A DNA stretch of 64,000 nucleotides, taken from NCBI RefSeq assembly GCF_005924265.1, contig NZ_VCLB01000002.1, positions 310,001-374,000 on the forward strand, read 5' to 3'. Positions 1 through 64,000 of the stretch are shown piece after piece (the first letter of the stretch is position 1; each line of letters starts with the position of its first letter). The notes below the pieces were generated by a model, which made no database searches, was not told the origin of the DNA, and saw only the letters and a list, made by a program, of their open reading frames with translations. Made by a program: the position numbers and the translations under genes. The stretch comes from Martelella lutilitoris. GTDB taxonomy: Bacteria > Pseudomonadota > Alphaproteobacteria > Rhizobiales > Rhizobiaceae.

Positions 1-710
1 CCGCCAAGGACGAGTCGATCGAGCAGAGCCGGCTGTCCGAAATCAGCCGGCCGTTCTTCATCATCTTTTTCGTCTTCGTCGCCGCCATGGTGATGATGGC
101 CTACAGGCTTTATGCGGAGCCCTATCTCGCCGGCGTCACCTGGGTTGTGGGCGGCTGGAACTTCCTCAATCTGTTCCTGACGGCCGCGGCCCTTGGCGTC
201 GTTTCGGAGGTCGGTGAGCGGCAGAAGGCGCGCCGGGTGAAGATGTCGCGGCGCTGCGAACTGGTGATCGGCGACAGCGTCTATCGCGGCACCATCGAGG
301 ATGTCTCGACGGACGGCGCGGGCCTGCAGGTGCAGGTGCGCGATCTTGACAGGCTGCGTCCCGGCACACACGCTCTTCTGCGTGTCGAGCCGCACAAGGG
401 TGGAGATCCGGGCGAGGTGCCGGTGATGATCCGCCATGCGCGTTCGCTGGGCGAGCTTGCCATGGTCGGCTGTCGCTACGCGCCGGTCTGCAGCCTGCAC
501 CATTCCGTGGTGTCGGACCTGATGTTCGCCAATTCGGAGCGCTGGCAGCAGCTTTTGCAGTCGCGCAAGAATGACCCGGGCACGCTTGGCGGCACGTTCT
601 GGTTTATCAAGATGTCGATCCGGCAGATGGGGCGCGGCCTCAGCTACTTCATCGGCAAATACCAGCCCAATACCGGCGGTGTCGTGGTCAGGGGTAAGGG
701 CAAGAGCTGA
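1..710 (+). CDS. bcsA: Cellulose synthase catalytic subunit BcsA, C-terminal fragment (5' end outside window)
   Basis: Only the last ~235 residues are present; the reading frame is open from the left edge and the stop is at 708-710. The fragment has two membrane segments (about nt 55-120 and 140-205) followed by a cytosolic PilZ domain. The PilZ c-di-GMP motifs are visible: R-Q-K-A-R-R (RxxxR type, about nt 219-236) and D-V-S-T-D-G (D/NxSxxG) about 22 residues later. This matches the end of BcsA, the inner-membrane UDP-glucose glucosyltransferase that extrudes cellulose and is switched on by c-di-GMP. The stop overlaps the bcsB start by one base, so the two are translationally coupled. The catalytic domain lies upstream of the window and cannot be judged. 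Confidence 0.9.
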   Translation, partial: AKDESIEQSRLSEISRPFFIIFFVFVAAMVMMAYRLYAEPYLAGVTWVVGGWNFLNLFLTAAALGVVSEVGERQKARRVKMSRRCELVIGDSVYRGTIEDVSTDGAGLQVQVRDLDRLRPGTHALLRVEPHKGGDPGEVPVMIRHARSLGELAMVGCRYAPVCSLHHSVVSDLMFANSERWQQLLQSRKNDPGTLGGTFWFIKMSIRQMGRGLSYFIGKYQPNTGGVVVRGKGKS

Positions 711-3052
711 TGAGACGGATCCTGCTTTTCGTTGTTTTCCTGCTATTGGGCCCGGTGGTTGCCGCGGCCCAGACGGCGCCCGGCGCGGCGGTGCCCTTCG
801 ACATGGGCTCCGACGGCTCCGGTCCGCCGCCGCAGGCGGTTGATCCCGCAACACCGCAGCCGACAACCGCGACGCCTGCAACGCCGCAGACCACAGAGCG
901 GCTGCCCTTCTTCCGCTATGTCATCCCCGCCGACGAGATGCGCATCGAGGGGGAAAATGTCGAGCGGTCCTGGTCGATGTATCTGACCGAGGAACAGGCG
1001 CGATCCGCGGCCAAGTTCAACATCGGCTATCAGAACTCGATCTTCGTCGCACCGGAATATTCGAGGCTGACGATTTCCTTCAACAATGTTGAGGTGGCCA
1101 CGCCGCCGCTGTCGTCGTCCGAGCGCAAGTCCGATATGCGTTTCGATGTGCCTGACGGCGTGCTCAAGCCCGGCTACAACATCGTATCGTTCAAGGTCAA
1201 GCAGCGCCACCGCACCGACTGCGACCTTGAATCCACCTACGACCTCTGGACCGATATCGATCCGGAGCGCACCTTCCTGATGTTCGACAACCCGGACGCC
1301 GGGTTGATGTCGACCACGGACGATATCCGTGCCGTCGGCGTTGATGCGCTGGGCCGCACGCAGTTTCATATCGTCGCGCCGGGGCTGTCCGACACGATCG
1401 CTGCCGATCCGCTGCTGGAACTGGCGCAGGGTTTGGCGCTTCTCGCCGACATGCCGAACACCTACTTCACCTATTCGAAGACCGAGCCGGTGAAGTTCGC
1501 CTCCGGCGTTCTGCCGGTCTATGTCGGAACGCCGGCCGAATTGCGGCCGCTGCTCGGCGATGCGCTTCCCGATATCGGCACCACCCAGTCGGCGCGCTTC
1601 GTCTCCACCAACGCGCTCGGCCAGAGCGTGCTCGTGCTGGTGGCGCCGTCATGGCAGCGCATCGGCCCGCTGATCGACGGGATCACCGCGCCCGCCGCCC
1701 GCTCCGCCGCGCAGAAGGACGAGGCCTATTCCACCCATTCCTGGCGCAAGCAGGACACCCAGCTTTTGACGGGGCATCGTACGCTGACCTTCGAACAGCT
1801 CGGCATTCCGACTCAGGAGTTTTCCGGCCGCGTCTTCCGCGCCGAATTCGCCATCGGCCTGCCGGCCGATTTCTATGCCGACGCCTATGGCGAGGCGCGG
1901 CTTCTGCTCGACGCCGCCTACGGCCCGATCGTGCTGCCCGGCAGCCGTCTGCACGTTTTCGTCAATGACCAGCTCGCCGCGACATGGCCGATCAGCACGG
2001 TCAACGGCGCCGTCCTGCGGCGCACGCCGGTCCGGTTCACCATGCGCCACATGCGACCGGGCGTGAACAAGATCGTTCTCGAGGCAGCGCTTCTCACCAA
2101 GGAAGACGCCGCCTGCCTGCCGGGCCAGACGGCTGACGACACGCCGCGCTTTGCCGTGTTCGATACAAGCGAGTTCGAAATGCCGAATTTCGGCCGGGTG
2201 GCGCAGGTGCCCAATCTCTGGGGCACGAGCGGCACCGGTTTCCCCTACTCGCGCCACGAGGACCGCATTCCTCTCTACATGGACAGCCTGAATAGCGACA
2301 CGATGAGCGCTGCGTCGGATTTCGTCGCCAAGCTCACCAATGCCGCCCGTCACCAGATCCCGGTCGACGTGGTGCACTCCATCGATGACGTGGGCGACGG
2401 CGACGCGATTTTTCTCGGCGCGATCGGCACGTTGCCGGCACAGGCGCTGCGCGAGACCAAGGTTTCCCAGACAAGCCGAAGCGTCTGGACCCAGCAGGTC
2501 GGCGGCGAGGCCAATTACAACGAAGCGCCGGAGACGACGATCGAGGAATGGGACGAGGCGGTGACAGCCGGCTGGTACAACTGGATCTTCGAGGTGGAAA
2601 AATACCTGAAGCGCAATTACGACCTCTCCTTCGAGACGCTGCGCTTCCTTCCTCGGCCGGATACCGACTATCTGCCGCCGAACTCGATCTCGATGATCGT
2701 CGCCCAGGAGCCGAGCCCCAATGATGACGGGGCATGGACGATGATCGCCGCGCCGACGCACGAAAACCTTGAAAACGGCATGATGGCGCTGACCAAGCGT
2801 CAGCACTGGGATGCTGTACAAGGTCGGATCACCACCTATAACCGCAATACCGGCGTGATCGACAATATCGGCATCGGGGCAACGGTGTTCATCTTCGATA
2901 CGCCGTTTTCGATCAACAATGTCCGGCTGGTGCTGACAAACTGGTTCTCGACCAACACCATGTCCTTCTCGCTCGCTTTGGTGATCGGCACCGTTCTGCT
3001 CGGCATCGCGACGAAGCAGATGATGACCCGCTTCGGCCGCTACGACGAATAG
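710..3052 (+). CDS. bcsB: Cellulose synthase regulatory/periplasmic subunit BcsB
   Basis: 780-residue periplasmic protein. It starts with a Sec signal (MRRILLFVVFLLLG, then VVAAAQ) and a Pro/Thr-rich linker, continues through a long beta-rich carbohydrate-binding body, and ends in one membrane anchor (FSLALVIGTVLLGIA, about residues 755-770) with a short basic cytosolic tail. This is the BcsB layout: it guides the glucan from the BcsA channel through the periplasm and is required for synthase activity. The ATG overlaps the bcsA stop. No bcsZ endoglucanase or bcsC porin follows; the next gene is on the opposite strand 4 bp away. Any BcsC/BcsZ must therefore be upstream or elsewhere. Confidence 0.9.
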   Translation: MRRILLFVVFLLLGPVVAAAQTAPGAAVPFDMGSDGSGPPPQAVDPATPQPTTATPATPQTTERLPFFRYVIPADEMRIEGENVERSWSMYLTEEQARSAAKFNIGYQNSIFVAPEYSRLTISFNNVEVATPPLSSSERKSDMRFDVPDGVLKPGYNIVSFKVKQRHRTDCDLESTYDLWTDIDPERTFLMFDNPDAGLMSTTDDIRAVGVDALGRTQFHIVAPGLSDTIAADPLLELAQGLALLADMPNTYFTYSKTEPVKFASGVLPVYVGTPAELRPLLGDALPDIGTTQSARFVSTNALGQSVLVLVAPSWQRIGPLIDGITAPAARSAAQKDEAYSTHSWRKQDTQLLTGHRTLTFEQLGIPTQEFSGRVFRAEFAIGLPADFYADAYGEARLLLDAAYGPIVLPGSRLHVFVNDQLAATWPISTVNGAVLRRTPVRFTMRHMRPGVNKIVLEAALLTKEDAACLPGQTADDTPRFAVFDTSEFEMPNFGRVAQVPNLWGTSGTGFPYSRHEDRIPLYMDSLNSDTMSAASDFVAKLTNAARHQIPVDVVHSIDDVGDGDAIFLGAIGTLPAQALRETKVSQTSRSVWTQQVGGEANYNEAPETTIEEWDEAVTAGWYNWIFEVEKYLKRNYDLSFETLRFLPRPDTDYLPPNSISMIVAQEPSPNDDGAWTMIAAPTHENLENGMMALTKRQHWDAVQGRITTYNRNTGVIDNIGIGATVFIFDTPFSINNVRLVLTNWFSTNTMSFSLALVIGTVLLGIATKQMMTRFGRYDE

Positions 3053-3056
3053 CGCT

Positions 3057-3986
3057 TCAAGCCCGATCCGCAGCGATCTCCAGCGTCTGGAAGCCGATGG
3101 CGGCGGCGCCGGCAAGGCCCGGTTCCTCGCCGCTTGTCGCCGGCACGACCAGCCGGTGCCGCGGCTTTGCCAGCGTGAGCGGCCGCACAACGTCATCGAT
3201 CGCCGCCACAAGCGCATGATCGCGGGCAAGGCCGCCGCCGGCCGGCACGATGGTGGCTCCGGTCAGGTTGATGGCCATGGCAAGCGGCCCGGCAAGAAGC
3301 TGAAGGCAGGTCTCCACCGTCTGCGCGGCGCGCGCCTCGCCCGCATGCCAGCCCGAAAGAATGGCGGGCGCCCCCCTTGTCTCGCCATGAAGGAATGCGT
3401 GGAGGCGTTGAAGGCCGGGGCCGCCGGCAACGGTGTCGACGCAGCCCGACAGGCCACAGCCGCAGGCAAAATGCGGGATCGTCCTTTCGCCGACGACAAG
3501 CGGTACGACGGGCCCGTGGCCCCATTCGCCGGCAAAACCGCCGGCCCGGTTGATCAGGCGCTTGCCCGAAACGAGACCGCCGCCGACGCCGGTCCCGAAG
3601 ATCACCCCGAAGACGATGTCATGATCCCGCCCGGCGCCGAACACGGCCTCGGAAACGGCAAAGCAGTCGGCGTCATTGGCTATGATCACCGGAAGCCCCG
3701 TCCTTTCCTCTAGGTCAGCCTTGAGGTCAGTGCCGTGGATTGCCGGAATATTGGCGACGACCAGTCTGCCCGTCTCCGGATTGACGATGCCTGCAAGAGA
3801 AATGGCAAGCGCCGCCGGGCGCTCGGGCAAGTCATCGATGATGGAGGAAATGAGGGCGAGGAAGGCGCCGTGATCGCCGGCGGGAGTGTCGAAACGCGCG
3901 ACCTTGCCCGGCTGCGCGCCTTCCGTTGCGGTTGCCGTGCGGATCGTCGTGCCGCCAATATCAAAACATAGGATCGTGTCAGCCAT
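3057..3986 (-). CDS. ROK-family sugar kinase (N-acetylglucosamine kinase or fructokinase type)
   Basis: 309 residues. The N-terminal ATP-binding loop is DIGGTTIR (residues 9-16). The catalytic N-D-A-D lies at 104-107, the second glycine loop (IFGTGVGGG) at 129-137, and E-W-G-H-G at 154-158. A ROK zinc site follows (H172, C175, C177, C182 in HFACGCGLSGC). These are the full ROK kinase signatures, and there is no N-terminal helix-turn-helix, so it is an enzyme rather than a repressor. Substrate is not decidable from sequence; GlcNAc/ManNAc or fructose are the usual options. It converges on bcsB with a 4-bp gap and sits alone, with a palindromic repeat upstream at 4013-4064. Confidence 0.8.
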   Translation of the reverse strand: MADTILCFDIGGTTIRTATATEGAQPGKVARFDTPAGDHGAFLALISSIIDDLPERPAALAISLAGIVNPETGRLVVANIPAIHGTDLKADLEERTGLPVIIANDADCFAVSEAVFGAGRDHDIVFGVIFGTGVGGGLVSGKRLINRAGGFAGEWGHGPVVPLVVGERTIPHFACGCGLSGCVDTVAGGPGLQRLHAFLHGETRGAPAILSGWHAGEARAAQTVETCLQLLAGPLAMAINLTGATIVPAGGGLARDHALVAAIDDVVRPLTLAKPRHRLVVPATSGEEPGLAGAAAIGFQTLEIAADRA

Positions 3987-4012
3987 CGCATGCTCCTCTC
4001 AGGGAAAGGGCA

Positions 4013-4064
4013 TAGCGCATCGGCCCGAAAACCGGAATCGATTTTCGGAAAGCACGATGCGCTA
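4013..4064. repeat. Composite palindromic repeat (rhizobial intergenic type) overlapping a stop codon
   Basis: Perfect 10-bp outer arms TAGCGCATCG (4013-4022) and CGATGCGCTA (4055-4064) enclose 7-bp inner arms CCGAAAA (4025-4031) and TTTTCGG (4042-4048). This resembles the short palindromic elements scattered between genes in Rhizobiales genomes. Its right terminus supplies the TAG stop (complement of 4062-4064) of the DivL-like gene. It could fold in RNA and stabilise or terminate that transcript, but no U tract follows. A diverged second copy lies at 38044-38090. Confidence 0.75.
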
Positions 4065-7028
4065 GTAATGAAGCGGGCGTTCCGTCTTCACCGGCAGGAA
4101 GACCTCGACCAGCATGCCTTCGCTTGGAACGGCGTGAACCAGAAAGCGCGCGCCGAGACCTTCCGCCAACTGGCGGGCCTTCAGCAGGTGCTGGTTTTCC
4201 GCCTCCTTGCCGTCGCCGCGCGCGCCTGCGCTGCGTCGCCTGTTTGGTGCGATGCCGTTGTCGCGGAAGCGCAGCACGGTTTCACCGCTCGCCGACACCG
4301 CCGTGGAGACGACCACCTGGCCGCCTGCCGGCGTGAACTGCACGGCTCCTTGCAGGAGCTGGAAAGCCATCTCCTTCAACGCGTCTGTGTCGCAGGGCGT
4401 CTTGGCAAGCGTCGGTGAAAGGGCCGCGCGAATGATGATCCGCCTTGCATTGGCGCGCGGCTGCACCAGGCTCACGGCCTCGGCCACCGCCTCGTTGATC
4501 TGGGCGGTCTCGTGCGCGCTCGATTCCTTCAGCGGCGCGGGTTTGCGGGCCTCGTGTGCCGGCGGCGTTTCCGGCTCGGCCGGAGGCGGCGTGGTCTCTT
4601 CCGGTTCCGGCTCGCCGAGCAGCCGGCCGACGATGGTGCGCGCCTGGCGGCTCTTGGCGGCGATCTCGCGGGCAAGCGCATGGTAACGGTTGTCGCCGAG
4701 CGTGCCGAAAGGCTGGTGGTCCATGGTCTCCGACAGGGAGATGATGGCGTCGAGCGGCTGGCGCAGTTCGTAGCGCAGCGCCGAGCGTACGGTGTCGCGT
4801 TCCTCTTCCGCCTCGCGCGCCTCGCGCCGGGCCGCCCTCAGATCCTCTTCCCGCCGCTTCAGCGAGGTGACGTCGCGCAGGATGGCGCAGACGCCGCCCG
4901 ACTGCGGCAGCCGCCCGAGCGTGATGAACAGCGGAATGAGCCCGCCGCCCGCTTCGCGCCCGATCACCTCGAGCCCCTCGGGCATCACATCGCCGCCGCG
5001 TCCTTCAAGAAGGCGATTGACCTGGGTTTCCAGGTCGCCATGGCTTTCCTCGGCGAACAGAATGCCGGCATCCTCGCCAATCACGTCCTGGCTTTCGACG
5101 CCGAAGAGCGCCGAGGCGGAACCGGAAATCGAGCGGATATGGCGCTTCTCGTCGAGGATCAGTATGCCGTCGGTTGACGTGTCGAGGATGGCGTGCAGCT
5201 CCGCGACATCGCCGTCGCTGGGAAGCTTCGACGGGGCGTCCTGCCAGGTGTTTTGCTCAAGCGTGACCGGCGCGTCGAGACCGTCGCCGTCGGCATGTTC
5301 GGGCCGAAGCGTCAGCGCAAGGGCGCGCGCTCCCTGCCAGGAAATGGCCTGCAGGTGGAAGGAGACCGGCAGGCGTCCGCCATCGGCGGTGCGCAGGAAC
5401 AGCCGGTCGTCATCGCCGCGTTCGACAAAGGCATCGGGGCCTCCGGCATCGATCACCGCATCGAGCGATCCGTAGCCGGAGAGCGACAGGAAGGCGGGGT
5501 TGGCGTGCAGCACACGCTCGCCGGTCTGGACGACAATGGCATCCCGGCTGGCGTCGATCCTTGCCCCATCCGTCGCCGTGCTGCTATCCGGCTGCGGCGG
5601 CTGGGTCTTCCGCTTGATGACCGGCGATGGTTTGTGTTCGGCGACGACGGGCTCGATCGCCGTTTCCGGCGTCACGGTCCCTGCATCCGCGGAACGAAGC
5701 TGGCTGGCGATCTCGTCGAGCGCGTGACGCTCATCCTCCGTCAGTTTCGGCGCGGCCTTCGCTTGGCTTGCCGTCGGGCGGGCGGCGGGTGCTGCATCGG
5801 GATTGGCGCTTTCTTCGCCAAGCCGCACCAGACCAAAGCCGCGGAAACCATCGAACCGGCGCTCGCGCGTATAGGTCGGCAGCGCCGCCAGATCGACGGG
5901 GACGATCATATCCGTGTCGGAGACCGGCCATTCGACCGTGCGACCGGACCATGTGTCGGCGCTCTGGAGCAGCCGGGAGATGGCATCCGCGCCCTTGACG
6001 CCGAGCCGCGATTCGATTTCCGCAAAACGGAGACCGATGATCTCGGCCATCTGAGGGCCGACGGCCTCGGCAAGTTCACCGGAGACGTCGGTGATCCGGC
6101 CCGCGCCATCGGTGCGCCAGACGAAGCGCAGAGGACGACGGATGTCCGCCTCGGCCCGTTCGGTTTCCAGCGCTTGCGCGGGGTGGACCTCGGGTTGCGC
6201 CGGCTGCTTGCGCACGACCGGGCTTTGCCTGGGGGAGGTCTGTTCGGCCTGTTCTTGTCGGGCAACGAGCGCGCCGAGGCTCTCGTCGATGGCGGCAATC
6301 GCCTCGCGGGGCGAACGGCCGCTTTCGGGGGCCATCGGTGCTTCTTCCTCCACCGCATCGACAATCGCGTTAACCTCGTCGGCAAGCTCTTCGGAAACGA
6401 AAAGCAGGAAACGCGGTGGGTTCTTGGAAAGGCGGCCGAGCGCCAGCGGCCAGATGCCGGTCTCGGTGGCGGCAAGCCGCTCGGTATGGCTCTCCGGCCC
6501 CACCGTCAGGCTTTCGATGATCGGGCGAAGATCTTCCGGCTGAAGGCCTGTGCGGCTGAAACCGGAAGAGGCGGAAATGCATGCGCCTTCTTCATCGATA
6601 ACGGCCAGGTGCGCCTCGCTTTCGCCAAAGCCGGAAACGAGATCGGTCGCCTTGTCGCTGTGGGAAGCGGCTTCGCATTCCATCAGCAGGTAACGGCGGC
6701 CATCAAGGACGAAAAGGCTCGCCGTCGCCGGTTTCGACACTCTGCGGAAGCGCTGCGTGACAGGGATTGCAAAATCCCGGCTGTCGCCGGGCGCAGAAAG
6801 AGGGTCGGCCGCTGCCATGAACTGGCGCAGGAGAATGGCGGCGTCGGCGCTGGTCCCGATCGCTTCGCTGATCTGTGCATGGCCGAGCAGTCCCGCCCCG
6901 GCCGCGTTGGCAAAGGCTACGGACCTCGTCTCGGGGTCAACGGCGAGCATTGCCCTGCCCTTGAGAAAACGCCCGCGCAGGGCGGGATGGGTGGCAAAAG
7001 CGAGGTAATGTGGAACTGCCGTGCTCAT
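4062..7028 (-). CDS. divL: DivL-like PAS-domain pseudo-histidine kinase (cell-cycle signalling)
   Basis: 988 residues with a C-terminal histidine-kinase-like core behind three probable PAS domains (about 300-410, 485-575 and 608-725) and a charged coiled coil (about 722-748). The H-box reads R-Y-E-L-R-Q-P-L-D-A-I, with Tyr753 where a kinase has the phospho-accepting His. The ATPase region is also eroded: the N-box Asn is replaced (LLQGAVQFTP) and the G1 box reads RFRDNGIAP. A Tyr at this position is the hallmark of DivL, which controls CckA and hence CtrA phosphorylation in Caulobacter and relatives. The PAS-rich length fits rhizobial DivL/PdhS-type proteins. A CtrA-type box lies 70 bp upstream, and its stop codon lies in a palindromic repeat. 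Family is fairly certain; orthology to divL is inferred. Confidence 0.7.
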   Translation of the reverse strand: MSTAVPHYLAFATHPALRGRFLKGRAMLAVDPETRSVAFANAAGAGLLGHAQISEAIGTSADAAILLRQFMAAADPLSAPGDSRDFAIPVTQRFRRVSKPATASLFVLDGRRYLLMECEAASHSDKATDLVSGFGESEAHLAVIDEEGACISASSGFSRTGLQPEDLRPIIESLTVGPESHTERLAATETGIWPLALGRLSKNPPRFLLFVSEELADEVNAIVDAVEEEAPMAPESGRSPREAIAAIDESLGALVARQEQAEQTSPRQSPVVRKQPAQPEVHPAQALETERAEADIRRPLRFVWRTDGAGRITDVSGELAEAVGPQMAEIIGLRFAEIESRLGVKGADAISRLLQSADTWSGRTVEWPVSDTDMIVPVDLAALPTYTRERRFDGFRGFGLVRLGEESANPDAAPAARPTASQAKAAPKLTEDERHALDEIASQLRSADAGTVTPETAIEPVVAEHKPSPVIKRKTQPPQPDSSTATDGARIDASRDAIVVQTGERVLHANPAFLSLSGYGSLDAVIDAGGPDAFVERGDDDRLFLRTADGGRLPVSFHLQAISWQGARALALTLRPEHADGDGLDAPVTLEQNTWQDAPSKLPSDGDVAELHAILDTSTDGILILDEKRHIRSISGSASALFGVESQDVIGEDAGILFAEESHGDLETQVNRLLEGRGGDVMPEGLEVIGREAGGGLIPLFITLGRLPQSGGVCAILRDVTSLKRREEDLRAARREAREAEEERDTVRSALRYELRQPLDAIISLSETMDHQPFGTLGDNRYHALAREIAAKSRQARTIVGRLLGEPEPEETTPPPAEPETPPAHEARKPAPLKESSAHETAQINEAVAEAVSLVQPRANARRIIIRAALSPTLAKTPCDTDALKEMAFQLLQGAVQFTPAGGQVVVSTAVSASGETVLRFRDNGIAPNRRRSAGARGDGKEAENQHLLKARQLAEGLGARFLVHAVPSEGMLVEVFLPVKTERPLHY

Positions 7029-7097
7029 GGCTTATCGGTCCGCTCGGGTTCTTGTCGAAGCGATGCGTGCCTGACCGGCGTTTCGCGCATCCTTCGC

Positions 7098-7112
7098 TTA
7101 ACGCTTTCTTAA
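7098..7112. promoter_or_regulatory. Candidate CtrA binding site upstream of the divL-like gene
   Basis: TTAA at 7098-7101 and TTAA at 7109-7112 are separated by exactly 7 bases, matching the CtrA recognition pattern TTAA-N7-TTAA(C). The site is 70 bp upstream of the divL-like ATG (7028), within promoter range. Such a site is rare by chance in DNA this GC-rich. The match is seen directly; occupancy is inferred. Confidence 0.55.
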
Positions 7113-7275
7113 TAATAATAATGGCGATTGTGGTCCAGATCAGGTCCGGTCTTTTCATGACGCACGGTTAACGCCGCGACGGGCCACAGGATTTTCGCCG
7201 ATCAGGCATCAAGGGGCTTGCAAATTCCTGTCAGGCCTTTTATGTGAGCCGCGATGCAAGATGCATCGTCCTTGT

Positions 7276-7352
7276 GCGGTTGTAGCTCAGTTGGTTAGAG
7301 CGCAGGTTTGTGGCACCTGAGGTCGGTGGTTCGACCCCACCCAACCGTACCA
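7276..7352 (+). tRNA. tRNA-His (GTG anticodon)
   Basis: Full cloverleaf with encoded CCA: acceptor GCGGTTG (7276-7282) with CAACCGT (7342-7348), anticodon stem CAGGT/ACCTG with loop TTGTGGC (anticodon GTG), and T arm GGTGG-TTCGACC-CCACC. The first pair is G1-U72, the discriminator is A73, and the base before the stem is T, so there is no encoded G-1 paired with C73. This is the divergent tRNA-His form described for a large alphaproteobacterial group. Confidence 0.97.
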
Positions 7353-7377
7353 TTCTTATTTCTCATCCATGGCAGGA

Positions 7378-8322
7378 TCACGCCTGAGGATACTCGACCG
7401 CCTCCTTCTTCAACGCGGGCGGAACGGTTTCCGCATTCATGGTCATGATGCTGGCGGCGAGGCCGATCCTCCTGAATTCTGTCGGGCTGACGCGGAAATA
7501 GCGTCGGAACACCTTCGCGAAATAGTTCGGATCGGCAAAACCCGTCATGCCGGCAACCTCCTTGACGCTGTGATCGCCACCTGCCAGCAGGCGCGTCGAT
7601 TGCTTCAAGCGTCTGAGCAATACATATTCGGCCGGCGGCATGCCTTCCGATTGCGCGAACAGCCGGGAGAAATGCGAGCGACTGAAGCCTGAGACTTCCG
7701 CCAGCCTGTCGACCGGAAGCGGCTTTTCCAGATTGGCATCGATAAATTGCGCGACCCGCTGCATCGCCCGGCTTTCCACCGGCGGCATGGCGTGGGCTCC
7801 GAAGACATCGTCATAAAGCAGCATGGTGACGTCATAGGCAACTGCGGACGCTCTTGCCGGCGTGTCGGTTTCCGGTGACAGCAGCCGGCCCAGACAGTCC
7901 GCCAGCCGATCGACCGTCTTGTCCTTCAGCTTCAGCACGGGTCCGGAGGTTGCCAGGATCGCGCGCTGGATGCGCATGGCCTCCTCGCCGTTGAGCGAGA
8001 TCCAGAAAAATTCCCAGTAGCCGTCGTCTTCCACCCAGTAGCTGTGATTGTGCGGGATCAGGGTGAGCATCGTCTCTCCGGGCCTGATCCGGAAAGTCTG
8101 GTTCTCAAAGCGCAGATTTCCGGCGCCGGCAATGGTGTACTGGATCACCGAGAACGGGCTCTGGCCGCGCCGCCGCCCGTCCCACCGATAGTCGGAACGG
8201 GTGCGGATCTCGTATCCGGCGCTGACCGGCATGGCGTGCAGGTCCTGGTGGCCGCGCGGAAGCGAAATCAGCCGCCCGACGGGCGCTTTATTCCGCAGTT
8301 CCTGCAGCACAGAATTACCCAT
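7378..8322 (-). CDS. AraC-family transcriptional regulator
   Basis: 314 residues: an N-terminal cupin-like AraC sensor domain (about 20-170) and a C-terminal double helix-turn-helix (about 205-300). The latter contains RLAEVSGFSRSHFSRLF and the second-HTH signature VKEVAGMTGFADPNYFAKVFRR followed by SPTEFR, typical of sugar-responsive AraC activators. It is transcribed divergently from the GH4 glycosidase across a 164-bp gap, so it probably senses an alpha-galactoside or related sugar and controls that gene. The start at 8322 is preceded by GAGAGGG at a rather long spacing. Confidence 0.88.
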   Translation of the reverse strand: MGNSVLQELRNKAPVGRLISLPRGHQDLHAMPVSAGYEIRTRSDYRWDGRRRGQSPFSVIQYTIAGAGNLRFENQTFRIRPGETMLTLIPHNHSYWVEDDGYWEFFWISLNGEEAMRIQRAILATSGPVLKLKDKTVDRLADCLGRLLSPETDTPARASAVAYDVTMLLYDDVFGAHAMPPVESRAMQRVAQFIDANLEKPLPVDRLAEVSGFSRSHFSRLFAQSEGMPPAEYVLLRRLKQSTRLLAGGDHSVKEVAGMTGFADPNYFAKVFRRYFRVSPTEFRRIGLAASIMTMNAETVPPALKKEAVEYPQA

Positions 8323-8382
8323 GAAAGCACAATCCCTCTCTTTGATCTCGCGCCGACTGTCGCATAATGCGGGCCGCGAGTC

Positions 8383-8400
8383 TGAAACACAAGTGTTACA
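8383..8400. promoter_or_regulatory. Possible operator dyad between the AraC regulator and the GH4 gene
   Basis: The 18-bp segment TGAAACACAAGTGTTACA is an imperfect palindrome (AACAC-AA-GTGTT core with TG/CA flanks) lying mid-way in the divergent gap. It may be a regulator or activator site. AraC proteins more often use direct repeats, so assignment to the adjacent regulator is weak. Confidence 0.25.
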
Positions 8401-8486
8401 GGCCGAGCCTGACCGTCAGGAAGCGTCTTTCGGCGCGCCCTGCCGGACAGCTCAATGACAATTTTTTGCGTTGGATTTTACCCTCT

Positions 8487-9845
8487 ATGGCAAGACAGCC
8501 CAAGATTACCTTCATCGGCGCCGGTTCCACGGTTTTCATGAAAAACATCATCGGCGATGCCCTGCAGCGTCCCGCGCTGAAAAACGCGTCCATTGCCCTG
8601 ATGGACATCAACCGGGAGCGCCTGGCCGAAAGCGAGATCGTCGCCCGAAAGCTCGCAAGGACGCTCGGCTCAAAGGCTGAGATCACCACCCACACTGACC
8701 AGCGCGCGGCTCTCGATGGTGCGGATTTCGTCGTCGTTGCCTTTCAGATCGGCGGCTACGAGCCCTGCACCATTACAGATTTCGAAGTGCCGAAGAAATA
8801 TGGCCTGCGCCAGACCATTGCCGATACGCTCGGTATCGGCGGCATCATGCGGGGGCTTCGCACCGTGCCGCATCTCTGGTCGATCTGCGAGGACATGATG
8901 CAGGTCTGCCCCGAGGCCATCATGCTTCAGTACGTGAACCCGATGGCGATCAACACCTGGGCGATTGCCGAGAAATTTCCGAAGATCAGGCAGGTTGGGC
9001 TTTGCCATTCGGTGCAGGGCACGGCGGGAGAACTGGCGCGCGACCTCGACATCCCCGTCGAGGATATCCGTTACCGTTCGGCCGGGATCAACCACATGGC
9101 CTTTTTCCTGAAGTTCGAGCACCGGCAGAAGGACGGCAGCTACCGCGACCTCTATCCCGATCTGGTGCGCGGCTACCGCGACGGCCGCTTCCCCAAACCG
9201 TCTGCCTGGAACCCGCGCTGCCCCAACAAGGTGCGCTATGAGATGCTCACAAGGCTCGGCTATTTCGTCACCGAGAGCTCGGAACATTTTGCCGAATATA
9301 CGCCCTATTTCATCAAGGAGGGCCGCGAGGATCTGATCGAGAAGTTCGGCATTCCGCTGGACGAGTATCCGGTGCGCTGCGTCGAGCAGATTGCCATGTG
9401 GAAGGATCAGGCGGAGGAATACAGGAAGGCCGACGAGATCAAGGTCGAGCAGAGCAAGGAATATGCCTCGTCCATCATGAATTCCGTATGGACCGGCGAG
9501 CCTTCCGTGATCTACGGCAATGTTCGCAACAACGGGTGCATCACTTCGCTTCCGGCGAATTGCGCGGCGGAAGTGCCCTGCCTTGTCGATGCCTCGGGCA
9601 TTCAGCCGACCTATATCGGCGACCTTCCGCCGCAGCTGACCGCGCTGATCCGCACCAATGTCAATGTTCAGGAACTGACCGTCGCGGCCCTTGTCAACGA
9701 GAACCGCGAACATCTCTACCACGCCGCGATGATGGATCCGCACACGGCAGCCGAGCTCGATCTCGATCAGATATGGTCGCTCGTCGACGATCTGCTGATC
9801 GCCCATGACGACTGGATCCCCGAATGGGCGCGGACCGCGCGGTAG
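8487..9845 (+). CDS. melA: GH4-family NAD-dependent glycosidase (alpha-galactosidase MelA type)
   Basis: 452 residues. The Rossmann N-terminus starts KITFIGAGSTVF, followed by the GH4 landmarks YVNPMAINTWA, the metal/active-site CHSVQGT and GINHMAFFL. GH4 enzymes need NAD+ and a divalent metal and cleave by an oxidation-elimination route; this subgroup usually acts on alpha-galactosides (melibiose) or alpha-galacturonides. The ATG at 8487 is chosen because it begins immediately before the nucleotide-binding strand; the frame is open 40 codons further upstream but that part has no homology-like character. No transporter is adjacent, so substrate uptake must be encoded elsewhere. Confidence 0.85.
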   Translation: MARQPKITFIGAGSTVFMKNIIGDALQRPALKNASIALMDINRERLAESEIVARKLARTLGSKAEITTHTDQRAALDGADFVVVAFQIGGYEPCTITDFEVPKKYGLRQTIADTLGIGGIMRGLRTVPHLWSICEDMMQVCPEAIMLQYVNPMAINTWAIAEKFPKIRQVGLCHSVQGTAGELARDLDIPVEDIRYRSAGINHMAFFLKFEHRQKDGSYRDLYPDLVRGYRDGRFPKPSAWNPRCPNKVRYEMLTRLGYFVTESSEHFAEYTPYFIKEGREDLIEKFGIPLDEYPVRCVEQIAMWKDQAEEYRKADEIKVEQSKEYASSIMNSVWTGEPSVIYGNVRNNGCITSLPANCAAEVPCLVDASGIQPTYIGDLPPQLTALIRTNVNVQELTVAALVNENREHLYHAAMMDPHTAAELDLDQIWSLVDDLLIAHDDWIPEWARTAR

Positions 9846-9921
9846 GCGCGTCCGGCCTGAGCGGGCAGCGGCAGGGGGCTCGCACCCGGCGTCGTCACCG
9901 TCTGCACCCGATCCGAAGGTC

Positions 9922-11256
9922 TTATCCGAGATAGACCGTGCCCGCCGGATAACCGATCCGGCTCGGCTTGCGGGTAGCGAGGAGGAAACCCAGCGTCATC
10001 GGGCCGACGCGGCCGATGAACATGACCGCCATGATCACGGCTCTTCCCGCATTGTCGAAATCGCCTGTAATGCCGCGCGACATGCCGACCGTGCCGAATG
10101 CCGAAACCGTTTCGAAGGCGATCGCGAGAAAATCACCCTCGTGAAACAGGAGCAGCACGAAGGTCGCGCAGAGAACGAGCAGGACGCTGATCGTCGTCAG
10201 GGCAAGGACCTTCATCACCTGTTCCAGCCCGAGCTCGCGGTTGAAGACATGGATATTGGCGCGGCTGCGGAAGAAGGCGACGGTGGCCAGCAAAAGGACG
10301 ATGAAGGTCGTCACCTTGATACCGCCGCCGGTCGACGTACTGCCCGCGCCGACGAACATCAGGGTCATGAACATGAGCGCGGTGCCGTCGGAGAGATTGC
10401 CGATCTCCACGGTGTTGAAGCCGGCCGTGCGCGTCGTGGCGGCCTGGAACCAGCTCGCCCAGAGGCGATCGGGCCAGGAAAGCGCCCCGAGCGTTCCGGG
10501 GTTGGTCCATTCCATCAGGGCGAATGAGACGGTCGACCACAAAAGCAGCGCCGCCGTGCCGGCCAGCATCAGCTTGGTGTGCAGCGAGAAACGACGCCAG
10601 TTGCGCGTGCGCCAGATGTCGGAGGCGACGGTGAAGCCGAGCCCGCCCATGATGAAGAGCGCTGGAACGGTGAGGTTTATGACAGGGTTCCCGACCCAGC
10701 GGCTCAGGCTGTCGGGGAACAGGGCGAAGCCGGCATTGTTGAAGGCGGAGACCGCGTGAAAGACGGCTTGCCAGAGGCCCTCGCGCCAGCCCGCCTCAGG
10801 CACGAAAACCAGGGCGAGAAGCCCCGCGCCGATGAGTTCGCACAAAAGCACGACCTTGAGGATGATGCGCGTCAGCGCCAGAAGATCGGTCGCGGAGGTC
10901 TGGTTGAGGTCTTCTCTCAGGTAGAGACGATGGGTAAAGCCGACCGGCAGGCCGAACATGGACAGGATCAGGACGGCAAAGGTCATGAGGCCGAGCCCGC
11001 CGACCTGGATCAGCAGCATGATCACCGCCTGTCCGAAGACGGTGTATTGACTGCCGGTATCGGCGACGACCAGCCCTGTAACGGTCACCGCCGAAGTTGC
11101 CGTGAAGGCGGCATCGGACCAGGTGATCGGGCTGGTTGAGGCCAGCGGCAGCTTCAGCGCGAACGTGCCGAAGACGATGAAGCCGGCATAGATGAGGATC
11201 AGGAGGAACGGCGGGGCCAGACGAGGCTTTTGGCGTTTCGCGTAAATGCGGGCCAT
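9922..11256 (-). CDS. ktrB: KtrB/TrkH-family potassium transporter membrane subunit
   Basis: 444 residues, about ten hydrophobic segments organised as four pore repeats. Their filter-region glycines are visible in TVTGLVV, FNNAGFA, TRTAGFNT and FGTVGMS. This is the K+-translocating subunit of a Ktr-type (Na+-dependent K+) uptake system. It is shorter than TrkH, which favours KtrB. The gene lies 3 bp downstream of its regulatory partner ktrA, so the two form one minus-strand operon. Confidence 0.9.
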   Translation of the reverse strand: MARIYAKRQKPRLAPPFLLILIYAGFIVFGTFALKLPLASTSPITWSDAAFTATSAVTVTGLVVADTGSQYTVFGQAVIMLLIQVGGLGLMTFAVLILSMFGLPVGFTHRLYLREDLNQTSATDLLALTRIILKVVLLCELIGAGLLALVFVPEAGWREGLWQAVFHAVSAFNNAGFALFPDSLSRWVGNPVINLTVPALFIMGGLGFTVASDIWRTRNWRRFSLHTKLMLAGTAALLLWSTVSFALMEWTNPGTLGALSWPDRLWASWFQAATTRTAGFNTVEIGNLSDGTALMFMTLMFVGAGSTSTGGGIKVTTFIVLLLATVAFFRSRANIHVFNRELGLEQVMKVLALTTISVLLVLCATFVLLLFHEGDFLAIAFETVSAFGTVGMSRGITGDFDNAGRAVIMAVMFIGRVGPMTLGFLLATRKPSRIGYPAGTVYLG

Positions 11257-11259
11257 GTG

Positions 11260-11928
11260 TCAGTTCCCGTCACGCAGGTCGTCTCCGAAATGGCGCAGGT
11301 CTGCGCGCTTGCCGAGGAGCAACAGCTTGTCTTCCTCCTTGAGCATCAGGTCGCCGTCCTCGCAAGACAGGAACTCATTGCCGCGCATCGCGCCCAGGGC
11401 CCTGACATTGTACTTCTCGAAAATGGCGGCCCGTCCGACCATCTTGCCGTCGAGTTCGGCCGGCACCTTAAAATCGACCACATGATAGCCGTTGCCGAGG
11501 CTGACATAGTCGCGCACGAGCGGGTTGTGCAGCATCTGGGCGATGTGCTGGCCGATTTCCTGCTCGGGCAAAATCACGCGATCGGCGCCGAGCTTTGTCA
11601 GGATGCGGTGGTGCGTCCGGTTGAGGGCCTTGACCCAGATCGTCTCGACGCCGAGCATCTTGACGTTCATGGTGCACAGTACATTGGCTTCCAGATCTTC
11701 CCCGATCGCGACGACGGCGACGTCGTAGTCGCCGACGCCCGCCTCCTTGAGCGCGGCTTCGTCCTTTCCGTCCGCGATGACGGCCTCCGTCAGCGTTTCC
11801 GACAGCCGCGTGACATATTGTCCGTCGATATCGATGCCGAGCACCGGATTGCCGAACCGGGCCAGTTCGCTGGCAACCGTGCTGCCAAATGTTCCAAGGC
11901 CGATGACGGCGAAGCTGCGGGTTTTCAT
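11260..11928 (-). CDS. ktrA: KtrA/TrkA-family potassium uptake regulatory subunit
   Basis: 222 residues: an RCK-N Rossmann domain with GLGTFGS nucleotide loop at the start (FAVIGLGTFGSTVA), the acidic residue ending beta-2 (VLGIDID), and a C-terminal RCK-C ligand domain (about 135-215). KtrA rings gate KtrB in response to ATP/ADP or NAD(H). The start at 11928 was chosen over an upstream in-frame ATG because it directly precedes the Rossmann strand and has GAAAGG about 8 bases upstream. It is the first gene of the ktrAB pair. Confidence 0.9.
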   Translation of the reverse strand: MKTRSFAVIGLGTFGSTVASELARFGNPVLGIDIDGQYVTRLSETLTEAVIADGKDEAALKEAGVGDYDVAVVAIGEDLEANVLCTMNVKMLGVETIWVKALNRTHHRILTKLGADRVILPEQEIGQHIAQMLHNPLVRDYVSLGNGYHVVDFKVPAELDGKMVGRAAIFEKYNVRALGAMRGNEFLSCEDGDLMLKEEDKLLLLGKRADLRHFGDDLRDGN

Positions 11929-12071
11929 GGTTCCGGCCTTTCGGCTGTTGCAGGTGACGGCAGAAAGCGTCATCTACACGAAGAACGCAAGTTTTTACAT
12001 CCCGTTGCTTCTGTTCTGTCCCATGCGGGCATGCCAACCCGATCGCGGGGCGGCCATCGGCATCATGCGGC

Positions 12072-12102
12072 GCCGGAACCGGCTGTCTTGACCGGTTCCG
12101 GC
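12072..12102 (-). terminator. Strong hairpin at the 3' end of the gentisate operon
   Basis: Perfect 11-bp stem, GCCGGAACCGG (12072-12082) with CCGGTTCCGGC (12092-12102), and a 9-base loop. It begins 7 bp past the last stop of the minus-strand operon. There is no U run on that strand, so it is a stabiliser or factor-dependent terminator rather than a textbook intrinsic terminator. Confidence 0.5.
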
Positions 12103-12108
12103 TTGCTT

Positions 12109-13320
12109 TCAGGCGGATACCGCGCCTTCGAGACCGGTGGAGCCGTAGAGCCAGGAAACGATGTCATACCAGTCATTTGGTGACTTGGAGCGCATGACAG
12201 CGTTGCGAAGCGCGGCATGCGCGCCGCCGGGATGGTAGACGTGCTGGCCGATTTCGCGCGACTGCAACTGCACGCGCGCGGTGCGCAAAGCGCGCAGTTG
12301 CTGGTAGCGGGCAAGGGCCTCGTCAAGCGGGCCGCTTTCCTCGCCGAGCACATGGGAAATCGCCACGGCATCTTCCATGGCCATGCACGCGCCCTGGGCA
12401 AAATATTGCATCATCGGATGGGCGGCATCGCCCAGCAGGACGACGCGGCCGTCGATCCAGTTTTCAACCGGGTCGCGGTCGCACAGCACCCAGCGCTTCC
12501 AATCCTGACCGCGCTCGATGATCTGGCGGGCGACCGGCGCCACATGTTCGAAGCCCTTGCGAACCTCTTCGTGGGAGACCGGCACGCCGGCTTCCGGCGA
12601 GGGCGCGTGATTGTGATAGGTCACGACGAGATTGAAGAGCTTCCAACCCCTGAGCGGATAGTGGACGATATGACATTTCGGCCCGGCCCAGAGGGTCGCG
12701 GCGTTCCAGCGCAGGTCTTCCGGCATGTCTTCCGTCGGGATGACCGAGCGATAGGTGGTGTGGCCGGAAACGCGCGGCGCGCCGTCGCCGACAACCTTCT
12801 TGCGGACATTGGACCACAACCCGTCTGCGCCGATCAGAAGAGACCCTTTCAGCCGTTCGCCGTCCTTCAGGATCGCGGTCACGCCGCTTCCGTCCTGGTC
12901 GTAGTCGACCACTTCGGCATTGGTGCGCAGGCTGACGAGCGGATGCTCCTCGCAAGCTTTCAGGAACACGCCGTGAAGGTCGCCGCGATGGATCACGGCA
13001 TAGGGGTTCTTGAAGCGGGCGCGGAAGGCATCGTCCAGCGGAATGCGGGTGATTTCCTCGCCGTCGATCGCGTCCATCAGGCGCAGATTGTCGATATAGA
13101 CGGCAATCGCCCGCGCAGCGTCTCCGACGCCCAGATAGTCGAAGGCATGAAAGGCGTTGGGCCCGAGCTGAATGCCGGCGCCGATCTCGCCGAGCTTCGG
13201 CGCGCGCTCCAGAACGAGCGACTTCAGCCCCTTGTTCGCCAGACCGATGGCGGCGGCAAGACCGCCGATGCCGCCGCCTGCAATCAGGATGGGACCGGCT
13301 TCATTTGCGACATTTGACAT
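12109..13320 (-). CDS. FAD-dependent aromatic monooxygenase, probably 3-hydroxybenzoate 6-hydroxylase
   Basis: 403 residues of the class A flavoprotein hydroxylase family. The N-terminal FAD loop is AGGGIGGLAAA (about 14-24), the middle DG motif is GADGLWSNVRKKV, and the GD motif is VVLLGDAAHPMMQYFAQGACMAMEDA (about 290-315). It would use NAD(P)H and O2 to hydroxylate a salicylate-like or 3-hydroxybenzoate ring. The neighbours encode the gentisate ring-cleavage route, so 3-hydroxybenzoate 6-hydroxylation to gentisate is the best assignment; salicylate 5- or 1-hydroxylation is the alternative. It is last in the operon, 160 bp after dctM, with its own good ribosome site (AGAGGAG). Confidence 0.82.
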   Translation of the reverse strand: MSNVANEAGPILIAGGGIGGLAAAIGLANKGLKSLVLERAPKLGEIGAGIQLGPNAFHAFDYLGVGDAARAIAVYIDNLRLMDAIDGEEITRIPLDDAFRARFKNPYAVIHRGDLHGVFLKACEEHPLVSLRTNAEVVDYDQDGSGVTAILKDGERLKGSLLIGADGLWSNVRKKVVGDGAPRVSGHTTYRSVIPTEDMPEDLRWNAATLWAGPKCHIVHYPLRGWKLFNLVVTYHNHAPSPEAGVPVSHEEVRKGFEHVAPVARQIIERGQDWKRWVLCDRDPVENWIDGRVVLLGDAAHPMMQYFAQGACMAMEDAVAISHVLGEESGPLDEALARYQQLRALRTARVQLQSREIGQHVYHPGGAHAALRNAVMRSKSPNDWYDIVSWLYGSTGLEGAVSA

Positions 13321-13480
13321 GACAAATCTCCTCTGTTTGCCCGCAAGTCAGACCTGGGGCATTGAACTCGGTTTCAGTTATCGGCTGCCGGCACCGGCGC
13401 CCCTTGCGGGGTCGTTTCCGCGAACCGGCGTTCTTCACGCGTTCGGCGCGCCCTCATCGGGGCGCCGGTGAACCCGTCCG

Positions 13481-14743
13481 TCAGAACGGGTGCACCATCC
13501 AGGGTATGAAGACCACTGCGAGGATGACGGCGAGCGTCGCCGCCACATAGGGCAGAACCAGTTTCGACAGTCGCATGACCGAGACTTTCGACAGTGCCGC
13601 CGCGATATAGAGCCCGGTGCCGACCGGAGGCGTGAGCAGGCCGAGAACCAGCGTCATGGCAAGGAGCAGCCCGAACTGGATCGGGTCGATGCCATACTGG
13701 CTGATGGCCACCGGCAGAAGGATCGGCGTCAGGATGATCAGTGCCGCAATGCCGTCGAGGAACATCCCGACGATGAACAGGAAGACCACGATCAGCAGGA
13801 GAAAGATCGTCGGATCATCCGTCAGCGAGACGATGAAGGCCGCGACATGCTGCGGCACCTGATTGAAGGTAAGGACCCAGCCGAAGATTTTCGCGGCAAC
13901 GATCAGGAACAGCACGATCGCCGAGTTGGCGACGGTCCGGTCGATAATCGGGACGATGCGCCGGAATGTCTGCCCCTTGAATTCGAGAACGGCGAAGGCG
14001 AGCGCGACAACGATCGCCGCGGCGGCCGATTCCGTCGGCGTGAAGACGCCGAAGGAAATACCACCGACGATGACGAGCGGGATCAGCATCGCGGCGAGGC
14101 CGGGGATCGTTGCGGCGATCTTCTGCGAGAAGTTCAGGCGCTCGGTGCCGCCCTGCTGCTTGTGGTTGCGCGTCGCCTGCCAGAAGGCCAGCACCAGGAT
14201 CAGGACGAAGAGCGCAATACCGGGGACGATGCCGCCCATGAACATCTCGGCAATCGAAACCTGGGCTATCACGCCGTAGATGATCAGCAGCATGGAGGGC
14301 GGAATAATCGGACCGAGAAGGCCGGCCGAGGCCGTCAGGCTGGCGGCATAGCCACGGTCATAGCCGTCGCGCTCCATTTCCGGAACGACCACACGGCTCA
14401 TCACCGCCATCTGGGCCGTTGCCGAGCCCATGATCGCCGCAAGCGCCAGGTTGGAGATCAGGTTGACGATGACGAGATTGTGCGGCAGGCGCGCAATCCA
14501 CACTCGGACGGATGTGATGATGCGCCGCGTCAGGCCGCTTTCATTCATGATCTCGCCGAGCAGGATGAACAGCGGAATGGCCAGAAGGTCGAAATTTTCC
14601 ACGGATCCGAAGGAGATCTGCGGAATGGCGGCGATCAGCTGGTCGCGGCCCGACAGGAACACGAAGACGAGGGTGGCGCCGATCAGCACGAAGGCGACCG
14701 GCATTCCGGTCAGAAGCAGAACGAGAAAGGAAAGTCCGGTCAT
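13481..14743 (-). CDS. dctM: TRAP transporter large permease subunit (DctM)
   Basis: 420 residues, about twelve membrane segments of the DctM/SiaM ion-coupled permease family, with the family's conserved patches (GTEQEM is in its partner; here AIPLFILLGEIMNESGL and LLTPPVGTGLYIAAALS). It powers solute import with Na+ or H+. The start at 14743 overlaps the dctQ stop by four bases (ATGA), and the extra upstream open frame is out of family. Given the operon, the cargo is likely 3-hydroxybenzoate, gentisate or a related aromatic acid. Confidence 0.9.
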   Translation of the reverse strand: MTGLSFLVLLLTGMPVAFVLIGATLVFVFLSGRDQLIAAIPQISFGSVENFDLLAIPLFILLGEIMNESGLTRRIITSVRVWIARLPHNLVIVNLISNLALAAIMGSATAQMAVMSRVVVPEMERDGYDRGYAASLTASAGLLGPIIPPSMLLIIYGVIAQVSIAEMFMGGIVPGIALFVLILVLAFWQATRNHKQQGGTERLNFSQKIAATIPGLAAMLIPLVIVGGISFGVFTPTESAAAAIVVALAFAVLEFKGQTFRRIVPIIDRTVANSAIVLFLIVAAKIFGWVLTFNQVPQHVAAFIVSLTDDPTIFLLLIVVFLFIVGMFLDGIAALIILTPILLPVAISQYGIDPIQFGLLLAMTLVLGLLTPPVGTGLYIAAALSKVSVMRLSKLVLPYVAATLAVILAVVFIPWMVHPF

Positions 14744-15234
14744 GCTGCTTTCCCCCTGATTTCGCCCGCGGCGCGCGCCACATGGGCCAGCGAATGGACG
14801 AGCGCGCAGGCACAGAAGATCGGGAAGATGGTGAAGAACGGGGCCTTGGCCCAGCCCGTGGTGATCACCTGTTCGAATTCGACCACGGGCGAACGAACCC
14901 ATGTGATGCCGGCCTTCAGCAGGATGGAGAGCATGACCGTGATCAGCAGCCAGACCATAAGGTCGATGATCCTGCGCCAGGTGACGGAGAAATTGTCGAT
15001 CAGCAGCGTCACGCCGATCTGGGCACGGGTGTGAATGGAGATCGACGTGGCGATGAAGGCGAGCCAGACCAGCATGATCGCTGCCAGTTCCTCGGCGAAG
15101 ATGATCGGGCGGCCGACAAGGTATCGCATGCCGACATTGGCAACGATCAGCCCGACAAATCCGACCACGAGAAACCTGCTGGCCCAGCGTTCAAGCTGGA
15201 CCAGCCCGGCAGATATCTTGCCCAAAGGGTTCAC
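14740..15234 (-). CDS. dctQ: TRAP transporter small permease subunit (DctQ)
   Basis: 164 residues with four predicted membrane helices and the DctQ pattern (region around FAEELAAIMLVWLAFIATSI). It forms the membrane complex with DctM. The start codon is GTG at 15234 and overlaps the dctP stop by four bases; its own stop overlaps the dctM start by four. The Q subunit is essential in TRAP systems that are not Q-M fusions. Confidence 0.9.
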   Translation of the reverse strand: MNPLGKISAGLVQLERWASRFLVVGFVGLIVANVGMRYLVGRPIIFAEELAAIMLVWLAFIATSISIHTRAQIGVTLLIDNFSVTWRRIIDLMVWLLITVMLSILLKAGITWVRSPVVEFEQVITTGWAKAPFFTIFPIFCACALVHSLAHVARAAGEIRGKAA

Positions 15235-16217
15235 TGCGCCTGCTCCGCGACCTGGGCCTGGAACGCGCCGATCAGCGGATAGGCGGCGAAACTCGCGTCC
15301 ACGGCTTCATTGGCGGTGGCGAAGGCTTCCTTTCCGTCCATCAGCCGTGTGACGTCCATTTCGCCTTCAAGCGTCGCCAGGTTGCTGGCCTCAGCTTCGA
15401 TCTGCTGTTGCGAACCCCAGGCGAGGGCCTCGTCAACGACCGCCTGAAAGGCGTCCTGCTCCTCGTCCGTCAGGGTGGCCCAGGTCATGTCCGAGACCAC
15501 CATCACGGCCGGAAAGGGCATGTGGCTGGTGAGCGTCAGGTTGTTGGCAACCTCCTGGAACTTCAATCCGACCAGCGCATCGAGATCGATATCAACGCCG
15601 TCGAGAAGGCCGGTCTGCAGCGCCTGGTAGACCTCGGTGAGGTTGACCGGCGTGGGAACCGCGCCCACGGCCTGCCACCAGACCTTCATGGCGGGGAAGG
15701 GGACGATCCGGATTTTCTTGTTCTGAAGTGCTGCGATATCTGTGGCCGGCTCGTCGCGCATCAGGATATGGCGCATGCCGGCGAATGTGTAGCCCATGCC
15801 GTGAAGGCCGGCGCGATTGAGCTCGTCGAGCATCTGTCCGGCAGCAGGCGTGTCGGCAGCGTCGATCGCGGCGGACACATCAGGGAAAAGGTAGGGCGTG
15901 AACCAACCCTGGAGCGAAGGTGCGCGCAACGAGGTAATCGCTGCCGTCATCAGCCCGGCGTCAAGCAGCCCGGCCGACATCTGCTGGAACATTTCCTGTT
16001 CCGTGCCGAGCTGGCCGGCGGGAAAGATTGCCAGCGTCAGCTCGCCTTCGGTTGCCTCGGGCAGCTTTTCGGCCATGCGCTCGGCAACCTTGGTCCAGAC
16101 ATGGCTCGGCGGGGTGATGAGACCCATGCGCAGTTCGCGCGCCTCGGCGGCGAAGGGCAGGGCGAGGATGGTTGCGGATGCAAGCAGGGCCTTCAGGCCG
16201 AATTTCTGAAACGACAT
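15231..16217 (-). CDS. dctP: TRAP transporter solute-binding protein (DctP)
   Basis: 328 residues with a Sec signal peptide (MSFQKFGLKALLASATILAL, cleavage after AEA) and the DctP fold signatures: HVWTKVAERMAEKLPEATEGEL near the N-terminus, PAGQLGTEQEMFQQM, and IRIVPFPAMKVWWQAVGA, which carries the usual ligand-carboxylate Arg. The start at 16217 is preceded by AGGAGG at ideal spacing; the frame is open upstream but without signal character. Within this operon it probably captures an aromatic acid such as 3-hydroxybenzoate, which is an inference from context. Confidence 0.9.
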   Translation of the reverse strand: MSFQKFGLKALLASATILALPFAAEARELRMGLITPPSHVWTKVAERMAEKLPEATEGELTLAIFPAGQLGTEQEMFQQMSAGLLDAGLMTAAITSLRAPSLQGWFTPYLFPDVSAAIDAADTPAAGQMLDELNRAGLHGMGYTFAGMRHILMRDEPATDIAALQNKKIRIVPFPAMKVWWQAVGAVPTPVNLTEVYQALQTGLLDGVDIDLDALVGLKFQEVANNLTLTSHMPFPAVMVVSDMTWATLTDEEQDAFQAVVDEALAWGSQQQIEAEASNLATLEGEMDVTRLMDGKEAFATANEAVDASFAAYPLIGAFQAQVAEQAQ

Positions 16218-16284
16218 GTTTTCTCCTCCTGGTGTAATAGGCAGTGTCTGACCGCCCTCCTCGGTGCGGCCCGATCGATGGTGG

Positions 16285-16932
16285 TTACTCCGCGTCGGGT
16301 TGATTGCGCGGATGGGCGTTGGCGAAGGCGGGAAGCGCGTTGGCTGTCTCGGCGATCGCGACAAGCCGCGGCATGGCGGAAAGGTCGACGCCGAACCGAT
16401 GTGCGGAGAAAACCTGCGGGATGAGGCAGATATCTGCCAGCCCCGGCGTTTCTCCAAAGCAAAATGCGGATGCCGGCTCCTTTTCCAGAAGCGCCTCGCA
16501 GGCGGCGAGACCGTCGGAAATCCAGCGGCCGCACCAGCGGTCGAGCGCTGCCTGGTCGGCCCCGAATGCGGTCTTCAGATAGTCGAGAACGCGCAGGTTC
16601 TGCAGCGGGTGAATATCGCAGGCGATCGCCTGGGCGAAGGCGCGGACCTTCGCCCTTGTGTCCTTGTCATCCGGCAGCAAACGCGCCTTTTCGGGAAAGG
16701 TCTCGTCCAGCCATTCGATGATGGCGAGTGACTGGGTCAGGGTGAGATCGCCGTCCTCGAGCGCCGGGACCAGCGCCTGCGGGTTCTTCGCGCGATAGTC
16801 AGGCTGCTTCTGCTGCCCGCCATCTTTTCGCAGATGCACCGAAACGAAGTCGTAGTCGACGTCCTTCAGATTGAAGGCGATGCGACAGCGATAGGCCGAG
16901 GACGAGCGGAAATAGCCGTAAAAGCGGATCAT
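16285..16932 (-). CDS. Zeta-class GST-like maleylpyruvate/maleylacetoacetate isomerase
   Basis: 215 residues: thioredoxin-fold N-terminus with the zeta-class active-site stretch SSSAYRCRIAFNLK (about 9-22), the cis-Pro/ES-type loop NPQALVPALEDGDLTLTQSLAIIEWLDE (about 50-78), and an all-helical C-terminal domain. It performs glutathione-dependent cis-trans isomerisation of maleylpyruvate to fumarylpyruvate after gentisate cleavage. It overlaps the fumarylpyruvate hydrolase gene by four bases and precedes dctP by 67 bp. This is the likely catalytic isomerase of the operon, since the second candidate upstream looks inactive. Confidence 0.85.
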   Translation of the reverse strand: MIRFYGYFRSSSAYRCRIAFNLKDVDYDFVSVHLRKDGGQQKQPDYRAKNPQALVPALEDGDLTLTQSLAIIEWLDETFPEKARLLPDDKDTRAKVRAFAQAIACDIHPLQNLRVLDYLKTAFGADQAALDRWCGRWISDGLAACEALLEKEPASAFCFGETPGLADICLIPQVFSAHRFGVDLSAMPRLVAIAETANALPAFANAHPRNQPDAE

Positions 16933-17630
16933 TCCGCCGCTCCGATCGAAAGCTTCACAGGCTGAAGCCCCTCAATGCCGCCGGTGATGACATCGCCTGA
17001 AACGACGGGGCCGACGCCTGCCGGCGTGCCGGTCATGATCACGTCGCCGGGGGCGAGATGATAGAATTTCGACAGGTCGCTGACGATTTCGTCGACCTTC
17101 CAGATCAGGTCAGACAGATGCGCGTCCTGTTTGACCTCGCCGTTGACTTCAAGGTGGATGCGCTGCGGGCCGAGCGCGCCGAAGGCCTTCGCCTTGGTGA
17201 TGCCGGCGATGACGGCCGACTGCTCGACGTCCTTGCCGAGATCCCAGGGGCGCTGTTTGGCGCGGGCGGCGAGCTGGAGGTCGCGCCGGGTCATGTCGAG
17301 GCCGCAGGCATAGCCGTAGATCGCTGCCTGTGCTGCCGTCCTGTCCGCGCGAAAGACCGGGCTGCCGATGACGATGACGAGTTCCATCTCATAGTGAAAA
17401 TTCTCCGTGCCGGGCGGATAGGCGATCGTCGTGTCGCTTGGCTGGGCCATCAACGCCGACTTGGTGAAGTAGAACGGGGCCTCGCGGTCCACTTCGACGC
17501 CCATCTCGGCTGCATGGGCCGCGTAGTTCCGACCGACGCAGAAAATCCGATGGACCGGATATCCGGCGGATTCGCCTTCAACCGGAATGGTTGGCCATGC
17601 GGGGGAGGGGAAAAGAGCCTCTTTGGTCAT
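16929..17630 (-). CDS. Fumarylacetoacetate-hydrolase-family enzyme, probably fumarylpyruvate hydrolase
   Basis: 233 residues of the FAH fold: FCVGRNYAAHAAEMG near the start, metal ligands E-M-E in FHYEMELVIVIG and Asp in CGLDMTRRDLQ, and the terminal TGTPAGVGPV-x-GDVI motif. It cleaves fumarylpyruvate to fumarate and pyruvate, the last step of the gentisate pathway. The start at 17630 (TTGGTCAT on the plus strand) has AAGGA eight bases upstream; earlier in-frame sequence is Arg-rich out-of-frame-like. It is 16 bp downstream of the DinB-like gene. Confidence 0.88.
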   Translation of the reverse strand: MTKEALFPSPAWPTIPVEGESAGYPVHRIFCVGRNYAAHAAEMGVEVDREAPFYFTKSALMAQPSDTTIAYPPGTENFHYEMELVIVIGSPVFRADRTAAQAAIYGYACGLDMTRRDLQLAARAKQRPWDLGKDVEQSAVIAGITKAKAFGALGPQRIHLEVNGEVKQDAHLSDLIWKVDEIVSDLSKFYHLAPGDVIMTGTPAGVGPVVSGDVITGGIEGLQPVKLSIGAAE

Positions 17631-17646
17631 CGGTAAAGTCCTTTCA

Positions 17647-18249
17647 TCATGTCGGTATGCCGTTTGAAACGGCAAATTCACTGCATTTCGCGGCGGCGAG
17701 CGCGGCCGGAATGTCGCGTTTGCGCGCGCCGTTGTTGAGATCGAACGCGGCCGCCCAGATGAAGCAGGCCCGCATCCGGGCACTGTCTGAAAAGGGGCGC
17801 CATACGCCGTCTTCGCCGGGCGCTTCTGTCCGCCAGCCGTCGCCGGTGAGGTCCCGCCAGACCACGTTCAGGTGGACGGCGGTGTGGTCGAACAAGTGGC
17901 GAAGCGCGCGAGCCGGCAATGTGGCGCCGAGCTCGATCTTCACCCTGGTGTCGTCCTCGTTGTCATAGAGCGGCGGAACCGTGTTCCCCGCGGCGATCGC
18001 CTCGCCCTGACGCGCGATGCCGCGCGCCTGGTAGGAAACGGCGCAGATCACGTGAGCGGCCGTCTCGCCGGAAGGGCGCAACGCCGCATAAAGCTCCCGA
18101 TCCGCAAGCCGGTTCAGGAAACGGGCGAAATAGGCCGTGCCGGTGCGCGCGAGATGCAGCATTTCGGCCGGGGCATCGGCTGCGTCATAGCGGGCGCCGG
18201 GGCCCTGGCGCGCCACAAGCGCGCGTCGGGCTTCGTCGAGGCTCATCAT
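17647..18249 (-). CDS. DinB/MDMPI-fold maleylpyruvate isomerase-like protein, metal ligands apparently lost
   Basis: 200 residues resembling mycothiol-dependent maleylpyruvate isomerases, including the C-terminal stretch ending W-A-A-A-F-D-L. In that family a helix-bundle Zn site is built from one His in the G-W-T-x-x-H-V-L-x-H region and the E and H of R-E-V-W-(I/V)-H-A-x-D-L. Here the corresponding positions read HVICA and FIWAAAFDL, so all three ligands seem replaced. It may bind substrate or be a structural relic. It overlaps the gentisate dioxygenase stop and is clearly co-transcribed. Family assignment is moderate; the lost ligands depend on my remembered motif. Confidence 0.65.
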   Translation of the reverse strand: MMSLDEARRALVARQGPGARYDAADAPAEMLHLARTGTAYFARFLNRLADRELYAALRPSGETAAHVICAVSYQARGIARQGEAIAAGNTVPPLYDNEDDTRVKIELGATLPARALRHLFDHTAVHLNVVWRDLTGDGWRTEAPGEDGVWRPFSDSARMRACFIWAAAFDLNNGARKRDIPAALAAAKCSEFAVSNGIPT

Positions 18250-19322
18250 GCGTCCGCGTCTTCGACCAACGTACGGTTGAAGTTCAGCCGTTCCATGATC
18301 GGCGCGTCGGAGAAGCGGAAGAGGTCAAACTGTGTTTCGGCTTCCAGAGACCACGCAACCCATGACGGGATGACGAAGATGTCACCCTTTTCCAGCGTCT
18401 TGCGTTCGCCGTTCATCACCACAGCGCCGCGGCCCTCAAACACCTGGAACACGGTCGAGCCGACCTCGCGGCGCGTCGCCGTTTCCACGCCTTCGCGCAG
18501 GCGGTGGAACTCCGCCCGGATTGTCGGCATGACGTCGCCGCCCGTGGTTGGATTAATGTAGCGTACGCCCGCATGACCCTGGCCGAAGGTGGCAGGCTGG
18601 CCTTCCTCCTCAAGCAACAGCTGTTCGGTGAGCGCCCGGTCGGTATATTCCCAGCGATAGGCGCCGATCGGCGAAGAGACCGTGTTTTCAAGACCTGAAA
18701 GCGGGCGCAGGCCCGGATGGCACCACAGCCGTTCGCCGCGCGAATAGTCCGGCGTCGCATAATCCGTGACGCGGTCGGAACCGAATTCGAAGAAGCCGAC
18801 GTCGTTTTGATAGGAGAAGGGAATGTCGAGGCCGTCGATCCAGGCCATGGGCTGGTCGGTCTCGTTGTGGTGGCCGTGAAAGTTCCAGCCGGGCGTCAGC
18901 AGAAAATCGCCGCGGCTCATGCGCACCGGATCGCCGTTGACGACCGTCCAGACGCCTTCGCCCTCGACGACAAAGCGGAAGGCGTTCTGCGAATGACGGT
19001 GTTCGGGCGCCGTTTCCTTCGGGCCGAGATACTGGATCGCGCACCACAGCGTCGGCGAGATATAGGCCTCACCGCCAAGACCGGGATTGGCAAGCCCGAT
19101 GGCGCGGCGCTCGCCGCCGCGACCGACGGGCACCAGTTCGCCGGATTGCTGCGCCAGCGGATAAAGCTCGGACCACTTCCAGACATGCGCCTTGGCCCTG
19201 GGCTTGGGATGCTGCGGCATCAGGTCGCCGATCTGGGTCCAGAGCGGATTGAGGTGGTTTGTCTTGAAGGCCTCGTAAAGCGCGCGCAGTTCGGCGCTGT
19301 CTTCGGGCATCATCATGTTCAT
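18246..19322 (-). CDS. Gentisate 1,2-dioxygenase
   Basis: 358-residue bicupin Fe(II) dioxygenase. The first cupin carries the metal motif EHRHSQNAFRFVVEGEG (His108 and His110) and a later His (FHGHHNE); the second cupin carries VFQVFEGRGAVVMNGE and WVAWSLEAE. It opens the gentisate ring to maleylpyruvate. It is the first gene of the minus-strand operon. The start at 19322 is preceded by GGAGG at good spacing and was preferred over an ATG 20 codons upstream that would lie inside the operator dyad. Its promoter faces the MarR gene, with the operator at 19340-19372. Confidence 0.92.
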   Translation of the reverse strand: MNMMMPEDSAELRALYEAFKTNHLNPLWTQIGDLMPQHPKPRAKAHVWKWSELYPLAQQSGELVPVGRGGERRAIGLANPGLGGEAYISPTLWCAIQYLGPKETAPEHRHSQNAFRFVVEGEGVWTVVNGDPVRMSRGDFLLTPGWNFHGHHNETDQPMAWIDGLDIPFSYQNDVGFFEFGSDRVTDYATPDYSRGERLWCHPGLRPLSGLENTVSSPIGAYRWEYTDRALTEQLLLEEEGQPATFGQGHAGVRYINPTTGGDVMPTIRAEFHRLREGVETATRREVGSTVFQVFEGRGAVVMNGERKTLEKGDIFVIPSWVAWSLEAETQFDLFRFSDAPIMERLNFNRTLVEDADA

Positions 19323-19339
19323 CGAACGCTCCTCCATGC

Positions 19340-19372
19340 TCAATTTAATAGGACGTGTACTTATTAAATTGA
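19340..19372. promoter_or_regulatory. Operator dyad in the gentisate operon / MarR divergent region
   Basis: Perfect 11-bp inverted repeat TCAATTTAATA (19340-19350) and TATTAAATTGA (19362-19372) around an 11-bp spacer. It sits 18-50 bp upstream of the gentisate dioxygenase start, where a bound MarR dimer would block transcription or the ribosome-site region. A looser AT-rich relative (AATTAATGTGTATGCTTATTAT) follows at about 19384-19406 and may serve as a second half-strength site. The dyad is seen directly; MarR as the ligand is inferred. Confidence 0.7.
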
Positions 19373-19516
19373 CTGGCGTCAAGAATTAATGTGTATGCTT
19401 ATTATATCCGAAGCCGATGCGCTGCCGACACCGTGCCGGCGAACCGCGGGCGGAGGAAGGATCAGTTGCCACGGCGACGATATTCTGTTTTGACAATGGA
19501 TAGGTTTGGGGGAGAC

Positions 19517-19996
19517 ATGACGAATCTCGACGACTTGCCGGGGCACCTGATCCGCCGGCTGCAGCAAATCGCCGTATCGGCTTTCATGGCGGAGACTGGG
19601 GCGGCCGGGTTTGAACTGACGCCGGTGCAATTTGCCGTTCTGGCGCAGCTTTCGAACCATCCGGGCATCGACCAGGCTACGCTTGCCGGGCTGATTGCCT
19701 ATGACCGCGTGACAATCGGCGGCGTCATTTCGCGTCTGGAAGCGCGCGGCCTCGTCGCGCGGCGCGTCAGTCCGTCTGACCGGCGGGCGCGGATATTGAA
19801 GCTGACCGATGAGGGCGCGCGCTATCTCGAAGCCGTTCGGCCGTCGGTGTTTGCGACGCAGGATGTCATCTTGAAAGAACTCACGCCGGAAGAGCGGGAA
19901 ACGTTTCTCGTGCTTTTGCGCAAGTTGACCGATGCAAACAACGAATTGTCGCGGGCCCCGTTGCGCCGTGTCGTTGACGAGACGGCCAGCGATTAG
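19517..19996 (+). CDS. MarR-family regulator of the gentisate operon
   Basis: 159 residues with a winged helix-turn-helix: LTPVQFAVLAQLSNHPGIDQATLAGLIAYDRVTIGGVISRLEARGLV, then the wing R-R-V-S-P-S-D-R-R-A-R-I-L-K-L-T. The D-R-R wing motif is typical of MarR proteins that respond to aromatic acids. It is divergent from the gentisate genes and is the natural ligand of the 19340-19372 dyad, probably a repressor released by 3-hydroxybenzoate or gentisate. The start at 19517 (MTNLDDLPGH) fits MarR length; it has GGGGGAG only two bases upstream, so the ATG at 19496 is a possible alternative. Confidence 0.85.
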   Translation: MTNLDDLPGHLIRRLQQIAVSAFMAETGAAGFELTPVQFAVLAQLSNHPGIDQATLAGLIAYDRVTIGGVISRLEARGLVARRVSPSDRRARILKLTDEGARYLEAVRPSVFATQDVILKELTPEERETFLVLLRKLTDANNELSRAPLRRVVDETASD

Positions 19997-20511
19997 GTGG
20001 ATTACCCCTTGCAGGAAGGATCCATTGAAGGCCTCGGTTTTGCGAAAGGTCCGGCCCCGCCTGATGCGCAAAAGGGCTCCGCCTTGTCGGTGCGGACCGG
20101 AGCCTGCCCTGGCTTCCGCCCCGGGAGCCCTTCACAGATCACCTCTGGTTCATAGATGAGATGGTGTTTTCTCTCGCGGCACAGTTGCGTTTCTGCGTCA
20201 TTGACGAATTATGGTTAAGGCGCTGCAAAAATATCACGTCGATCGCTGCGCAGCCCTTGCCAAGGCGCTTCTCTGGCGGCGACATCTCGACTAAAGGCTG
20301 TAGAAACCCACGCAACCAGAGGGTATACATGATCCGAGAATCATCTATAGCGGGTGATATGCCCGTGATTCGCTGCGTTTTATTCTACTCCTAGTTTATT
20401 GGTTGATCTTGTATGTCGTGCGGTTTCGGACGTCCGCTTGTTTAGGATTTGTTAATGAGCTATCGTCGCCTCGATTTTTTAGGATGTTTTGCGATCGGGA
20501 AGCGACGGTTT
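19997..20511. other. 515-bp gene-free region with two hairpin-forming segments
   Basis: No credible gene is seen. GGGCTCC (20074-20080) can pair either with the overlapping CGGAGCC (20098-20104) or with GGAGCCC (20124-20130), giving mutually exclusive hairpins just after the MarR gene. Further on, GAATCA (20338-20343) and TGATTC (20366-20371) enclose CGGG/CCCG (20351-20354, 20362-20365), a nested dyad about 140-175 bp before the outer-membrane gene. The last 200 bp are noticeably AT-rich and probably hold that gene's promoter. Confidence 0.5.
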
Positions 20512-22164
20512 ATGTCCAGAGTATCGAGCCTGGCCGGTCTCTTTCTTTTGCCCGTTTTTTGCGGTGTTTTGTTCGGATTGGCGACAACGCGACCTGCCGT
20601 CGCGCAGGTGCTTGAGGGCCCCGGCGCCCTGTTTCTCGATCAGACGCCGATCGAGATGATGGCCTCCAACTATTCGAGCTTCGAGACCGGCTATCTCCTG
20701 CCCAAGGGCGCGGTCTATCTGCAATTCGGGTCCGACCAGACGCTGGGCGGCGAGGCGACCGGTACGCAGGTCTATGAGGGACGGGCCGATTGGGCGATCA
20801 CTGATCGTTTCCAGGTCAGCGCCTTCGGTCATGTCTTCGATGACCCGCCGCAATGCGGAACCGCGCTCTGCGATGAGAACCTCACCTTTCTTGCCGGCGG
20901 CGGCGGCGTCAAATACGGTTTGATCGACAGCTACGGCCTGAACATGGCCGTGTCCGGCTCGCTCGAAGGCGTCTTCTTGTCCGGCGATCTCTATCAAAAT
21001 GACGCGAACGGGGAATGGGACCTTGCCGGGAGCCTTCAGCTACCGGTGAGCCTGACGGTGACCGATTCTCTGCGTTTCCATGTGACTCCGGGCGTCTCCT
21101 TCCTGCCCGACAGCATCAACGGTCAGCCCTATTTCGGAACCGTGCCCTATATCGGCGCCGGACTGACATGGCAGCCGATCACGGGTCTCCAATCCTATGC
21201 GACGGTGATGCTGCCCTATGCGACCGACGGCAACACGCTGTCGAGCAGTGGCGGTCTGGAAACGACGCCGGTGTGGATGGCCGGCATGAAACTGGCCGTG
21301 ACGCCGAAGGCCGCCGTGGATATCTTTGCGACCAATGGCTGGGGCATGACGCCGGCAACGAGCATCATCGCCTTTCCCCCGAAATCCGATGACATCGCCT
21401 ATGGCATTCGGCTGAGTTACACGCCCTTTGTCGGCGAGGCGACGCGCGATGTCTATTTCGACAGCTACCGGGCGGATATGCTCAGCCCCGTCACCGAGCT
21501 GGAACTCCAGCAGCAGATCGGTGGGATTACGCTCAACAGCGCCGATACGTTGACGCCCGGCCGCATTCTGGTTGAAGCCGGGATGGGCGACAGGGACTTC
21601 GCCGACATCCATCTCGCCTTCAGCCCGGATCAGGATCTGCAGCTCGATGCCTACTTCACGCAGTACCCTGCAGGCGGGGCGGCGGGAAGCGCGCAAAGCC
21701 CGTGGAATGATGAATGGTCCTATATGTTCGGCGGCAAGCTGCGGCTGATGGACCAGAAGTATGGCGATCTGTTCTCGCTTTCCGGCCAGGTTCTCGCCGG
21801 CCGCGATTTCAACAAGCCGACCGTTGGCGTTCTTTACGGCGCGTTGCCGGCCAGCCTCGCCCTGTCGGAAAAGGCCAGCGTGACGCTGGAATCGAAGTTC
21901 GCGGCCTATCACACCGAGCGTATATGGGGGATTGGCGGCGGGGTTTCCGTTCGTCCATTCCGCGACCTCGAATTGCTGGGCGAGGTCACGGCTGTCTCCG
22001 ATGACGGCGATACGATCTGGTCTGCGGGCGCCCGGTATGATCTTCACGGAACGCCGTTCAGCGCCGATGTCTATGCCACAAATGCAACAGGTCTGCACGG
22101 ACTCGGTACAATGCTTGCACAGGACGAGCCGCGCTATGGACTCACGTTGCGATTTGCTTATTAA
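20512..22164 (+). CDS. Putative outer-membrane beta-barrel protein of unknown function
   Basis: 550 residues. A signal peptide (MSRVSSLAGLFLLPVFCGVL, cleavage near PAVAQ) is followed by repeated amphipathic beta strands with aromatic girdles, and the chain ends L-T-L-R-F-A-Y, the terminal aromatic expected for BAM-inserted barrels. I do not recognise the family. The start at 20512 has a GGAAG about 10 bases upstream; an in-frame ATG at 20455 would add 19 residues before the signal. The next gene is a Wza-like export lipoprotein 236 bp downstream on the same strand, so it may take part in polysaccharide export or surface display. Confidence 0.6.
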   Translation: MSRVSSLAGLFLLPVFCGVLFGLATTRPAVAQVLEGPGALFLDQTPIEMMASNYSSFETGYLLPKGAVYLQFGSDQTLGGEATGTQVYEGRADWAITDRFQVSAFGHVFDDPPQCGTALCDENLTFLAGGGGVKYGLIDSYGLNMAVSGSLEGVFLSGDLYQNDANGEWDLAGSLQLPVSLTVTDSLRFHVTPGVSFLPDSINGQPYFGTVPYIGAGLTWQPITGLQSYATVMLPYATDGNTLSSSGGLETTPVWMAGMKLAVTPKAAVDIFATNGWGMTPATSIIAFPPKSDDIAYGIRLSYTPFVGEATRDVYFDSYRADMLSPVTELELQQQIGGITLNSADTLTPGRILVEAGMGDRDFADIHLAFSPDQDLQLDAYFTQYPAGGAAGSAQSPWNDEWSYMFGGKLRLMDQKYGDLFSLSGQVLAGRDFNKPTVGVLYGALPASLALSEKASVTLESKFAAYHTERIWGIGGGVSVRPFRDLELLGEVTAVSDDGDTIWSAGARYDLHGTPFSADVYATNATGLHGLGTMLAQDEPRYGLTLRFAY

Positions 22165-22400
22165 GGAAATGAAAATTGATCTGGCTTTTGTATGCGTCCG
22201 GTGTCGCTGATCAGTCACAGTGCAAAGAAAAAGGGTTAGGTCCGGTCGTCCTGCCAGCCGTCAAGGAGTAGGGCCGGTTTTTGTTTAATAGTTTTTGAGT
22301 ATCCATGTATTCTTGCCAGGCGCTTTGCTTGTCTCCTGCGGGGTGATACGTTTTGGGCTTTTATTCAAGGGGCAAGTGACAGCAATTCGGAGAGTTTCAA

Positions 22401-23705
22401 TTGCGTGCCATTACCGTCATCCTCACCGCGATCATCATGACCGGGTGCAGCGCATTGTACAATGTCTCGGAGGTTCGCCCGGTTGTCGGTGAAACATCCG
22501 TGGTCAAGGTTGTGCCGGTGACGAGCCAGAATGTCATGATGGCCAATGCCATGACGCCCTATACGCCGCGCTCCCTGCCGCCCGTCTTTGACCAGACGGC
22601 GACGCTGCAGGGCGCCGCGGTGCCGCGCATCTCCGCCTACAGACCGCAGTCGCGGCCCGGTTCCGTCCAGACCAAGTTGCCGCCCTTCCAGCAGCCCAAG
22701 CCCTACAGGATCGGCGTCGGCGACGTGGTGCTTCTGGCAACCCCAACAGCCGAAACTTCCACGCTGAACCAGATCAACGGCCTTCTTGCCGCGCAGAATT
22801 CGCGACAGGGTTACACCGTTCAGGATGACGGCGCGATCGCGATCCCGACGGTCGGGCGCGTGACAATCGGCGGCATGACCATGGAGGAAGCTCAGTCCGT
22901 TCTGTTCCAGAGACTTGTCGAAAGCCAGATTGATCCGAACTTCAATCTGGAGATCACCGACTTCAACTCCCAGCGGGTTGCCGTCGGCGGCGCCGTGGCA
23001 CAGCCGCAGCTTGAGCCGATCACGCTGACGCCGCTTTATCTCGACGAGGCGGTGACCGCCGCAGGCGGCGTCGTCGCCACCGATCCGGAATATGCGACGG
23101 TGCGCCTTTATCGCGATGACAAGACCTATCAGATCCCGGCGACCAAGCTTTTTGCCAAGAACGACATCCCGAAAGTGCTCCTGCAGAACGGGGACCGCGT
23201 TTTTGTCGACACCGAATATTCGGTCGAGCTGGCCGAAGGCTATCTGCGTCAGGAACTCGACCTCGCCAAATTCCAGCGCGACGTGCTGGAAGAGCAGCGG
23301 GACATCTTCGAAACACGCGTTCAGATGGATGCGATCGACAGGGACTACGTCTATGTCTTCGGCGAGGTCAAGCAGCAGGGCCGCTGGCCGCTTCCCTTCG
23401 ACCGTTACGCCACGCTTGCCGATGCGATGTTCGAGCAGGGAGGCATCCAGCCCGTCACCGGCAACCCGCGGCGCATCTATGTTCTGCGCAAGAACCGGAT
23501 TGCGGCAGGCGAGCCTCTCGGGATCACGGCTTGGGCGCTTGATGCGCAGAATACCGCGAACCTCCTTCTCGCAACCGAGCTGCAGCTTCGGCCGAACGAT
23601 ATCGTCTTCGTCGCCAGCCAGCCGATCACCAACTGGAACCGCCTGATCTCGCAGATCACGCCGTCGATCTCGATCCTCGGCACGGCCAACGGCATCCTCG
23701 ATTGA
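22401..23705 (+). CDS. Wza/KpsD-type polysaccharide export lipoprotein (OPX family)
   Basis: 434 residues. A lipoprotein signal ends in a lipobox (IIMTGC, Cys15), then comes a Poly_export domain (YRIGVGDVVLLATPT, about 98-115, through DGAIAIPTVGRV and the MTMEEAQSVLFQRLV helix). Two SLBB-like domains follow (AVGGAVAQPQLEPITL, about 195; VYVFGEVKQQGRWPLPF, about 315). OPX proteins make the periplasm-spanning or outer-membrane channel for capsule and EPS. The start is TTG at 22401, with GGAGAG six bases upstream. No Wzc/Wzx/Wzy neighbours are present, so its partner is the barrel upstream or lies elsewhere. A hydrophilic insertion (about 255-305) separates the SLBB parts. Confidence 0.85.
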   Translation: MRAITVILTAIIMTGCSALYNVSEVRPVVGETSVVKVVPVTSQNVMMANAMTPYTPRSLPPVFDQTATLQGAAVPRISAYRPQSRPGSVQTKLPPFQQPKPYRIGVGDVVLLATPTAETSTLNQINGLLAAQNSRQGYTVQDDGAIAIPTVGRVTIGGMTMEEAQSVLFQRLVESQIDPNFNLEITDFNSQRVAVGGAVAQPQLEPITLTPLYLDEAVTAAGGVVATDPEYATVRLYRDDKTYQIPATKLFAKNDIPKVLLQNGDRVFVDTEYSVELAEGYLRQELDLAKFQRDVLEEQRDIFETRVQMDAIDRDYVYVFGEVKQQGRWPLPFDRYATLADAMFEQGGIQPVTGNPRRIYVLRKNRIAAGEPLGITAWALDAQNTANLLLATELQLRPNDIVFVASQPITNWNRLISQITPSISILGTANGILD

Positions 23706-23822
23706 GGCACAGGAGCCGCGTTCGACCTGAGCGCGGTTCTGTTCCCCTCTGCCGGTCTCGGATGGTGAATGCACCAGCGGCGTCTTCCACGGACGTCCCG
23801 AGAGAGCAGGAACGACGAAAAA

Positions 23823-23858
23823 AGGCCGGTCGCGCAAGCGGCCGGCCTGTTTATTTTT
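23823..23858. terminator. Bidirectional intrinsic terminator
   Basis: Stem AGGCCGGTCGC (23823-23833) with GCGGCCGGCCT (23838-23848), one G-U pair, GCAA tetraloop, then GTTTATTTTT on the plus strand and a run of A before it (T run on the minus strand). It separates the convergent export gene and small lipoprotein gene. Confidence 0.9.
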
Positions 23859-23889
23859 AAGCCTGGCGGTTCGGGTTGCCCGGAAGCGG

Positions 23890-24228
23890 TCAGTAGCCCG
23901 GGGGCAGGATCGAAAGTTCGTCGCAGGTCGCCTCGTTGCCGATCAGCGTGTCCCTGATCCCGGCCTGCTGGCGCGCGCGCAGGCGGGCGGCTTCGATATC
24001 GGCCTGATCGGCGCCCATGCTCCTTGCCTTGGCATAGATCGAGTCGGCGGCATCCTGCAGCTTCCTGTCGCCGCGCAGGCTGGTAAAGCTCTCGCAACGC
24101 TGGGCGGCGAGCTCGGCGCGGGCGCCCTGGTCCAGCAATTCCTCGAGCGGCGTTTCGGGCGGGGCCGTCTGGCAGCCGGCGACCGTTATCACAGCGGCAA
24201 AGGCGGCCGCCTTGATCAGATTGACCAT
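23890..24228 (-). CDS. Small lipoprotein of unknown function
   Basis: 112 residues. The signal peptide with lipobox (VITVAGC, Cys19) predicts a lipid-anchored protein. The mature part is mostly helical and charged, with two cysteines (C45 and C103 by position in RCESF and ATCDE) that could form a disulfide. No family was recognised. The start at 24228 is preceded by GGGAG. It stands alone between two terminators: the bidirectional one downstream and the fbpA hairpin upstream, so it has its own promoter in the 92-bp gap before it. Confidence 0.7.
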   Translation of the reverse strand: MVNLIKAAAFAAVITVAGCQTAPPETPLEELLDQGARAELAAQRCESFTSLRGDRKLQDAADSIYAKARSMGADQADIEAARLRARQQAGIRDTLIGNEATCDELSILPPGY

Positions 24229-24319
24229 TGTCTTTTCTCCCAACTGGTTGTGCTGCGCATCATAGCGGAATTCCGGCCTTTGTCTGCCGTCTTGCGCCAT
24301 CATGGGTGCAGCGGACATG

Positions 24320-24347
24320 AAAAGGCCCGGCACATCGCGCCGGGCCT
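24320..24347 (-). terminator. Intrinsic terminator of the fbpA-like gene
   Basis: Perfect 9-bp stem AGGCCCGGC (24323-24331) with GCCGGGCCT (24339-24347). On the minus strand it is followed by TTTTC. It lies 33 bp past the stop of the iron-binding protein gene. Confidence 0.8.
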
Positions 24348-24379
24348 CGATATCATGTGGCTTTTGATCGGGGTCCGGC

Positions 24380-25411
24380 TTACGGTCCGTCGTTGAAGCC
24401 GACCTTGTCCACGAGTTCGGAGGCTTCGCGGCGATGATCGGCGATCTCGGCCAGCGACAGGTCGTCGGGATGGATGTCGCCGAAGGAGCGAACGATCTCG
24501 GAGGCTTCCGCGCCCGGCATGACCGGATATTCGAACACCTGTTCGGCATAGATCTCCTGGGCTTCCGGCGAAGCGAGGAATTCCATCAGTGTCAGCGCAT
24601 TTTCCGGATGCGGCGCGTGTTTCGCCATGGCCATGCCGGAGACGTTGACGTGGGTTCCGCGCCCGTCGGCGTTGGGAAACAGGATGTCGATTGCCGCTGC
24701 CCAGTCCTTTTGCTCGGGTTCCTTGTCATTGGTCATCATCAGGCCGACATAATAGGTGTTGCCGAGCGCAATGTCGCATTCGCCGGACATGATTGCCTTG
24801 GCCTGGCTACGGTCGTTGCCGTTCGGGCGGCGGGCGAGATTTGCCTTGAGGCCCTTCAGCCATTCCTCGGTGTACTCTGCGCCGTGATGGGCGATCATCG
24901 AGGCGATCAGTGCAATGTTATAGGGATGCTGGCCGTCGCGGATGCAGATCGCGCCCTTCCATTTAGGGTCCGCCAGTTCCTCATAGGTGATCGGCACCTG
25001 GCCGACGCGGTCCTTGGAGGCATAGACGACGCGGCCGCGCTTGGTCAGCGCGAACCAGTCGCCGTCCGGGTCGCGGAACTGCGCGGGGATATCCGCGTTT
25101 ATGGTTTCGCTTTCGACCGGCTGGGTGACGCCCGCCTCCTTGGCTTCGGTCAGGCGGCCAATGTCGACGGTGAGGATCACGTCGACCGGCGAGTTGGCGC
25201 CTTCCGCCTTCACCCGCTCGACAAGGCCCGTATCGAGAAACAGCACATTGGCGTTGATGCCGGTTTCGGCCTCGAAGGCTTCGAGCAGCGGCGCGATCAG
25301 CTCCGGCTGGCGATAGGAATAAATGTTGACGTCCTCGGCTGTCGCCGGGGCGGCCGCAACGACCGTCGCCAATGCCACGAAAGAACCGGCAAGCGCCTTG
25401 AGCCTTGTCAT
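24380..25411 (-). CDS. fbpA: Fe(3+) ABC transporter periplasmic binding protein
   Basis: 343 residues with a Sec signal (ending APATAE) and the FbpA/IdiA class of periplasmic ferric-binding proteins: VNIYSYRQPELIAPLLEAFEAETG at the start, ADPKWKGAICIRDGQHPYNIALIASMIAHHG mid-chain, and the Tyr-Tyr pair GNTYYVGLM that ligates iron. It captures periplasmic Fe(3+). No permease or ATPase gene is adjacent, so it is an orphan binding protein here. It is divergent from rirA, and an IRO operator lies 27-41 bp upstream of its start, so repression by RirA under iron sufficiency is expected. Confidence 0.9.
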   Translation of the reverse strand: MTRLKALAGSFVALATVVAAAPATAEDVNIYSYRQPELIAPLLEAFEAETGINANVLFLDTGLVERVKAEGANSPVDVILTVDIGRLTEAKEAGVTQPVESETINADIPAQFRDPDGDWFALTKRGRVVYASKDRVGQVPITYEELADPKWKGAICIRDGQHPYNIALIASMIAHHGAEYTEEWLKGLKANLARRPNGNDRSQAKAIMSGECDIALGNTYYVGLMMTNDKEPEQKDWAAAIDILFPNADGRGTHVNVSGMAMAKHAPHPENALTLMEFLASPEAQEIYAEQVFEYPVMPGAEASEIVRSFGDIHPDDLSLAEIADHRREASELVDKVGFNDGP

Positions 25412-25437
25412 TGAATCCTCCTTGTGATCTTTTAAGT

Positions 25438-25452
25438 TGATTTATGTAATCA
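25438..25452. promoter_or_regulatory. IRO box (RirA operator)
   Basis: TGA-TTTATGTAA-TCA matches the rhizobial iron-responsive operator TGA-N9-TCA exactly. It sits 27 bp upstream of the fbpA start codon and 125 bp upstream of rirA, in promoter position for fbpA. The site is seen; binding by the adjacent RirA is inferred from established family knowledge. Confidence 0.7.
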
Positions 25453-25511
25453 AGTATCCTGTGCGAGGTGTCAACCGACCGGGCTCCTAGACTTGAGTAA
25501 AAATTTCTTCT

Positions 25512-25528
25512 TTTGGAATTGTTCCAAA
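25512..25528. promoter_or_regulatory. Perfect dyad upstream of rirA, candidate Irr (ICE-type) box
   Basis: TTTGGAA-TTG-TTCCAAA is a perfect 7-bp inverted repeat with a 3-bp spacer, 48 bp upstream of the rirA start. Arms and spacing resemble the Irr iron-control element (TTTAGAA-N3-TTCTAAA as I recall it), differing by A to G in each arm. Irr control of rirA is known in Agrobacterium, which makes this plausible. Confidence 0.45.
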
Positions 25529-25576
25529 CTGAGAAACGCGTTATAAAGATGGAAAGATTCTAAAAAGGAAATCGGT

Positions 25577-26044
25577 ATGCGCCTGACCAAGCAGACGAAT
25601 TACGCGGTACGGATGCTCATGTATTGCGCCGCCAACGACGGCAAGCTGAGCCGTGTGCCCGAGATCGCCAAGGCTTATGGCGTATCTGAGCTCTTCCTGT
25701 TCAAGATCATCCAGCCGCTGCACAAGGCCGGCATCATGGAAACGGTGCGGGGCCGCAATGGCGGTGTCCGCCTCGGTCGCCCGGCCTCCGAGATCACGCT
25801 TTTCGACGTTGTCAGCGTCACGGAAGAAAACTTCTCCATGGCCGAGTGTTTTGACGACGGCAATGAGACGGATTGCCCGCTGGTCGACAGCTGCGGCTTC
25901 AACGGGGCGCTTCGCGAGGCGTTGAACGCGTTCTTCTCTGTGCTCGCCGGCTACACCATTCATGATCTCGTGCGCCGTCGCACCGATATTTTCAAGTTGC
26001 TCAGCATTGAGGAAGACAGGAAGGTCGAGACCTCGGCCGCGTGA
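25577..26044 (+). CDS. rirA: Rrf2-family iron regulator RirA
   Basis: 155 residues: an Rrf2 winged helix-turn-helix (MRLTKQTNYAVRMLMYCA, with recognition part VSELFLFKIIQPLHKAG and wing RGRNGGVRLGRP) followed by the [Fe-S] cysteines C91, C100 and C106 in AECFDDGNETDCPLVDSC. RirA senses iron through its cluster and represses iron uptake when iron is plentiful. The first Cys spacing appears one residue longer than in Rhizobium RirA. It is divergent from the iron-binding protein gene, with an IRO box and a second dyad between them, and is followed by a good terminator. Confidence 0.92.
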   Translation: MRLTKQTNYAVRMLMYCAANDGKLSRVPEIAKAYGVSELFLFKIIQPLHKAGIMETVRGRNGGVRLGRPASEITLFDVVSVTEENFSMAECFDDGNETDCPLVDSCGFNGALREALNAFFSVLAGYTIHDLVRRRTDIFKLLSIEEDRKVETSAA

Positions 26045-26073
26045 CCCACTGCCGGTCATTCCAGTGTTTTTGA

Positions 26074-26106
26074 GGCGTCGGGGACATGCCCGGCGCCTTC
26101 TTCTTT
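26074..26106 (+). terminator. Intrinsic terminator of rirA
   Basis: Stem GGCGTCGGG (26074-26082) with CCCGGCGCC (26089-26097), one G-U pair, a 6-base loop, then TTCTTCTTT. It starts 30 bp after the rirA stop. Confidence 0.8.
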
Positions 26107-26315
26107 GCCGAGGTCTCCCGATCTGCGCGGCAGAGCACGGTTGCGGCTTGAGCTTGCGTCCGGAACGATGTAGCAAGGAGACAGCTAACTCGTGACAGCA
26201 TTCTCTGTTTTTGAAGGAAATGCTGTTTCTGGCGGTGCATCGGCGACAGGCGGCCGCCATGGCCGGAGAAGAAAACGGAGATGCTCCGCATGCCTGACGG
26301 AGCAGGGAGAGAAGC

Positions 26316-27947
26316 ATGAGCAATCATTTCATCGGCATTGACGTCGGAACCGGCAGCGCCCGCGCGGGCGTCTTCAACGAGGAAGGGCGCCTTCTCGGCG
26401 CCGGCAAGAAGGATCTCACCCTCTGGCGGGAAGAAGGCGACATCGTCGAACAGTCGTCGAACGATATCTGGAACGCCATCTGCTTTTCGACGAAGACGGC
26501 GATTGCCGCGGCCGGCATCGCGCCCGACAGCGTCAAGGGGATCGGCTTCGACGCGACCTGTTCGCTTGTCGTCCTGGATAGCAATGGCAAGCCGCTTGCC
26601 GTCGGCCCGTCGGAGGATCCCGAGCGCAACATCATCGTGTGGATGGACCACCGGGCCATCGATCAGGCAGACCGCATCAATGCCGGCGGGCACGACGTGC
26701 TGCGCTATGTCGGCGGCCGTATCTCGCCGGAAATGGAGACGCCGAAACTGCTCTGGCTGAAGGAGAACCGGCCCGCGACCTTCGCCGCCGCCGGCCATTT
26801 CTTCGATCTCGCCGACTTTCTCTCCTGGCGCGCGACGGGGGCGACGGACCGTTCCGTCTGCACGGTAACCTGCAAATGGACCTATCTCGCCCATGAAAAG
26901 CGCTGGGATGCCGGCTATTTCAAGGCGGTTGGCCTCGAAGAACTCGCCGAGAACGACTTCGCGCGGATTGGCTCCAGCGTGGTTGATATCGCAACGCCGC
27001 TTGGCGATGGCCTCACTGAACAGGCCGCCGCCGAACTCGGCCTTGTGGCCGGAACGCCTGTCGGCGCGTCGCTGATCGATGCCCATTGCGGCGGCGTCGG
27101 CACCTTTGCCTGCGAAGGACCGGACGGCGAGAACCTGCCGCCGGAAACGCAGATGGCCCTGATCATGGGCACTTCGGCCTGCGCCATGACGCTGGCGAAG
27201 GATGCGAATTTCGTCGACGGCGTCTGGGGGCCCTATTTCGGCGCCATGGTGCCGGGCTTCTGGCTTCTGGAAGGCGGCCAGTCCGCCTATGGCGCGGCGC
27301 TCGATCATCTGGTCACGCTGCACCCCGCCTATTCCGCCATGCGCGAGAAGGCGGCGGCGGCGGGCCTGTCGCTTCCCGTCTATCTGGAAAAGCGTGCCGT
27401 CGAGAAAGCCGGCTCGCTTGAACAGGCGGCTTTTCTCGGGCGCGATCTCCAGGTGGTGCCGGAATTCCTCGGCAACCGCGCGCCCTATGCCGATCCGCAG
27501 GCAACTGGCGTCATCAGCGGCCTGAAGCTTGAGACGAGCGAGGAGAGCCTTGTTGCCCTCTATGTCGCCGGGCTCTGCGGCCTTTGCTACGGCACGCGGC
27601 AGATCATCGAGGCGGAAAGAGAAAAGGGGCTGCCGCTCGAGACCATCGTGGTCAGCGGCGGCGCGGCGCAGAGCGGGTTGTTGCGGCGCATCCTGGCGGA
27701 TGCGACGGGGCTGAAGGTCGCGCTGCCGGATACGGCCGAACCGGTTCTGCTCGGCGGCGCCATTATCGGGGCAGTCGCGTCCGGCCATCATGAAGATCTG
27801 GAACAGGGCGCCCGGCAGATGTCTGCCATCAGGGAGATCATCGAACCGGTCGGCGGCCCGGTCGCGGCATTGCACGAGGCCAAGTTCGCGGCCTTCGCGC
27901 TGCTGCAGGAGGCCGACCGCAAGATCCGCGCGGCGATGCGGGCATAG
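26316..27947 (+). CDS. FGGY-family pentulose kinase (D-ribulokinase-like)
   Basis: 543 residues of the FGGY carbohydrate kinase fold: N-terminal phosphate loop FIGIDVGTGSARAGVF, catalytic-base region IVWMDHRA (about 108-116), middle IMGTSACAM, and C-terminal VVSGGAAQSGLLRRILADATG with GAIIGAVASG. The IVWMDHRA form is typical of the YDR109C/FGGY pentulose-kinase branch that phosphorylates D-ribulose or related ketopentoses. It has a ribosome site GGGAGAG and is followed 120 bp later by a LacI-type regulator on the same strand, which probably controls it. The substrate is inferred from the branch, not proven. Confidence 0.85.
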   Translation: MSNHFIGIDVGTGSARAGVFNEEGRLLGAGKKDLTLWREEGDIVEQSSNDIWNAICFSTKTAIAAAGIAPDSVKGIGFDATCSLVVLDSNGKPLAVGPSEDPERNIIVWMDHRAIDQADRINAGGHDVLRYVGGRISPEMETPKLLWLKENRPATFAAAGHFFDLADFLSWRATGATDRSVCTVTCKWTYLAHEKRWDAGYFKAVGLEELAENDFARIGSSVVDIATPLGDGLTEQAAAELGLVAGTPVGASLIDAHCGGVGTFACEGPDGENLPPETQMALIMGTSACAMTLAKDANFVDGVWGPYFGAMVPGFWLLEGGQSAYGAALDHLVTLHPAYSAMREKAAAAGLSLPVYLEKRAVEKAGSLEQAAFLGRDLQVVPEFLGNRAPYADPQATGVISGLKLETSEESLVALYVAGLCGLCYGTRQIIEAEREKGLPLETIVVSGGAAQSGLLRRILADATGLKVALPDTAEPVLLGGAIIGAVASGHHEDLEQGARQMSAIREIIEPVGGPVAALHEAKFAAFALLQEADRKIRAAMRA

Positions 27948-28067
27948 CGCCTCCGTCGTCTGGCATCAGGGCTTGCCGGCGTAGGCCCGCGTTTTCCCGT
28001 GCGCTTGCGCAGCGGCAACGTTATGCTGGCCGCGGACGGCGCGGGCACACAGCACGAAAGACAGGTA

Positions 28068-29069
28068 ATGGCGAAAACCATATCCGAGATCGCGGAGGAA
28101 ACCGGCTATTCGAGGACCACGATCACCATGGTCCTGAGCGGCCGCGCCTCCGAATACCGAATCAGCGCGCGCACGCAGAAGATCATTCAGGATTATGTGG
28201 CCGAGCACGGCTATACGATCAACCAGACGGCGCGCAATCTGAAGACGCGGCGCAGCCACACCGTGGGGTTTGTCGCGCCGCAGATTGCCAACCCGTTCTT
28301 TGCCCGGTTCATGGCGAGCCTTGAAGCCTGTTGCCGGGCGGAAGGTCTGGTGCTGATCACGACTTCAAGCGGAGAGGATCCGGCGCTCGAGGCCCGCGCC
28401 CTGCAGAGCCTCATGGAACGCGGGGTCGATGGGCTGGTGCTCGCGCCCTGCGCGCCGCGTCCCGCGGCGGCGACCCGCAAACGTGGCCGGCGCACGCCGA
28501 TGGTCCTGGTCGACCGGCACTATCCGGGCGATAGCGTCGAGGCGATCACCAGCGACCACAGGGAAAATGCGAGGCTGCTCACAGAGGCGGTGATGGCCTC
28601 CGGCGCGGAACGGATGGCGTTCTTTTGCGGCCACCCGGATAATCCTGCGATCGTCGAGCGTATCGCGGGTTTCCGCGAGGCGGCCGGTGATGGCGAGAAT
28701 GCGCGGGTGCTGACGGCGGATGACGACAGCGCGGCAGCCGGAGAGACCATGATGCAGGTGCTTCTGGCGGACGGCGGAGAACTGCCCACGGCGCTTGTCT
28801 GTTCGTCGCTGCTTGTGCTTGAGGGCGCGCTGCAATGCCTGAAACAGGCCCGTTCCGTCGTGCCGCCTGAAATGATCATCGCCACATTCGACTATGACGG
28901 CTTCCTCGAGCTTTTGCCCAATACCGTCATCGTCATCCGTCAGGACGAGGCGGGGCTGGCGCGCGCCGCCTTCCGCTCCATTGCCGCCCAGATCGGCGGC
29001 AGGCCCGCCGCCGAGGGGACACGCACGATCGTGGATGCCGAACTGGTCCATCTCAACGCCACGGCGTGA
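28068..29069 (+). CDS. LacI-family transcriptional regulator
   Basis: 333 residues: an N-terminal LacI helix-turn-helix (TISEIAEETGYSRTTITMVLSGRA, then the hinge helix region INQTARNLKTRRSHTVGFV) and a periplasmic-binding-protein-like sugar domain (NPFFARFMASLEACCRAEGL, LMERGVDGLVLAP). The start at 28068 places the HTH at residue 3 as is normal for the family; the open frame upstream is ignored. It follows the pentulose kinase and lies just before the convergent transporter operon, so it could regulate the kinase, the ABC operon, or both. A 17-bp palindrome at 37049-37065 is a possible target. Confidence 0.88.
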   Translation: MAKTISEIAEETGYSRTTITMVLSGRASEYRISARTQKIIQDYVAEHGYTINQTARNLKTRRSHTVGFVAPQIANPFFARFMASLEACCRAEGLVLITTSSGEDPALEARALQSLMERGVDGLVLAPCAPRPAAATRKRGRRTPMVLVDRHYPGDSVEAITSDHRENARLLTEAVMASGAERMAFFCGHPDNPAIVERIAGFREAAGDGENARVLTADDDSAAAGETMMQVLLADGGELPTALVCSSLLVLEGALQCLKQARSVVPPEMIIATFDYDGFLELLPNTVIVIRQDEAGLARAAFRSIAAQIGGRPAAEGTRTIVDAELVHLNATA

Positions 29070-29081
29070 AGATTGCCGGCG

Positions 29082-30449
29082 TCAACCGATCTCGGCGAAG
29101 ACGGCGGCGAAAGTCTCTTCCAGAAGGTCGAACATGGTGTCGAGTTCTTCCCTTGTGATGATGAAGGGCGGGGCGAGCACGACGGAGGCGCCGAGCGGAC
29201 GGCAGATCAGGCCCTTTTCCAGCGCCTTGTTGGCAATGCGCTCGGAAATGCGCAGCTTGCCGTCAAAGGATGTCTTCCTCTTCTTGTCGGCGACGATCTC
29301 GATCGCGCCCATGAAGCCGACTCCGCGCACTTCGCCGGCATGGGGGTGTTCGCCAAACCGGTAAAGTCGCTCGAGGAAGTAAGGCGTCAGCGCGCGGACA
29401 TTGTCGATCAGCCCGTCATTCTCGATCACGTCCAGCGCCTTCAGCGCGACAGCGGAGCCGAGCGGGCTGCCGGCCGCGGTAAAGCCGTGGGGGAACTCTT
29501 CCGCCGCCTCGCAGGCCGTTTCCAGCGCGGCCGTCAGTTCTTCTCCCAGAATGACGGCGCCCATCGGATAATAGCCGGCGGTGATGCATTTCGAGGCGAT
29601 GATCGCGTCCGGCTCAATGTCGTAATAGTCGCTGCCCCACATCTCTCCCAGTCGCCCGAAACCGCAGATGACTTCGTCGGCGACCAGCGGAATGTCATAC
29701 TCACGGAGCACCGGGCGGATCGCCGCGAAATAGCCCTTCGACGGGGGAATGACGCCGCCGGCGCCCTGGACGGGTTCGGCAAACATGCCGGCGATCGTCT
29801 CCGGCCCCTCGCGCTCGATCAGGTCCTTCAGGTTGCGCGCCATGCGCTCGGTGAACGCCTCTTCGGTCTCGCCTTCCAGCGCGAAACGCCAGTAATGCGG
29901 GCAATCGGCATGGAGAAAGCCCGGCAGCGGCAGACCGAATTCGCTGTTATAGGGCTTCGCCGTCATCGAAGAGGTGGCAATCGTCACGCCGTGATAGGCG
30001 TTGATGCGGGTGATGATCTTGCGCCGTTCCGGCTGGCCCTTGCGGCGGTTGATCATCCACAGCATCTTGACCATGGTGTCGTTCGCTTCCGAACCGGAAT
30101 TCGTGTAGTAGACCTTGCCGCTGTCAAAGGGCGAGAGCCCGATCAGTCGCTCGGAAAGCGCGACCGTGACATCGGCGATGCGGCCGAAGAACGAATGATA
30201 GCCGGGAAAGCGTTCGGCCTGGGCCGTAAGCGCTTCAATGATGCCCTTGTGATTGAAACCGGCGACGTTGTTCCACAGCCCGGAATTGGCATCGAGATAA
30301 CGCTTGCCGTGGACATCGAAGACGTAGATGCCCTCGCCATGGGTGAGGATAACGGGTCCGTTTTCCTTCAGAGAGGGAAAATCGGTAAAGCCATGAAGGA
30401 CATTGGCCCTGTCCTTTTCTTCCCACGAATTGCCTTTTGCGTCCGCCAT
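29082..30449 (-). CDS. Class III PLP-dependent aminotransferase (omega-amino acid:pyruvate type)
   Basis: 455 residues of fold-type I class III transaminases: substrate loop LDANSGLWNNVAGF, PLP-phosphate contact TNSGSEANDTMVKM (about 116-129), Y-H-G at 152-154, PLP-pyridine Asp258 in LVADEVICGFGR, and Schiff-base Lys287 in IIASKCITAGYYPMGAV. Such enzymes move amino groups from omega-amino acids, polyamines or taurine to pyruvate. It lies 68 bp after the ABC ATPase gene on the same strand and may be read through from it, though its function does not obviously match sugar uptake. Its stop is 12 bp from the convergent LacI stop. Confidence 0.85.
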   Translation of the reverse strand: MADAKGNSWEEKDRANVLHGFTDFPSLKENGPVILTHGEGIYVFDVHGKRYLDANSGLWNNVAGFNHKGIIEALTAQAERFPGYHSFFGRIADVTVALSERLIGLSPFDSGKVYYTNSGSEANDTMVKMLWMINRRKGQPERRKIITRINAYHGVTIATSSMTAKPYNSEFGLPLPGFLHADCPHYWRFALEGETEEAFTERMARNLKDLIEREGPETIAGMFAEPVQGAGGVIPPSKGYFAAIRPVLREYDIPLVADEVICGFGRLGEMWGSDYYDIEPDAIIASKCITAGYYPMGAVILGEELTAALETACEAAEEFPHGFTAAGSPLGSAVALKALDVIENDGLIDNVRALTPYFLERLYRFGEHPHAGEVRGVGFMGAIEIVADKKRKTSFDGKLRISERIANKALEKGLICRPLGASVVLAPPFIITREELDTMFDLLEETFAAVFAEIG

Positions 30450-30517
30450 GTCCGGTCTCCCTGTTTCCGGGCAGAGCTTTCCCGCGAATGGGGGGCGCCG
30501 TCAAGGCTGGCGGACGT

Positions 30518-31570
30518 TCATAGCGAAAGGCCGGCCTCGTTGAAGACATGGATGTGCCGGTCGCGGAAGGAAAGGCCGATTTCCTGGCTGCGGATATTGT
30601 CCTCAACCTCGTCCGCGCGCACGATCAGCCGTCCGGCATCGCCGCAATCGACATAGAGGAAGGTGTCGGAGCCGAGATATTCGACGATCTCCACCGTGCC
30701 GGAAATCTGTCCCTCGCCGGGCTTGACGATATCGATATGTTCCGGCCGTATGCCAAGCGTCGCCGGCGTTCCCTCGGTGCCTTCCGGCAGGGGGCCGCTG
30801 CCGTGTCCGGTAATCTCATATCTGCCGTCGGCACCCGTGCAGGGCAGGATGTTCATTTTCGGCGAGCCGATGAACTGGGCGACGAAGAGGTTGTCGGGCT
30901 TCTCGTAGAGCTCGCGTGGGCTACCGATCTGCATGATCCGGCCATCCTTCAGCACCACGATCCGATCTGCCAGCGTCATCGCCTCCACCTGGTCGTGGGT
31001 CACGTAGATCATCGTCGTGCCGAGGGTCTCGTGCAGGCGGGCGATTTCGAAGCGCATTTCAACGCGCAGCGCCGCGTCGAGATTGGAGAGTGGCTCATCA
31101 AAGAGAAAGCCCTTCGGCTCGCGCACGATCGCCCGGCCGATGGCGACGCGCTGGCGCTGGCCGCCGGAAAGCGCCTTCGGGCGGCGGTCGAGATAGTCCT
31201 CAAGCTTCAGGATTTCAGCCGCGCGCCCGACCTTCTCCTCGATTTCCTTCTTGGGACTGCCGGCGGTCTTCAGCGAAAAGCCCATATTGTCGCGCACATT
31301 CATATGGGGATAGAGCGCATAGGACTGGAACACCATAGAAAGACCGCGCTCGGATGGCAGCCGGTCGGTCACGTCGTCGCCATCAAGCAGGATGCGACCG
31401 CGGCTTGTCTCCTCGAGCCCGGAGATCATCCTGAGGAGAGTCGATTTTCCGCAGCCGGACGGGCCGACGAAGATGACGAATTCACCGTCCGCGATCTCGA
31501 GGTCGATCCCCTTGATGACCTGCAGGTCGCCGAACCATTTTTCCACGTTCTCGAGCTTGATCGCGCCCAT
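30518..31570 (-). CDS. Carbohydrate ABC transporter ATP-binding protein (UgpC/MsmK type)
   Basis: 350 residues: Walker A GPSGCGKST (about 36-44), Q loop VFQSYALYPHM, signature LSGGQRQRVAIGRA, Walker B FLFDEPLSNLD, His switch VTHD, and a C-terminal TOBE/MalK regulatory domain (about 240-350). It energises sugar import with the two permeases and binding protein encoded upstream. It follows the hydrolase gene by 11 bp. MalK-type ATPases are often shared between several sugar transporters. Confidence 0.93.
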   Translation of the reverse strand: MGAIKLENVEKWFGDLQVIKGIDLEIADGEFVIFVGPSGCGKSTLLRMISGLEETSRGRILLDGDDVTDRLPSERGLSMVFQSYALYPHMNVRDNMGFSLKTAGSPKKEIEEKVGRAAEILKLEDYLDRRPKALSGGQRQRVAIGRAIVREPKGFLFDEPLSNLDAALRVEMRFEIARLHETLGTTMIYVTHDQVEAMTLADRIVVLKDGRIMQIGSPRELYEKPDNLFVAQFIGSPKMNILPCTGADGRYEITGHGSGPLPEGTEGTPATLGIRPEHIDIVKPGEGQISGTVEIVEYLGSDTFLYVDCGDAGRLIVRADEVEDNIRSQEIGLSFRDRHIHVFNEAGLSL

Positions 31571-31581
31571 GTCCTTCTCCC

Positions 31582-32865
31582 TCAGCCTGCCTGCAACATG
31601 TCGTCGCCCATTGCCCAGGCGAGATGGATGGCGGCTGTCCAGGTAAACAGCTTGCCGCCCAGACCCTCGCCGGTCAGCGGGTCGAAATATTCAAAGAAGC
31701 CGGATGTCTCGACGGCGCGGCGTGTATCGTTGCGCAACCGTTCGGCAAGCGCGGTTTCGCCTTTTTCCGAAAGCCCGATGCCGATCATGTAGTTGACAAC
31801 GGACCAGATCGGACCGCGCCAGTAGCGTCGGCTCTCAAATTGCGCGTCGCGCGGATCCCAGCTCGGGAAGCCGAAGGAACAATGGTCGAGAATGGCCGCG
31901 ATTTCCGCCGTCAGCCGCTTTTGCTGATCGGGCGAGCCGGCATCGGCATAAAGCGCCATGGCGGAGGCGTTGGTGAAGGCGGTTGAAAGCCCGCCGGTGC
32001 GAAGATCCTTGGCCACATGGCCGCCGACATCGTCGCTCCAGAAACTGTCGCAACCAGCCTTGGAATGCTTCAGCCAGGCCTCCGCCTCGTCACGGATGCC
32101 GGGTTCGCCGAATTCCGTTGCCAGTTCGGCAAGGTCCCGGTCGCCGCGCATCAGCGCGAATTGCACGCAGGGGTCGACCATGAAGAACGGGCCGTTGCGG
32201 GCGATCTCCAGATGGTCCCATTGGCACTCATGGCCGAATTTCACGATGGCGAGATAGCGGTTGTACTGTTCCGCCGTCGGCCGTTCGGACGGATCGACAT
32301 GGGTGATGTCGCGGCGCGGCAGGTCGCCGAGATCGTCGGGTACAACGATCCGGCCCATGCCGATATCCCAGTCCGGGCAATTGTCGCGACCGGATTCCCA
32401 TGGATGGATAATGCCGACCACGCCGGTGTTATCCGGGTCGCGATAGGTGTGGAACCAGCGGTGCCAGGCATAAAGCTTGTGGAACAGCGCCTTTGCCCGC
32501 TCTCTGTCCATATCCGTGCCGGTCTGCATCATCGTTAGCATCGCGCTTGCGGCCACCGGCGGCTGGGAATGGCCCGAGGAGGGCGGTACGGTATTGGATT
32601 TCCACATTTCCGGGCCGGGGAAATAGTCCGGGTCTGTCTTGTGGAAGATGATATGCGGCACCATGCCGTCATCCCATTGGCCGGAAAACAGTGTCTCGAT
32701 CTCTTCCCATGCGCGGTCGCGGTCAAAGGTGGCAAAGCCGAGCGCGGCAAAGACGGAATCCCATTCCCACTGATAGGGGTAAAGCCTGGCCGTCGGCACG
32801 GTATAGCCGCCGCGATCGTTCATGCGCAGAATGTCGATAGCCTGTTGTTTCAGCGATTGATGCAT
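31582..32865 (-). CDS. MGH1-like glycoside hydrolase (GH63-related; mannosyl-/glucosylglycerate hydrolase-like)
   Basis: 427 residues with no signal peptide, so cytoplasmic. An (alpha/alpha)6-type enzyme: YQWEWDSVFAALGF near the N-terminus, HPWESGRDNCPDWD (Asp161 is the candidate acid), RRYWRGPIWSVVNYM, and FFEYFDPLTGEGLGGKLFTWTAA (Glu392 or Glu400 as candidate base). These are the landmarks of the family that includes bacterial mannosylglycerate and glucosylglycerate hydrolases. It is embedded between permease and ATPase genes with gaps of 2 and 11 bp, so the transporter cargo is probably its substrate. The exact substrate is inferred. Confidence 0.75.
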   Translation of the reverse strand: MHQSLKQQAIDILRMNDRGGYTVPTARLYPYQWEWDSVFAALGFATFDRDRAWEEIETLFSGQWDDGMVPHIIFHKTDPDYFPGPEMWKSNTVPPSSGHSQPPVAASAMLTMMQTGTDMDRERAKALFHKLYAWHRWFHTYRDPDNTGVVGIIHPWESGRDNCPDWDIGMGRIVVPDDLGDLPRRDITHVDPSERPTAEQYNRYLAIVKFGHECQWDHLEIARNGPFFMVDPCVQFALMRGDRDLAELATEFGEPGIRDEAEAWLKHSKAGCDSFWSDDVGGHVAKDLRTGGLSTAFTNASAMALYADAGSPDQQKRLTAEIAAILDHCSFGFPSWDPRDAQFESRRYWRGPIWSVVNYMIGIGLSEKGETALAERLRNDTRRAVETSGFFEYFDPLTGEGLGGKLFTWTAAIHLAWAMGDDMLQAG

Positions 32866-32867
32866 TG

Positions 32868-34118
32868 TCAGCCTTTCACGCTGCCGGCGGTCAGACCCGC
32901 CACCAGGAAGCGTTCGAACCAGAGGAAGATGAACAGCACCGGCACGGTCGCGATCACGGCGCCGGCCATCAGATGCTGTCGCGGAACCTCGGACGAGTTC
33001 AGCGACACGACCCCGCGCGAGAGCGTGAACATGTTGACGTCATCGAGGAACATGAAGGCGAACAGGAACTCGTTCCAGGCGATCATGAAGACGTAGAGCG
33101 CGACCGAGGCGAGCGCGGGAAGCGCCAGCGGCAGCGTGATCTTGAGGATGACGCCGGGCCGTTTCAACCCGTCCATCAAGCCGGCTTCCTCCAGTTCGGA
33201 GGGCAGGCCGCGGAAGTAACCCTGCAGCATGTAGAGCGCAACCGGAATGGTGGTGGCCGGATAGACGATCATCAGCCCGACCAGCGAGTTTCTCAAACCC
33301 ACCTGCGAGAACACAGAATAAAGCGGGATCACCAGCACGATCGCCGGCACCATGTAGATCAGCAGGATCGAGCGCGAAAGAAAGGCCTGCCCGGGAAAAT
33401 TCAGCCGCGCCACCGCATAGGCGCCGGGCACGGCAAAGGCCAGCGTGATGATGACGGTGGCGACCGAAACGATTGCCGAATTCATCAGGAAGGTGCCGAA
33501 GGAATAGACGGTGAAGAGTTCGATATAGGAGCTGAACAGGCCGGACAGCCCCTGGCTGAGATCGATCGACAGGTCGAGCGGATTGGAGATCAGCGATTGC
33601 TGGCTTTTGAAGCTCGTCATCACCATGACGTAGAAGGGAAGCGCAACGACGATTGTGAAAATCGTCAGACCCAGCCCCTTCATGAAGCGCAGGAAGATCA
33701 CTTCGAGATGATAGCGTGCCAGATTGCCGGAGGTCTGGTCATGAAGCGCGGCCACGATCGACCACCAGACGGCGACGAGGAAGGCGGCAAGGGCTGCCAG
33801 TTGCGGCACGGTCGTGTAGGCCAGCGAAAGGCCGAAGGGTTCGCCGAAGGTCAGAAGCATCAGCACAGCGAAGATGGCGATCACCATGGTCGCCTGCACG
33901 CGCGGGCCCCGGCTTTTCGGCCGGTCGCGCGTCTTGACCGGCGAAAGCGCATAGATCGCTGCGCCCACGGCCCCGGCCAGGGCCGCTATGGCAAGCGGCG
34001 GCGCTGTCGACTGCCCCGAAAACAGGGTGAAGACAAGGCCGACCACGATCATCCAGACGATGCCCCAGAAGGCGCCCAGGAGAATGGCGGCGATGAAACC
34101 GGTTCCGATGCGCATCAT
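32868..34118 (-). CDS. Sugar ABC transporter permease, MalG type, with extra N-terminal membrane domain
   Basis: 416 residues. The C-terminal ~280 residues are a normal MalG-like permease with the EAA loop EEAGLMDGLKRPGVILKITLPLALPAL. Before it are about 135 extra residues carrying four hydrophobic segments (about 5-30, 40-58, 76-92 and 100-125), absent from ordinary MalG proteins. It overlaps the MalF-like gene by four bases and precedes the hydrolase by 2 bp. It forms the import channel with the MalF-like partner. The extension may add contacts or a regulatory membrane module. Confidence 0.88.
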   Translation of the reverse strand: MMRIGTGFIAAILLGAFWGIVWMIVVGLVFTLFSGQSTAPPLAIAALAGAVGAAIYALSPVKTRDRPKSRGPRVQATMVIAIFAVLMLLTFGEPFGLSLAYTTVPQLAALAAFLVAVWWSIVAALHDQTSGNLARYHLEVIFLRFMKGLGLTIFTIVVALPFYVMVMTSFKSQQSLISNPLDLSIDLSQGLSGLFSSYIELFTVYSFGTFLMNSAIVSVATVIITLAFAVPGAYAVARLNFPGQAFLSRSILLIYMVPAIVLVIPLYSVFSQVGLRNSLVGLMIVYPATTIPVALYMLQGYFRGLPSELEEAGLMDGLKRPGVILKITLPLALPALASVALYVFMIAWNEFLFAFMFLDDVNMFTLSRGVVSLNSSEVPRQHLMAGAVIATVPVLFIFLWFERFLVAGLTAGSVKG

Positions 34119-35419
34119 CCATCATCCTGCGGTGAGAATTTGAAGAAGATCAGCGAGAAGACCAGAAGCACGACGAAGACCACGACGGCGACCGCCGCGC
34201 CCGCGCCGAGATTGGAAACGGCAAAGGCCTGTTCATAGACATCGACCGTCAGCGTCCGCGTGCCGGCGGCCCCGCCGGTCAGAAGGAAGATGTCGTCGAA
34301 CTTGTTGAAGGTCCAGATGAAGCGCAGCAGGAACAACACGGCGAGGATGCCGACAAGCTGCGGCAGCGAGATGTACCAGAACTGCTGCAGCGGCGTTGCG
34401 CCATCAATCTCGGCTGCCTCGTAGACATCGGTGGAAAGCGCCTGCATGCGCGCCAGGATGAACAGGAAGGACAGCGGGAAATAGCGCCAGGCCTCGAACG
34501 CGATCACCGTCGTCAGCGCCACCGGGAACTGGAAGGTGAGACCGAAGATCGAAATATCGACATCGCGCTGGCCGAAGAAATCGATCGGCGCGCCGATCAT
34601 TCCGGAGCGCACCAGAAGGGCATTCAGCGTGCCGGAGTAAGGATCAAGCAGGATGATCCAGGTAAAGGCAACCGCAATCACCGGCGCCACATAGGGAAAC
34701 AGGAAAAGTCCGCGCAGCACCGAGCGTCCCTTGAAGCTCTGGTTTAGGAGCTGGGCGGCGAAAAGTCCGAGCACCAGCGCGCTCGCCGTGCCGAACACCG
34801 TGTAATAGAAGGTGACGCGCAGCACTTTCCAGAAATCGGGCGAGGAGAAGATGCGCGAGAAATTGTCCAGCGTGAACTGGAAATTGGTGAGGATATTGTC
34901 TGATCTTCCGAAGGCCTCGGCCGGGTTGTCGCGCGGCTCGACAGGCGAGGTCAGGTAGGCGGTATCGGCAATCACCTGCAGGCGGATGCGGTCGCGGAAT
35001 TTCTCCGGCAGGTCACCGAGCGTGCAGGTCAGTTCGCGGCCAGTGAGCGTGCAGCGCTGGTCCAGCCCGGTGACTTCGAGGCCGTCGGGGATGATATCGA
35101 CAAAGCCCGCCTCGTAGATCGAGGCCTTTTGCGAGGTGTTGCGCAGCCTGTATTCAAGCTCTGCCGTGTCGCCAACCTGTTCAAGATCGCCGCGCAGGCG
35201 CTCGTTGATGTTGAGTTCCGGCGGTCGCAGGTCGGAAAGCGTGACCGGCTTGAACGAGATCCAGAAATTGGCGACCAGCGGCAGGAGCACGATCGCCAGC
35301 ACGATCAGGAAGGTCGGCGCCAGCATCGAATAGGCAAAGCGCATCTCGCGCTTGGCCATGCGGCCATAGGTCTTTGGCGGCGTCGGCGTGATTTCAGCCT
35401 TGTCGGTCATGTCGGACAT
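34115..35419 (-). CDS. Sugar ABC transporter permease, MalF type, with periplasmic insertion
   Basis: 434 residues. After the first membrane helix (about 30-52) comes a ~110-residue polar beta-rich segment (about 60-175, with two Cys in DQRCTLTGRELTCTLGD) before the remaining five helices. The EAA loop is YEAAEIDGATPLQQFWYISLPQLVGI near the C-terminus. E. coli MalF also has a large periplasmic loop (P2) that docks the binding protein; here the insert is after helix 1 and resembles a DUF11-like beta module. It lies 72 bp downstream of the binding-protein gene. Confidence 0.88.
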   Translation of the reverse strand: MSDMTDKAEITPTPPKTYGRMAKREMRFAYSMLAPTFLIVLAIVLLPLVANFWISFKPVTLSDLRPPELNINERLRGDLEQVGDTAELEYRLRNTSQKASIYEAGFVDIIPDGLEVTGLDQRCTLTGRELTCTLGDLPEKFRDRIRLQVIADTAYLTSPVEPRDNPAEAFGRSDNILTNFQFTLDNFSRIFSSPDFWKVLRVTFYYTVFGTASALVLGLFAAQLLNQSFKGRSVLRGLFLFPYVAPVIAVAFTWIILLDPYSGTLNALLVRSGMIGAPIDFFGQRDVDISIFGLTFQFPVALTTVIAFEAWRYFPLSFLFILARMQALSTDVYEAAEIDGATPLQQFWYISLPQLVGILAVLFLLRFIWTFNKFDDIFLLTGGAAGTRTLTVDVYEQAFAVSNLGAGAAVAVVVFVVLLVFSLIFFKFSPQDDG

Positions 35420-35491
35420 CTGAAAAGCCTTCGGAAAAGAACGGGCCGGGCGCTGACGAACAGCGCCCGGCGGTTTGTCCGGCCTTCGGGA

Positions 35492-36838
35492 TCAGTTGAT
35501 CCCGGAAAGCTCCGAATTCAGCTTCTCGACGGCTTCCTCTCCGGAGATTTCGCCGTCGATATACTCCCGCACGACCTGGTTGATGATCTGGCTGTTGATC
35601 ATCTTGGAGGCAAGCGCCAGCTGGCCTTCCTTCACGCCCCAGCGGTTGGCGGTCTCAAGGCCGGTGACGATCTTCTGTACGGTTTCTTCCGGGTAGAGAT
35701 CGGCAAGCGGGGCCTTGCGGTCGACGCCGACGGGAAGCGTCGCCCACTCGTCGACGAACTTGCTCGGCTCGTCCGCAGTTCCGCGACGGACCGGGAACTT
35801 GCCTTCCGGCGCCATGGAGAGCGTGTTCATATAGCCCTCGTCCATGGAGAACTTTATGAAGTCGGCGGCGACATCGAGATTGGTCGCATCCGCCGTCACG
35901 CCGAGATAGCGGATATCCGCCCATGCCGCGCCATCCGGGTTGGAGGGACCGGAGAAAGTGGTGACCACATCGGTCATCTGCGCCAGCTCCGTGGAAGTCG
36001 GATCGTCGTTGATCGTCGGCGGGGCGCTGTCGCGCAGACCGGCAAGCTCGTCAAGAATGAAGGGCGACCAGATGATCATCGCCGCCTTGCCGTCAAAATA
36101 GAGCGCGCGCGACTGCTGCCAGTAGAGTTCGCCCTCCGGCGACGCATCGGCTAGCGTCTTGTAGAAGTCGAGAACCTCGATCGTCTTGGCTTCATCCAGC
36201 GGCTTGAAGCCGTTCTCATCGACGGGCGTCACGCCATTGGCGAGGAAGACGTGCTCCAGAACCTGGCTCATGAAGTTCTCGTCGATCTTGGTCGCGGCAA
36301 CGAAACCGTACATCTCCGGCGGATTGTGCAGCGCCTCGATGGCGGCGGCGATGTTTGCGTAGGAATCCGGCGGGGCAAGGCCTGCCTCGTCGAACAGGTC
36401 CTTGCGGTAGATGATCATCTGCGTCCAGCCATCGACCGGCACGGCCGCCGTCATGCCCTCGAACTGCGCCATCTCGATCGCACCGGGGGCAAAGGTGTCG
36501 ATGCCAAGGTCGTTGACGATCTCGTCGTTGATTTCAGCGTCCAGAATGCCGGCTTCGGCCCAGGGCAGAACATATTGTACGGTGAGGTAGATGACGTCGG
36601 GCAGGTCGCCCGCGGCAAAGGCGGCGGTGGCGCGCGTGCCAAGTTCGGACTCCGTCACCGGAATGACCTGCACCTCATTGCCGGTCTGTTCCTTGAAGGC
36701 GTCGGCGATTTCCTGCTGCTTGGCCAGCCGCTCCGGCTGTTCTTCCGTCGTCCAGAAGCGGATCGTGTCGGCCTGCGCCATGGATGCCGCGCTTGCCGAG
36801 AGCAAGAGCGTCGCCGTCAGTGTCTTCAGTGTTTTCAT
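35492..36838 (-). CDS. Sugar ABC transporter extracellular solute-binding protein
   Basis: 448 residues: signal peptide MKTLKTLTATLLLSASAASM with cleavage after AQA, then a cluster B/SBP_bac_1 fold (IRFWTTEEQPERLAKQQEIADAFKEQTGNEVQVI, AAFAAGDLPDVIYL, GKAAMIIWSPFIL). It binds the sugar or glycoside for the downstream permeases. The second of two adjacent ATGs (36838) is preferred because GGAGG is then five bases away. It is the first gene of a six-gene minus-strand operon; its promoter lies in the 413-bp gap that also contains a perfect operator-like palindrome. Confidence 0.9.
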   Translation of the reverse strand: MKTLKTLTATLLLSASAASMAQADTIRFWTTEEQPERLAKQQEIADAFKEQTGNEVQVIPVTESELGTRATAAFAAGDLPDVIYLTVQYVLPWAEAGILDAEINDEIVNDLGIDTFAPGAIEMAQFEGMTAAVPVDGWTQMIIYRKDLFDEAGLAPPDSYANIAAAIEALHNPPEMYGFVAATKIDENFMSQVLEHVFLANGVTPVDENGFKPLDEAKTIEVLDFYKTLADASPEGELYWQQSRALYFDGKAAMIIWSPFILDELAGLRDSAPPTINDDPTSTELAQMTDVVTTFSGPSNPDGAAWADIRYLGVTADATNLDVAADFIKFSMDEGYMNTLSMAPEGKFPVRRGTADEPSKFVDEWATLPVGVDRKAPLADLYPEETVQKIVTGLETANRWGVKEGQLALASKMINSQIINQVVREYIDGEISGEEAVEKLNSELSGIN

Positions 36839-37251
36839 CATGTCCTCCAAAAGCGTCCCATGGAAAACCGGAAATCGGCTTTCCTCCAAAGCCCTGCAGC
36901 AGGGCCTGTTCCCGTCAGTTCTCGTCCGCCAGATGGGCGAGACAGGCAGGTCGACAGTGCGGCCCGCCGCGCGTTCCCGGCGCATGGCGCCAAAAGCATC
37001 TGAAACCGATGGTTCTCCTCCCATCAGCCTGTCGTAGCGGTTTGAAAAGGCGCAAAGTTTGCGCCACCGCTTGAATAAACTTTAGCGCTTTGAGGGGATC
37101 GGTCAAGGCAAGCGGCCGCCTTTGATCCGCCGTCCCGTTCCACTTTGGTCGTATAGGGCTTACGAAAATGCAGCCGCACGCGCCTGTTCCGACAGGAACA
37201 ATGGCCTAAACCGGGCGTTGCCTTGTTGAAGCGAAGCAAAGGGGACGCTCA
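36839..37251. other. 413-bp divergent intergenic region
   Basis: No gene is seen. It must hold promoters for the minus-strand sugar transporter operon and the plus-strand DUF1206 gene. The main visible structure is the 17-bp palindrome at 37049-37065, placed about 210 bp from the binding-protein start and 186 bp from the DUF1206 start. Sequence around 37070-37100 is more AT-rich (TTGAATAAACTTTAGCG) and may be a promoter. Confidence 0.5.
37049..37065. promoter_or_regulatory. Perfect 17-bp palindrome, candidate LacI-type operator
   Basis: GGCGCAAA-G-TTTGCGCC is perfectly symmetrical around one base. Length and symmetry suit a LacI/GntR-family dimer. It lies upstream of the sugar transporter operon, and the nearest LacI gene is at 28068-29069, at the far end of that operon. 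Assignment to that regulator is inference. Confidence 0.5.
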
Positions 37252-38046
37252 ATGAGAAAAGGCGCACGATGGATCAAGCACCTGGCCCGAACGGGCTATT
37301 TCGCCCGCGGCCTGGTCTATACGATCATCGGCCTGTTCGCGGTGCTCGCGGCGATCGGCGCGGCCGAAAGCAAGGACACCAAGGGCGCGCTGCAGACCCT
37401 TCTCGAGCAGCCCTTCGGTTCCGTCCTGATCGCAATCCTCATCATAGGCCTGATCAGTTACGGCGTCTGGCGCGTGTTCCAGTCGGTCATGGATCCGGAT
37501 GATCACGGCACGGGCGCGAAGGGGCTCGCCGTTCGCGCCGGCCTGTTTTCCAGCGCGGTCACCTATGGCCTGCTTGCCCTTTACGCCCTCTCGCTGGTCG
37601 GCATTTCCAATGGCGGCGGGCGCGGCGGGGGGGCTTCGCCGGCCGAGATGCTGGCCGCCTTCGTCGGTTCGCGTCCGGTTTCGCTTGGTCTTGCCGCCAT
37701 CTTCCTGGGCGTGGCGATCGCCCACTGGGTCAAGGCCTACAAACGCAAATATGCCGATCACCTGAAGGCGTCGGAAACGGTCATGGAATGGTTGCACCCC
37801 ATCTCGATCACGGGCCTCACAGCGCGCGGCTGCGTCTTTGCCACCCTTGCGGTGATGCTGGTCCTGCGCGGACTTTCGAGCGGCGAGGGAGGGGAAACGC
37901 CGGGGCTCAAGGATGCGCTGGAATATATCCAGGACTTGCCGTTCGGCGCATTCCTGCTGGCGGCGCTCGGCATCGGCGTCGTGCTCTTCGCCGTCTATTC
38001 CTTTGCCGAGGCCATCTGGCGCGAGATCAATATCGAGGATGCCTAG
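37252..38046 (+). CDS. DUF1206 membrane protein
   Basis: 264 residues with six membrane helices arranged as three repeats of a two-helix unit. Each repeat begins with an A-R-x-G-(Y/x)-x-A-R-G-like or equivalent motif: LARTGYFARGLVYTIIGLFAV at 11-31, VRAGLFSSAVTYGLLALYAL at 93-112, and GLTARGCVFATLAVMLVLRG near 190. This is the DUF1206 signature; function is unknown. The ribosome site is AAAGGGGA. The TAG stop coincides with the end of a short palindromic repeat. No partner gene is suggested by its surroundings. Confidence 0.85.
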   Translation: MRKGARWIKHLARTGYFARGLVYTIIGLFAVLAAIGAAESKDTKGALQTLLEQPFGSVLIAILIIGLISYGVWRVFQSVMDPDDHGTGAKGLAVRAGLFSSAVTYGLLALYALSLVGISNGGGRGGGASPAEMLAAFVGSRPVSLGLAAIFLGVAIAHWVKAYKRKYADHLKASETVMEWLHPISITGLTARGCVFATLAVMLVLRGLSSGEGGETPGLKDALEYIQDLPFGAFLLAALGIGVVLFAVYSFAEAIWREINIEDA

Positions 38047-38090
38047 GGCATCGGGCGAAAAAGTGGCGTCCGGTGTTCGACAAGCCGATG
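38044..38090. repeat. Diverged copy of the TAG-ended palindromic repeat
   Basis: Begins TAGGGCATCGGGCGAAAA, aligning with TAGCGCATCGGCCCGAAAA at 4013, and closes with CCGATG (38085-38090) pairing with CATCGG (38049-38054). The inner arms are degraded. Its first three bases are the stop codon of the DUF1206 gene, the same relation as at the divL-like gene. Confidence 0.5.
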
Positions 38091-38149
38091 ACTAAAACAA
38101 AGAGCTTGATCCCCGGGCCGTTCAGATTGACCGCCGCACGATCCAGCGT

Positions 38150-39505
38150 TCAGGACTTGCCGAATTCGTTCGGCGCGTTTTCATCCAGCAGGTCTCCGCG
38201 CCCCTGCTGATGGCGCTCCTCGGCTATCCGTCTCTGCAGATCGCTATCAATCGCCGTGTCCTGCGCCGTTTCGGGTTCGCTTGAAACCGCCGCCGCTTTG
38301 CGCTCCTCGCCGGTCGAAAGGCTCGCTGCGGGGAATGAAAGCGCACTCTGAATGTCGTCGTCAAGGCGCAGACGATAGGTCGGTTCTGGCAGCGAGAAAC
38401 CGTTGGTCTCCAGCGCCCGTTTGACCAGCCGCATGGCCTCGGACCGCGCCTTCAGCAGATCGGTCGCCGCCTGGTTGACCCAGCCGACGAAGACGAGCAC
38501 CACATTGGAATCGCCAAGCTCCCGGATCCAGGCGTCGGCTGCCGGCTCGTCGAGGATGAAGTCCTGGCGCGATACCGTCTCCAGCCCGATCTTCAGCGCG
38601 CGATCGAGATCGCTGTTGGCGTCGACGCCGACCTCGAAGGTGAAGCGGCGCTGCGGATTGACGGTGTAGTTGATGATCACACTCTTGAACACGGTGGCGT
38701 TCGGAATGCGGATATGATTGCCGTCAACCTCCATCAGGATGGTGGCGCGCGCCGTCAGGCTGATGACGAAACCCTCGTAATTGTCGATCCTGACGAAATC
38801 CTGCGGGCGGAAGGGCTGGCGGACGGAAAGAAGAATACTGGCGATGTAGTTTTCCACCGTGTCGCGCACGGCAAAGCCGACTGCGAGCCCGACAATACCG
38901 GCAGCGCCCAGCAGCGTGCCGAGCAGCGCGGTCGCGCCGAGGATATCAAGCGCCAGCACGCCGCCAATGATCATGAAGGCGATCCTCACCACCTGGCGCA
39001 AGAGATCGGCGATGAAGGTATTTGGTGCCACTTGTCGAAAAGGCCACCGGCGGTGCGCCAGAAAGGCGCCGAAAAACGCGACGACCGCCCAGCATAAAAG
39101 CGCAACGAGGATCAGCGGGACATAGCTCAAGGCCTGCAAGGCGCGCGCCTCGAGCCTTTCGAAAACCGGAACCAGCCTCTCGCCGACCGATGTTTCCTCG
39201 GCGATCTCGTTGTTGACGGCAACCACCCCGTTCACGCGTTCGGAAAGCTCGGCCGCTCGGGCTGCAAAGCGAGCCTCCTGCACCTTGCCGCGCAGCGTCA
39301 CCACGCCGGAGCGTACGGTCGCATCGATATTCTCCAGTCCCTCGATCTGGTCGAAAATGCCTGAGAGACGCGCCTCGATCGCGGCATCGGAAGAGGCCGC
39401 AATATCCGTCTCGATGCCGGCATTCGTCGTCTGGGCAAAGGCAAAACCCGCCAACCCCGCCGGAAGGGCGAGAAGGCAGAAGATCAGGGCGAGTATGGTT
39501 TTCAT
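38150..39505 (-). CDS. MscS-family mechanosensitive channel with N-terminal BON domain
   Basis: 451 residues: signal peptide (MKTILALIFCLLALPAG, ending AFAQ), a BON domain (about 36-95, LEGLEN... IDATVRSGVVTLRGKV and VNGVVAVNNEI), three membrane helices (about 115, 160 and 185), the MscS pore helix with its Gly/Ala pattern (GTLLGAAGIVGLAVGFAV), and the beta domain (QPFRPQDFVRIDNYEGFV) with a polar C-terminal tail. It acts as an osmotic safety valve; BON domains bind phospholipid or interact with the envelope. The start at 39505 was chosen for the signal peptide, with GGAGGGG upstream. Confidence 0.88.
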   Translation of the reverse strand: MKTILALIFCLLALPAGLAGFAFAQTTNAGIETDIAASSDAAIEARLSGIFDQIEGLENIDATVRSGVVTLRGKVQEARFAARAAELSERVNGVVAVNNEIAEETSVGERLVPVFERLEARALQALSYVPLILVALLCWAVVAFFGAFLAHRRWPFRQVAPNTFIADLLRQVVRIAFMIIGGVLALDILGATALLGTLLGAAGIVGLAVGFAVRDTVENYIASILLSVRQPFRPQDFVRIDNYEGFVISLTARATILMEVDGNHIRIPNATVFKSVIINYTVNPQRRFTFEVGVDANSDLDRALKIGLETVSRQDFILDEPAADAWIRELGDSNVVLVFVGWVNQAATDLLKARSEAMRLVKRALETNGFSLPEPTYRLRLDDDIQSALSFPAASLSTGEERKAAAVSSEPETAQDTAIDSDLQRRIAEERHQQGRGDLLDENAPNEFGKS

Positions 39506-39592
39506 GTCCGGCTGTCCCCTCCATCCATCCCTCTTGTAGCGCAAAGCGCGCGTCTGGTGACACGCGCATTGATCCGTTTGAGGGAACGGCAA

Positions 39593-39619
39593 AAGCGGGC
39601 CGCGTCAAGAGGCCCGCTT
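39593..39619 (-). terminator. Hairpin terminator after the small membrane-protein pair
   Basis: Perfect 9-bp stem AAGCGGGCC (39593-39601) with GGCCCGCTT (39611-39619). It is 26 bp past the stop of the minus-strand gene at 39645; the U tract on that strand is short. Confidence 0.55.
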
Positions 39620-39644
39620 GAGATTTCGTTTTGTCGCGTTTTCG

Positions 39645-40250
39645 TCACGCCTTGCGACGCAGCGCCGATGGCACGAAACTGTGGATCGACAGGCCCTCAT
39701 CGCGGTGCTTGCCGCCGGCAACGCCGGCAAACCAGGCCCCGGCCGCGCCGAGGACCGCCCCTGCGGCCGAACCGAATGCGGTGATGACGGAGGCATTCTG
39801 CGCCATGCGCATCATTTCATCCGTCATCTCGCCGCTTGCCGATGTCGCGCCGAGGCCGGAAATGGCGGAGACGAGGGCCGCGCCCGCGCCGAGCGCAAGC
39901 GTCGACAGCGCCCAGACGACGATGCCGTGGATGCCGTCGCGGAACTCGCTCTCGTCCGCGGTTCCGTCACCGAAATGCGAGCGCATGCGCCCCGCGACAT
40001 AGCCGCCGGCGGATGCGCTGGCGAAGGCGACGAGAATAAGCCAGAGGCCGATCAGAAAGAGCGCCCAGCTGAGGCTGTCTTGCGTGGGTTGCGCGTCGCT
40101 TGCGGCAAGTCCGATGCCTGCGCCGAACTGGGAGAGAACGGTGGCGAGCGCGCCGGCAACGGCCGCGCCGCCGAAGATCGCGCCCCATTCGAGATAGGAG
40201 ACGCCCGGCCTGGGCGCGGCGGTTTTGGGAATATGTTCCTGTTCTGCCAT
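39645..40250 (-). CDS. Conserved multi-pass membrane protein of unknown function
   Basis: 201 residues with four to five hydrophobic Gly/Ala-rich segments: SYLEWGAIFGGAAVAGALATVL (about 18-38), LSWALFLIGLWLILVAFASASAGGYVAGRM (about 60-88), GIVVWALSTLALGAGAALVSAIS, and SVITAFGSAAGAVLGAAGAWFAG. Proteins of this type with the W-G-A-I-F-x-G-A opening are common as hypotheticals in Rhizobiales. The start at 40250 avoids a Ser/Cys-rich upstream frame. A 24-residue membrane peptide is encoded 10 bp upstream and is probably co-expressed. Confidence 0.7.
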   Translation of the reverse strand: MAEQEHIPKTAAPRPGVSYLEWGAIFGGAAVAGALATVLSQFGAGIGLAASDAQPTQDSLSWALFLIGLWLILVAFASASAGGYVAGRMRSHFGDGTADESEFRDGIHGIVVWALSTLALGAGAALVSAISGLGATSASGEMTDEMMRMAQNASVITAFGSAAGAVLGAAGAWFAGVAGGKHRDEGLSIHSFVPSALRRKA

Positions 40251-40260
40251 GGTGGAACCC

Positions 40261-40335
40261 TTATGCCAGGCCCAGGACGGACAGGATAAACATGACGACG
40301 ACGACAAGGCCTACGAGGTAGATGATACCGTTCAT
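40261..40335 (-). CDS. 24-residue single-pass membrane peptide
   Basis: Reading on the minus strand from ATG (40335) to TAA (40261) gives 24 residues beginning M-N-G-I-I-Y-L-V-G-L and ending V-L-G-L-A, almost wholly hydrophobic, so a single membrane helix. A ribosome site GGAGCA lies about eight bases upstream, and the next gene starts 10 bp downstream on the same strand. It is too short for most gene callers. I recall very similar short peptides as hypotheticals in Rhizobiales, but cannot verify that here. Confidence 0.6.
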   Translation of the reverse strand: MNGIIYLVGLVVVVMFILSVLGLA

Positions 40336-40525
40336 AATGTCTGCTCCGTTTGAATTCGATGCCTGTTAAACGGGTACTGGCGGGGATCGTTCCGAGCGGT
40401 CGCCGTTTTTCCGCTGGCATGATGGTTTCTAAAAACCGTGCATCGTCCGCCGATTTCTGATCATATGCCGCCGGGCCTCCGGCGGTCGGCCGGCTTGCGG
40501 GTCCGAAAGGAATGGGAGAAGACAC

Positions 40526-42295
40526 ATGCCGCAGCGTCGCCTCAGGTCTCAGGACTGGTTCGACAATCCGGACCATGCGGATATGACGGCGCTCTATCTG
40601 GAGCGCTTCATGAATTACGGCACCACGCCGGAGGAGTTGCGCTCCGGCAAGCCGATCATCGGCATTGCCCAGAGCGGCAGCGACATCAACCCCTGCAACC
40701 GGCACCATCTCGATCTCGCCCGGCGTCTGCGCGACGGCATCCGCGATGCCGGCGGCATCCCGATCGAGTTTCCATCCCATCCGCTTTTTGAAAACTGCAA
40801 GCGCCCGACGGCGGCGCTTGATCGCAATCTCGCCTATCTCGGCCTGGTCGAGTTGCTCTATGGCTATCCCTTCGACGGCGTGGTGCTGACCACGGGCTGT
40901 GACAAGACCACGCCGTCCGCGCTGATGGCCGCCGCCACCGTCAACATTCCCGCGATCGTCTATTCCGGCGGGCCGATGCTCGACGGCTGGCACGAGGGCG
41001 AACTGGTCGGTTCCGGCACGGTAATCTGGCGTTCGCGCCGCAAACTCGCCGCCGGCGAGATCAGCCGCGAGGAATTTCTCGAGGCGGCGCTTGATTCCGC
41101 GCCCTCTGTTGGTCATTGCAACACGATGGGCACGGCCTCGACCATGAATGCCATGGCCGAGGCGCTCGGCATGTCGCTGACGGGCTGCGCCGCCATTCCC
41201 GCCGCCTATCGCGAGCGCGGACAGATGGGCTATCGCACCGGACGGCGCGCCGTCGAACTGGTCAACGAGAATATCCGCCCCCTCGATATCCTGACCCGCG
41301 AGGCCTTCCTCAATGCGATCCGGGTGAATTCGGCGATCGGCGGCTCGACCAACGCCCAGCCGCATCTTTCCGCCATTGCCCGCCATGCCGGGGTCGAGCT
41401 GAAGCCGTCCGACTGGCAGGAGCATGGCTTCGACATTCCGCTGCTTGCCAATGTCCAGCCGGCGGGCGAGTTCCTCGGCGAGCGCTTCCATCGCGCCGGC
41501 GGCGTGCCGGCCATCATGTGGGAACTCTTGCAGGCGGGACGGCTTGACGGTGGCTGCCCGACGGTCACCGGCAGGACCATGGCCGAAAACCTCGAAGGCA
41601 GGCAGGCAAGCGACCGGGCCGTGATCAGGCCGTTTTCCGAGCCGTTGCAGGAGCGCGCCGGCTTCCTGGTGCTGAAGGGAAACCTGTTCGATTTCGCCAT
41701 CATGAAGATGAGCGTCGTCTCCGAGGATTTCCGCAAGCGGTATCTGTCGGTTCCGGGACGGGAAGGCATTTTCGAGGGCAAGGCGGTCGTCTTCGACGGA
41801 TCGGAGGATTATCACGCCCGGATCAACGATCCGGCGCTCGATATCGACGATAACACCATCCTTGCCATTCGCGGGGCAGGGCCGCTGGGCTGGCCGGGCT
41901 CGGCCGAGGTGGTCAACATGCAGCCGCCGGATCGCCTCATCCAGAAAGGCATCAACAGCCTGCCGACGATCGGCGACGGTCGCCAGTCCGGCACGGCCGA
42001 CAGTCCGTCGATCCTCCACGCCTCGCCGGAAAGTGCGGCCGGCGGTGGTCTTGCCTATCTTCGCACAGGCGATATCATCCGCATCGATTTCAATGCCGGC
42101 CACTGCGACATGCTGGTTGACGATGCCGAGATTGCGCGCCGAAAGGCGGAAGGCATTCCCGAAGTGCCGCCGGATGCGACACCATGGCAGCGCATCTATC
42201 GCAATTCTGTCACGCAGATCGACGAAGGTGCGACGCTTTCGGGGGCCGATACGTTTCGCGACATCGCTTCGCGGCCGCCCCGGCATAACCATTAG
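40526..42295 (+). CDS. IlvD/Edd-family sugar-acid dehydratase (arabonate/xylonate type)
   Basis: 589 residues. Fe-S/metal-site segments are all present: GSDINPCNRHH (about 52-62), LTTGCDKTTPSALMAA (about 125), SVGHCNTMGTASTMNAMAEALG (about 195-215), and the C-terminal TIGDGRQSGTADSPSILHASPE. This branch with an [2Fe-2S] or [4Fe-4S] cluster and Mg2+ dehydrates pentonates (L-arabonate, D-xylonate) to 2-keto-3-deoxy acids rather than acting in branched-chain amino-acid synthesis. It has a GGGAGA ribosome site and no pathway partners beside it. It ends 262 bp before the alg-like operon. Confidence 0.85.
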   Translation: MPQRRLRSQDWFDNPDHADMTALYLERFMNYGTTPEELRSGKPIIGIAQSGSDINPCNRHHLDLARRLRDGIRDAGGIPIEFPSHPLFENCKRPTAALDRNLAYLGLVELLYGYPFDGVVLTTGCDKTTPSALMAAATVNIPAIVYSGGPMLDGWHEGELVGSGTVIWRSRRKLAAGEISREEFLEAALDSAPSVGHCNTMGTASTMNAMAEALGMSLTGCAAIPAAYRERGQMGYRTGRRAVELVNENIRPLDILTREAFLNAIRVNSAIGGSTNAQPHLSAIARHAGVELKPSDWQEHGFDIPLLANVQPAGEFLGERFHRAGGVPAIMWELLQAGRLDGGCPTVTGRTMAENLEGRQASDRAVIRPFSEPLQERAGFLVLKGNLFDFAIMKMSVVSEDFRKRYLSVPGREGIFEGKAVVFDGSEDYHARINDPALDIDDNTILAIRGAGPLGWPGSAEVVNMQPPDRLIQKGINSLPTIGDGRQSGTADSPSILHASPESAAGGGLAYLRTGDIIRIDFNAGHCDMLVDDAEIARRKAEGIPEVPPDATPWQRIYRNSVTQIDEGATLSGADTFRDIASRPPRHNH

Positions 42296-42394
42296 GCGCG
42301 CGCGGCTCTTGCTGCCGCATGCTCCTGACCGTGGCGCCCCGAAATGCCCGCTGAATACGATATGTTTAGGATTTCAGGCGATGTTCATGATTAA

Positions 42395-42414
42395 TGGCGG
42401 CAGATGGACCGCCA
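42395..42414. promoter_or_regulatory. Dyad upstream of the alg-like operon
   Basis: TGGCGG (42395-42400) and CCGCCA (42409-42414) are separated by 8 bases, about 145 bp before the algD start, in the 262-bp gap that must contain the operon promoter. It is a possible operator; the arms are short and GC-rich, so chance is not excluded. Confidence 0.25.
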
Positions 42415-42557
42415 GCCTGTGCCGCGACCGGCAGTCGCGCCCGCCCTTCTCAAGCGGGGAACTGATTCCGGCTCTGTGGTCGGCGAGATATGATAGCGCT
42501 CTCTTCGGAGAGGTTTTGAAGGTCCGGTGCGCGCGCCCGGATACAAGGGGGTAGAAC

Positions 42558-43877
42558 GTGGCAAGAGTAAGTGTGTTCGGCATTGGTTATACGGGAACCG
42601 TGTCTGCCGCCTGTCTGGCCGAACAGGGCCATGAGGTGATTGCCGTCGATATCGATCCGGCCAAGGTCCAGGCGATCAGCGAGGGCAAGAGCCCGATCGT
42701 CGAGGAAGGGCTTGCCGAACTCGTCGCCGCCAACCAGAAGGCGGGCAGGCTATCGGCAACCACGGATATTCTCGCCGCCGTCGCATCGAGCGACGTTTCG
42801 ATCGTCTGTGTGGGAACCCCGAGCGAGCCGAACGGCGCCATCGGCCTGTCGCAGGTCAAGGCGCTCTGCACGGCGATCGGCACGGCGATTGCCGAAAAGC
42901 CCGCGTTCCACAGCATCGTCATGCGCTCCACGCTGGTGCCGGGCACGATGGAAACCGTCTGCGTGCCGGAACTCGAGCGCGCCTCGGGGCTTGTCGCCGG
43001 AAAGACGTTCGGCGTCGGCTATTTTCCCGAGTTTCTCAGGGAGGGCTCGGCGATCAAGGATTATTTCGAGCCCTGCCTCGTCGTCTACGGTTCGATGGAC
43101 GAGAAGACGCAGGCCATGCTCGCCGGCTTCAATGCTTCCTTTGCGGTGGAGCATCACGCCGTCGACATGAAGACCGCCGAGATGATCAAATACACCAGCA
43201 ACAGCTGGCGCGCGGCCAAGATCACCTTCGCCAACGAGATCGGCAACATCGCCAAGAGCGTCGGCGTTGATGGCCAGACGGTGATGAAGATCCTCTGCTC
43301 CGACGACAAGATCTCGATGTCGCCCTATTTCCTGCGGCCGGGCTTCGCATTCGGCGGCTCCTGCCTGCCGAAGGATGTGCGGGCCCTGCGCTTCCTTGCC
43401 GATGAAAGGGGCGTCGGCGCGCCGCTTCTCGACGGCATCATGGCGGCGAACGAGAACCAGGTGGCCCGCGCCGAGGCTCTGGTCAGAAAGTTCGAGGGCA
43501 AGACCGTGGGCATGGTCGGGATCAGCTTCAAGCCGGCCACCGACGACCTGAGGGAAAGCCCGCTTGCCGCCCTTGCCAGGAGGCTGATTGACGCTGGCTA
43601 TACGGTCAGGATCTATGACCCCTTTGTGAAATCGGCCTTTGATGACAGAATGGCCGGCGCCGGCCGCGGCAATGACAAGGTCGAGAACCTCGCGGAAAAG
43701 CTCGTCGGGGATATGTCAGACCTGATAGCGCTGTCAGATATCGTCGTCGTCGGCCATCGCTATGAAGAGGCCGTCGCCCCGCTTTCCGCGATTTTGGGGC
43801 AGAAGCCGATGGTGGATCTGACGCGCGTCGAGCCAGGCAAGGTCTCGGGCCCGGCCTATGAAGGAATCTGCTGGTAG
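42558..43877 (+). CDS. algD: GDP-mannose 6-dehydrogenase AlgD
   Basis: 439 residues. Rossmann start RVSVFGIGYTGTVSAACLAEQGHEV, catalytic Cys269 in FGGSCLPKDVRAL, FVEKIKYT-type helix MIKYTSNSWRAAKITFANEIGN, and the C-terminal tripeptide region YEGICW that matches the AEGICW ending of Pseudomonas AlgD. It makes GDP-mannuronate in two NAD+-dependent oxidations, the committed alginate precursor. The start is GTG at 42558 with AGGGGG six bases upstream. It is first in a nine-gene operon, 8 bp before alg8. All visible active-site residues are intact. Confidence 0.93.
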   Translation: MARVSVFGIGYTGTVSAACLAEQGHEVIAVDIDPAKVQAISEGKSPIVEEGLAELVAANQKAGRLSATTDILAAVASSDVSIVCVGTPSEPNGAIGLSQVKALCTAIGTAIAEKPAFHSIVMRSTLVPGTMETVCVPELERASGLVAGKTFGVGYFPEFLREGSAIKDYFEPCLVVYGSMDEKTQAMLAGFNASFAVEHHAVDMKTAEMIKYTSNSWRAAKITFANEIGNIAKSVGVDGQTVMKILCSDDKISMSPYFLRPGFAFGGSCLPKDVRALRFLADERGVGAPLLDGIMAANENQVARAEALVRKFEGKTVGMVGISFKPATDDLRESPLAALARRLIDAGYTVRIYDPFVKSAFDDRMAGAGRGNDKVENLAEKLVGDMSDLIALSDIVVVGHRYEEAVAPLSAILGQKPMVDLTRVEPGKVSGPAYEGICW

Positions 43878-43885
43878 GAAAGACT

Positions 43886-45352
43886 GTGTATCATCTTCTG
43901 TACCTGCTTGTGTGTTTGAATATCGGGCTGTTCGCGGCGCCTGAAGTCGTGGGCCAGTCAACGGGGCTGGCGCTCACCATTGGCACGCTCGGCATCTGGC
44001 GCTATTCCTGGGCGATCATCAATTTCATCAGGGCGAAGATCTATCTCCACATTGTCTTTCCGCGCCGGCGCAAGGCCGCGGAGAAGCGCTACCGGGAGCA
44101 GAAGTGGCGCGCGCACGCCTTCTTCCTGGTCACCACCTACAAGATCGACCCGTCGATCACGGGGCCGGTCTACCGTTCGATCTTCGATGCGGCAGCGCGT
44201 TCGGAAGGGGGCGCGACGATCGTCTCCTCGGTCGTCGATGCGAGCGACGTCCGGCTGATCAAGGCGATCTTCGCCTTGTCCGATGCGAGCAGGTCCGGCC
44301 TTGTCAGCCTGAAGTTCGACCGGATCCCCGGCACCGGCAAGCGGGATGCGCTGGCCACATCGATGCGCACCATCGCGCGGCTCAATCCCGGCTGGCAGGA
44401 CGTCATCTTCCTGGTGGACGGCGACACTCGCGTGCCGCCGGACGTGGTGGCCCAGGCGGCCCCCTTCTTCACCGATCCGATCATGGGCGCGGTGACGACG
44501 GACGAGGTTTCGGAGGCCTCAGGCGGAAGGCTGTTCAAGGACTGGTTCGCGCTGCGCTTCTCCCAGCGGCAGATGATGATGTCCTCCATGGGCCTGAGCG
44601 AGCGCGTCCTGACGCTGACGGGGCGCATGTCCGCCTTTCGCGGCGATCTCGCCAGCGACCCGACCTTCATCGAAAGCGTCCAGCATGACTTCATCGACCA
44701 CTGGCGCTTCGGGCGCATCGATTTTCTGACCGGCGACGATAAGTCGACCTGGTACTGGCTTTTGCAACGCGGCTACAAGATGGGCTACCTGCCGGACGTC
44801 AAGACGGTTTCCGTCGAGACGCAACCGCGCGAGGGCTTCATCGATTCCGCCATCGTGCTGATGCGGCGCTGGTTCGGCAATACGCTGCGCACCAGCAACC
44901 GCGCGCTGGCGCTGCCGGCAAGCCGGATCGGCTATTTCACCTGGTGGTCGATCCTTGACCAGCGCATGTCGATGTGGACGTCGCTTGCCGGACCGTGCGG
45001 CATGCTGATCGCGACGGTGGTGTTCAATCCGTTCGTGCTGCTGTTCTATATTTCATGGGTGATGCTGTCGCGCTATGTCACATGCGCGTTGATCTCGACC
45101 TTTCGGGCGAGCCGCTTTCCCATCACCTATCCCTTCATGCTTTATTTCGGCCAGCTTGTGGGCGCCATGGTCAAGACCTATGTGCTCTTCCGGCTCGACC
45201 GGCAGAAATGGACCCGACAGACCGGAGCCGCCACGACCGATACCAAAAGAGGTATTCTGGCGTCCGATCGCTTTTCTTTTTATATGCATGCCCTTGCTGT
45301 AGGATGGCTTGTGCTGGGCATGGTTTGGCTCGTTGATATCTCGGGCGCTTAG
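43886..45352 (+). CDS. alg8: Alginate polymerase glycosyltransferase Alg8
   Basis: 488 residues: N-terminal and C-terminal membrane helices around a GT-A (GT2) domain. The nucleotide-metal motif D-G-D is at 178-180 (FLVDGDTRV), the acceptor/base region TGDDKSTW at 282-289, and the Q/RxxRW-like RRWFGN at 327-332. These follow Alg8 of Pseudomonas closely. It polymerises GDP-mannuronate and extrudes the chain across the inner membrane, with Alg44 as co-polymerase. The start is GTG at 43886, after AGGAAAG. Catalytic motifs are intact, in contrast to the downstream tailoring proteins. Confidence 0.92.
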   Translation: MYHLLYLLVCLNIGLFAAPEVVGQSTGLALTIGTLGIWRYSWAIINFIRAKIYLHIVFPRRRKAAEKRYREQKWRAHAFFLVTTYKIDPSITGPVYRSIFDAAARSEGGATIVSSVVDASDVRLIKAIFALSDASRSGLVSLKFDRIPGTGKRDALATSMRTIARLNPGWQDVIFLVDGDTRVPPDVVAQAAPFFTDPIMGAVTTDEVSEASGGRLFKDWFALRFSQRQMMMSSMGLSERVLTLTGRMSAFRGDLASDPTFIESVQHDFIDHWRFGRIDFLTGDDKSTWYWLLQRGYKMGYLPDVKTVSVETQPREGFIDSAIVLMRRWFGNTLRTSNRALALPASRIGYFTWWSILDQRMSMWTSLAGPCGMLIATVVFNPFVLLFYISWVMLSRYVTCALISTFRASRFPITYPFMLYFGQLVGAMVKTYVLFRLDRQKWTRQTGAATTDTKRGILASDRFSFYMHALAVGWLVLGMVWLVDISGA

Positions 45353-45362
45353 GAGCTTGGCA

Positions 45363-46559
45363 ATGTTTGAGGAAAACCGCACTGACGATGCCGGCAACGA
45401 GCAGGAGATCCGTCTCCCGCCCGACCTGCCCGACAACGGCCATGACAGCGACCATCCCTCGATCTGGATGCCGTTTTCGGTCTTCATCGACGGCCAGGAG
45501 TTGGAGGGCGTGGGCATATCGCTTGTTGCCGCCTATGTCGGCGGCTGGGGCGGCGCCGATCTTGCCGGTCGCGATCTGATCGCCCGTTTCAGCTTCCAGT
45601 TCGACGGCTATTCGATCGTATTGCCGATCGAGGTGCGCGCCGGTCTCGAGGACCGCCGCAGCGGCGCCTACAAGCTCGTGTTTCTCGATCCGACCGGCCC
45701 GCATCTTGCGCATCTGCGCTATATGATGAACGCCTATCTGGCGGGCGACCTCATTGAGATCAACGAAGTGCTGCGCATCCCGCCTGAATACAAGAAAAAG
45801 TCGAAAGTCCTGGAGCCGCCGAAGCCGCCGACCGTCAAAGAGCGGCTTCGCAAGGTCTTCGGCCTGCTCTGGGTCGGCGCGCTTACCGTGGCCCTCATTG
45901 CGCTGACTGTCTGGACGATCCACTACCATATCTTCGTGCACAAGGTGCCCGGGCTTGCGACCGTGACGCCCGCCGGCCTGCCGTTGACGGCGCCGGAGGC
46001 AGGGCAGATCGCCTATGTCGACAGCCAGGCGCCGGAGGGCGGCGTGGTGTTCTCGCTGCAATCGGCGCGCGGCGGCGTGCTGAATTTCTCCAACCCCTGC
46101 AATTGCGACATCATGCTGACGTCGAACGGAACCGTCGGAGCGACCGTGCTTCCGGGCACCCCGATCGCCTATGTGAAAACCGGCGACGCCGGCCCGACGA
46201 TCAAGGTGGTGATGCCGGACGATCTGTCGAAAATGTTGCTCTTCGGTGCCGAGGCGGAGGCCAGGTTGCCGGACGGACAGACGCTACCCTTGACGGTTGT
46301 CGACGTGAAGGCCGAAGAGGGCGGCTCCGGCTCGCGCAGCATCGTCAGCCTTTCGGCGCCGAGCGGCGCGCTGGGCGCGGGCGACATCGGCAAGACGGTG
46401 GCGCTTACCGTTACCAGCAAGCCCTACGCCAATCTGCTGACAAGGATCCGCGCCATGCTGCCTTTCTCGGGTCGGGCGCAATCGCTCTCGCAACGGGCCA
46501 ATGACTGGCCGCTGATCGGCAATGCCTTTGCCGGAACGGTCGAGGAGCACGGGCAATGA
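45363..46559 (+). CDS. alg44: Alg44-like co-polymerase with degenerate PilZ domain
   Basis: 398 residues: a cytosolic PilZ-position domain (about 30-130), one membrane helix (about 168-190, LWVGALTVALIALTVWTI), then a periplasmic membrane-fusion-like domain with the conserved P-C-N-C (PCDC in Pseudomonas). Pseudomonas Alg44 binds c-di-GMP through RxxxR and D-x-S-A-G-G. Here the first region reads PSIWMPFSVFIDGQ with no arginine pair, and the second reads GISLVAAYVGG with the Asp missing. It probably still bridges Alg8 to the periplasm but may not sense c-di-GMP. It starts at 45363 (AGGAG upstream) and overlaps the next gene by four bases. Confidence 0.85.
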   Translation: MFEENRTDDAGNEQEIRLPPDLPDNGHDSDHPSIWMPFSVFIDGQELEGVGISLVAAYVGGWGGADLAGRDLIARFSFQFDGYSIVLPIEVRAGLEDRRSGAYKLVFLDPTGPHLAHLRYMMNAYLAGDLIEINEVLRIPPEYKKKSKVLEPPKPPTVKERLRKVFGLLWVGALTVALIALTVWTIHYHIFVHKVPGLATVTPAGLPLTAPEAGQIAYVDSQAPEGGVVFSLQSARGGVLNFSNPCNCDIMLTSNGTVGATVLPGTPIAYVKTGDAGPTIKVVMPDDLSKMLLFGAEAEARLPDGQTLPLTVVDVKAEEGGSGSRSIVSLSAPSGALGAGDIGKTVALTVTSKPYANLLTRIRAMLPFSGRAQSLSQRANDWPLIGNAFAGTVEEHGQ

Positions 46560-47974
46560 GTGCGATCTATCCTCTCGTCATGTGCGGCGGCGTTGGCATG
46601 CGCCTCTGGCCGCTTTCGCGTCTCAACACGCCGAAGCAGTTTCACAGGATCGGCCCCGACAGTTCGCTCACCTTCTTCCAGGCGACGGTGGAGCGCCATA
46701 GCGGGGAAGGCTTTCATGCTCCCTATGTCAGCGTTGGCATGCGCTATGAGGATGTGGTGCGCGACCAGCTTGCGGCGATCGGCCGCTCGGGCGAGCTGAT
46801 GATCGAGCCGACCGCCAGGCGGACGGGGCCCGCCGTGCTGGCGAGCGCCATCGCGATCAATGAGCGCGATCCCGGCGCGCTGATGGCCGTGCTGCCGTCC
46901 GATCACCTGATCGAGGGGGATTTCAGCAGCGTGCTTTTGAAGATGCGCGCGCCTGCCGCCGACGGACGGATCGTGCTGTTCGGCATCGAGCCTGCCTATC
47001 CGGAGGTCGGCTATGGCTATATCGTCGACAGCGGACCGAGCACGCGCTATCCAGGCGCGCACGATGTTTCCCATTTCATCGAGAAGCCGGCGCGACCGTT
47101 GGCCGAAAGGCTGATTGCCGGGGGCCATGCCTACTGGGCTTCGGGCGTCAGCCTGTTTCGCGCCGATGTGTTGATGGCGGAATATCAGCGGCTCGATCCG
47201 GAGACCTTCGCGGCGGTCAGCGAGGCGGTCCGCAATGCCGGCCGCAAGCCCGGCCGCACCGAGCTTTGCGACACACACTTCCGCCGCGCCCATGGTGAAG
47301 CGACCGAAAGTGTGGTGTTCGAACACAGCGACAAGGTGCTTCTGGCGCCTGCCGCCATTTCCTGGAGCGACGTCGGAAGCTGGCGATCGCTCTACGAGAT
47401 CGGCGACAAGGACGGGGACGGCAATGTGCTTTCCGGCCATGTCGTGCCTGTCGATACCAGCAATTCCTATGTGCGGGCGTCCTCCGGGCGTCTGGTCGCG
47501 ACCGTCGGCGTCGACAATCTCGCCATCGTCGATACCGAGGATGCTCTGCTCGTGACCTCGCTGGATCGCACCCAGGACGTGCGTATGGTGCTTGAAGCGC
47601 TGAAGTCGCGTGGGACCGCGGCCGGTGAAGTGGCTGAGCCGCTTGAACGGCCGGTTCGCTCCGGCGAAGGCTACGGCGTCTACGCGCTCGACATTCGCCC
47701 CGGCGAAGCCGTTTCTCTCGCCCCGCTCAAGGACGAACATCGCGTGCTGACGGTCTGTGCCGGGGCCGTTGAACTGGAGGGCGGCAGCGAGATCGGCCGG
47801 AAATGGCCGGGCGAGACCGTCAGGGTTGCTGCGGGCAGCGCCTGCCGGCTGCGAAACGGCGGCGGGGAGCCGGCCCGGCTGGTCGAGGTGCGCCACGCGG
47901 TCACGCCGGTCGTACCACTCGGCCTTCCGGTTCAGGCGCGCCCGCGCATGGTCTCGGGCGGAGAGGCAAAATGA
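46556..47974 (+). CDS. algA: Mannose-1-phosphate guanylyltransferase (AlgA-like) with degenerate isomerase domain
   Basis: 472 residues, the length of bifunctional AlgA/ManC. The nucleotidyltransferase half is intact: CGGVGMRLWPLSRLNTPKQF (10-29), VLPSDHLI (about 118), FIEKP, and SDVGSWRSLYE. The C-terminal cupin that carries phosphomannose isomerase activity lacks the metal motif Q-x-H-x-H-R-x-E-x-W; its place reads VSLAPLKDEHRVLTVCAGAVEL. So it likely makes GDP-mannose from Man-1-P but cannot isomerise Fru-6-P, which would need a separate enzyme. It overlaps alg44 and the algG-like gene by four bases each. Confidence 0.85.
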   Translation: MSAIYPLVMCGGVGMRLWPLSRLNTPKQFHRIGPDSSLTFFQATVERHSGEGFHAPYVSVGMRYEDVVRDQLAAIGRSGELMIEPTARRTGPAVLASAIAINERDPGALMAVLPSDHLIEGDFSSVLLKMRAPAADGRIVLFGIEPAYPEVGYGYIVDSGPSTRYPGAHDVSHFIEKPARPLAERLIAGGHAYWASGVSLFRADVLMAEYQRLDPETFAAVSEAVRNAGRKPGRTELCDTHFRRAHGEATESVVFEHSDKVLLAPAAISWSDVGSWRSLYEIGDKDGDGNVLSGHVVPVDTSNSYVRASSGRLVATVGVDNLAIVDTEDALLVTSLDRTQDVRMVLEALKSRGTAAGEVAEPLERPVRSGEGYGVYALDIRPGEAVSLAPLKDEHRVLTVCAGAVELEGGSEIGRKWPGETVRVAAGSACRLRNGGGEPARLVEVRHAVTPVVPLGLPVQARPRMVSGGEAK

Positions 47975-49563
47975 GCGTGGTCGGCGGCCTTTGGAAGCGC
48001 AGCGTCCTGGCGCTGCTGCTGGTGCCGGCGCTTGTCGGCGCCGCAAAGGCCTTCGACCGCGAAGGCATCGAGACTATCAACCGCAACTATACCGCAATGA
48101 TGGCGGCGCTGGAGGCCGATCCGGCGGACGGCGTTGACGCGCCGCTTGATGCCGCCTATCGGCTGCTGAACCACGGAGAGGACCGTCCCAAAGCGAACGA
48201 ATCCGGCCCGGCGGGCTCGGACGCTGCGCCAACGGGCAGCACAAGACAGGGTGTGGTCGGAAAGGCGCTTGTCGCGCCGATCCTGCAGCAGGTCGCGCTC
48301 GAGGTCGGCAGCGCGGGGCACCGCGAACTGATGGAGGCGGCCGCGCCGTCGGGCGGCGAGGTGCTGGTGGTCAAAGCCGGGTCGCTGACACTCTCTGCCT
48401 TGCCCGATGCGCTCGAAAACAGCGGCTGGCAGGATTTTCTTATCGGCTCAGACGGAAACTACAGCCTCAATATTCCGCTGGTGATCATGGAAGACGGAAC
48501 GCTCGTGATCCAACCCGGCGACAGGCTGGAATTGTCCGCCGACCGGGGCGCGTTTATCCTCAATCTCGGGGCTCTGACGGTGACCGACGCGACCGTCTCG
48601 GGCTCCGACGCGCAGCCGAGAGTTCCGGACTTCCACCCCTTCATCCTGACCGCGCGCGGCGGCCGCGCGATCATCACGGGGAGCCGGTTTTCAAATCTCG
48701 GTTTCGACACGCGGCCGCTGATGAGCGGCCTTGCTTTCGGCTCCAGCCCGTTTGCCTCGCTCAAGAGCCGGGGCACGGTCAGCGACACGGTTTTCGACAA
48801 CGTCCGCTCGGTTGAAGTCACCGGCATCGAGGATTTCGTCTTTTCCCGCAACCGCATCCAGAAAGCCCGCGGGATCGGGCTCAGGCTGGAAAATCTGCAG
48901 GGCGGCGCAATCCGCGATAATGTGATTGTCAAGAGCGGCATGCATGGCATGCTGGCAATCGGAAGCACCGGCCTTGAGCTTTGGGGCAATATCTCCGCGG
49001 AGAATGCGGGGCGCGGTTTTTTCGCGCGCGACGGCGTGGGCCATCTCGTCGTCGCCGACAATGTCTTCGTCGCCAATCAGGATGAGGGGGTTGCGGTTGC
49101 CGGCGGGTCCTGTGTCGATATCCGCGGCAACGCCGTGCTGCGCAACCGCCGGGACGGCATTGCCGTTTCGCAAAGCCTTGGCGTCCGTCTTGCCGGCAAT
49201 CTCCTGGTGCGCAATCAGGGGGCGGGCATCGCCATCAATGACAGTATCTCGCCGGCAGACAGCGTCGAGATCACGCAGAACCGGTTCATTGCCAACAATA
49301 TCGGCATCACGGCCGAACGTTTCTCCGCGATCCGGCTGAGCGGCAACAATCTCTCCGACCAACTCCCGCTCCTTTTCGGCGGCGCGCTTCAATACGATAC
49401 GCCGCGCTATCTCGGTTGGGCCCGCGCGCATGAGGATGATCCGGACGCCGTCTTCGAGATCTCGTCGGCGCGCGGCGGATCGCCGCTGATCTTCCAGGGC
49501 GACAGCAACGGCATGTTCCGCCTGTCCGACATGACCGGCTGCCATTTCGAGGAGCTGAAGTGA
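47971..49563 (+). CDS. algG: AlgG-like right-handed beta-helix protein lacking the epimerase DPHD motif
   Basis: 530 residues: signal peptide (VLALLLVPALVGAAKA), a ~140-residue helical/linker region with low complexity around 70-95, then a parallel beta-helix (about 160-465) built of repeated N-x-(V/I)-x-x-N and G-I-x-(V/L) coils (DNVFVANQDEGVAVAGG, GNAVLRNRRDGIAVSQS). This matches AlgG, the mannuronan C5-epimerase. The AlgG catalytic D-P-H-D should follow a Y-G-(I/F) turn; the aligned stretch here is RGIGLRLENLQ (300-310) and no DPHD occurs anywhere. It may protect or guide the polymer without epimerising it. Confidence 0.75.
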   Translation: MSVVGGLWKRSVLALLLVPALVGAAKAFDREGIETINRNYTAMMAALEADPADGVDAPLDAAYRLLNHGEDRPKANESGPAGSDAAPTGSTRQGVVGKALVAPILQQVALEVGSAGHRELMEAAAPSGGEVLVVKAGSLTLSALPDALENSGWQDFLIGSDGNYSLNIPLVIMEDGTLVIQPGDRLELSADRGAFILNLGALTVTDATVSGSDAQPRVPDFHPFILTARGGRAIITGSRFSNLGFDTRPLMSGLAFGSSPFASLKSRGTVSDTVFDNVRSVEVTGIEDFVFSRNRIQKARGIGLRLENLQGGAIRDNVIVKSGMHGMLAIGSTGLELWGNISAENAGRGFFARDGVGHLVVADNVFVANQDEGVAVAGGSCVDIRGNAVLRNRRDGIAVSQSLGVRLAGNLLVRNQGAGIAINDSISPADSVEITQNRFIANNIGITAERFSAIRLSGNNLSDQLPLLFGGALQYDTPRYLGWARAHEDDPDAVFEISSARGGSPLIFQGDSNGMFRLSDMTGCHFEELK

Positions 49564-49564
49564 A

Positions 49565-50362
49565 ATGGCGAGGCGTCGCACAAGCATCGGCCATTCGGCC
49601 GCCGTTCTGCTTTTTCTGCTCTTCATGAGCACGACACTTGCGGTTCCCCCGCCGGCGCAGGCGGGAATGTCGCTTCCGGCGTTCGCCTCAGCGCGTTTGT
49701 CGGAGCGGGAACTGCATGTCTTGCGGGTTGACTCGCGTTATGACCGGCAGCCGGGCCTCAAGGCGATCCGCGACAAGCTCGTCAATGACCAGCCGGTGAC
49801 CACGGCGGAACTGCGGGTTCTGGCCAATGCCGGAGACGGGCTTGCCGCCTATGCGCTGGCGGAGCGCTACATCGACAGCGACCGGCCGGAACTGAGAGCG
49901 GATGCGGCGTTCTATTACGCAGTGGCGGTTGCCCGGGGACGCAGCTATGCGATCAATCCGCTTGTCGAAATCCTGAACGACGGGCAGACCGTCATTCCGC
50001 AGGCGCGTCTCGATAATATTGAAAGGGCGCTGTTGCTGCAGGCAAGCCAGGGCGACAGGGACGCGGTTGATGTCCTGTCGAAATTCTATCTCCAGGGCCG
50101 GCCTTTCGGCTACCGCCCCGACATGGCCGAAGCGTTGATGAAGGCCGGCGCTTCAGCCTCCAGAGACAGCCAACTGGCCCTGCGGACGGCGCTCTGGCTT
50201 GCTTCAAAGGAGCCCAACGATCCGGCGGAGATCATGGAAATCCGGCGATTTCTTGCGATCGCGCTTGAAAGCCCGGATCTGAGCGTGCGTACGGCTGCCG
50301 AAAATCTGATGCGTTCCTATCCGGACCCGGGGACGGCCATAGTGGAGGACGACGATGAATAA
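49565..50362 (+). CDS. Secreted Sel1/TPR-like repeat protein
   Basis: 265 residues with a signal peptide (AAVLLFLLFMSTTLAV, cleavage near AQA) and helical repeats of Sel1 type: LRVLANAGDGLAAYALAERYIDSD (about 82-105), LLLQASQGDRDAVDVLSKFYLQGRPFGY (about 156-183), and a third at about 188-215. The C-terminus is acidic (EDDDE). It starts one base after the algG-like stop and overlaps the next gene by eight bases, so it belongs to the operon. Pseudomonas alginate operons carry only one such scaffold (AlgK); this is an additional one, probably part of the periplasmic complex. Confidence 0.8.
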   Translation: MARRRTSIGHSAAVLLFLLFMSTTLAVPPPAQAGMSLPAFASARLSERELHVLRVDSRYDRQPGLKAIRDKLVNDQPVTTAELRVLANAGDGLAAYALAERYIDSDRPELRADAAFYYAVAVARGRSYAINPLVEILNDGQTVIPQARLDNIERALLLQASQGDRDAVDVLSKFYLQGRPFGYRPDMAEALMKAGASASRDSQLALRTALWLASKEPNDPAEIMEIRRFLAIALESPDLSVRTAAENLMRSYPDPGTAIVEDDDE

Positions 50363-51623
50363 GGCCGGTTTGACGATTGCGGGCGTGATCGCCGCCCTTG
50401 CTGCGGCCGGCGGCACCCTGGCGCAGCAGGAGACAGGCCAGGCCGCGCCGAAACCGCCATTTCAGATGACCGAGACGCAGACGCCGCCGGCGGCCGCGCA
50501 ATCCCCCGAGCAACCGGCAATGCAGCAACCGGCAACGCAGCAACCGGCAGCGCAGGAAGCGGCCTCTGACGACCAACCCGCGCCGGAACCGGAGGCGCCA
50601 TCGACGCAGGAGACGCCAGCGCCCGAAGCTGCGGCATCCCCCCGACAGGCCGCTTCGGGCTCGCTTTATGGCTGCACCGGCCTCGAAAGCCTGGACCCGG
50701 CCGTGCTGGAAGGTGCCAACGGGTTCTTCTTCACGGTGAAGGACGATATCGCCATGCAGCAGGTCGCTGATCCTGCCCTCGTCGAGAGCATCAGCGATCT
50801 TGCGAAGCGTCTGCGCCAGCGCGGCACGGTTCTCGTCTACGCCCCCGTGCCCAGCAAGAGCCAGGCCATGCCCGATGACGTGCCCGATTCCGCATGGGTC
50901 TACGGCTACAACGAGACGGTCAATGAGGAGATCTATGCGCAGGCTCTGTCGCGGCTGAAGGCTGCGAGCGTCGTCGTTGTCGATCTGCAGTCGGCGCTCA
51001 GAAAGGCCGATCCGGCAACGCCGCCGTTCCAGAAGGCCGATCCTTTGTGGACGCCGGAGGGCGCGCGGCTTGCGGCGGAGGCCGTGGCGGCGGAGATCAA
51101 GGCGCTTCCGGCCTACCGCAAGGCGAACCTGATGACGTTCAAAACCACCGAACAGGACGAGATTTCGCGCCCCTCCGACCTGCGCACGGCGCTGCAGACC
51201 CATTGCAGCGCGCCGCTGCCGGCGGTCCGCGAGAAACGGTTCGAGACGACGGGCCAGGAGGCCTATGCCGCCGACAGGCCGTTCAACGTGCTGGGCTCCG
51301 ACGCGCCCGCGCCTGCGGTTCTCGTCGGGTCGCGCTTTTCAGCCGGCGGCCAGAGCCATTTCGACGGGTTCCTGAGACAGGCGTCAGGTCTCGACGTGGC
51401 CAATCGCGCAAGCGCGGATGCCTATCCGTTCCAGTCGATCGACGCCTATCTGAAGTCGCAGGAGTTCCAGGACCATCCACCGCTGTTCCTGATCTGGGAA
51501 GTGCCGGCCGGCGCCAACCTGGCCCGGTTCGGCCCGCTGCCCTGGCTGACGCTCTCCGCCAACGCGGCCGGTGACTGCTCGGCCGAACACGCGACTTGCG
51601 GCAAAAGCGGAGCGGATGAATGA
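50355..51623 (+). CDS. AlgX/AlgJ-like SGNH protein lacking catalytic residues
   Basis: 422 residues: N-terminal signal or anchor, a Pro/Gln/Ala-rich low-complexity linker (31-100, partly encoded by a 15-bp tandem repeat), then an AlgX/AlgJ-type SGNH domain (NGFFFTVKDDIA, LVYAPVPSKSQ, VVVVDLQSALRKA). In active family members Asp and His lie in D-x-H-W-T-P and the Ser in G-T-S-(Y/F)-S. Here the first reads D229-P-L231-W-T-P and the second G325-S-R327-F-S, so His and Ser are both replaced. It is unlikely to acetylate. It overlaps the algK-like start by four bases. Confidence 0.78.
   Translation: MNKAGLTIAGVIAALAAAGGTLAQQETGQAAPKPPFQMTETQTPPAAAQSPEQPAMQQPATQQPAAQEAASDDQPAPEPEAPSTQETPAPEAAASPRQAASGSLYGCTGLESLDPAVLEGANGFFFTVKDDIAMQQVADPALVESISDLAKRLRQRGTVLVYAPVPSKSQAMPDDVPDSAWVYGYNETVNEEIYAQALSRLKAASVVVVDLQSALRKADPATPPFQKADPLWTPEGARLAAEAVAAEIKALPAYRKANLMTFKTTEQDEISRPSDLRTALQTHCSAPLPAVREKRFETTGQEAYAADRPFNVLGSDAPAPAVLVGSRFSAGGQSHFDGFLRQASGLDVANRASADAYPFQSIDAYLKSQEFQDHPPLFLIWEVPAGANLARFGPLPWLTLSANAAGDCSAEHATCGKSGADE
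50511..50555 (+). repeat. 15-bp tandem repeat, three copies, inside the AlgX/J-like gene
   Basis: Units CAACCGGCAATGCAG, CAACCGGCAACGCAG and CAACCGGCAGCGCAG encode the repeated pentapeptide Q-P-A-x-Q in the linker. Copy number could change without shifting frame, so linker length may vary between strains. Confidence 0.9.
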
Positions 51624-54397
51624 CGGAGCATGCCAACACCGCCGGCAGCAGGATTTTCCGCGTCGCATTCGCCGTCCTTTTAAGCGCCGTCGTCTTCTCC
51701 GCAGGCGTCTCGACAGCCTATGCCGAAAAGCCGGCGATCGATTTTAGGCCGCCGGATATCCAGCCGGCCAAGGTCTGCGCGCAGCGCAAGTCCGACGACA
51801 TGCTGAAACTGCAATGGTCCTCCTGGGACGGGGAGCGCCTGCCCCCGGGCATCGAATATCGCGATCTCGACACCGAACTGGCGCGGCTGCGCAATATCGA
51901 CGCGAACAAGTATTTCGACACCATCAAGAAGGCCTATAACCTCCGGGCCAAGGTTGATCCCTATTACAACCGCACGGCCTATCTGCTCGACATGATCTCC
52001 CTCTATGTAAAGGCCGAGCGTTTCGCCGACCTGCGCGAGACCGGCTTTGTCGCCGAGCTGGAGGCAACCGGGCCGGCAGCTTCGGCGGCGACCGTCAATT
52101 TCCTCGGCGATCTCTATCTCGAAGGCCGCGCCGTGCCGCAAAACGAGCAGCGCGGCCTGCAGCGCAAGCTCCAGGCCGCCTATAACGGCAATCCGAACGC
52201 CGTTCTCGACCTTGCCGAGCGGACGGCCATGGGGCAGAGCGTGCCGGGTTGGGACATGCCGCCCAAGCTTGCCTTCACCCTCGGCTTTTCCTCGCTCCTC
52301 GGCAATCTCGATAGCGGCATATGCGAACGCGTGCGCCGTATCGCCCGGGCTTTCGAGACGGGCGAGGTCATTGCCCAGGATCATGCGCTGGCGGAGGAGT
52401 GGTACCGTTTCGCCGCCGAGCTCGGCGATCCGGAGGCGGCCTGGAAGGCCGCGCGCTATCAGCTTTCCGGCGACGGGCTCGCGCAGGACGATACGCTTTT
52501 AATGCGGTATCTGACCCAGGCTTACGAAGCCGGCATCGTTCCGGCGCGCCTTGCCATGGGATCGCTTTACGAACAGGGACGGCTGCTGACCCAGGATCCG
52601 GTCGCGGCGATGCGCATCTATGACGCGCTTGCCGCCGACGGCAGTGAGGACGGGCTGATCGCCGCGATCAGGCTGCAGGAAAGGCAGGGCATTGTCACGG
52701 AAGAGGACAAGCAGAAATATCGAGAGCGGCTGGTGACGCTGGCGCGCTTTCCCGATGCGCCCGGCTGGCCCTTCTCACGGCTCGGGACGATGCTGCAGGA
52801 CGAATCCGGGCTGTTTGCCCAGGAAAGCGCGCGCGAAAACCTGTTTCAGGAGGCGGCGAAGCGCGATGATCCCGAGGGTAAGCTGCAACTCGGTCGCCTC
52901 TACCTTCAACGCGGCGATGAGGCCGACCGGCAGAAGGCGATCGCGCTGTTTGAAGATCTGGTGGCCGAGGACGGCAAGTCGCTCGCCATCGATGATCTGA
53001 GAAACGCGCTTCTGTGCCGTGCGCCGGACGGTCCCGAGACGGACCGGTGGGCGCCGTGGCAGGCGCTTGACCCCGACAATCTTCCGGAACTGCCGGACCA
53101 TATCGAAGCCAAGGACCTGGCGAAACCCGAGATTGCCGACGCCCTGGCGCGTCTGCAGGCGGCAGCGCTCGGCGGCAGCGGCCAGGCGGCGGGCCGGCTG
53201 ACGACGATCCTCTCCGATCTCAAGCCCACGCAATTCGAGGATATTGTCGCCCACTGGCGGGCGATGATGACGGGCAGGGCCGGCGGCGAGGCTTCCGTGC
53301 TTCAGGCGGCCTATGCGGCCGCACCCGATGATGCCAGCCGTACGGACGTCTTCGATGCGCTGAAGGCCCTTGCCGATGGCGGTGACCCCTACGCCAAGAC
53401 CGCGCTTGCGGAAATCTACCTGGCCGACGTGCCGGCCGACGAAGTCATTGACGACGAGACGCTGGAAAAGGCGACGGACCTGATCGAGGCGGTCGGCGGC
53501 AGCGTCAAGGGATCAAGCCTCTGGCGGCTGGACGACGCCTATCGCGCGGCCGGCAAGAAACAGTTCCAGCCCTCCGACGCCATGTTGGCCGAGATCGCGA
53601 CGGTCGGGGATTTCGAGGCGATGCTGTTTGCAGCCGCGCGTTCGGCGGACGAGGAAACGGCGGATTTCTACTATGACCGCGCTCTTTCCATCATGCCCTG
53701 CGACCTCAATGCGCTGGCGCGCAAGGCGCGCTACGCGCTCGATGCCGGAAGACCGGACGACGCGCTCAATGCGCTTGACGCGGCGCTGGCGCTCTCGCCG
53801 GAACAGGCCTGGCAGCAGGTCAAGCTTGCCGATATCTATCTGGCGCTCGGGTCAATCGATGACCGGAAAGAGGCCTATGATCTCTATGTCGCCGCCTTTC
53901 GCCAGGGTTACGAACCGGCGGTCTGGCGGTTGCTCGACTGGTTCTCGAGCGGCGACGGGCCGTTCTACGACGAGGCGCTACACGAGGAACTGCTGCTCCA
54001 CCAGCTGAGAAATGCAAGTCCGGCCGCGCTCTACAGCGCTGTGGCAAAGCTCAGGAGCGCGCCGAAAAGCGTGTTCGACAATGTGCTGGCCCAATTCGAT
54101 CTCAAGGATGCCTATCGGAGCGCGGCCAACGCCGGAGAACCGGTCGCCATGCGCGAGCTTTCCAAGCTCCTGCTGCAGGACGGTTCGACGCCGGACGATG
54201 TGAAGGAGGCGGCGAAGTGGCTCACCGGCGCGGCGAGTGCCGGCGATCCCGAAGCCATGATGATGCTGGCACAATCCTATGCTTTCGGGCTCGGCGTCGA
54301 GCCCTCGGCGGAAAAGGCGCGGCAATGGCTGCAGGCCGCAGCCAGCGCCGGAGACGAGACGGCGGGGACCTTGCTCTCCATCATGCGCGTACAGTAG
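51620..54397 (+). CDS. algK: Giant AlgK-like Sel1/TPR scaffold protein
   Basis: 925 residues, about twice Pseudomonas AlgK. A signal peptide (IFRVAFAVLLSAVVFSAGVS, cleavage near AYA, no lipobox) is followed by Sel1/TPR solenoid repeats along most of the length. Examples are EWYRFAAELGDPEAAWKAARYQLSGDGLAQ (about 255), ENLFQEAAKRDDPEGKLQLGRLYLQRGD (about 410), a classical TPR DALNALDAALALSPEQAWQQVKLADIYLALG (about 713), and WLTGAASAGDPEAMMMLAQSYAFGLGVEP (about 868). AlgK organises the periplasmic alginate complex and helps place the outer-membrane exporter. Here the protein may span more of the envelope or replace missing partners. It overlaps the preceding gene by four bases. Confidence 0.8.
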   Translation: MTEHANTAGSRIFRVAFAVLLSAVVFSAGVSTAYAEKPAIDFRPPDIQPAKVCAQRKSDDMLKLQWSSWDGERLPPGIEYRDLDTELARLRNIDANKYFDTIKKAYNLRAKVDPYYNRTAYLLDMISLYVKAERFADLRETGFVAELEATGPAASAATVNFLGDLYLEGRAVPQNEQRGLQRKLQAAYNGNPNAVLDLAERTAMGQSVPGWDMPPKLAFTLGFSSLLGNLDSGICERVRRIARAFETGEVIAQDHALAEEWYRFAAELGDPEAAWKAARYQLSGDGLAQDDTLLMRYLTQAYEAGIVPARLAMGSLYEQGRLLTQDPVAAMRIYDALAADGSEDGLIAAIRLQERQGIVTEEDKQKYRERLVTLARFPDAPGWPFSRLGTMLQDESGLFAQESARENLFQEAAKRDDPEGKLQLGRLYLQRGDEADRQKAIALFEDLVAEDGKSLAIDDLRNALLCRAPDGPETDRWAPWQALDPDNLPELPDHIEAKDLAKPEIADALARLQAAALGGSGQAAGRLTTILSDLKPTQFEDIVAHWRAMMTGRAGGEASVLQAAYAAAPDDASRTDVFDALKALADGGDPYAKTALAEIYLADVPADEVIDDETLEKATDLIEAVGGSVKGSSLWRLDDAYRAAGKKQFQPSDAMLAEIATVGDFEAMLFAAARSADEETADFYYDRALSIMPCDLNALARKARYALDAGRPDDALNALDAALALSPEQAWQQVKLADIYLALGSIDDRKEAYDLYVAAFRQGYEPAVWRLLDWFSSGDGPFYDEALHEELLLHQLRNASPAALYSAVAKLRSAPKSVFDNVLAQFDLKDAYRSAANAGEPVAMRELSKLLLQDGSTPDDVKEAAKWLTGAASAGDPEAMMMLAQSYAFGLGVEPSAEKARQWLQAAASAGDETAGTLLSIMRVQ

Positions 54398-54437
54398 ACA
54401 TCATTGAGCATTGGCACCGACCGAAAGGGAGCCCGAT

Positions 54438-55604
54438 TTGGCCGAATTCAGCAGCGAGCGAGAGCAGTCCGGCTTTGGACGCCTCTCGAACCGGTTATAT
54501 TCCGGTCCTTTCAGGTTCCGCCGCAACCTCTTTCTCGCAGGCGCCGCAGTGATCCTTGCCGCTGCCGCCGAGCCGCCCGCGCCCGATGCCGACAGCGATG
54601 CCTGTCCCGTCTTCCCCGCGCCGACCGTGACGCTCGATTATGGCAGCCGTTACGAGGAAAGCAGCAGCGACCGTTCCGAGCTCGATTCGGCGGGCAACGA
54701 GGAAGTGGATCTGGCGCTCAAGGATGCCGATGAATTCATCAGGCAGCTGGACGGGCTCGCCAATGACGCGCTGGTCAATCCGGTGCTAGCCAAGACAAGG
54801 GCGGATTGCGTCATCTCGGGCATCGCCGTCTGGGCCAATGCCGGCGCCTTCAGCGCGCTTGAGACGGAGAACGCGAAGATGACCTATGCCTCGCGGGTGG
54901 GCGGCATTGCCAGCGCCTACCGGCAGGTGCGCGACAAGACCGAGGACCTTTCCGAGGAGAAGACGGCGATCGAGGCCTGGTTGCGGAAGAATGCCGATTT
55001 CCTGACGGATTACTGGAGCAATGACGCGCCGCCCAAGGCGAAGATGGGCAACCTCAGACTCTGGGCCGCCTTTGCCGTGACGGAGGCGGCGCTGATCCTG
55101 CGCGAGCCCGAATATATCAACTGGGCGCTCGACAGCCAGCGCACCATTCTCGCGACGGTGGACGAAAACGGCAGCATGCCCTACGAGATGCGGCGCGGCG
55201 CCTATGCGCTCCACTACCAGCTTCACGCGCTGGCCCCGCTCACGGCTTCGGCGGCGCTGATCTGCCACAACGACTACACCTATTCCAAAGACGAGCAGGC
55301 GGCGATCGAAAGGGCCGTCGCCTTCGCGCTTGAGGGGATCGCGGAGCCGAGCGAGGTCGCGCTGGTTGCCGGCAAGCCGCAGACGGTCAAACAGGGGCTC
55401 AACAATCAGGAGCCGTTTTCGATCGCCTTCCTCGAGGCCTATCTCAGTCTGGAAAGCGATGCGGCGCTTGACCGCAAGCTCGCGCCTCTCCGGCCCCTGT
55501 CAAACTCCAAGCTGGGCGGAGACCTGACCTTGCTCTATCGCAACAACCCGGCCATGCAGCCAGGTTGTTTTGCGCCGAAAACAGCAAAGAGCGGTGATCA
55601 ATAG
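54438..55604 (+). CDS. algL: AlgL-family (PL5) alginate lyase-like protein lacking catalytic residues
   Basis: 388 residues, aligning over its length with Pseudomonas AlgL: C-P-V-F-P-A-P at 56-62, VWANAGAF (131-138), WLRKNADFLTDYW, GNLRLWAAF (204-212), and YALHYQLHALAPL (256-268). In AlgL the corresponding segments are NNHSYWAAW and RALAYHNYALPPL, which contain the catalytic His and Tyr and the Arg. Here these positions are Leu206, His263 and Tyr256. An N-terminal hydrophobic segment (30-44) acts as signal or anchor. The start is TTG at 54438 with AAGGGAG at good spacing. It is last in the operon and convergent with the next gene by 17 bp. Confidence 0.85.
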   Translation: MAEFSSEREQSGFGRLSNRLYSGPFRFRRNLFLAGAAVILAAAAEPPAPDADSDACPVFPAPTVTLDYGSRYEESSSDRSELDSAGNEEVDLALKDADEFIRQLDGLANDALVNPVLAKTRADCVISGIAVWANAGAFSALETENAKMTYASRVGGIASAYRQVRDKTEDLSEEKTAIEAWLRKNADFLTDYWSNDAPPKAKMGNLRLWAAFAVTEAALILREPEYINWALDSQRTILATVDENGSMPYEMRRGAYALHYQLHALAPLTASAALICHNDYTYSKDEQAAIERAVAFALEGIAEPSEVALVAGKPQTVKQGLNNQEPFSIAFLEAYLSLESDAALDRKLAPLRPLSNSKLGGDLTLLYRNNPAMQPGCFAPKTAKSGDQ

Positions 55605-55621
55605 AGGGCTGGCCGGCGCCG

Positions 55622-56212
55622 TCAGCGGCAGCGCTGCAGCTGCGCTTCGTAGATCTGCGTCATCTTCTGGGCGCGGGCGGCGGCGCTTTTTGCTACCGGT
55701 CGGCTTTTCCACACGCCGCGACTATAGCCGGCATGGCCGGAGTGATAGGCGAGGTAGAGATTGTAGGGGTCGTTGAGCGCGATGCCGTTCCTGATGTGGC
55801 TTTGGTTGTGATACCAGGCGATGAAATAGATCGCATCGCCGAAATCCGTGCGGCTGACGCCGCGCTGGCCGGTGCGGCTCTTGTATTCGGCCCAGGTGCC
55901 GTCAAGCGCCTGCGAATAGCCGAGCGCGCTGGAGGCGCGGGGACCGGGTATGAAGCCGAGGATTTTCTTGCGCGGCGGACGGGCATGGCTGTCGAAGGAA
56001 GACTCGACATAGATCGTCGCCATCAAAACGGAAACGGGAACGCCGTAGTCGCGCGAGGCCTTCTCGGCGTCGCGGCGCCAGTTTTCGAAGATCCCGTTCT
56101 TCTGGGCGAAAATCGCGCAGCTGTTACCGACATTGCTGACGGTCGTTGAGCAACCCGTCAGAACGGCCAGGCAGAACACTGCAAAGACAATCTTCAAGCG
56201 CGAAATAGACAT
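55622..56212 (-). CDS. Lytic transglycosylase (SLT)-domain lipoprotein
   Basis: 196 residues: lipoprotein signal with lipobox (VLTGC, Cys21), then a lysozyme-like SLT domain with the catalytic Glu70 in ATIYVESSFDSHA, the S-A-L-G-Y-S-Q motif (family G-L-M-Q equivalent), DFGDAIYFIAWYHN and LYLAYHSGHAGYSRG. It would cleave peptidoglycan glycan strands, perhaps to make room for an envelope machine. It faces the alg-like operon tail-to-tail, so a functional link is possible but not required. Confidence 0.85.
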   Translation of the reverse strand: MSISRLKIVFAVFCLAVLTGCSTTVSNVGNSCAIFAQKNGIFENWRRDAEKASRDYGVPVSVLMATIYVESSFDSHARPPRKKILGFIPGPRASSALGYSQALDGTWAEYKSRTGQRGVSRTDFGDAIYFIAWYHNQSHIRNGIALNDPYNLYLAYHSGHAGYSRGVWKSRPVAKSAAARAQKMTQIYEAQLQRCR

Positions 56213-56349
56213 GAGGCATGGTCTACGCGCGGGACCTTAAGGAAAGGTTTTTAAGAATGGTTAACGCCCGCATTGTTTTTCGCCGCTGCGGCCTGAAGGA
56301 GCGTCCGGCCGGCCTTTCCCGGCAATGCCGATTTCTTTCAACTTAATCT

Positions 56350-56378
56350 TTGACAGACGGGCGGCATGACGATAAGGG
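56350..56378 (+). promoter_or_regulatory. Probable sigma-70 promoter of the TIGR02300 gene
   Basis: A perfect -35 TTGACA (56350-56355) is followed 15-17 bases later by GATAAGGG (56371-56378), a weak -10 of the kind tolerated in alphaproteobacteria. It lies about 85 bp before the start codon. Confidence 0.4.
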
Positions 56379-56462
56379 GACCGCCTGAAGATGAAGCGCA
56401 ATGATCAGCGCATTTCGATCGGCGAAAGCCAGCCTTCAACCGCAACATGAGAGGGTTTGAAC

Positions 56463-56855
56463 GTGGCGAAAGCGGAACTTGGCACAAAAAGAACATGCCC
56501 GGATACGGGCAAGAAATTCTACGACCTCAACAAGAATCCGGTGGTTTCGCCCTATTCGGGCAATTCCTGGCCGCTGAGCTATTTTGAGGATGAGGCTTCG
56601 ATCGCCGTTGTCGAAAGCGAGGAAGAGGAAAACGAGGTTGCGGAAGTCGACGCCGAAAACGGCAACGGCGAGATGGGCGCGATCGCGGAATCAGACGATG
56701 ACAGCCCCTCCGACAACATTCCCAATGTTGACGGCGACGATGATGACGACGTGGATGTCGATGACGACGACGACACCTTCCTTGAGACCGATGATGACGA
56801 CGATGACGACGTCTCCGATATCATCGGCGTTTCGGACGACGACGACGACAACTGA
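56463..56855 (+). CDS. TIGR02300-family acidic protein
   Basis: 130 residues. The N-terminus has the family's signature (AKAELGTKRTCPDTGKKFYD, then LNKNPVVSPYSG), followed by a long acidic tail with runs of Asp (from about residue 85 to the end). The conserved head is found throughout alphaproteobacteria; the function is unknown. The Cys and the basic/aromatic head may bind metal or RNA, and the poly-Asp tail may bind cations. The start is GTG at 56463 with GAGAGG eight bases upstream. It is monocistronic, with its own promoter-like element and terminator. Confidence 0.92.
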   Translation: MAKAELGTKRTCPDTGKKFYDLNKNPVVSPYSGNSWPLSYFEDEASIAVVESEEEENEVAEVDAENGNGEMGAIAESDDDSPSDNIPNVDGDDDDDVDVDDDDDTFLETDDDDDDDVSDIIGVSDDDDDN

Positions 56856-56894
56856 TCCTCTCGGTTGAGGGCTTTATCGCACTGACTTTGCAAG

Positions 56895-56925
56895 CCGTCG
56901 GATCGTCAGATCCGGCGGTTTTTTT
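56895..56925 (+). terminator. Intrinsic terminator of the TIGR02300 gene
   Basis: Stem CCGTCGGATC (56895-56904) with GATCCGGCGG (56909-56918), one G-U pair, GTCA loop, then seven T. The rest of the gap up to the tRNA at 57161 (about 235 bp) shows no gene; its T-rich part near 57050-57075 may hold the tRNA promoter. Confidence 0.92.
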
Positions 56926-57160
56926 CTTACAACGCGTCGGGCTGCATGGGCCATATCCTGCAGAAGCCGTCGCTTGAAATGTCTTCGGTTTTTGACATGA
57001 CTGCCATTCGGAGCGACGTTCCGCGTTCTCTTGGGAGACGGTACGCACTTTTTTTCAGACATTGTTTTTTTATGGCTTGCATCCACTGAGAATCGACAGT
57101 AATAAGCCGCCACCCGACGCGATAAGCGTCGCTTCGAACCGCTAAGGCGGTCTGGAGGTT

Positions 57161-57236
57161 GGGGCTATAGCTCAGCTGGGAGAGCGCCTGCATGGCATGC
57201 AGGAGGTCAGCGGTTCGATCCCGCTTAGCTCCACCA
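57161..57236 (+). tRNA. tRNA-Ala (GGC anticodon)
   Basis: Acceptor GGGGCTA with TAGCTCC, D arm GCTC/GAGC, anticodon stem CCTGC/GCAGG with loop ATGGCAT (anticodon GGC), T arm GCGG-TTCGATC-CCGC, and encoded ACCA end. Confidence 0.97.
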
Positions 57237-57490
57237 AATTTTCCTTTTCCATCCGTTCTCTGCTTTCCGATGCGAATAGTGTCGGCTCGCCTCCTGCCGG
57301 CATCCGTCATGTACTTTCTGGCATCGACAGTATACTCGGTTAGCCTGGCATCACGTTGCGGGTCGCGCGCCCTGCGGGAGACTTCAAGTCGACCGCTTCG
57401 CGGGCAGGCAGTGACCGCGAAGCTCGTGAAGCCGCAACAGGAAAAGACGGAGCGGAAAGGCTTTTCCGCTCGCGGCAGTTGGAAGAGAGC

Positions 57491-58294
57491 ATGAGCGAAG
57501 AAAACATTGAGAATGTCGCGGCCGCCTTTGTTGAAGCGCGCCGCGCAGCGACGCCCCTTGAGGCCTTCCCCGGCGATCTCCCGGAAACCCTTGAAGAGGC
57601 GTACCGGGTGCAGGACAGGGCGCTTCAGCTTGACGGCCGCCCGGTTGCCGGATGGAAGGTTGCCGGCGTGCATCCCGATCTTCAGCAGACGCTCGGCGCG
57701 ACGCGCCTCGTCGGTCCGATCTTCGCCGATAATGTCCATCACCGGCCGGAAGGCGGCGTGGCCGAGGCTGCGGTCTTCGACGGCGGGTTCGCAGCGCTTG
57801 AGGCGGAATTCGCCGCCGTCTTCGCAAAGGATCTGGAGCCTGCCGAAGATGGTTTTTCCAATGCGGTCATCCTTTCCGCGCTTTCCGGCCTTCACGCCGG
57901 CGCGGAGATCGCCTCGTCGCCGCTGCCGAGCCTCAACGCTCTCGGCCCGTGCGCCGTCGTCAGTGACCACGGCAATAATGCCGGCGCGATTGTCGGTCCG
58001 GTGATCGCAGACTGGGAAGAGCTTGACCTTGAAGCAATGACCTCCCGCATGTTCGTCGATGGCGCGCTTGCGGGCGAAGGATCGGCCGCCAAGCCCGCCG
58101 GCGGGCCGTTCGAATCGATCCGCCAGCTTGCTGAAATCCTCCTGAGGCGCGGTCGCAAGATCAGGAAGGGCGATATCGTTCTGACTGGCATGACGACGGG
58201 CATTCACGCCGTGACACCAGGGGCAACCGCCCGCGTCGAATTCGCCGGCGCTGCTGTCTTCGAGATCGCGGTAAAAGCGGCTAAGCCGCGCTGA
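57491..58294 (+). CDS. 2-keto-4-pentenoate hydratase / FAH-superfamily (MhpD-like) enzyme
   Basis: 267 residues: AYRVQDRALQLDGRPVAGWKVAGVHPDLQ at the N-terminus, GGFAALEAEFAAVFAKDL carrying two metal-binding acidic residues (E-A-E), SDHGNNAGAIVGP, and KGDIVLTGMTTGIHAVTPGATARVEF at the C-terminus. These are features of the hydratase/decarboxylase branch used in meta-cleavage of aromatics. No pathway neighbours occur, so the substrate is open; related proteins also act on other 2-keto acids. The start at 57491 follows GGAAGAG; the frame extends upstream without homology. It is 254 bp after the tRNA and may use a separate promoter. Confidence 0.78.
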   Translation: MSEENIENVAAAFVEARRAATPLEAFPGDLPETLEEAYRVQDRALQLDGRPVAGWKVAGVHPDLQQTLGATRLVGPIFADNVHHRPEGGVAEAAVFDGGFAALEAEFAAVFAKDLEPAEDGFSNAVILSALSGLHAGAEIASSPLPSLNALGPCAVVSDHGNNAGAIVGPVIADWEELDLEAMTSRMFVDGALAGEGSAAKPAGGPFESIRQLAEILLRRGRKIRKGDIVLTGMTTGIHAVTPGATARVEFAGAAVFEIAVKAAKPR

Positions 58295-58461
58295 CGCGAC
58301 GGTTGCAAGCTGCCGGTCTGCGGGCAGCGCGCTTTACCGGCCGTCGCCCTGCTCCTCTTCCGACGCGCAAGGGTCGACCCTGCGCGACAAGGCGAACATC
58401 GCCGCAAAAACATCGGCCTTCAACGCGTTCCAACAGCTTTCCTCAACCTGTTTGCCTCCGT

Positions 58462-59919
58462 TCAGCCCGGCGCTTCCGTGTCGTCGCGGTTATGCATCAT
58501 CCGCTTCAGGAAAGGCGCCAGGACGAGAAGGACGATGCCGGTGGCAATCGCCATAAGACCATAGACGAAGAAGCCGTGCTCGTAGATCGAGGCTTCCGCG
58601 GTGGGCGCTGCGCCCTTCGGCACGGCAGCATAATCGCCAATCACGCCGGCGACGAAATTGGCGGCGGCGGTGGCATAGAACCAGACGCCCATGGCATAAC
58701 CGCCGAGCCGGCGCGGCGCGAGCTTGGTCGTCAGCGCCAGGCCGAGCGGCGACAGACAGATCTCGCCGATCTCGAAGACGATATAGAACAGCACGATCCA
58801 CATCAGGCTCGCCTTGACCGTATCCCCGGTCTCGACGATGCCTACCGAGAGAACCCAGAAGGACAGGCCAAGGAAGATCGGGCCGAGGGCGTATTTGATC
58901 AGGTCGCTGACGGCATAGCCCTTGCGGGCAAGAAAGAGCCAGAGACGCGCGATGAAGGGCGAAAGGATGATCAGCACCAGCGCCGAGAAGGCCGTGCCCT
59001 CGCTTGCCGGCACGATCCAGCCGAAGACATTCCGGTTGATGTCGCGATCGGTGAACAGCGTGACCGAGATGCCCTGCTGCTGGTAGATCGCCCAAAAGGG
59101 GATCGAGAACAGGATCAGCACGAGCAGGATCAGCATGCGGCGGCGGCTTTCGGGGTCTTCCCTGGCCATGATGGCGAAGTAGGAAATCACCAGTGCCACA
59201 CCAACGGCGAAAACGAACCACCCGGCCCATTCCGGCCGTGACAGAAGGATGGCCGACAGCCCGACCGCCAGCAGGATCGCAAGACCGACAATGGCATTCC
59301 AGCGGGCGCTGCCTGAGATCTCCGGCGGCCGGTCGCGCTTTTCCAGAAAGCGCCTGCCGGCCAGATAGGTGACAAGCGAGGCCATCTTGCCAAGACCCGC
59401 CAGCGCAAAGGCCATGGTGTAGCCGAACTTCGTGGCGATGATGCCGGCAAGAAGCGCGCCGGCAAAGGCGCCGATATTGATGCCCATGTAGAAGATGGTG
59501 AAGCCCGGCGCGCGGCGCGGATCGTCATCGGTGTAGAAATGGCCGAGAAGGGCGGAGATGTTCGGCTTGAACAGGCCGTTGCCGACGGCCATCAGCGCCA
59601 GCGCCAGGAACATCAGCTTCTCGCCGCCGAAGCCAAGCGTCAGATAGCCGAAGCCGACAATGATCGCCCCTGTGATGATGGCCCGGCCGAAGCCAAGCAC
59701 CCGGTCGGCCGCAACGCCGCCGGCGACTGTGGTCAGATAGGCGAAAGAGGTATAGGCGCCGAAGATCAGGAAGGCCCGCGCATCGTCCATCTTCAGCACG
59801 TTGACGAGATAGAGCGTGAAGATCGAGACCATGGAATAATAGCCGAACCGCTCCCAGAATTCGGTCATGAACAACACGTAGAGGGCGCGGGGCTGCTTGG
59901 TATCGGGGGCAGGGGGCAT
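58462..59919 (-). CDS. POT/PTR2-family proton-coupled peptide transporter
   Basis: 485 residues with about 14 membrane helices. The POT proton-coupling motif E-x-x-E-R-F-x-Y-Y is seen as EFWERFGYY (20-28), and the PTR2 signature region as FTIFYMGINIGAFAGALLAGI (about 145-165), with GLFKPNISALLGHFY. It imports di- and tripeptides using the proton gradient. It stands alone on the minus strand, upstream of nothing co-directional nearby. The 248-bp gap before it contains a palindrome belonging to the porin side. Confidence 0.9.
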   Translation of the reverse strand: MPPAPDTKQPRALYVLFMTEFWERFGYYSMVSIFTLYLVNVLKMDDARAFLIFGAYTSFAYLTTVAGGVAADRVLGFGRAIITGAIIVGFGYLTLGFGGEKLMFLALALMAVGNGLFKPNISALLGHFYTDDDPRRAPGFTIFYMGINIGAFAGALLAGIIATKFGYTMAFALAGLGKMASLVTYLAGRRFLEKRDRPPEISGSARWNAIVGLAILLAVGLSAILLSRPEWAGWFVFAVGVALVISYFAIMAREDPESRRRMLILLVLILFSIPFWAIYQQQGISVTLFTDRDINRNVFGWIVPASEGTAFSALVLIILSPFIARLWLFLARKGYAVSDLIKYALGPIFLGLSFWVLSVGIVETGDTVKASLMWIVLFYIVFEIGEICLSPLGLALTTKLAPRRLGGYAMGVWFYATAAANFVAGVIGDYAAVPKGAAPTAEASIYEHGFFVYGLMAIATGIVLLVLAPFLKRMMHNRDDTEAPG

Positions 59920-60099
59920 GGCGGTCTCGCTTCACATTGCCTGCGGCCGGGCAAGGCGGGCCGCGCTTGACGTCAATCCGGCAGGCCGGACGGCATTCAT
60001 CGGCGGCATTCGGCAAAGCGCGCGCTCACCGCGGTGGGCCTTGCCGGAAGCGATCGTTCCACGCCGGAAGCTCTCACGCAGGCGGCAGGCTAAAGAAGG

Positions 60100-60124
60100 C
60101 ATTCCCGGCAGAATGCCGGGAATG
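60100..60124. repeat. REP-like palindrome downstream of the porin gene
   Basis: Perfect 10-bp arms CATTCCCGGC (60100-60109) and GCCGGGAATG (60115-60124) with a 5-base loop. It lies 43 bp past the porin stop. On the minus strand it is followed by CCTTCTTTAG, so it may terminate the porin transcript or be a member of a dispersed REP-like family (CATTCCCGGC arms are common in such elements). Confidence 0.6.
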
Positions 60125-60167
60125 ACGAAATCAGCAAGGGCAAAATGCGTTTTCCGCGACGACGCGA

Positions 60168-61232
60168 TCAGAAATCGCGTTCGAGGCGAACCCAGCCGAA
60201 CCAGTTCTGCTGGTTCCAGCTGTCGTCGAGGAAGGCGTAGTTGATGTTCGTCCGCAGGTGGAAATCGTCGACGATCTCCCAGTCGGCGGTGGCGCCCGCC
60301 TCCCAGAACACCTTGTCGTTGCTGGCGACGTTATACTGCGTCTGCGGCGACAGGATGAAGTTCTCGGTGACGTTGAAATAGTAGTTGGCGGCCACCGCAT
60401 ATTTCAGATAGGTGCCGGCAATGGGGCTGTCATTCCAGTTGGCCGCGGTGAAGTCGGGGCCATAGGCAATGAAGCCGCTCTCATAGAGACCGGCGATTTC
60501 GAACGTGCCGGGACCGATGCCGACACCAGCCCAGGGGCGCAGCGCATAGGTCTCGTTATAGGTGTCCCAGGCGGCGTCGAACTTGAAGTAGTTGCTGTCG
60601 GAGACGATGTAGCCGAGGCGGGCGGCGAGGCCGAGCTTGGGATAGTTGGTGTCGCTGAGGCCGACGTTGCCCGGCGTCATTGCATCAAGCTCGAGGGCGG
60701 CCTGAAAATGGTCGGCGCCGTTATAGGCGATGCGGATCGCGTTGTAGCGGCTCACATTGTCGATATTGTCGAGTTCGCCCCAGAGGTCTTCGTTCCAGTA
60801 GCCCTTGATGTAACCGGCGCGCAGCGCGAGCGCATCGCCGATGTCGATATAGGCCTCGTCAAAAGCGAAGTCATCGCCGGTGCCGTTGGAGTAGAAATAG
60901 AGTTCCGGGACCATGCGCGATGTCAGCGTACCGAGTTCGGTATCGGACTTGGCGGTGATCTCCAGATTGGTCTTGACGTAGGGATACCAGTCGCCGTCAG
61001 CCGCCGAACCGGTCTGGATGCCGCCGAATTTCGTCTCGAAGCGGACATAGCCGCCAATATCAAGGCAGGTCTCCGTGCCCGGTATATAGAAATAGCCGCT
61101 GCCGAAGGCGTCACAGACTTCGACGTAATTGGCCGTGACCGGCTCGATCATCACGACCGGGTCGGCTGCCTTGGCGCCTGTTGCGGCTGCAAGCAGCGAG
61201 GCGGAGCCGATGAGAAAAAAATTGGTCTTCAT
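60168..61232 (-). CDS. Omp2b-type general porin
   Basis: 354 residues: signal peptide (MKTNFFLIGSASLLAAATGAKA), then the rhizobial porin head NYVEVCDAFGSGYFYIPGTETC, followed by LDIGGYVRFETKFGG, beta-barrel strands, and the C-terminal W-V-R-L-E-R-D-F with terminal Phe for BAM recognition. The two cysteines of the head form the usual L-type disulfide. It makes a trimeric hydrophilic diffusion channel. The start at 61232 gives a proper signal peptide. A 577-bp gene-free region lies upstream, as expected for a heavily regulated abundant porin. Confidence 0.92.
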   Translation of the reverse strand: MKTNFFLIGSASLLAAATGAKAADPVVMIEPVTANYVEVCDAFGSGYFYIPGTETCLDIGGYVRFETKFGGIQTGSAADGDWYPYVKTNLEITAKSDTELGTLTSRMVPELYFYSNGTGDDFAFDEAYIDIGDALALRAGYIKGYWNEDLWGELDNIDNVSRYNAIRIAYNGADHFQAALELDAMTPGNVGLSDTNYPKLGLAARLGYIVSDSNYFKFDAAWDTYNETYALRPWAGVGIGPGTFEIAGLYESGFIAYGPDFTAANWNDSPIAGTYLKYAVAANYYFNVTENFILSPQTQYNVASNDKVFWEAGATADWEIVDDFHLRTNINYAFLDDSWNQQNWFGWVRLERDF

Positions 61233-61809
61233 GGTCAGTACTCTCCAGAGCCCTTGATAATCATCACACGAACGCAGGGACGCCATGACGCACTCGGTTG
61301 TTATTGTGTTCAATCGATTATTGGCGATTGCATTGACGACTATACGTTTACCTGTTTGAAACACAATTGCCGCCGTCGGATTCTTGTCATGTTCCGGCCG
61401 GATTCCGTTTCGATGGCGCGGGAGTGTTGTCGAACGGCAACTTTTTCGCGCGATCAAGAGGGGCGGAGCCGCCCGCGCCCGGTCGTCCGGCGTCAAAAAG
61501 AAACGACTAGAAAATAAAAAGAAAACATATTGTTATGCTGATATTCGGGAAGCGCATGGGTGTTTCCACGCGACTGTTGAAACGCGCAAAGGCTTGGCCG
61601 GGAGGACGCGCAGGGCGCAACCACGACGCAACCGCGGTCTGGCAGAAGCCAGCTTGTCTGCGCTCCGAAGGAGGCGAACGCCCGCCCCGCGACCGGCCGA
61701 GCTGCCTGCGGCAATCGGTCGTCGTTCCCTGAACCTCTCCGCCCGCAATTTTCGGTCTCTTGCCGCTTGCCCGCAAGGCCGGTTTGGAGTATCAGCGATT
61801 TCGGTGAAA
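61233..61809. other. 577-bp gene-free region between porin and tRNA-Ala
   Basis: No supported gene. An inverted repeat CAATCG-N8-CGATTG (61311-61330) lies about 80-100 bp upstream of the porin start in AT-rich DNA and may be a regulator site for the porin promoter. The segment 61500-61545 (GAAAACATATTGTTATGCTGAT) is also AT-rich. The remainder is GC-rich with no clear structure. Confidence 0.5.
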
Positions 61810-61885
61810 GGGGCCGTAGCTCAGCTGGGAGAGCGCTGCAATCGCACTGCAGAGGTCGGCGGTTCGATCCCGCTCGGCTCCACCA
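61810..61885 (+). tRNA. tRNA-Ala (CGC anticodon)
   Basis: Acceptor GGGGCCG with CGGCTCC, anticodon stem CTGCA/TGCAG with loop ATCGCAC (anticodon CGC), T arm GGCGG-TTCGATC-CCGCT, and ACCA end encoded. Confidence 0.96.
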
Positions 61886-61915
61886 ACCACCTTCGACATT
61901 CGCTCCGGTCGTCCC

Positions 61916-62344
61916 TCAGTTCTTGTCTTCGGGCAGGACCGGCAGCGGCATGATCTCGATGCCCTCTTCCAGAAGATCGCGCACCTCGTCGGGCTTTGCC
62001 GCGCCGATGATGCCGCGTTCCTTCGCCTCGCCGTAGTGGATCTTGCGTGCTTCCTCGGGAAAGCGCTCGCCGACATCCTCTGAACTGGCGCGGATCTCGG
62101 CCACGGCCTGCCGCAGTTTCTCGACAGCCTCGCGCTGCGCCTTGTCGACAAGGGCGGCCTTGCGCTCATCCTTACTGCGCGCGGTGGAGACCTGCGGCGC
62201 CATCAACCCCTTGGTGATCTTCGCCGAATTGCAGACCGGGCAGGTGAGAAAACCGCTTTCAACCTGACGGTCGAAATCATCGCTGCCGGAAAACCAGCCT
62301 TCAAAGGCGTGGCCGTTGTCGCAGGAGAGGGAATAATGGATCAC
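61916..62344 (-). CDS. DUF1178 family protein
   Basis: 142 residues. The N-terminal zinc-ribbon-like start is MIHYSLSCDNGHAFEGWFSGSDDFD with Cys8 and a second pair C35-x-x-C38 (TCPVCNS); a charged helical middle follows (about 55-110), and the C-terminus ends PLPVLPEDKN. This is the DUF1178 signature, of unknown function. It is the last gene of a minus-strand cluster (comF, glutaredoxin, nitrilase-like, DUF1178) with 16 bp to the preceding gene, an order common in Rhizobiales. Confidence 0.9.
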   Translation of the reverse strand: MIHYSLSCDNGHAFEGWFSGSDDFDRQVESGFLTCPVCNSAKITKGLMAPQVSTARSKDERKAALVDKAQREAVEKLRQAVAEIRASSEDVGERFPEEARKIHYGEAKERGIIGAAKPDEVRDLLEEGIEIMPLPVLPEDKN

Positions 62345-62360
62345 GGGGTCGGTCTTTCAC

Positions 62361-63221
62361 TCAGGCCTTTTCGGCGCCGGCTTGCGTCGCCTGTCGCTCT
62401 TCAAGCGAAAAGGGACGGATATTCTTCAGGTTCGGCACCTTGCCGCGCGCTTCAGCCACCTGGTCGGTGTCGATCTCGGCGGTAATCACCGCCTCGCCGA
62501 CATCGCCGGCCTCGGCAAGCACATGGCCCCAGGGATCAATGATGATCGAGTGGCCGAAGGTCTCGCGACCGTCCTCGTGGACGCCCGCCTGGGCGGCGGA
62601 AATCATGAAGGCGCCGTTCTCGATCGCGCGGGCGCGCTGCAGCACGTGCCAGTGGGCCTCGCCGGTCTGCTTCGTGAAGGCGGCGGGCGCCGTCAGCACC
62701 TCGGCGCCGGCAAGCGCATAGGAGCGGAAGAGGTCGGGAAAGCGCACATCGTAGCAGATCGCCATGCCGAGGCGCGCAAAGGGCAGGTTCGCCAGAAGAG
62801 CGGTCTCTCCGGGCCGGTAGACCGCGCTTTCGCGCCAGCTCTCGCCATTGTCGAGGTCGACGTCGAACATGTGGATCTTGTCGTAGCGCGCCGCGACAGT
62901 CCCGTCGGGCGCAAACAGGAGCGCGCGGTTGGCGACCATGTCGTCGCCGACGGCAATCGCCGTTGAGCCGATATGCAGGTAGACGCCATGCCTTTCGGCA
63001 AGCGATGACGCCGTGCGGACGACGATATCGTCGTCCTCGCCCTTCAGCACCGCCATCAGCGCCTTGCGGTTCTTCTGCACCGCGCCGGTCATTTCCGGCG
63101 TCTGGATATAGCCGGCACCCTTCGCGACAGCCTCTGCGACCAGTCGCGACAGGGTCTCGGCGTTTTCCTCGGGGTCGGTACCGGAACGCATCTGCAGGGC
63201 GGCGGCGGTAAAGCGGGTCAT
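62361..63221 (-). CDS. Carbon-nitrogen hydrolase (nitrilase superfamily, Nit1-like)
   Basis: 286 residues with the full nitrilase triad: Glu43 (IQTPEMTG), Lys115 (RYDKIHMFDVDL) and Cys156 (AICYDVRFPDLFR). The K-I-H-M-F-D-V-D region and R-F-P-E/D-L are typical of the Nit1/NIT2 branch that removes deaminated glutathione, fitting its position next to glutaredoxin. The start at 63221 was chosen over an upstream open frame because it directly precedes the first beta strand (TRFTAAALQM). It lies 10 bp from the glutaredoxin gene. Confidence 0.88.
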   Translation of the reverse strand: MTRFTAAALQMRSGTDPEENAETLSRLVAEAVAKGAGYIQTPEMTGAVQKNRKALMAVLKGEDDDIVVRTASSLAERHGVYLHIGSTAIAVGDDMVANRALLFAPDGTVAARYDKIHMFDVDLDNGESWRESAVYRPGETALLANLPFARLGMAICYDVRFPDLFRSYALAGAEVLTAPAAFTKQTGEAHWHVLQRARAIENGAFMISAAQAGVHEDGRETFGHSIIIDPWGHVLAEAGDVGEAVITAEIDTDQVAEARGKVPNLKNIRPFSLEERQATQAGAEKA

Positions 63222-63231
63222 GTGGAGTTCC

Positions 63232-63489
63232 TCAGCGGGCAAGAAGCGGATCGAGCTGGCCCGCGCGGTCCAGGGCGAGAAGGTCGTCGCAGCCGCCGAT
63301 ATGACGGTCATCGATGAAGATCTGCGGGAAGGTCGAGCCGCCATTGGAGCGTTCGATCATCTTCGCCCTGACATCCGGGGTTTCGGTCGCGTTGTATTCG
63401 GTAAAGTCGACGCCCTTGTCGGCGAGGAGCTTTTTTGCGCGCGCGCAGAAACCACAGAATTCCCGTGTGTAGATCTCGACATTCGCCAT
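63232..63489 (-). CDS. grxC: Glutaredoxin 3
   Basis: 85 residues of the GrxC class: active site C12-G-F-C15 (REFCGFCARAKK; the common form is CPYC), cis-Pro region STFPQIFIDDRHIGGCDDLLAL with the G-G-C-D-D glutathione contact. It reduces disulfides and glutathione adducts with GSH. The CGFC dipeptide is a natural variant that may shift redox potential. The start at 63489 excludes a short upstream extension. Confidence 0.93.
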   Translation of the reverse strand: MANVEIYTREFCGFCARAKKLLADKGVDFTEYNATETPDVRAKMIERSNGGSTFPQIFIDDRHIGGCDDLLALDRAGQLDPLLAR

Positions 63490-63526
63490 GATGAACTGGG
63501 GTCCTTTCGTTGCTGGTGTCTCGCCC

Positions 63527-64000
63527 TCATATAGTTTCATCAAGGACCCGTGCAAAGGTCAAAACATTGATCTCGGCCGCGCCCTTGCGCTTCAGCACCC
63601 GCGCGACGGCCGAAACCGTGGCGCCCGTCGTATAGACATCGTCGATGATGAGGATCGACTTTCCGAAGACCATATCCTCGCTGTCGGGCGCAAGCGCAAA
63701 GGCGCCGCGCACATTGTCCTCGCGCGCCGTACGGGTAAGCCCCACCTGCCGGCTTGTGCGCCGCGTGCGCCGCACAAGCCCCGGCAGGAACGGCTTGTCC
63801 GTCAGCCGCGCCAGGTTGCGGGCCAGTTCCGCCGACTGGTTGAAACGGCGCGACATCAGCCGCGTTGCATGCAGCGGAACGGCGGCTATGCCGTCGGCGC
63901 GCGCGATCATGCCGTCATCGGCGCGCCGCATCCATTCGGCCATCATCACCGCAAGATGCGTGTTGTCGCGATATTTGAGCGCGTGGACGAGATTGCGCAC
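63527..64000 (-). CDS. ComF-family phosphoribosyltransferase-like protein (5' end outside window)
   Basis: The C-terminal 157 residues are present; the frame runs off the right edge. The PRPP-binding signature ILIIDDVYTTGAT and preceding RRFNQSAELARNLA and RTRRTSRQVGLTRTAREDNVRGAF match ComF/GntX proteins, which are linked to DNA uptake in naturally competent bacteria but are widespread with unknown role elsewhere. The N-terminal zinc ribbon expected for the family would lie outside the window. It is the most upstream visible gene of the minus-strand block. Confidence 0.9.
   Translation of the reverse strand: MRNLVHALKYRDNTHLAVMMAEWMRRADDGMIARADGIAAVPLHATRLMSRRFNQSAELARNLARLTDKPFLPGLVRRTRRTSRQVGLTRTAREDNVRGAFALAPDSEDMVFGKSILIIDDVYTTGATVSAVARVLKRKGAAEINVLTFARVLDETI

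Follow-up and report, generated by a model that had tools for sequence, protein, structure and literature searches.

In Pseudomonas aeruginosa, O-acetylation of alginate requires AlgI, AlgJ, AlgF and AlgX together, and mutation of the residues on which AlgX activity depends leads to non-acetylated alginate, as described in the cited parts of the source (PMC10641220). The catalytic triad of AlgX consists of D174, H176 and S269, each of which is needed for acetylation (PMC4148444, in the passage cited). Deletion of AlgI, AlgJ or AlgF was reported to leave secretion intact and to yield an unacetylated polymer; within the acetylation machinery it was only the deletion of AlgX that compromised secretion, and contact between AlgK and AlgX was required for alginate production (PMC9734138, passages cited). 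In the description given of the AlgX-S269A strain, acetylation was 0% and the yield, mass, length and epimerization of the polymer were comparable (PMC5099689). Mutants lacking AlgK, AlgX or AlgG yield oligomers instead of alginate and, in the words of the same review that are relevant here, AlgG is encoded by all alginate producers, whose secreted alginate contains some guluronate (PMC4444821).

The window analyzed in this work is a stretch of 64,000 nucleotides of Martelella lutilitoris (contig NZ_VCLB01000002.1, positions 310,001 to 374,000). Between positions 42558 and 55604 it carries nine co-directional genes, all with open reading frames (Table 1), and the company of AlgX in this operon is similar to that in P. 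aeruginosa (relatives of AlgD, Alg8, Alg44, AlgG, AlgK and AlgL). Both the GDP-mannose dehydrogenase and the Alg8/Alg44 pair required for mannuronate synthesis are present, the match of Alg44 to solved chains being weak (E 0.005), and the DGD, TGDD and RWFGN stretches of Alg8 were kept in all seven Martelella operons examined. The N-terminal half of the 925-aa protein has a weak match to the NCBIfam AlgK family (448 positions; E 0.0003); this protein is possibly a fusion that assumes other conduit roles. AlgE (PF13372) was found in none of 12 genomes, comparison genomes included, in a search whose control matched in 1 of 14. The exit through the outer membrane, and with it the likeness to the Pseudomonas complex, is therefore incomplete. 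A simple scan upstream of algD, which carries no weight, found no sigma-70 promoter.

Table 1. Genes and motifs of the alginate-type operon, numbered as in the window
Feature	Position	Strand	Remarks
AlgD, GDP-mannose 6-dehydrogenase	42558..43877	+	424 bits to 1mfz vs 226 for best UDP-glucose dehydrogenase
Alg8-type glycosyltransferase (polymerase)	43886..45352	+	DGD, TGDD and RWFGN stretches kept
Alg44-like protein	45309..46559	+	PilZ-aligned part 45468-45749 without RxxxR and D/NxSxxG
AlgA-type mannose-1-phosphate guanylyltransferase / isomerase	46556..47974	+	profile matches
AlgG-like beta-helix protein	47971..49563 (likely start 47971)	+	DPHD absent; R-L-E-N at 48883-48894 (from phmmer alignment; gap placement slightly different in profile alignment)
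265-aa operon protein	49565..50362	+	relatives in four sister operons
AlgX pseudo-acetyltransferase ORF (putative)	50355..51623	+	422 aa, seventh gene of nine-gene operon
D-P-L-W replacing D-x-H-W	51039..51050	+	D229-P230-L231-W232; catalytic His to Leu
G-S-R replacing G-T-S	51327..51335	+	G325-S326-R327; catalytic Ser to Arg
Large Sel1/TPR protein, AlgK-like, 925 aa	51620..54397	+	profile matches
AlgL-like PL5 alginate lyase	54411..55604	+	H202 position is Leu (55053-55055); R249 and Y256 positions kept

In the product of the seventh gene, Pfam places an ALGX domain (PF16822) at residues 117-384 (E 2.3e-48); the match covers profile positions 1-267 of 268 and scores 165.6 bits against a cut-off of 26.5, which makes the protein a member of the family. 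The N-terminus, judged by eye, is an apparent signal peptide. Ahead of the ALGX domain lies a stretch of about 75 residues rich in Pro, Gln, Ala and Glu (50427-50657, about residues 25-101), which is present also in L043 and L031 and absent from L033, L034 and L042. The original prediction was that this AlgX/J-type protein has lost two of the three triad residues. When the catalytic motifs were placed by phmmer alignment to solved structures of AlgX (4knc, 7ula) and AlgJ (4o8v), this turned out to be correct: the Asp is kept, the His is Leu and the Ser is Arg, and the Asp-His-Ser set required of a competent O-acetyltransferase is incomplete.

By sequence, the protein contains the same SGNH-like domain as P. 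aeruginosa AlgX (4knc, 7ula). In contrast to the latter it lacks the catalytic His and Ser, the partners AlgI, AlgJ and AlgF (see below) and the C-terminal extension: it ends shortly after the SGNH domain, leaving nothing where the carbohydrate-binding module of AlgX sits. Seven of the eight Martelella AlgX sequences are without this extension, and about 100 further residues are present in L044 (genome G161) and in L035-L038. The extension was equated with the carbohydrate-binding module on the basis of the cited part of PMC4148444, and a Pfam search of it named no domain. With the extension absent from most Martelella sequences, contact with the polymer may have been lost in part as well. An AlphaFold2 model of AlgX (5 sequences) was discarded because of its low scores (mean pLDDT 43.1, pTM 0.47).

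Related loci were compared from Martelella radicis, M. mediterranea, M. limonii and 'Marinicella sp. W31' (L032), the last of which was assigned to Martelella solely on the position of its AlgX within that clade. Several operon genes of L032 are split by apparent frameshifts; this locus was kept among the eight AlgX sequences and left out of the AlgG, AlgL, Alg44, Alg8 and dN/dS comparisons. The ORFs of L033 and L042 begin at the first start codon and probably include some extra N-terminal residues. Counted after removal of duplicates by a core stretch, the His and the Ser were replaced in all eight Martelella sequences, with DLR at the triad positions in six, DLK in one (the frameshifted L032) and AYQ in one (G161). 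Of the other distinct ALGX domains, 25 could be aligned in all three columns, and all 25 had kept D, H and S. When the D-x-H columns were considered alone, D and H were found in 61 of 62 other domains, and the remaining one was a weak match. The other rows numbered 66, of which four lacked the D-x-H columns and 37 the Ser column, these being mostly weak partial matches. Among the sequences compared, triad loss is a genus-wide mark of Martelella.

Four genomes of the same GTDB family (G061, G237, G185 and G247) carry sister operons (L035-L038) with the order AlgD-Alg8-Alg44-AlgA-AlgG-AlgI-AlgJ-265-aa-AlgX-AlgF-AlgK-AlgL, examples of which were confirmed by Pfam; L037 contains one additional Sel1-type ORF and is cut at its AlgD/Alg8 end. 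These operons resemble those of Martelella in gene order, in which the 265-aa protein and an AlgK-like protein of about 920 aa also have their place, in having an AlgG without DPHD and, where the region is covered, in having an Alg44 without the PilZ motifs. They differ in that all four have kept algI, algJ and algF, and in that D-H-S is kept in both AlgJ and AlgX. The Martelella order equals the sister order minus AlgI, AlgJ and AlgF (in G161 also minus AlgD and AlgA), and for every gene of the window operon the sister operons contain a relative.

In a tree built without the motif columns, the eight Martelella AlgX rows formed a single clade (100/99), which joined the AlgX copies of L035-L038 with support of 86/92, in a group that includes one G580 copy as well, and was separate from their AlgJ copies. 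The AlgX copies of genomes at greater distance branched elsewhere, with weak support. The window protein scored 185-207 bits against the AlgX copies of the sister operons, compared with 59-83 bits against their AlgJ copies. The assignment to AlgX/J can thus be sharpened to AlgX: the protein is a true AlgX orthologue, most likely turned pseudo-acetyltransferase. The G161 sequence, which has lost also the Asp and has retained the C-terminal extension, is the first branch of the Martelella clade. The parsimonious explanation is that the triad was probably lost in a single event in the Martelella ancestor, and the eight sequences should therefore not be regarded as independent cases.

It had also been predicted that the operon contains neither AlgI nor AlgF, that the loss of the donor agrees with the loss of the catalytic residues and that the product is not acetylated; an algI gene located elsewhere together with an intact second AlgJ/AlgX was named as the finding that would speak against this. 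The absence of both genes from the operon was confirmed and could be extended to the whole genome (completeness 99.53%). In that genome there was no match for MBOAT/AlgI and none for AlgF, and the only ALGX protein was the one described here, which leaves no second AlgJ/AlgX; in the AlgF run the control was silent, and the same search matched all seven comparison genomes. The window genome thus lacks the alginate acetylation system composed of AlgI, AlgJ and AlgF. MBOAT was absent from all eight Martelella genomes searched (five with the operon and three without) and present in 15 of 15 selected genomes whose ALGX protein is intact. The latter comprised seven family-mates, which were those with a match above 125 bits among 47 ALGX-positive genomes outside Martelella, and eight class-level genomes, which were all others in the class-level search with a match above 130 bits. 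AlgF was found in none of five Martelella genomes, compared with 7/7 family-mates (one of these matches being below the family cut-off). In the genomes compared, the donor proteins and the AlgX triad are missing together throughout Martelella, and as far as sequence reaches, the prediction of a non-acetylated product is supported.

The dN/dS values of AlgX in six pairs were 0.097, 0.104, 0.113, 0.207, 0.214 and 0.207, with the N-terminal low-complexity part excluded for the window and L043 and with dS exceeding 1 in some distant pairs. These values fall within the range of the other operon genes (0.03-0.44). AlgX is under purifying selection although its catalytic residues are gone. Sequencing error or a pseudogene was ruled out, given that the replacements are shared between species and that dN/dS is low.

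We propose that the Martelella ancestor lost the acetyl relay AlgI, AlgJ and AlgF, that the AlgX triad decayed, and that AlgX was retained as part of a periplasmic conduit leading from Alg8/Alg44 through the AlgK-like protein to the outer membrane. Judging from Pseudomonas genetics, it was probably kept because the conduit role needs no catalysis. GDP-mannuronate would be made by AlgA and AlgD, polymerized by Alg8 and exported as unacetylated polymannuronate. With the catalytic motif of AlgG missing, there is probably no epimerization. Trimming by the lyase is probably weak. The scaffold role, the identity of the polymer, the absence of acetyl groups and guluronate and the order of events are what we infer from the genes, and we regard it as likely that AlgX acts solely as a scaffold and that an unacetylated, probably unepimerized polymannuronate is exported. 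Such a state would resemble that of the P. aeruginosa AlgX-S269A strain, in which a dead AlgX is accompanied by export of unacetylated polymer (PMC5099689, in the description cited). The difference is that S269A is a laboratory point mutation, whereas the Martelella state is natural, common to the genus and accompanied by loss of the donor proteins.

Purifying selection is consistent also with a remodeled enzyme, in which H335 and R327 (Arg or Lys) would serve another transfer reaction or a polymer-binding step. The Asn of the NFAGF motif is His in all eight Martelella AlgX sequences (H335 of the window protein, in SHFDGF) and N in the four closest other AlgX proteins (L035-L038), and seven of the eight carry R or K in place of the Ser. 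However, no new triad is shared in Martelella, since in G161 the Ser is replaced by Q and the Asp by Ala, and L065, an ALGX protein of another genome with intact DHS, also carries His at the position of H335. Moreover, there is no new partner gene beside AlgX, since relatives of all genes of the window operon occur in the sister operons. Taking these observations into account, a remodeled activity appears improbable.

Acetylation could also continue through an unrelated acyltransferase acting directly on the polymer. The window genome does encode a PF07786 protein (HGSNAT-type; transmembrane acetyl transfer by family name) and an OpgC protein, but the genes of both are located on other contigs, and the gene for OpgC shares an overlap with the ORF of a family-2 glycosyltransferase. 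In view also of the joint need for AlgI, AlgJ, AlgF and AlgX in P. aeruginosa (see above; PMC10641220, parts cited), the OpgC- and HGSNAT-family genes are unlikely substitutes for AlgI, and we consider acetylation by this route very unlikely. Least probable of all is that the operon is a non-functional relic with a drifting AlgX, as might be thought from the absence of Alg8 in three of eight Martelella genomes and from genome G383, which keeps just algD and algL fragments next to a flanking gene that is intact. In the window, none of the nine reading frames is interrupted, and the low dN/dS of AlgX in all six pairs argues against drift.

If AlgX has been retained as a scaffold, the state of the neighboring genes is of interest. 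DPHD, the motif expected of a C5-epimerase, was absent from AlgG in all seven Martelella operons examined and in all four sister operons, and kept in the three other alphaproteobacterial AlgG proteins found (L041, L091 and L094). Alg44 lacked RxxxR and D/NxSxxG, which we take to be the c-di-GMP-binding PilZ motifs expected in this protein, in 7/7 Martelella operons and in the three sister operons covering that region; both motifs were present in L091, L092, L094 and the two L041 copies. The Pfam PilZ domain was found in Alg44 of L041 and not found in that of L035, L036, L038, L044 or the window. At the position of AlgL H202, Leu was found in 7/7 Martelella and 3/4 sister operons, and His in L038, L040, L091, L094 and L095; R249 and Y256 are kept in Martelella. 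In the window, the residue at K66 of AlgL is Arg, as it is in all other operons compared except L040, L091 and L094, and because this replacement is so widespread it was not counted as a loss.

We reject a joint decay of AlgX, AlgG, AlgL and Alg44 in Martelella. Sister operons that carry AlgI, AlgJ and AlgF have lost the motifs of AlgG and Alg44 and, in three of four cases, H202 of AlgL, which places these losses before the decay of AlgX. Based on motif presence in few operons, this suggests an order in which loss of the c-di-GMP and epimerase motifs was followed by that of the lyase His, later by that of acetylation in Martelella and finally, in some Martelella, by that of the whole operon. 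The loss in AlgL is the least certain. According to the cited part of PMC8829089, P. aeruginosa AlgL-H202A is inactive in vitro and its cells grow like wild type, whereas R249 and Y256 mutants without activity grow poorly. The requirement of P. aeruginosa for a functional AlgL during alginate production, reported in the same source (PMC8829089), sits badly with a weak AlgL in Martelella, although the H202A cells grew like wild type. It is conceivable, though we hold this tentatively and with less than even confidence, that all three periplasmic modifiers (AlgG, AlgL and AlgX) and the c-di-GMP face of Alg44 lost their canonical residues stepwise, all under purifying selection, leaving a purely structural conduit that would export bare polymannuronate without c-di-GMP gating.

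A search of open-licence PubMed Central (titles and starts of abstracts; subscription literature outside its scope) found no paper on a Martelella alginate operon or on a natural AlgX pseudoenzyme. Martelella appears to offer a natural separation of the roles of AlgX, the enzymatic part being gone and the protein still under selection, and the putative scaffold role of AlgX, as well as those of AlgG and AlgL, becomes directly testable there. The operon may also be a natural source of pure polymannuronate, and it suggests an order in which an alginate system can be dismantled.

Some features of individual loci deserve mention. G161 (L044) has kept the polymerase and the periplasmic genes, but AlgD and AlgA are missing from the operon, and the genome contained no AlgD relative above 32% identity. 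Without a close AlgD, its polymer may not be mannuronate and may be made from another donor sugar. In G383 (L108:7024-8092) a scar of the operon was detected, in which algD and algL fragments lie beside an intact downstream lytic-transglycosylase-like gene and the remainder of the operon was not found. The 265-aa protein has a relative in each of the four sister operons, one of which is weakly Sel1-like (E 0.04), and it showed the highest dN/dS of the operon in four of the six pairs tested.
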